This document shows positions 1 to 21,340 of a stretch of DNA of 21,340 nucleotides, one piece after another (the first letter of the stretch is position 1; each line of letters opens with the position of its first letter). The translations under genes were made by a program, and so were the position numbers. Where the stretch lies: positions 1-21,340 of the IMG/VR virus record IMGVR_UViG_3300001683_000125, one strand, 5' to 3'. Source of the stretch: a virus. The notes beneath the pieces are model-generated. The model searched no databases. It was not told where the DNA came from and saw only the letters and a program-made list of their open reading frames with translations.

Positions 1-16
1 TATAACTCATCACATA

Positions 17-30
17 TATTTATATAAATA
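17..30 (+). promoter_or_regulatory. T4-type late promoter box (TATAAATA) ahead of the tail cap gene
   Basis: TATAAATA lies at 23-30, about 30 bases upstream of the ATG at 61, the usual distance for a T4-like late promoter, which needs only this -10-like box. The box is half of a 14-base perfect palindrome (17-30), so an identical box reads on the minus strand at 17-24. A purine-rich ribosome site (AAAGGA, 48-53) follows at good spacing from the ATG. Late-promoter function is inferred from the T4 consensus. Confidence 0.7.
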
Positions 31-60
31 GTTGATATAAGTTTAATAAAGGAATTCGTT

Positions 61-1080
61 ATGTCTTGGTACGTAGAAACGGGAAAATGGTTGGTCAGGC
101 ACAAAGGAAAACTAACACTGGGGGCATATGGAGCGGCTGCAGGAGTTGCATCATATAATGACGTTTGGGGTGACGTAGATAAGCTTCCTGATATTATTGC
201 TGGCGAAATACTTGTACAATTCCCAGAAGACAAATCTGCAGGCGATTTTTGGACTGAAATGACATTCTTCACGTGGAAACATTCCACATCAGGTATTCAT
301 TTAGACAAAGGGGTTAATACACAATCAAGTGAACAAAAAACCGATTTTCTTGGTATATTACGGTTACCAATGCCTTTGCAATTATCTACGGCATACACTG
401 GTAAATTTTCTGAGGCGGACGACATGAATGTCGATCGAGGAAATCTTGGAGGGGGGTGGAGTGTGGCAGAACGTGCCATAGGAATCTACAAAGGTGGGTT
501 TGTTGAAGCTAAGAAAGGAATGAATGCACTTGCGAATTTGAATAACACAGCATCAATGTCGAATGCAAGTATTAATAACAATAATATGGGTATGAAATAT
601 GAAGGTGCAAACCTAAGAGGACATTCTTTTACTTGGAGGTTGTCCGCAAAAAGTCAATCAGAGCAAAATCTTATATTGAAAGTTATTGCAACATTAAAAG
701 GTATGTCATTACCTGCAAATAATTGGGGTGGAAGAGAAGACTATGAGAATTTTAAGAGAAGTATTCAAGCAATGAACGCGTCAGCAACAGATGAAGCTAA
801 GAAAGCAGACGGCTATAAACCGTTTGGTACAGCAGATTCTGTGGGTGGAGGACGTTTAACAATACCACCAACAGTTACCGTTAGGTTTTTAGATGGAGAT
901 GAAGAAAATCCGTCATTATTTAAAATTAAAGACTCATTCATAACAAACGTAGAAATTAATTATACTTCTCAAGGATCATGGCAAGCACACCATGATGGTT
1001 CTCCGATGGAAGTGCAAATATCAATAACACTGAAAGAAGTTAAGATGATCACAAGACAAGACGTCATGAGCGGATACTAA
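61..1080 (+). CDS. 48: Baseplate tail-tube cap protein, gp48-like
   Basis: This 339-aa protein is the probable cap joining the baseplate hub to the tail tube (T4 gp48, 364 aa; the related gp54 is 320 aa). The N-terminal 30 residues hold an amphipathic/Ala-Gly stretch (GAYGAAAGVASYNDVWG). The C-terminal part has the tail-tube-like beta pattern F-x-I-x-x-S-F-I-T-N-V-E-I-N-Y-T-S-x-G-S-W followed by DGSPMEVQISITLKEV, typical of tube-fold proteins of the gp48/gp54/gp19 group. The middle (residues 95-230) is Asn/Met-rich and less conserved. The start is chosen from AAAGGA seven bases upstream, behind a late promoter box. Position directly before gp53 and the hub genes supports the call. gp54 is the main alternative, and I cannot separate the two with certainty. 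Confidence 0.75.
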   Translation: MSWYVETGKWLVRHKGKLTLGAYGAAAGVASYNDVWGDVDKLPDIIAGEILVQFPEDKSAGDFWTEMTFFTWKHSTSGIHLDKGVNTQSSEQKTDFLGILRLPMPLQLSTAYTGKFSEADDMNVDRGNLGGGWSVAERAIGIYKGGFVEAKKGMNALANLNNTASMSNASINNNNMGMKYEGANLRGHSFTWRLSAKSQSEQNLILKVIATLKGMSLPANNWGGREDYENFKRSIQAMNASATDEAKKADGYKPFGTADSVGGGRLTIPPTVTVRFLDGDEENPSLFKIKDSFITNVEINYTSQGSWQAHHDGSPMEVQISITLKEVKMITRQDVMSGY

Positions 1081-1081
1081 T

Positions 1082-1585
1082 ATGAAGAAATATACAGAAT
1101 TATTACCAAAATTAGACTATAATGGTGTTTTAGTAACAGACATCACTCGTAGGTTTGCCATTAGTGATGGAGTTAAAGAGTTTAAAGACGAGTATTATAA
1201 AACTCAAATCAAGCAACACCAAACTCCAGAAGTAGTTTCTAGTGTATTATACGGAACACCTGATTATTGGTGGGTGATTTGTGCAATCAATGATGTTTAC
1301 GACCCTTTTTATGATTGGGTAATGTCAGACAACGAGGTATATGCATATACAGAAAAGAAATATGATGATATTAACGGTATCCATCATTTCCAAGATGCAG
1401 AATATAATGTATATGAAAATAATAATGCAGAATCTACATTAGAACCAATTACTAATATTGAATATGAAATGTACCAGAATGATTTAAAGTTGAGAATTAA
1501 TACAATCAAACCCAAAAATATCAAAAGGGTTGTGAAAGAAATGCGTGATAGATTGAAACTTTTACCAACTCAACAACAAGGTTAA
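1082..1585 (+). CDS. 53: Baseplate wedge protein, gp53-like
   Basis: This 167-aa protein matches the gp53 family, which in T4 (196 aa) joins wedges around the hub as the baseplate forms. The recognisable core is residues 55-80: a YGTPDYWWVICAIND segment and then DPFYDWVMSDNE, the family signature of a Tyr/Trp-rich LysM-like fold ending in a D-P-F-Y-D-W turn. The N-terminus (YTELLPKLDYNGVLVTDITRRFAI) also fits. The start lies one base after the stop of the upstream cap gene, and its ribosome site sits in the end of that gene, so translation is probably coupled. The C-terminal third is charged and poorly conserved. Confidence 0.85.
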   Translation: MKKYTELLPKLDYNGVLVTDITRRFAISDGVKEFKDEYYKTQIKQHQTPEVVSSVLYGTPDYWWVICAINDVYDPFYDWVMSDNEVYAYTEKKYDDINGIHHFQDAEYNVYENNNAESTLEPITNIEYEMYQNDLKLRINTIKPKNIKRVVKEMRDRLKLLPTQQQG

Positions 1586-1588
1586 TAT

Positions 1589-2884
1589 ATGTCAGAATTG
1601 ATCAACATGAAACAGTGCAGTGATTGGCATGTTTTATTGACAAATATAAAAGGCGATGAGGTCACCATCGGTAAAAATACCATTCAACAACTATCAATAT
1701 ATGAATCAATATATAATAACAGTATGTTTGGTCATTTGCTGATTGAAGACGATACTGGTTTTATTGAAACTCTAGGACTAATTGGTTCTGGCGAAGAAAC
1801 TATTGAAGTGTTTATTGAAACTCCAAATGCATCAGAAGATATGGAGACTAATAATATAGAAAAGGTATTTGTTATTAATTCTTTATCAAATGTCCACCGT
1901 GTATTAGACGGCACAGGTAAGACAACATTTTCTTTAGGGTTTGTTTCTCCATACTTAGTAAAGAATAATACGACAAAAATTAGTCGGTCGTTTAATGCTA
2001 TGACTTCTTCTGAAATTGTAGAATACACAGCACTAGATATTTTAGAAATTGGTGGTGATGATAATTTTGACTTCTCGAGTCTTGTTACAAACACTCCGAC
2101 AAAATATACAAAGAACCTTGTTGTTCCTAACTGGAAACCTTTTGATTTATTTAACTTTTTAGCAAAACATTCTATTTCTGTTGAGGGAGACAGCAATTAC
2201 ATATTCTTTGAAAATAACGATGGATTTCATTTCACCACAATTGAAGCACTCAAACAAGAAGAGATAATCAGAATGATTACGGTCACCGGAACCGTTGATT
2301 CAGGAAATAAGCAAGGTGGTATTGGTGAAGTGCTAATAGAAGGTAATAATGCGGAAGCATATGACGAAACTACTCGATTTAATATTTCTAGTGGTACTGC
2401 AACTGGTATGTATGGTGGTAGAATGATTGCTCATAATATACTTACAAAATCAATCGAAACGTATGATATCACAAACACACCAAAGGGTAGTAAATTGGGT
2501 GATGTTGGTTTTGGTGACGTATTTAAGAAAGAACAAGAACCTGCTTCACATATAGGATATATGAGTTCTAATTACTTATATGATATTCACGACAAAGAAG
2601 AAAGGTCTCATTACCCTTTATATGATATGAAATTGTCTGAACTGAGGTCTACTTTAATTAAATTAACACTTCCTGGTGATACTAATATATTCGCAGGTAA
2701 TACTTTTGAATTATTGCTACCTTCTACGACATACGATTCTCAAGAAATGGATAGATATATGAGTGGTAATTATTTAATTACTGCTATCCATCATAAAATA
2801 AATTCAGCAGGTTATGAAATGACTATGGAATGTTCAAAAGACGGGTTTGATTTTGAACTCGATGAAAGTACAATGGAACAATAG
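1589..2884 (+). CDS. 27: Baseplate hub protein, gp27-like
   Basis: This 431-aa protein is probably the trimeric hub subunit that links the tail tube to the spike, the role of T4 gp27 (391 aa) and of the first half of VgrG. It opens with a beta-barrel pattern (DWHVLLTNIKGDEVTIG, then QQLSIYESIYNNSMFGHLLIEDD) typical of tube-like hub domains. It ends with a second one (YLITAIHHKINSAGYEMTM). Lengths and order (hub, then the OB-fold spike 8 bases later) fit. An AAGG site is placed about 7 bases ahead of the ATG, three bases after the gp53 stop. The family call rests on pattern and synteny. The gene sits beside gp5, whereas in T4 gene 27 is in a different cluster, as expected of marine T4-like genomes. 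Confidence 0.65.
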   Translation: MSELINMKQCSDWHVLLTNIKGDEVTIGKNTIQQLSIYESIYNNSMFGHLLIEDDTGFIETLGLIGSGEETIEVFIETPNASEDMETNNIEKVFVINSLSNVHRVLDGTGKTTFSLGFVSPYLVKNNTTKISRSFNAMTSSEIVEYTALDILEIGGDDNFDFSSLVTNTPTKYTKNLVVPNWKPFDLFNFLAKHSISVEGDSNYIFFENNDGFHFTTIEALKQEEIIRMITVTGTVDSGNKQGGIGEVLIEGNNAEAYDETTRFNISSGTATGMYGGRMIAHNILTKSIETYDITNTPKGSKLGDVGFGDVFKKEQEPASHIGYMSSNYLYDIHDKEERSHYPLYDMKLSELRSTLIKLTLPGDTNIFAGNTFELLLPSTTYDSQEMDRYMSGNYLITAIHHKINSAGYEMTMECSKDGFDFELDESTMEQ

Positions 2885-2892
2885 GATATATT

Positions 2893-3912
2893 ATGCAATT
2901 AATGGGATTTGATAGTTTTATTTGGTTTACTGGTGTTGTTGAAGACAGAGATGATCCAATGAGGTTAGGAAGAGTGCGTGTTAGAATGTTTCATTTACAC
3001 ACAGAAAAAAAGGTTAAAGGTATATCTGAAGGTATTCCTACGGAAGATTTGCCTTGGGCATACCCTATGCAACCCATTACATCCGCTGCGGTTAATGGTA
3101 TAGGAACTACTCCACTCGGTCCAGTAGAAGGAACGCATGTTGTTGGTTTCTTTAGAGACGGAACAAATTGCCAAGACCCAGTTGTTATGGGAACTCTTGG
3201 AGGATATCCATTAGATTTGCCTGGAGAAAGTGGATTTAATGATCCTAATAAGAAATATCCAAGAAAAGAGAATTTAAAAGAACCAGATACTCATAGACGT
3301 GCGGTGGTTGATTTTGAAGATCCGGTAGAAGGGGAACTTTGGTCTAGCAAAACAACTCAATTAGATGATGACCACGAACCAGAAGATGGAAGTGACGCAA
3401 TTAGAGTACAAGATGTTGGGGTTACTCTAGCAAGAAACCCAGGAACGACTTGGGACGAACCAGAAAACCCTTTTGCGGCAGAGTATCCGTTCAACCATGT
3501 GCGTGAATCCGAAAGTGGTCACATAGAAGAGTGGGACGACACACCAGAAGCAGAACGTTTGATGCGTTGGCACAAGTCCGGAACGTTTGAAGAAATTCAC
3601 CCGTCGGGACAAAAAGTAACAAAGGTAGTTGCAGATAATTACCATATTACTATGGGTGATGAGTTTATTCATATTAGAAAGGATAAGGATACATTTGGTG
3701 GGGATTTGTATGTGACAATTGAAGGTGGGTGTCATATGCATATTAAAGAAGATTATAACTTACAAGTAGACGGTGATATGAATATGGATGTCGCAGGTGC
3801 TTGGAATGTTAATGTGATGGGGAATACTAAGATTATGACAGCAGGTACTAAAATGGATGAGTCGGCATTGAATCATACCATTAAAGGTGCTATTATACAC
3901 TTAAATCCATAG
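2893..3912 (+). CDS. 5: Baseplate spike protein, gp5/VgrG-like, without lysozyme domain
   Basis: This 339-aa protein is the likely central spike that pierces the host outer membrane. Residues 8-110 form an OB-fold of the gp5/VgrG type (FTGVVEDRDDPMRLGRVRVRMF, later LPWAYPMQP, then GTHVVGFFRDG and DPVVMGTLGG). A Pro/Glu/Asp-rich linker covers about 115-215. Residues about 225-335 are short alternating beta repeats (HIKEDYNLQVDGDMNMDVAG, WNVNVMGNTKI), the triple-stranded beta-helix of spike proteins. T4 gp5 is 575 aa with a lysozyme domain between OB-fold and helix. Here no lysozyme-like segment is visible and the length difference fits its absence. AGGAT lies upstream of the ATG. The partner PAAR tip is encoded at 5939. 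Confidence 0.85.
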   Translation: MQLMGFDSFIWFTGVVEDRDDPMRLGRVRVRMFHLHTEKKVKGISEGIPTEDLPWAYPMQPITSAAVNGIGTTPLGPVEGTHVVGFFRDGTNCQDPVVMGTLGGYPLDLPGESGFNDPNKKYPRKENLKEPDTHRRAVVDFEDPVEGELWSSKTTQLDDDHEPEDGSDAIRVQDVGVTLARNPGTTWDEPENPFAAEYPFNHVRESESGHIEEWDDTPEAERLMRWHKSGTFEEIHPSGQKVTKVVADNYHITMGDEFIHIRKDKDTFGGDLYVTIEGGCHMHIKEDYNLQVDGDMNMDVAGAWNVNVMGNTKIMTAGTKMDESALNHTIKGAIIHLNP

Positions 3913-3921
3913 GAGTAAGTC

Positions 3922-5937
3922 ATGGGAATGTTCAACGATGTTAATGATGCAATGGGGCAAGTTGGTGGTTTACTAAAATCACCTGCAATGTCTTCTGTTG
4001 ATAATATGAAGAACGCATCTACAAGTTTAAATGTAACAGCAAACTTGGATCAATACACATTAGAGCAAGGGTTTCCTGGACACGGTAATGCATTTTATCA
4101 ACAGATGCAAGAGATACAAAACCTTTCTGATGCATTTGATGAATGTGGTAATTATGCTCAAGACTTAGTTCAAGCATCTACTGAGGACTATATTAAGAGT
4201 ACTGGTATTCAAGAAGCAGGAAGGGATCTCGCCAATACGTTAGGTCAATATAAAGACGAAATTGATTGTGCAGCAGGTTTTGCTACACTATTCGATTCTA
4301 AAGGTATATTAGATGACGTATTAGGTATCGGAGATTTACCTCAAATACAATCCCGTGTACAGCAGATTATAAAAGACGCAACAAACCCAAATAAACTTGC
4401 TAATATGATTACAAACCTTGACGCAGTTCAGGGATTATTGCAACCATTTAATGACTTCTGTACAGGGATGAAAGACGCATTGAATCAATTGGTTGCAAAA
4501 GATTTAGCATCTATGAATGCTATTCTAAACAAGTTAGCACAATGGGCAGCCTTTACCAACCTAGCAACAAGTGACCCTTGTGCTTTGGTGAATAATAATA
4601 AGATGTTTTCTGCAATCACAGACCCAGTAATGGACGATATTCTAGATCTATATGATGGATTGCTTGGTGGTAATGTGGGCGATACAATCGGTGATATATT
4701 TGCACCAGACACACCAACAGCATTAATTGGAGGTTCTTCTCTAAACCAAGTCGGAGCAAGTGCAGTTCCTTTTGGTGAGTATTTCTCAACTATTGGTACT
4801 GATATCGGAGGAGGTATTACAGCAAGTATTGGTAATATTGTAAAATCGTCAGGAGAACAACTTAGTGATTTTTTAGGACTGGATGATGGTGGGACAGTTG
4901 TAGCAACATATACCAAAAGTTGGAATGGAACAGAGTGGGTTAGAGACGAAGACAATACTATTATTTCTGGTGTAGAATCTGTGACTGCCGGAGCTCTGGC
5001 AGGGAACAACTCATTCAACCCAGCATTAGATAACTTTAAAAAGATGAAAGAAGGTGTTGAGTTTGAAGCATTTAATAATACAAATGCTGTTAAAACTATT
5101 ATTTCTGAGTCATGTAGGGACGGTGTTGGGTCAAACCAATCCGATTGTTTAGCAAGTGGTGGAGCATGGTCTACTTCTAAATATTACCCAACAAACAAAG
5201 CAATTTCGGACGCTGCGAAAGGGTTGGGTGTCGCTTCGTTTGATGATGTTGCAAGTGGTTCTGATTTATTCAATACAACAACCGAAATTACAGATTTGAA
5301 TGCCGTTGAGAATGGTATTGATAATGATTTAGCAACAGAAAGTGTTTCTGGAGGAAATGTCGATTTGAATGCTGTTGAGAATGGTATTGATAATGATTTA
5401 GCAACAGAAGAACCTCCAGGTTCAGGAGCAGACACACCGTCAAACTCAGGTGGATCTGGTGTCGGAAAATCCCAAAGTGTATCAAAATCAATAAATAGGA
5501 GTGTAGGAAGGTCGGCTACAGCAACATCATTTACACCACGAGCACCAAGTGCGTCTAGAAGACCGGAACAAGGTAAAACCCCTTTCTCTAAATCTGCGAA
5601 TAATATCTCAAACTCAACAGGAGCTAAGGTACAAACTCCAGGTTCTACTAATTCCTTTGAAGATAATATTTCTTCGTTTGATTCTGACACAAATGCGGTC
5701 AAAAACGCAATTAGTTCTGGTGATTTTTCTAATATAACATCGTGTAGGTGTGTTGGAGGAAAGGTGTATGATACTGATGCGGGTTCATGTGCAGCCAGTG
5801 GTGGGTTATGGAAATGCCAAAAAGGAACATCTGGATTACCATCAGGGAGTATGAAATCAAACGATATGATAACGAACGCAAGAAATGTTGAACTTAGTTC
5901 AGTTCTTCCTACATCGTCAGCATTTAAGGGGTTATAG
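3922..5937 (+). CDS. Unrecognised structural protein between spike and PAAR genes
   Basis: I do not recognise this 671-aa protein. It has a strong AGGAG site (3911-3915) and sits 9 bases after the spike gene and 1 base before the PAAR gene, so a baseplate hub or virion role is likely. Residues 1-230 look mostly helical with scattered Cys and few charged clusters. Residues 260-340 are Gly/Ile-rich. Residues about 458-496 hold two copies of a DLNAVENGIDNDLATE segment. Residues about 500-575 are Ser/Gly/Asn-rich with Arg and Lys, probably a flexible linker. Two Cys/Trp modules occur: C398-x10-C-x6-W416, and one from C610 (preceded by C608) to W630. No signal peptide or membrane helix is seen. 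A tape-like or hub-associated role is possible but unproven. Confidence 0.85.
   Translation: MGMFNDVNDAMGQVGGLLKSPAMSSVDNMKNASTSLNVTANLDQYTLEQGFPGHGNAFYQQMQEIQNLSDAFDECGNYAQDLVQASTEDYIKSTGIQEAGRDLANTLGQYKDEIDCAAGFATLFDSKGILDDVLGIGDLPQIQSRVQQIIKDATNPNKLANMITNLDAVQGLLQPFNDFCTGMKDALNQLVAKDLASMNAILNKLAQWAAFTNLATSDPCALVNNNKMFSAITDPVMDDILDLYDGLLGGNVGDTIGDIFAPDTPTALIGGSSLNQVGASAVPFGEYFSTIGTDIGGGITASIGNIVKSSGEQLSDFLGLDDGGTVVATYTKSWNGTEWVRDEDNTIISGVESVTAGALAGNNSFNPALDNFKKMKEGVEFEAFNNTNAVKTIISESCRDGVGSNQSDCLASGGAWSTSKYYPTNKAISDAAKGLGVASFDDVASGSDLFNTTTEITDLNAVENGIDNDLATESVSGGNVDLNAVENGIDNDLATEEPPGSGADTPSNSGGSGVGKSQSVSKSINRSVGRSATATSFTPRAPSASRRPEQGKTPFSKSANNISNSTGAKVQTPGSTNSFEDNISSFDSDTNAVKNAISSGDFSNITSCRCVGGKVYDTDAGSCAASGGLWKCQKGTSGLPSGSMKSNDMITNARNVELSSVLPTSSAFKGL
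5113..5169 (+). other. Cys/Trp module in the 671-aa protein, copy 1
   Basis: It encodes CRDGVGSNQSDCLASGGAW: C, ten residues, C, six residues, W. It is followed by a Ser/Thr/Tyr segment. It belongs to the family of modules described for the giant protein and gp8. Confidence 0.8.
5293..5409 (+). repeat. Tandem 69-base (23-codon) in-frame duplication
   Basis: Two 48-base copies (5293-5340 and 5362-5409), each encoding DLNAVENGIDNDLATE, are separated by a 21-base spacer and differ at one third-codon base (GCC versus GCT at 5304/5373). The period is 69 bases, so frame is kept. Near-identity at the DNA level in an otherwise diverged gene suggests a recent duplication. Confidence 0.95.
5743..5817 (+). 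other. Cys/Trp module in the 671-aa protein, copy 2
   Basis: It encodes C-R-C-V-G-G followed by DTDAGSCAASGGLWKC. The Cys-to-Cys spacing is twelve (from the second Cys), the C-x6-W end is intact, and extra Cys flank both sides. It lies 40 residues before the C-terminus. Confidence 0.75.
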
Positions 5938-5938
5938 A

Positions 5939-6229
5939 ATGCCGTCAGCAGTCAGGTTAGGTGATGTTTGTACTGGGCACGGGTGCTACGGAGGAAGAGC
6001 TAATGTATCAGCATCAGGAAACGTTATGATTAATAGTCGTGGTGCACATAGAGTCGGAGATGGTTGGGGTGAGCACGGTTGTGTGGTGTGTCCTGACCAC
6101 GGAAGTAGTCAAGCATCAGGGAGTCCTACAGTATTTGTAAATAGTAGACCACTAGCAAGGGTAGGCGATTCTGTTGCGTGTGGGAGCGCAAATTCGACAG
6201 GTTCTGGTAACGTAATTGCTAATGGTTAG
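5939..6229 (+). CDS. PAAR-domain spike tip protein
   Basis: This 96-aa protein is a PAAR-repeat cone that caps the spike, like T4 gp5.4 (97 aa). PAAR hallmarks are MPSAVRLGDVCTGHG at the N-terminus, VMINSRGAHRVGD in the middle and VFVNSRPLARVGDSVACG near the end, the repeated 'v-x-v-N-g-r-p-x-a-r-v-G-D' pattern. Candidate zinc ligands are the His and Cys residues in CTGHGC, HRVGD, HGCVVCPDHG and SVACG; PAAR proteins usually use three His and one Cys. I chose ATG 5939 rather than the in-frame ATG at 5885, because AAGGGG (5926-5931) is correctly spaced from it, it abuts the previous stop, and the PAAR fold begins there. Confidence 0.9.
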   Translation: MPSAVRLGDVCTGHGCYGGRANVSASGNVMINSRGAHRVGDGWGEHGCVVCPDHGSSQASGSPTVFVNSRPLARVGDSVACGSANSTGSGNVIANG

Positions 6230-6237
6230 TATAAATA
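6230..6237 (+). promoter_or_regulatory. Late promoter box ahead of gene 25
   Basis: TATAAATA overlaps the end of the PAAR gene by no base and lies 27 bases before the ATG at 6265, in a 35-base gap. It matches the T4 late promoter consensus exactly. The AAAGGG ribosome site (6252-6257) follows. Confidence 0.75.
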
Positions 6238-6264
6238 TAGTATAGTGATATAAAGGGATTATAG

Positions 6265-6669
6265 ATGAAACCGATACGCAGAGGCATCAACAGACGTTAT
6301 AAAGATATCGATTTAGATATGATTGTGCACCCACACACGGACGATATTGTTGGTAGATACGATGATGAGGCTCTAACTGGGTCTATTTTAAACATTATCA
6401 AAACTCGAAAGGGTGAAAGGGTATTTAACCCAGATTTTGGTTCAAATGTATATCACTCGTTATTTGAACCGATGACTTCTACCTGCAGAATCACCCTTGA
6501 AGCACAAATTGAAAACGCATTGCATCAGTGGGAACCAAGGATAGTATTAAATTTTGTAAATATTACGGCAGAGGAAGAAAGAAATGCTTATAATGTTTCT
6601 ATTGGATATACTCCAGTTTCTGGTGGTGCAATGAGAGAAATTGAGTTCTTTTTAAATAGATTAAGATAA
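6265..6669 (+). CDS. 25: Baseplate wedge protein gp25
   Basis: This 134-aa protein matches gp25 (T4, 132 aa), a small conserved wedge protein also found in type VI secretion systems (TssE). Family features are the N-terminal basic start, DIVGRYDDEALTGSILNII, the key TRKGERVFNPDFGSNVYHSLFEP segment in the middle with the Glu-Arg pair (E-R-V-F), and CRITLEAQIENALHQWEPRI in the last half. The gene has its own late promoter box and an AAAGGG ribosome site. It lies immediately upstream of gp6, its direct partner in the wedge. Confidence 0.93.
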   Translation: MKPIRRGINRRYKDIDLDMIVHPHTDDIVGRYDDEALTGSILNIIKTRKGERVFNPDFGSNVYHSLFEPMTSTCRITLEAQIENALHQWEPRIVLNFVNITAEEERNAYNVSIGYTPVSGGAMREIEFFLNRLR

Positions 6670-6678
6670 AGGTGTAAT

Positions 6679-8451
6679 ATGGCACAACATGATAAACAAT
6701 TAAAAGTTTCAGAATTAGAATTTGATAACGTTAAAAAGAATATCAAGGACTTTTTAAGAGACCAAGACACATTTACTGACTACGATTTTGAAGGGTCGGG
6801 CATGTCTGTTATGTTAGATGTAATGGCATATACTACTCATTATATGGGATTTCATGCTAATATGGCAATCAATGAGTCCTTCCTAGATACAGCAACACTC
6901 AGAAATTCGGTAGTATCTCACGCAAAGTCTATTGGTTATACACCAAGTTCAGTTACTTCTTCCGAGGCAATTATTAAGTTATCTTTTGATACTACTGGAC
7001 TTGACCCACTTTCGATTCCTGTTGAAAAAGGAACAACGTTTACATCTACAGTAAATGGTTCTGCTTTACAATTCGTTGCTCTAGAAACTGTGAATATATT
7101 CCCAGATGAGTCTGGAGACTTCACTGGTGAAATCAAAGTGAACCAAGGAACAATGAAAACTTTAGAGTGGGACGTTGATGGTACAGCCACCCAATCGTAT
7201 TTTATTAGAGACGCAGGATGTGACCGAGCTACTATCGATTTGGGTATTATTGAACCACCATCAACTTTTTCAGTTCCGTGGACTAATAATGAATTATTGT
7301 CAGAACTAGTTCCTTTCTCTCAAGTATGGTTTGTACAAGAAGGGTTAGATGAAGTTACTGAAATCTATTTTGGCAATGGTATATTTGGTAAAATTCCAAA
7401 ACAAGGACAAACCGTTTCTGTTGAATATTTATCAACTAATGGCGAAGTCGGAAACTATACATCTACAATTAGAGACCAACTGTTTTCACTAGATGTTACT
7501 ATTGGTGAAAATTATGATTCAAATAGAGTTACTATTGAAACTGTAAACTCTTCCAACCTTGGTGCATCTGCAGAATCTACTGAATCAATTAGACAAACAG
7601 CACCTAAGTCTTATGAAAGACAAAACCGTGCTGTAACTGCCGAAGATTATAAAACTATTCTTTTAGAAAAATACCCTAATATTGATTCTATCAGTGTATG
7701 GGGAGGTGAAGACAATGATCCACCTCAATACGGTGCTGTGTTTATATCAATTAAACCTAAGCACGGTCTAGAGTTATCTCCTATTACTAAGAATCATATT
7801 AAAGATGATATTCTTAGTAAATATAATATGTTAGCAATTAACCCTATTATTGTTACTCCAGAATACACGTATATTGATATCGAAACAACAGTTAATTTCG
7901 ATCCACTGAAAACTTCATTATCTCTCGGTGAGATCCAGAACTCGGTTAGAGATTCTGTTTCTGCGTTCTTTGAGAGTGAGATTACTGAATTTAAAGTTGA
8001 TTTGAAGTTCTCTAAAATGACTAGGGTTATTGATGATGCAGAAGGTTCTATTACTAATAATACAACTACATTAAAGATTTATAAGAAATTTTATACTCAA
8101 GCATCTAATACTATCGGTAACTACATATTCAAATTTAATAATAAATTGAATCCAGGTTCTGTTGTATCTTCTGTATTTGGTTCTACTACAGACGGGTCTC
8201 AAATGGCATTGTTAGATGACGGTCAAGGTAATGTATTGCTTTATGATATTATAGCAGAAGGATTCATTAATACGGCACAAGGAAGCATTGATTACGAAGA
8301 AGGAACTATTGAATTAATTGGATTTAACCCAGTCCTTGATAACAATACAGTAATATCTTTATATGGTGTACCGAAAATTAATGATATCAGCACAATACGT
8401 AATAATCTATTGGTACTAAATAGTACAAACGTTATTGTCAAACCCATCTAA
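6679..8451 (+). CDS. 6: Baseplate wedge protein gp6
   Basis: This 590-aa protein is the gp6 family wedge protein (T4, 660 aa), which forms the continuous inner ring of the baseplate and belongs with the Baseplate_J group. The N-terminal part has YDFEGSGMSVMLDVMAYTTHYMGFHANMAINESF, a strong family signature. The J-like core is recognisable at ESTESIRQTAPKSYERQNRAVTAEDYKTILLEKYPNI (residues 294-330), followed by SVWGGEDNDPPQYGAVFISIKP. The C-terminal half is a beta-rich domain. AAAGGTG precedes the ATG, ten bases after gp25. It has no Cys/Trp modules, unlike its downstream neighbours. Confidence 0.93.
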   Translation: MAQHDKQLKVSELEFDNVKKNIKDFLRDQDTFTDYDFEGSGMSVMLDVMAYTTHYMGFHANMAINESFLDTATLRNSVVSHAKSIGYTPSSVTSSEAIIKLSFDTTGLDPLSIPVEKGTTFTSTVNGSALQFVALETVNIFPDESGDFTGEIKVNQGTMKTLEWDVDGTATQSYFIRDAGCDRATIDLGIIEPPSTFSVPWTNNELLSELVPFSQVWFVQEGLDEVTEIYFGNGIFGKIPKQGQTVSVEYLSTNGEVGNYTSTIRDQLFSLDVTIGENYDSNRVTIETVNSSNLGASAESTESIRQTAPKSYERQNRAVTAEDYKTILLEKYPNIDSISVWGGEDNDPPQYGAVFISIKPKHGLELSPITKNHIKDDILSKYNMLAINPIIVTPEYTYIDIETTVNFDPLKTSLSLGEIQNSVRDSVSAFFESEITEFKVDLKFSKMTRVIDDAEGSITNNTTTLKIYKKFYTQASNTIGNYIFKFNNKLNPGSVVSSVFGSTTDGSQMALLDDGQGNVLLYDIIAEGFINTAQGSIDYEEGTIELIGFNPVLDNNTVISLYGVPKINDISTIRNNLLVLNSTNVIVKPI

Positions 8452-8466
8452 TAGATAAAGGTAATT

Positions 8467-11400
8467 ATGTCTAATAAGCAATTCACTGAGTCACCAGCGA
8501 AGTTTCTTTCTATATTTGTAGAAAGAATGGTTCCGGACTATGTTCAAGAAGACCATCCTATGTTCGTTACATTCATGCAAAAGTATTTTGAATACTTGGA
8601 GCGTGATGCTGACGTCAATGGTGAGTTGGGTGAATATAAACAAATATCAGATTTAATTCAAAATGTTGATATTGACCACACATTAGACCAATTCATTCCA
8701 GAATTTGAGAAACAATACCTTCACAATATACCACAAGAAGCAATTGGTGTGGAAGTCCCGACCACAAATAAAGCATTCCTTGCTAAGAATATTAAAGAAT
8801 CTTATAAAGAAAAGGGTACTAAAAGTGCTTTGGACTTTCTATTCAGACGTGAATTTAATACAGAAGCATATGTAGCATACCCTAAAGACTTTATGTTGAA
8901 GTCGTCTGGTTCAGTTTGGTATGAACCACAATGGTTAGTAGTTTCAGAAGCAGAAGAAGATGTAAAGAAACTTTATAATAAGAAAGTAATTGGACAAATT
9001 TCTGGTGCGTCTGCATTTGTAGACATCGAAGAATTTGCTACTATGCCAGAACCAGAAAGGTTAATTTTGACTCAGGTTGAAGGTTCTTTTGTTCAAGGTG
9101 AGGAAGTATGGGAAGAGGTTGGTACTAGTGGAACTACTCCTAATAAATTAACAGTAGTTTCTGATGGTGTTATTGCGCCTGCCACTTGTTACATTAATGG
9201 TGTTGCGTGGAGTACTACTTACGGAGCAAACGTTCCGCAAACTAAAATTGCATGTGAGTCTTTAAAAGAAACAGACAATACAATTAAAACTGCTGTTTGG
9301 TTACCGAACGGTTATTGGGTTGATTCTACAGGTTTCTTATCTTCAGATCGTAAGATGCAAGACAACAATTACTACCAAGACTTTTCTTATGTAATTCGTT
9401 CAGACGTTCCTATACAAGCATATAGAGACGTATTAAAGAAATTAGTGCATCCAGTTGGACTTAAATTATTCGCAGAATATATGTTTGAGTCGACAGTTCC
9501 TATGGGAACGCAACTACCTGAAAAATACGCTGCGTACCTTATTTCGATATTCGCATACCTTGATGTTGCTGTTGACGTTTACCCTATCGGTAAATGTTCG
9601 GATTACCAAATTACAGACGAGAATTTATGTATTGATAGTGGAGCAACTTGGACTAGAGGGCAAAGTTACCGCACTACTCATCGCAAAACATACGATTGGA
9701 CAAGACCAGAAACGTTTGAATTACAAGAGGATGTTATTATTCCTTGGAATCATATGCGTTGGGACGGATCTACACGTGAAGATGTAGTCAGCGGAGTTCC
9801 TCAAGGAAGTGGTCAAGACGAAGTAGTAGTATCCGGAACAATAATCAACACAACTTTACCTAAAGGTGAAGAACGTTACAGAACAAAGGTTTGGAAGTGT
9901 TCTGAACCGACAGGCAACTACTCTTATGGTAATGACGCAGAACTGCTAACAGCAAGCACTAATTGTTTTGCTGCAGGTGGAGAGTGGGCACAACATATTG
10001 CAGGATCTAATTACTCAGATATGACAGATGAGTGGATCTTCGTTGACGACCAATGGAAACCTGAGAGCATATACAGCAAGAAAGAAACTCAAATTGGCGA
10101 AGAACATGAAGGGTTTGAGAAATTCTTAGACCAAGGGTTTGAGGATTATGTATTAGAGATCCTAAAGAAAACTGAAGTAAGATCTGAAATTGCAGATCCA
10201 TTAGATTGGAATCATCCTACGGACCACCTTTTAGTCGATATTACAACAGAAGCTGATTTGATTGGTACTAGACTTCATAGTAAGTTGTATCAAGTCTTCA
10301 CGATGAATGAAAATATTAAGTTAGGACTTGATGCATTCCCTGAAGAATTAGTATTGGCATATTATCAGCAAATCAAACTTCTTGATATCGCAGAACAACA
10401 TGCGTTAGATAATACATTAAATATACGCAGAACTCTTAAAGGTATTAAAGAATACCAAACAACAAATTCTGTATGTTCAGACCCATCAATAACAGCATAC
10501 GCAGAATGTGTTGACGGTGGTGCCTGTTCAGATTCAACTTACAACAACGACGAATATTCGTGTTTAAATGTTGGTTCTTGTTCTAGTAGTGCTAATGGTC
10601 TATTTACAGAATTATTATGCGAAGGTGCCGGATTCTTATGGACTGCACAAGCAGTTGCGAATACATGGACGGCGTCTGGCAATACTTGGACACACGAGAC
10701 TGTAGATTGGTTAGGAACTTATAACGAAGAATTCAAAGCAACCGACGGACGTATGGTTGGTTGTGAGATTTGGGAATTATTGGTTGCTAAAGGTCTTGAA
10801 TCTATTTTAGAACACCAGCTTACGTTCGTTCAAGTAGAATCATACGCACCAGAACAAAACTACCGTTTTTGGGAACAGAATAGAGAAAATTCAATAATTC
10901 AATCTATTTACGGTAACACGAACGATATTATTGATGCTGTGCATATTGAAGCATTTGATGTTGACGGAGGAATACGTACACATACGCACGGTCAGGTAGA
11001 CGGTTTTGCCCCTATGGTCGACACAGTATTAACTAAAGGTGTAGATTTACCTCAAATGGCAGTTGGTGCTTCTGCATTCCATACTCACGCATTTGACGGA
11101 ACAGAATTAAAGAATTTATTGGTACACGGAAAGTCGATAGACGCTAGTGGCATTTCATACCAACAAACTCGTGACTTATTAAACCGTGAAGCATTCGAAG
11201 TTCCTGCGATGCACGGTGCAAACCTTGTATGTGGTGGAATTATGACTCCTCCTCTATGGGGCGACTGGGTAGACTCTCATCAAGATCCACGATACAACGG
11301 AAATACTCATCCATATGGTGGAGGAGAATGTTTCAATTCAATTTATGATAATCCTACAGACTGTGTTGCCGCTTATGGTGGTAACTGGATGTTCTGGATG

Positions 11401-14250
11401 CCTCCTATGTGTTCTAATATGAGCAATCTCAACCAAACAGTTTGTGAAGATATGGGAGATACTTGGAATGCTATGCCACCATCATCTTGTGATGATGGAA
11501 CCTCTCCTGACCATATTCAATGTGAAGCCGCTGGTGGAACGTGGACTTGGGAATTCCCTAGTTCTTGTGCTTCAACTGAAGCATCTTGTAATGCTGTTGG
11601 ACATTCTTGGGGTTACTTTACTCTTGCTGAATTACCACCACTTAAAGGACATGTATCATACTTCGTTAAAGGTGAGTTGGTTGATAGACAACGTGGTCGT
11701 ATGGCAGACCCTCTTACAAGAGAACAAGCAAGACAATTAATTGATGGTGATATTGCTTCGGTAACACTTTACGACAACGTTGGAGCTTTAGATAAAGAAG
11801 GTCATCCAACATATGATGAATTTGAAATTACTATTGGTGGTACAATTACAAACATTTGGGGTGAAATCACTTCAGGTCACTATCACGAATATACAGTAAC
11901 TTACGACGCAGGTTGGGAAACTAAACAAGATTGGCGTGGTAACGATATGACTCATGGTTTTGTGTACACTCCAGTAACAACTTGGTTGTGTTTTAACTAT
12001 AAACCAGACTTACCTGTAGACCCTACTATTATGGCAGGAATGGATTTCTTAGGAAACACTTGGCCACAAAACGTATTCTTAGATGTTCCTGATTCCTATG
12101 TTGGTGGGTTCTTAATGAACCCCGATATTACATTACAACACAATCAAATTTGGTCTCCAGAATTAAACCCTAACGTTGATTGGGTAGAAATTTATTCATC
12201 TAACTTTATTCAAGACGTTCCTGGTTCGGGTAACATTGACGACTTGATTGGTGTGCAGCAGGTGGCCGTTAATACTGATATTGCTACAATAGAAGCATAT
12301 CCTGGAATGAATGAAGACTACATTGTGTTGGTTGATCAATCAGGTTTCCTTTACTTACAAAAGGTTGCAGGAGAATGTTCAGATAATACTTCTGTCAATA
12401 AAGCAGACTGCGTAACAAACTTATCTACTTGGGCAGTTCCTGATACAGCACCATTGTTGTTCATGGACTTATCTTCATTACAACACGTTATCGGTCTAGG
12501 TTCTTTTGCGAACTATGACGAACGTGGTGTATTAGGTTTAGCATTCCACCCAGATTATTCTAACAATGGTAAATTCTACGTTTACTATATGACAGAACAA
12601 GGCGGAGGCACAGGTGCTTGGGGATTCCCATTATCTACAACTGTTATATCCGAGTTTACTGCTACTTTTGGTGGTAATTGGGACGTTGCTGATGTTTCGT
12701 CAGAAAGAATTCTACTAGAAGTTCCTCAACCAGACTTTAACCACAATGGTGGTGAGTTAGCATTTGGACCAGATGGTTACCTTTACATTGGTTTAGGTGA
12801 TGGTGGTTCTGCTGGTGACGTATCATGGGCACAAGGACATGGTGGTCATGGTGACTACGGTAATGCTCAAAACCCTACAAACTTCTTAGGTAACATTTTA
12901 AGAATTGACGTGGACTCAACTAACGGTTCAGTTCCTTATTCAATTCCTGCAGATAACCCTTTCATTAATTCAATATACAAAGAAGGACAAGCAGAAGCAC
13001 AACCGTTTAGACCTGAAATCTATGCATTCGGATTTAGAAATCCGTGGAGATTCTCGTTCGACGTGCAAGGCAGACTATGGTGTGCTGATGTTGGACAAGA
13101 CAAATTCGAAGAAGTGAACATTGTTGAGATTGGTGGCAACTATGGTTGGAGAGTAATGGAAGCATATCATTACTATGAAGAACAACAAAGCATTATTGAC
13201 CAAATCGCAATTGACTTAGGATATACTACTACGTTAGAATACTTGAGTGACTTGAAGAAACCTATACATGAATATTCTCATGGTACTGGTATTTCCATCT
13301 TAGGTGGATTTGTTTATCAGGGCACAGAAGTTCCGGAATTGACAGGCAAGTATGTCTTTGGTGACTGGGGCACGAACTGGGCAGGTACTAGTGGTAGATT
13401 ATACACACTAGAAGAAAACATTGCAGGACTTTCTGCGAACTTTAACGTATTACCAAACGCAGTCAACGGTGCAACACATAGTCATACATTGACTTTAACC
13501 GCAGCCGAGGTTGATTTTTTACACACAAATCCAGGAAGTCCAGTAGTAACAATACAAACCGACACGATTCATGCTGAGTTTTATGTTCATACATTTACGG
13601 TAACATATAGTTCTGCTGATGAATTGTTCCACATTATAGGACAAACTAACCCAGAAGGACATGATATATTAGAGTTTATAGGTTGGTCTGACGATGTTGG
13701 TTATACAAGAAAGTCTTTATCTTTCTGGGATCCAGTTACTGAAGTCGTTACACTGACTACGTTTGATGAATCGGTGTTGTCTATGGGCGAAGATTCAGCG
13801 GGAGAAATATATTTCTCAACACGTATGGGTATTAACACATTCCAACCGCCTTCAGGCGCGGGACCAGATAATACTAAAATCTTTAAGATTACAGACGCAT
13901 ATAGTTCAGTAGAAGTTCCTAATGCTCCTGAGCAAATTCCATCAACACAAAAAGCACATACTCACGGGTATAAAGTAACATACGACTTCGCAGAACAGAT
14001 GTTTGACACTGTTGAAATTTCTGATATTGAAATGCCTGAATGGGACGCGTTCTGGCCAGATTGGACAGAAAACGAACCTGCTTCTCACGTTCACCCAGTT
14101 ATTACTGCATGGTCTCATGCAGTTGATGTACAAATTCCTTTAGGTTCTTCCGCTGGTTGGTACTACAATACAGACACCGAAGTTTGGGGTCCATATGACA
14201 TCGGTGCTGATACAGCATGGGCACCTCCTGCGATCGATACTGGTGGTTAA
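8467..14250 (+). CDS. Giant baseplate protein in the gp7 position (first ORF)
   Basis: This 1927-aa ORF lies between gp6 and gp8, where T4 has gp7 (1032 aa), so a wedge role is inferred from synteny. Residues 1-165 form a conserved phage N-terminal domain (FVERMVPDYVQEDHPMFVTF, KYFEYLER, YKEKGTKSALDFLFRREFNT). Residues 275-350 carry a second conserved unit (LSSDRKMQDNNYYQDFSYVI, then RDVLKKLVHPVG). Cys/Trp modules occur near 377, 478, 670-730, 955-1050 and 1304. Residues about 1240-1660 are a glucose/sorbosone-dehydrogenase-like propeller. HxH motifs occur from residue 839 onward. AAAGG lies upstream of the ATG. The frame ends inside an HxH array that continues in the next ORF, so the protein is probably longer or the frame is broken. 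Confidence 0.9.
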   Translation: MSNKQFTESPAKFLSIFVERMVPDYVQEDHPMFVTFMQKYFEYLERDADVNGELGEYKQISDLIQNVDIDHTLDQFIPEFEKQYLHNIPQEAIGVEVPTTNKAFLAKNIKESYKEKGTKSALDFLFRREFNTEAYVAYPKDFMLKSSGSVWYEPQWLVVSEAEEDVKKLYNKKVIGQISGASAFVDIEEFATMPEPERLILTQVEGSFVQGEEVWEEVGTSGTTPNKLTVVSDGVIAPATCYINGVAWSTTYGANVPQTKIACESLKETDNTIKTAVWLPNGYWVDSTGFLSSDRKMQDNNYYQDFSYVIRSDVPIQAYRDVLKKLVHPVGLKLFAEYMFESTVPMGTQLPEKYAAYLISIFAYLDVAVDVYPIGKCSDYQITDENLCIDSGATWTRGQSYRTTHRKTYDWTRPETFELQEDVIIPWNHMRWDGSTREDVVSGVPQGSGQDEVVVSGTIINTTLPKGEERYRTKVWKCSEPTGNYSYGNDAELLTASTNCFAAGGEWAQHIAGSNYSDMTDEWIFVDDQWKPESIYSKKETQIGEEHEGFEKFLDQGFEDYVLEILKKTEVRSEIADPLDWNHPTDHLLVDITTEADLIGTRLHSKLYQVFTMNENIKLGLDAFPEELVLAYYQQIKLLDIAEQHALDNTLNIRRTLKGIKEYQTTNSVCSDPSITAYAECVDGGACSDSTYNNDEYSCLNVGSCSSSANGLFTELLCEGAGFLWTAQAVANTWTASGNTWTHETVDWLGTYNEEFKATDGRMVGCEIWELLVAKGLESILEHQLTFVQVESYAPEQNYRFWEQNRENSIIQSIYGNTNDIIDAVHIEAFDVDGGIRTHTHGQVDGFAPMVDTVLTKGVDLPQMAVGASAFHTHAFDGTELKNLLVHGKSIDASGISYQQTRDLLNREAFEVPAMHGANLVCGGIMTPPLWGDWVDSHQDPRYNGNTHPYGGGECFNSIYDNPTDCVAAYGGNWMFWMPPMCSNMSNLNQTVCEDMGDTWNAMPPSSCDDGTSPDHIQCEAAGGTWTWEFPSSCASTEASCNAVGHSWGYFTLAELPPLKGHVSYFVKGELVDRQRGRMADPLTREQARQLIDGDIASVTLYDNVGALDKEGHPTYDEFEITIGGTITNIWGEITSGHYHEYTVTYDAGWETKQDWRGNDMTHGFVYTPVTTWLCFNYKPDLPVDPTIMAGMDFLGNTWPQNVFLDVPDSYVGGFLMNPDITLQHNQIWSPELNPNVDWVEIYSSNFIQDVPGSGNIDDLIGVQQVAVNTDIATIEAYPGMNEDYIVLVDQSGFLYLQKVAGECSDNTSVNKADCVTNLSTWAVPDTAPLLFMDLSSLQHVIGLGSFANYDERGVLGLAFHPDYSNNGKFYVYYMTEQGGGTGAWGFPLSTTVISEFTATFGGNWDVADVSSERILLEVPQPDFNHNGGELAFGPDGYLYIGLGDGGSAGDVSWAQGHGGHGDYGNAQNPTNFLGNILRIDVDSTNGSVPYSIPADNPFINSIYKEGQAEAQPFRPEIYAFGFRNPWRFSFDVQGRLWCADVGQDKFEEVNIVEIGGNYGWRVMEAYHYYEEQQSIIDQIAIDLGYTTTLEYLSDLKKPIHEYSHGTGISILGGFVYQGTEVPELTGKYVFGDWGTNWAGTSGRLYTLEENIAGLSANFNVLPNAVNGATHSHTLTLTAAEVDFLHTNPGSPVVTIQTDTIHAEFYVHTFTVTYSSADELFHIIGQTNPEGHDILEFIGWSDDVGYTRKSLSFWDPVTEVVTLTTFDESVLSMGEDSAGEIYFSTRMGINTFQPPSGAGPDNTKIFKITDAYSSVEVPNAPEQIPSTQKAHTHGYKVTYDFAEQMFDTVEISDIEMPEWDAFWPDWTENEPASHVHPVITAWSHAVDVQIPLGSSAGWYYNTDTEVWGPYDIGADTAWAPPAIDTGG
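9595..9651 (+). other. Cys/Trp module in the giant protein, copy 1
   Basis: It encodes CSDYQITDENLCIDSGATW, exactly C-x10-C-x6-W, starting at residue 377, just after the HPVG-containing conserved unit. Confidence 0.85.
9898..9990 (+). other. Cys/Trp module in the giant protein, copy 2 (long spacer)
   Basis: It starts at C478 and ends in STNCFAAGGEW. The C-x6-W end is canonical, but the gap between the two Cys is about 21 residues, so an insertion has lengthened the loop. Confidence 0.75.
10474..10644 (+). other. Cys/Trp module triplet in the giant protein
   Basis: Three units are joined head to tail from residue 670. Unit 1 is CSDPSITAYAECVDGGAC, unit 2 CSDSTYNNDEYSCLNVGSC, and unit 3 starts CSSSANGLF and ends LLCEGAGFLW. 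In the first two the closing Trp is replaced by a Cys that immediately precedes, or is, the start of the next unit. Confidence 0.75.
11329..11616 (+). other. Four tandem Cys/Trp modules in the giant protein
   Basis: Units from residue 955 are CFNSIYDNPTDCVAAYGGNW, CSNMSNLNQTVCEDMGDTW, CDDGTSPDHIQCEAAGGTW and CASTEASCNAVGHSW. Three have the C-x10-C spacing and three the C-x6-W end. They are joined by short Pro/Met/aromatic linkers (MFWMPPM, NAMPPSS, TWEFPSS), suggesting repeated duplication of one unit with its linker. Confidence 0.85.
12178..13446 (+). other. Glucose/sorbosone dehydrogenase-like beta-propeller domain
   Basis: Residues about 1238-1660 of the giant protein resemble the PQQ-dependent sugar dehydrogenase family (GSDH). 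Seen in order: ERGVLGLAFHPDYSNNGKFY, HNGGELAFGPDGYLYIGLGD, NFLGNILRIDVD, AFGFRNPWRFSFD, LWCADVGQDKFEEVNIVE, GGNYGWRVME, PIHEYSHGTGISILGGFVYQ and GKYVFGDWG. His1426 corresponds to the family catalytic His. Arg1524-Asn1525 correspond to cofactor-binding residues. Whether it binds PQQ or only sugars cannot be told here. A Cys/Trp module is inserted in the first blade region. A receptor- or glycan-binding role is inference. Confidence 0.85.
12376..12432 (+). other. Cys/Trp module inside the sugar-dehydrogenase domain
   Basis: It encodes CSDNTSVNKADCVTNLSTW (C1304), C-x10-C-x6-W. It lies between FLYLQKVAG and APLLFMDLS, two propeller strands that are normally separated by a short turn. Confidence 0.85.
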
Positions 14251-16483
14251 TGTTGCACCAAACCTTGTAGTGAGTATTGCGAATGAGTATGGAGCAGAAG
14301 GACATTTCCATTACTTTGACGATGTTATTTTAGATTCTTTTGGTGAAAACTACGGAAGACGTTCTAACTCATTAAGTCAAGTTGCCGCAGAAATTCTCGC
14401 AAACCAAGAAGAAGGCACAATACATACTTTGTATTCTTCGATTGTAGATGACGGAGTTCGTCGTCATTATCACGGTTATGATATTACATATTCTGCAGCA
14501 CAACGTACATTTGTATTAGAAGAGACATCAGAATGGGAAGAGGGTGTGCGTGATACAGGTGCGTACATATTAGTAGGAACGCAAACTCATGAGCATCCAA
14601 CTTCAGTTGATGGGCTATTAACGTCTGTTGGTTGGAATGGAGATCCGTCGTTTGAGGCACCATCTGCTGTTATTGGTCAAGCGAATGACTGGGATAACCT
14701 TAATGGTTCTTTAATTCCGCATCAACATTACTTTAATGATACTTCGTTAGACCAAATTGGTCCTAACTCGGATAGAATAGCAAGTTACTTATCAAACACA
14801 CAAACTACGGATTTAATCTCAGGTGCTATTGATAATGTAACATTATATTCTTCAATTTACCAAAATCATTACCATGAGTATGATGTAACGTTTGACTCAT
14901 TAAACAGTTCTTTGGTTATACAAGAAGTAGAGCAATGGGTATCTTCTGATAACCAACAATACTTTATTAGAACTCCTGCTGATCACAGACACCCTGTTTC
15001 AGTAGACGGTATTCCTAGTGGAACAGGATACAATCAGGTTATATCAGTAAACAATTTGCCTATATTTGATTCTCCAGGTTTCCCTTATCCTGGTGGATCG
15101 CATCCACACTTCTTCAACAATACTGTTGTTGGACCATTCTCAGATGGCACTATTGATTATGCTGTTGGGTTAAGTGTCGACGAAGCATATAAATTGATTG
15201 ACGGAATTACAAATCAAGTTACCCTTTACGACTCTATCTCTGGTGGACATTTCCACTTATATATTGTTAAATGGGACGATTTGAATAATGTATTCTATTG
15301 TACAAGTTCTGTTACATACGTTCGTGGTGGAATTGAAGATGCACTTCAAGATACTGGTAGATATTACCTATCGCAAATCTTAGGTCCATCTGAAGGGTTG
15401 CATTGGCATAACTTAACAATTGAATGGAATCCAAATAATGAAGCAGATGCTCAGCAAAGTGGTGGTTCTATTTACCAAACAAACATTGCAAGTTCGTATG
15501 AAACTTTAGTTAATCCACCTTCGGTTGAAGTTAATGTTAATACAACACCATTATCTCCTGTATCTACTAGTTATCCAGATACTCCAAGTGCAGGCGACGA
15601 TACAACCATTATAACATATAGCGATTTGACGACGACTACTACTACGACAACTACAATCACAAATGTGACAGAAACTATTACAACTAATAGTTCAGACGGA
15701 ACGAGTACTTCTACTGTATTACCTCCAGTAGTCACAACAGACGTAGACGTTACTGCATCTACGTTGACTATTGAAAACGAATTAAAACGTAAGACGTTTG
15801 TTAATAACATTTTACAAGTCAATAACCCACCGACTATATGGATCGGTTCTACGTTTATTGACGGTGAAGGTTCGCATGACCATTTACTATATCAAGGTTG
15901 TTCTTTAGATACACAAGGACCATACTCAGGTAGAATGTGTGAACCTATTACTTTAGCAACTGCAAACTTATTAGTGAACTCGCAGGATTCTACCTTCGGA
16001 ACGGTTTGGTATGATTCACCTAACGGAAACATGGCACATTACCATAGTTACTCGTTGAAGTTTAACCCTTTCTTGGGCGACGACGGAACGTTCCTTGCGT
16101 TACCTATTAGTCAGTTTGATAGATTCCCTGGTTCGGGTACAAATGTTCATAAGTTTATGTTGAGTGGAGGTTTCCATACCCATACATATTTCCTAACGGA
16201 AACTGAATATGCTACTTTAGTTGGTGGAGGATTGGTTCAAACTTTCCAAGCAGACGCAATTCACGCAGAATTATATACACATACTTTAGTTATTAGACTT
16301 GTGAATTTCCAATACCAAATTGTATCTCAGACTTCGGACTTTGATAATCACAATGTTGTTGTATATCAGGGTATGGTTGCTGAAGGTGGACAGTGGATTC
16401 AAAGTCAACAAGGTTCTGGACTAGGCGACCATATTCACTCTACTACGATTGATGAGACAAATATATGGCCGCTTCCGGCATAG
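14195..16483 (+). CDS. Giant baseplate protein continuation, HxH-repeat ORF
   Basis: The open frame runs 762 aa from the ATG at 14195, but the first 15 codons overlap good coding sequence of the upstream ORF and encode an unconvincing start (MTSVLIQHGHLLRSI). Real coding in this frame probably begins near 14240, by a +1 frame change or by initiation at GTG 14243, which overlaps the upstream stop by eight bases but has no clear ribosome site. The content is HxH repeats: HFHYF, HYHGY, HEHP, HQHYF, HYHEY, HRHP, HPHFF, HFHLY, HWH, HDH, HYHSY, HTH and HIH. They sit in units of about 300-400 bases with VTLYxSI and VSVDG blocks. Residues about 465-515 are Thr/Ser-rich. It probably forms one polypeptide or complex with the upstream ORF. 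Confidence 0.8.
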   Translation: MTSVLIQHGHLLRSILVVNVAPNLVVSIANEYGAEGHFHYFDDVILDSFGENYGRRSNSLSQVAAEILANQEEGTIHTLYSSIVDDGVRRHYHGYDITYSAAQRTFVLEETSEWEEGVRDTGAYILVGTQTHEHPTSVDGLLTSVGWNGDPSFEAPSAVIGQANDWDNLNGSLIPHQHYFNDTSLDQIGPNSDRIASYLSNTQTTDLISGAIDNVTLYSSIYQNHYHEYDVTFDSLNSSLVIQEVEQWVSSDNQQYFIRTPADHRHPVSVDGIPSGTGYNQVISVNNLPIFDSPGFPYPGGSHPHFFNNTVVGPFSDGTIDYAVGLSVDEAYKLIDGITNQVTLYDSISGGHFHLYIVKWDDLNNVFYCTSSVTYVRGGIEDALQDTGRYYLSQILGPSEGLHWHNLTIEWNPNNEADAQQSGGSIYQTNIASSYETLVNPPSVEVNVNTTPLSPVSTSYPDTPSAGDDTTIITYSDLTTTTTTTTTITNVTETITTNSSDGTSTSTVLPPVVTTDVDVTASTLTIENELKRKTFVNNILQVNNPPTIWIGSTFIDGEGSHDHLLYQGCSLDTQGPYSGRMCEPITLATANLLVNSQDSTFGTVWYDSPNGNMAHYHSYSLKFNPFLGDDGTFLALPISQFDRFPGSGTNVHKFMLSGGFHTHTYFLTETEYATLVGGGLVQTFQADAIHAELYTHTLVIRLVNFQYQIVSQTSDFDNHNVVVYQGMVAEGGQWIQSQQGSGLGDHIHSTTIDETNIWPLPA
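14303..16438 (+). repeat. HxH-repeat array, second part
   Basis: Four to five units can be aligned by eye at about 14303-14610, 14720-15010, 15101-15425 and 15875-16120, with a shorter tail to 16438. Order in a unit: HxHxF, an acidic/Gly stretch with GR or DR, an Ala/Leu helix, V-T-L-Y-x-S-I, HyHxY-x-V-x-x-D, a beta strand, then HxHP-x-SVDG. Units are diverged in DNA, so the array is old. Confidence 0.85.
15624..15720 (+). repeat. Threonine/serine-rich linker
   Basis: A run of nine threonines among T/I/S/V residues (DLTTTTTTTTTI region, then TETITTNSSDGTSTSTV) separates the last two HxH units. Codons ACG, ACT and ACA alternate, so it is not a simple slipped triplet. Probably a flexible or extended spacer. 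Confidence 0.8.
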
Positions 16484-16554
16484 TAACTACAAAAAACGTT
16501 ATAAATATTATAAATAGAATTATTAAATAAAACATTTAACTTAGGAGTAAACAC
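16484..16554 (+). promoter_or_regulatory. Intergenic gap with two tandem late promoter boxes
   Basis: TATAAATA occurs at 16500-16507 and again at 16509-16516, 48 and 39 bases before the gp8 ATG at 16555. Exact duplication of the late box should give two close transcription starts. AGGAG (16543-16547) is the ribosome site. No terminator hairpin is evident here. Confidence 0.75.
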
Positions 16555-17643
16555 ATGGGTGCAATTGTAACCAGTAAATTTAGAACTCAGAACTTGATGG
16601 TTTTCATCGACCAGTTTAAAACCACTGGTGTTGCAGCTGATGATAACTTCTTGTACTTAGGATTTGGACGTTCGGATGCTTGGGCAGACGACGTAAACGG
16701 AAATGACGAATCAAACGGTAACTTTATCTTACCAGACCCTTTAGACGAGGACGAGGCAAGATATTGGGCAGATATTGTGGGTGCTAAACGTATTCAGGAT
16801 GACGATATTTCTCCCGTACTTCCTCGTATTGACTGGGATAGTGGTGACCCATATGCTTTTGATGGTTCTGAAGGTGTAACAGGAATCCCTGATGCTGGTC
16901 GTTCGTTTATTTCTATTGTTGGATCTCATTCTATTGCAATGAACACGGAGTACCGAGTGTATGAATGTGTGAAAGAGCCTGGTGGAGCATACTGTGACGA
17001 TTACACTAGCAATAGTGCAACTGACTGTGCAGCAGCTGGTGCAACTTGGACTGCAGAGACAAGTGGTTTTGGTAAATGTTACATTGGTGGTTCTTATTCA
17101 GCAATTCAAACGGATAGAACAACTTGTGAAGCAACTGCTGGTGGACTTTGGTTACCAAACGCTGCTTCTAATAGTCCTACTGGAGCGACAGGTGATGTTG
17201 CTCAAACTGTTGCTCAAGTAATTGACACACTAGACGGTTATGTATGGAGCTACCTATACAAACTAGAACTAAATGATATTATTAACTCAACTACAAATGA
17301 CTGGATGCCTGTAATTTACGGTGATTCTGTTCTTGCTGGTTCTGAACAAGCAGTGTTTGGTGATGCTAATGCTATCTTCTCTGCTAAATGTCATCACGGA
17401 CTAATTCACGTTAGACTTGAAACTTCTGATGGTTTCCCAGACAACGACGACTTCCGTCAAATTGGTTTACTACGTAACCCAGAGTTAGATGGTGGTGGTT
17501 CAAAGGCACAGTCTTCTGTGTATTCTGATGCTACGTTATCTTTAGAAGAAAATACTGGACAGTTGATTTATTTGGAAAACAGACGTGCAATTACTCGTGC
17601 CCCTGACCAAATTGAGGACCTGAAACTTGTAGTAGAATTCTAA
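16555..17643 (+). CDS. 8: Baseplate wedge protein gp8-like
   Basis: This 362-aa protein matches gp8 (T4, 334 aa), a dimeric wedge subunit. Family-like parts are GAIVTSKFRTQNLMVFIDQF at the start, NFLYLGFGRSDAW, EARYWADIVGAKRI, VLPRIDWDSG, AMNTEYRVYECV, then DGYVWSYLYKLE and DWMPVIYGDS. The region between VYECV and NSPTGATGDV, a short loop in typical homologues, holds about 60 residues with two Cys/Trp modules (C146-W165 region and C180-W199 region). This accounts for the extra length. It has a strong AGGAG ribosome site and tandem late promoters. Confidence 0.85.
   Translation: MGAIVTSKFRTQNLMVFIDQFKTTGVAADDNFLYLGFGRSDAWADDVNGNDESNGNFILPDPLDEDEARYWADIVGAKRIQDDDISPVLPRIDWDSGDPYAFDGSEGVTGIPDAGRSFISIVGSHSIAMNTEYRVYECVKEPGGAYCDDYTSNSATDCAAAGATWTAETSGFGKCYIGGSYSAIQTDRTTCEATAGGLWLPNAASNSPTGATGDVAQTVAQVIDTLDGYVWSYLYKLELNDIINSTTNDWMPVIYGDSVLAGSEQAVFGDANAIFSAKCHHGLIHVRLETSDGFPDNDDFRQIGLLRNPELDGGGSKAQSSVYSDATLSLEENTGQLIYLENRRAITRAPDQIEDLKLVVEF
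16966..17151 (+). other. Pair of Cys/Trp modules inserted in gp8
   Basis: The first unit is CDDYTSNSATDCAAAGATW (C-x10-C-x6-W). The second starts CYIGGSYSAIQ and ends TTCEATAGGLW, with a longer Cys-to-Cys gap of 15. They occupy a loop after the VYECV strand. Confidence 0.85.
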
Positions 17644-17654
17644 ATCCCTTTTAA

Positions 17655-17680
17655 ACTAACTCTATAAATATAGGGTTAGT
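17655..17680 (+). promoter_or_regulatory. Late promoter box inside a 10-bp inverted repeat
   Basis: TATAAATA lies at 17663-17670, 40 bases before the ATG at 17711. It sits across the centre of an inverted repeat: 17655-17664 (ACTAACTCTA) pairs with 17671-17680 (TAGGGTTAGT), with one G-T pair and a six-base loop. In RNA from upstream this would be a hairpin, without a following U-run. It may serve as a weak terminator or processing site for upstream transcripts and also as the promoter for the next gene. Confidence 0.6.
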
Positions 17681-17710
17681 GTAATTAGACACTCATTTTA
17701 GGATAATACT

Positions 17711-20700
17711 ATGTCGATTAATTTCAATACCGCTCCATACTACGACGACTTTGACGCAAATGACCAGTTCTTAAGGATTCTTTTTAATCCTGGACGTTCT
17801 GTTCAAGCTCGAGAGTTGACGCAAATCCAATCTATTCTTCAGAATCAATTAAGTTCTGGAGCAAATCACATTTGGAAAGACGGAACTGCTATTGTTGGTG
17901 CCGATATTGGTGTTAATAAAAGACATTATATTCAATTAGCAACAGCAGACGCATCGTGGTTAGGTCGTGTTGTATGGGGAGCAACTTCTGGTGCTATTGC
18001 CAAGATTGTGCAACTACACGACGACGAAACTCAGCCTGTATATTACATCAAACCGTTATCTAACGAGTTTGTAGTTGGTGAGTCTATTGAAACATACGAT
18101 ACTCATTGTGATACGACATTACCTAACGTGACGTTGATTAATGGTGTATGTAGTAATAATAGTTGGTATAACGGTTCAATGACCGTTATAAGAAGTGTTG
18201 CTCTCGGTAATGCTGGTGTGGTGTCTGCAATAGGCAAAGGGTTAGAGGCAACTATCGGAAACGGTATTTTATATGTCGGAAATCATTTCGTTCCTGTGGT
18301 ATCTCAAACTATTTTCTTAGATTATACTAGCGACATTCCGACAGTTAATGTCGGACTTGATATCGAAGAAACTATTATTGAGGCAACATCGGATCCTAGA
18401 CTACTTGACCCTGCTTCTGGTTTTTATAACCAAAATGCTCCAGGTGCGGATAGATATTCAATCAACCTAAAACTAATTAAAGAAACGGACTCTGTAGACG
18501 GAACAAATTTCTTACCTATGGTGATTATTGAAAATGGAGTTGTTAATAAACCAGTTTCTCGTACATCGTACACATCACTTGTTGATGAGTTAGCAAGAAG
18601 AACTTACGATGAGTCTGGTGATTACACAACTAAAAACTTCCCAATCGAAATCATTGAAGATGAAAACGATAATGCGAATTATAAAGTTAAAATTGAATCA
18701 GGTAAGGCATATGTTAGAGGTTATGAAAACGAATTAACTTCTACTGTAGAACTAACAGCACCTAAAGGAAGAACAACAAGACATATCGTTTCGGATAATA
18801 TCAATACGGAGTTTGGCCCTTATTTAGAAATAAATTCGTTGGACGATGTTACTGGAGTTTTTGATGTATTTAAGAAAGAAAAAGTTAATTTCATCACAAA
18901 CGCATTATATACTGGTGGACAAGTATTAGAGAAGATCGACTTAACTAAACGAATCACTCACTTTACAAAATACGGAGATTCTTTTAGAGTTTATTTGGAC
19001 ACAGAAGAAGGTTTGGACATCATTGCTCCGGCAACTTATGTTGTTTCAGAATCAAACCCTGCTGTTTATGCTAAACTTTATAGACCTACTGGTTCGACTG
19101 TTAAGAAAGGTGTATTTAAACCTTGGTTGTATGAAACTGCAAGATTGACATCAACGTTGACTGCTGGTCAAATTCACTATAGCACACAAAAGAATTATAG
19201 TGTTGTTAATACTGGTGGAACAAATATGACGATTCCTTCGGCGTATCCTTCTATGCATTGGCAAACTGTTCTTTATATATACAACTCAGATATCGGTGCG
19301 AATATTCCAGAAAAAGGAACAGACTCAACAGCAGCCGTTGTATGGTACGCAGATACTACTGGTAATGAAAACGTAGTTATCTATTTTGAAGATCAAGCAG
19401 GATCTCCTAGCAACATATACCAAAACGACAACCTACAAATTATGGCAAACATGTGGATATCAAATTCCACATGGAAGTCTATCACACATACTACTAAATC
19501 AAACGTAGACGTTGTATTAGATACAACTATTGCGGCTGGCAATACTCTTGCAAACAATAAACTAGTTTTAGAGCCTGGTGTTAGTAAAATTATTTCTATT
19601 ACGGATCCGGGAGCAAACGACGTTACTGATGACTTTTGGTTCTTTGAAGGTGACTTTGATACAGAATATAAAGACGCATATGTACAATGGTCAAATCCAG
19701 ATGAAAGTGTAATCCCACAAACAGGCACATACACGGTAACATACGAAGTATTTACATATGGGTCGTCTAATGGTTCTTCATTTACTGCTGTAAATTCATT
19801 CACCGACGGAGCTATTTCGTATGCAGATATTGGGACATACGAAGGGTTTTTAGTTCCTAACTATTACAGACTTTCGGATACATTAGACTTTAGATGTACT
19901 GACGCAAACTTCAACGAAGGAAACTTCTTGCCGTTACCTGGAGGAAATATTACAGTTTCGTACGATTACTATTTACCTCGTGCTGATAGATTGATTCTAA
20001 ATACTGATGGTATTTTTGAAATCAAACAAGGGTTCTCTTCAGAAGGAGCAAAACTTCCAAAGGAAAGAGAATCTGAAATGACTCTTTATAATTTATATGT
20101 ACCTCCATATACATATGCAGCTAAGAACATTTCAGTTACACATATTGACAATAAGAATTATAAGATGAGTGATTTACGTGAGTTGGACGAACGTATTTCT
20201 TCATTAGAATATTACACAGCATTAAACTTATTAGAAAAAGATACTGCTTCTATGCAGGTTATAGATTCCGACGGATTTGAAAGATATAAGAATGGTATGC
20301 TAATTGACCCATTTGTTGACCACGGTATTGGTGATGTATCTAGTGCCGAATATTTCGTTTCTATTTACCCAGAAGCAGGTATTTGCACTACTCCTTTCGA
20401 AATGAAAGGGTATGACTTTGAAATGGACAGTGGAGTAACAGGTTTAAGAAAGAGTGCTGAAGGTAAGACATGGACATTAGATTTCTCTGTACAAGAGGGT
20501 TGGTTGTCTCAAAGTTTTGCTTCATCTTTCTTAAACTTAAACCCATTCGCAAGAATGTCATGGACAGGTTTCTTAGAAATTTCCCCATCTTCTGATACTT
20601 GGTTTGAAGACCAATTTAGACCAGACGTAGTTGTACAAAATGAAAACAATAACGCGGTGTTAGCACAGGTTGAAGCATTTGGTACCCAAACTCGTTGGGG

Positions 20701-21340
20701 TGCTTGGGCAACTACTTGGACTGGTTGGAACGATGTTGGTGCAGCTAAAGATTTCGTGGCAGGTTCTTCTGAAACTAAATTTAGAGGACGCACAAGAAAT
20801 GTACATGGTTGGGAAGGACGTGTAGACGTTACTCAAATGGACGGTACTGTTGCGGCAAATGGACACACCAATATTAGAGGATTCAGTCTTCAGGAAATTT
20901 GGAATCAAGGTTGGATGGCAACTAACACTTGGATTGGTGGAACAAGAGATGTTGCTCCTACAAACAGACCTTCTAAGCAATTTGATATGTGGCAAGATGT
21001 TATTAAGAAATCAGACACATGGAAACAAGACCAAACACGAACTTCTACTTCAGTAAGATCTGGAACTCGTACTTACCAAGAAGCAAAAGACATCAGAACA
21101 ACTTTAGATAATAAAGTATTAGATTCTTCTTCTATCGGTTGGATGCGTTCTAAAGATATTACAATAAAGGCTGATAAATTAAGACCTTCTGTTCAAATGC
21201 ATTTTGAATTTGATGGTGTAAACGTTGATGCTTATTGTAAACCTTTAGGTGGTGCGCTTGGTGATGCGGTTATGACCGACGAATTAGGTAAAATTCGAGA
21301 TGTGATTTTCACTATTCCGAGTGTTAATGATGGACTTAAA
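17711..21340 (+). CDS. DUF4815-type virion structural protein, 3' end outside the window
   Basis: The frame is open from ATG 17711 to the last base, at least 1210 codons, so the C-terminus is missing. AGGAT (17700-17704) precedes the start. The N-terminus (MSINFNTAPYYDDFDANDQF, then RILFNPGRSVQARELTQIQS and ILQNQLSSGANHIWKDG) is the hallmark of DUF4815 proteins, common large baseplate or tail-fibre-attachment proteins of marine T4-like phages. Near the visible end, KDITIKADKLRPSVQMHFEFDGVNV is also typical of these proteins. It occupies the gp9/gp10 position after gp8. It has only a weak, irregular Cys pair (THCDTT...NGVCSNNSW) and no clear Cys/Trp module in the part seen. Confidence 0.85.
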   Translation, partial: MSINFNTAPYYDDFDANDQFLRILFNPGRSVQARELTQIQSILQNQLSSGANHIWKDGTAIVGADIGVNKRHYIQLATADASWLGRVVWGATSGAIAKIVQLHDDETQPVYYIKPLSNEFVVGESIETYDTHCDTTLPNVTLINGVCSNNSWYNGSMTVIRSVALGNAGVVSAIGKGLEATIGNGILYVGNHFVPVVSQTIFLDYTSDIPTVNVGLDIEETIIEATSDPRLLDPASGFYNQNAPGADRYSINLKLIKETDSVDGTNFLPMVIIENGVVNKPVSRTSYTSLVDELARRTYDESGDYTTKNFPIEIIEDENDNANYKVKIESGKAYVRGYENELTSTVELTAPKGRTTRHIVSDNINTEFGPYLEINSLDDVTGVFDVFKKEKVNFITNALYTGGQVLEKIDLTKRITHFTKYGDSFRVYLDTEEGLDIIAPATYVVSESNPAVYAKLYRPTGSTVKKGVFKPWLYETARLTSTLTAGQIHYSTQKNYSVVNTGGTNMTIPSAYPSMHWQTVLYIYNSDIGANIPEKGTDSTAAVVWYADTTGNENVVIYFEDQAGSPSNIYQNDNLQIMANMWISNSTWKSITHTTKSNVDVVLDTTIAAGNTLANNKLVLEPGVSKIISITDPGANDVTDDFWFFEGDFDTEYKDAYVQWSNPDESVIPQTGTYTVTYEVFTYGSSNGSSFTAVNSFTDGAISYADIGTYEGFLVPNYYRLSDTLDFRCTDANFNEGNFLPLPGGNITVSYDYYLPRADRLILNTDGIFEIKQGFSSEGAKLPKERESEMTLYNLYVPPYTYAAKNISVTHIDNKNYKMSDLRELDERISSLEYYTALNLLEKDTASMQVIDSDGFERYKNGMLIDPFVDHGIGDVSSAEYFVSIYPEAGICTTPFEMKGYDFEMDSGVTGLRKSAEGKTWTLDFSVQEGWLSQSFASSFLNLNPFARMSWTGFLEISPSSDTWFEDQFRPDVVVQNENNNAVLAQVEAFGTQTRWGAWATTWTGWNDVGAAKDFVAGSSETKFRGRTRNVHGWEGRVDVTQMDGTVAANGHTNIRGFSLQEIWNQGWMATNTWIGGTRDVAPTNRPSKQFDMWQDVIKKSDTWKQDQTRTSTSVRSGTRTYQEAKDIRTTLDNKVLDSSSIGWMRSKDITIKADKLRPSVQMHFEFDGVNVDAYCKPLGGALGDAVMTDELGKIRDVIFTIPSVNDGLK

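Follow-up and report, generated by a model that had tools for sequence, protein, structure and literature searches.

In a clade of T4-like phages, a structural tail protein contains a redox-enzyme fold whose catalytic residues have been preserved by selection. Judged from sequence profiles and a predicted structure, the domain is a complete propeller belonging to a secreted GSDH subfamily of bacteria, and it sits in the baseplate wedge protein at the gp7 position. We tentatively read it as a virion-borne, host-facing module that engages envelope glycans with a preserved sugar pocket; its surface exposure, its ligand and its presence in virions are what we infer. The window (the whole stretch of 21,340 nucleotides analysed here) comes from an uncultivated virus record, and the viruses with the domain are uncultivated viruses of bacteria.

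The window holds a T4-like baseplate gene run (tail tube cap, gp53, gp5, PAAR, gp25 and gp6, then the GSDH-bearing open reading frame (ORF) and gp8; Table 1). The N terminus of ORF 8467–14250 matched a wedge family (PF23786; 31 bits against a cut-off of 27), and its residues 1–360 matched the baseplate wedge model phrog_17744 (E 1.1e-51) and had tblastn matches in 477 phage records. A search of the PDB with residues 1–360 gave no hit up to E 1, solved T4 gp7 included, and the label 'gp7-position' is based on synteny and wedge-family profiles, not on a sequence match to T4 gp7. The original prediction had placed the domain in the protein at this position; the wedge profiles and the synteny with gp6 and gp8 agree with that placement, whereas T4 gp7 itself lacks a sequence match. 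A contig that is 99.93% identical to the window across 18.9 kb (L010) contains 11 nt at about position 14250 that the window lacks, and the frame of the window is broken there. Because L010 has these 11 nt and one uninterrupted frame of 2,679 residues, ORF 14195–16483 of the window is part of the same gene; the near-identical single frame rules out that ORFs 8467–14250 and 14195–16483 are two genes. Homologues from this locus are encoded by one ORF each, 2279–3088 residues long. The 11-nt deletion at window position 14250 is probably an assembly error or a strain mutation.

Table 1 Features of the baseplate locus, in window coordinates
Feature	Position	Strand	Basis
gp6 baseplate wedge, upstream neighbour	6679..8451	+	Profile matches
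gp7-position baseplate wedge protein, first part of broken frame, 1927 aa	8467..14250	+	Profile matches; synteny gp25–gp6–this ORF–gp8
N-terminal wedge part, aa 1–360, common to other T4-like wedge proteins	8467..9546	+	phrog_17744 E 1.1e-51; tblastn
GSDH six-bladed propeller with nested inserts, aa ~1255–1814	12229..13908	+	Pfam, PDB-chain matches, AF2 fold
Cys mini-module in propeller loop, lineage-specific	12376..12432	+	Sequence
His1426 (NHNGG), equivalent of sGDH catalytic His144, invariant	12742..12744	+	Alignment
Arg1524-Asn1525, equivalent of sGDH Arg228-Asn229, invariant; His-Asp in Hhip	13036..13041	+	Alignment
ADVGQ, aa 1540–1544, at position of sGDH Ca-binding Gly247-Pro248 loop	13084..13098	+	Alignment
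HxH insert nested in propeller before last blade	13456..13700 (about)	+	Sequence
Continuation of gp7-position protein in other frame: HxH array and C terminus	14251..16483 (ORF 14195–16483)	+	L010 frame; single-ORF homologues
HxH array (L010 aa 1944–2328), 9 HxH motifs, 18 invariant His	14273..15427	+	Sequence; no fold match
gp8 baseplate wedge, downstream neighbour	16555..17643	+	Profile matches

The Pfam GSDH family (PF07995) matched residues 1339–1632 (E 3.5e-32; 112.4 bits against a cut-off of 25), and among solved chains ORF 8467–14250 matched Hhip (E 9e-28) and sGDH (E 6e-15). Both motifs by which a GSDH-like domain had been predicted, HNGGEL and GFRNPWRF, are present, as NHNGGEL at residues 1425–1431 (nt 12739–12759) and GFRNPWRF at residues 1522–1529 (nt 13030–13053). 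The limits first assigned to the propeller, 12178–13446, had to be redrawn: it starts nearer 12229 and ends at about 13908, the last blade (ESVLSMGED...FKIT; 13768–13908) having been missed downstream of a nested HxH insert. The score for TIGR03606, a PQQ-dependent glucose/sorbosone dehydrogenase subfamily, was 72.4 bits, below its NCBIfam cut-off of 434.55. An AlphaFold2 (AF2) model of medium confidence (pLDDT 64, pTM 0.66), built with 15 phage sequences, was compared with solved structures by Foldseek and VIA-align; the top match was HHIP-C (7PGN; VIA Z 35.8, 2.7 Å, 345 residues), followed by aldose sugar dehydrogenases (2ISM/3A9G; Z 31.4) and sGDH (Z ~26), with unrelated propellers ranking lower. 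The proposed comparison with sGDH and Hhip thus returned these two as the closest folds. Profile scores and fold rule out a chance motif match.

When pocket residues were mapped through sequence alignment rather than by superposing the model, the equivalents of sGDH His144, Arg228 and Asn229 were found in 15 of 15 aligned phage sequences. The Lys377 and Arg406/Arg408 (RxR) anchors, in the numbering of 1CQ1, are missing; the aligned positions read DW[GS] and SxLxxGE. In the calcium loop, Pro248 of sGDH is replaced by Gln. Inspection of the PQQ-contacting and catalytic residues, suggested at the outset, therefore gave a divided answer, with the catalytic residues invariant but the anchors absent. 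All ten aligned relatives from Verrucomicrobia have the identical pattern of kept and missing residues, so the loss of the anchors is older than the phage gene, and decay of an enzyme within phages is unsupported, since the bacterial relatives also lack them. Retention of the catalytic His suggests binding or chemical alteration of host-surface sugars by the particle.

Substitution patterns indicate that the propeller is under purifying selection, with dN/dS of 0.11–0.19 (by NG86; in several pairs dS was close to 1 or higher). Median identity over up to 136 pairs was 69% for the propeller core and 67.5% for gp6, compared with 59% for the HxH array, 58% for the C-terminal HxH part and 55% for the nested insert; the core is conserved like gp6 and unlike its HxH flanks. 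This pattern is one of functional constraint and not that of a fast-changing receptor tip.

The invariant residues and this constraint bear on a reading in which the propeller is an active virion oxidoreductase: supplied with PQQ and calcium by the surrounding water or the periplasm, it would oxidize a host-envelope sugar during entry and so modify the receptor or loosen the capsule. We regard it as rather unlikely. In its favour, His, Arg and Asn are invariant in all 15 phage sequences, the Arg-Asn pair lost in non-enzymatic Hhip is kept here and in the ten Verrucomicrobia relatives, the core is constrained as strongly as gp6, and the fungal homologue CcPDH depends on PQQ even without several of the bacterial PQQ contacts (PMC4133262). 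Against it stand the absent equivalents of Lys377, Arg406 and Arg408, the change of Pro248 to Gln, the lack of an explanation for the PQQ supply and electron acceptor of a virion, and the lack of known biochemistry for the bacterial GSDH subfamily. We consider it unlikely that the particle has a working quinoprotein in its baseplate, a PQQ-dependent sugar oxidase chemically modifying the glycans of the host surface at attachment.

Scans of IMG/VR returned two overlapping sets, of 23 and 33 loci, in which a long ORF contains the domain, and about 20 distinct uncultivated phage loci have the propeller at the same place; in the 12 loci inspected closely, the neighbours are the same wherever the sequence covers them. 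Each of seven contigs searched (the longest 124 kb) contains one GSDH copy, and none has it as a separate gene. In that 124-kb relative, host clues were absent—no tRNAs were found, and none of the 20 proteins scanned was a host-telling gene. The contig, that of L018, encodes a tryptophan halogenase and a GLEYA/PA14 adhesin-like protein (L151:5405–6973, L152:8885–12391). Genomic context led us to reject a free auxiliary metabolic gene: a passage on mangrove soil viromes does list AA12 genes as viral auxiliary CAZymes, with no link to tails in that passage (PMC6460857), but here complete copies are embedded in a structural ORF that exceeds 2,200 residues and lies between gp6 and gp8, and they never form a gene of their own in the seven contigs. 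We accordingly consider it highly improbable that the domain works as a free sugar dehydrogenase inside infected cells.

In a survey anchored on gp6, complete domain-bearing ORFs again spanned 2279–3088 residues, and three contigs (L117, L119 and L120) have complete versions of 711–714 aa without the propeller and without the HxH array. These three form one clade in the gp6 tree, sister to L112 (support 99/95) and nested among carriers, so their lack of the propeller is a secondary loss. Relatives whose gp6 is 35–38% identical (Mosig and Melnitz included) have versions of 587–896 residues without GSDH. The most economical history has the propeller gained once, at the base of the clade, and lost once. 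Because one subclade lost the propeller together with the HxH array, the propeller is accessory and not core, and that subclade offers a natural control, a gp7-position protein without the propeller. In two pairs (L014 vs L004 and L017 vs L015), third-codon-position identity is higher in the propeller than in its flanks, which suggests that the propeller has been exchanged between phages by recombination.

The original prediction had HxH repeats flanking the propeller; they do surround it, but they also lie inside it, in an insert nested before the last blade. Across 75 residues, this insert (~80 residues) is 32% identical to the HxH unit at the C terminus of the protein. L010 contains 19 HxH motifs against a mean of 2.5 and a maximum of 8 in shuffled sequences; 18 of the 19 are conserved as HxH in all alignable homologues, and the remaining one is in 14 of 15. 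The modules span window positions 14273–16480, and single motifs also occur upstream of the propeller. Pfam searches with ORF 14195–16483, aa 512–1078 and the nested insert found no family up to E 10, YHYH included, and for the HxH array (AF2 pTM 0.35) Foldseek gave nothing below E 0.001, with a best VIA Z of 3.5. YHYH domains, proposed zinc binders, are present in other phages, pelagimyophages among them (PMC7824862, PMC7029224). The HxH modules are possibly metal-binding spacers.

A second small element, a Cys mini-module (C-x2-18-C-x2-9-W, often with a GGxW end), recurs across four or more different structural ORFs, with window sites at 5113, 5749, 9595, 10579, 11329–11610, 12376, 16993, 17077 and 18107. 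Its copy number and place differ between close relatives, also in the propeller loop, where the window has one, L001 several in tandem and most relatives none; it behaves as if it were a mobile mini-domain. Further inserts of roughly 90–130 residues are found in other propeller loops of single lineages (L022, L016 and L019).

A propeller with inserts in several loops resembles a scaffold, and its best structural neighbour, Hhip, is non-enzymatic and contacts its Hedgehog partner through a blade-3 loop (PMC8660895). These points are what would be expected if the domain were purely a scaffold or protein–protein module that positions the HxH arms or contacts tail proteins, its catalytic residues being relics. 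We nevertheless doubt this explanation: the residues that Hhip lost are invariant in the phage domain, the core that holds the pocket shows higher conservation than the remaining C-terminal half, and one subclade manages without the propeller.

We tentatively prefer glycan engagement by a host-facing propeller. The propeller is an accessory domain inserted into the gp7-position wedge protein of a T4-like clade, in its C-terminal half. In this protein the wedge N terminus would anchor the protein and the long C-terminal half would form a peripheral arm at the baseplate edge facing the host. The preserved central pocket may then engage sugar residues of envelope glycans (lipopolysaccharide or capsule) and help the particle dock ahead of irreversible attachment, the surrounding HxH modules serving as putative metal-stiffened spacers. 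Family and fold, fixed context, single copy, accessory status, constraint and the invariant His, Arg and Asn speak for this reading, as does heparin binding by HHIP-C, which has the same fold (PMC8660895). Counted against it are the medium-confidence AF2 model, the slow evolution and the location of heparin binding in HHIP-C, on the surface instead of in the central pocket. Because slow evolution is unusual for a specificity-determining receptor binder, the propeller may recognize a widespread glycan, or may carry out chemistry instead. Glycan binding is likelier than oxidation.

None of the PHROG models matches the GSDH domain. Among 50,697 phage records, matches occurred only in four Acinetobacter 'phage' contigs, in features annotated yliI, and this collection yielded no GSDH domain in a tail protein. 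Clear propeller matches among the viral structures searched were from giant viruses, and in the open literature we found no paper linking GSDH to a phage tail protein. Known tail enzymes that act on glycans are hydrolases, lyases, esterases and deacetylases, and we found no precedent for a virion-borne PQQ-dependent sugar oxidase. If the propeller is active, these phages would have a redox route for altering host glycans; if it only binds, phages would have recruited for recognition the same propeller that animals use in Hhip. Some viral AA12/GSDH genes classed as metabolic may instead encode virion parts.

Among known systems, the gp7-position proteins of Kyanoviridae such as Pelagibacter phage Mosig and Methylophilales phage Melnitz likewise follow gp6 and are 28–30% identical in the N-terminal part, but have 875–896 aa and no GSDH. 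sGDH (1CQ1) and the aldose sugar dehydrogenases (YliI 2G8S, 3A9G and 2ISM) have the same six-bladed fold (Z 26–31) and have the catalytic His and the Arg-Asn pair in common with the phage domain; they are free enzymes, and their Lys377, Arg406/408 and Pro248 are not conserved in it. The Hhip propeller is the best PDB match in both sequence and fold, yet Hhip is a non-enzymatic animal signalling antagonist that has lost the Arg-Asn pair kept by the phages. Secreted-type GSDH proteins (PF07995) of Verrucomicrobiota and Planctomycetota are 33–44% identical to the phage domain; they have ~400–1200 aa, are not in a phage tail gene, and no nested HxH insert was seen in them. Two bacterial relatives from a pattern search (L025 and L026) have, by sequence appearance, a cupredoxin-looking stretch before the GSDH domain, possibly an electron acceptor. 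The phage domain and these secreted GSDH proteins have ERGLL, NHNGG, RNPWRFSFD, ADVGQ..EE, GD[YW]G and FGED in common, and lack the same anchors.
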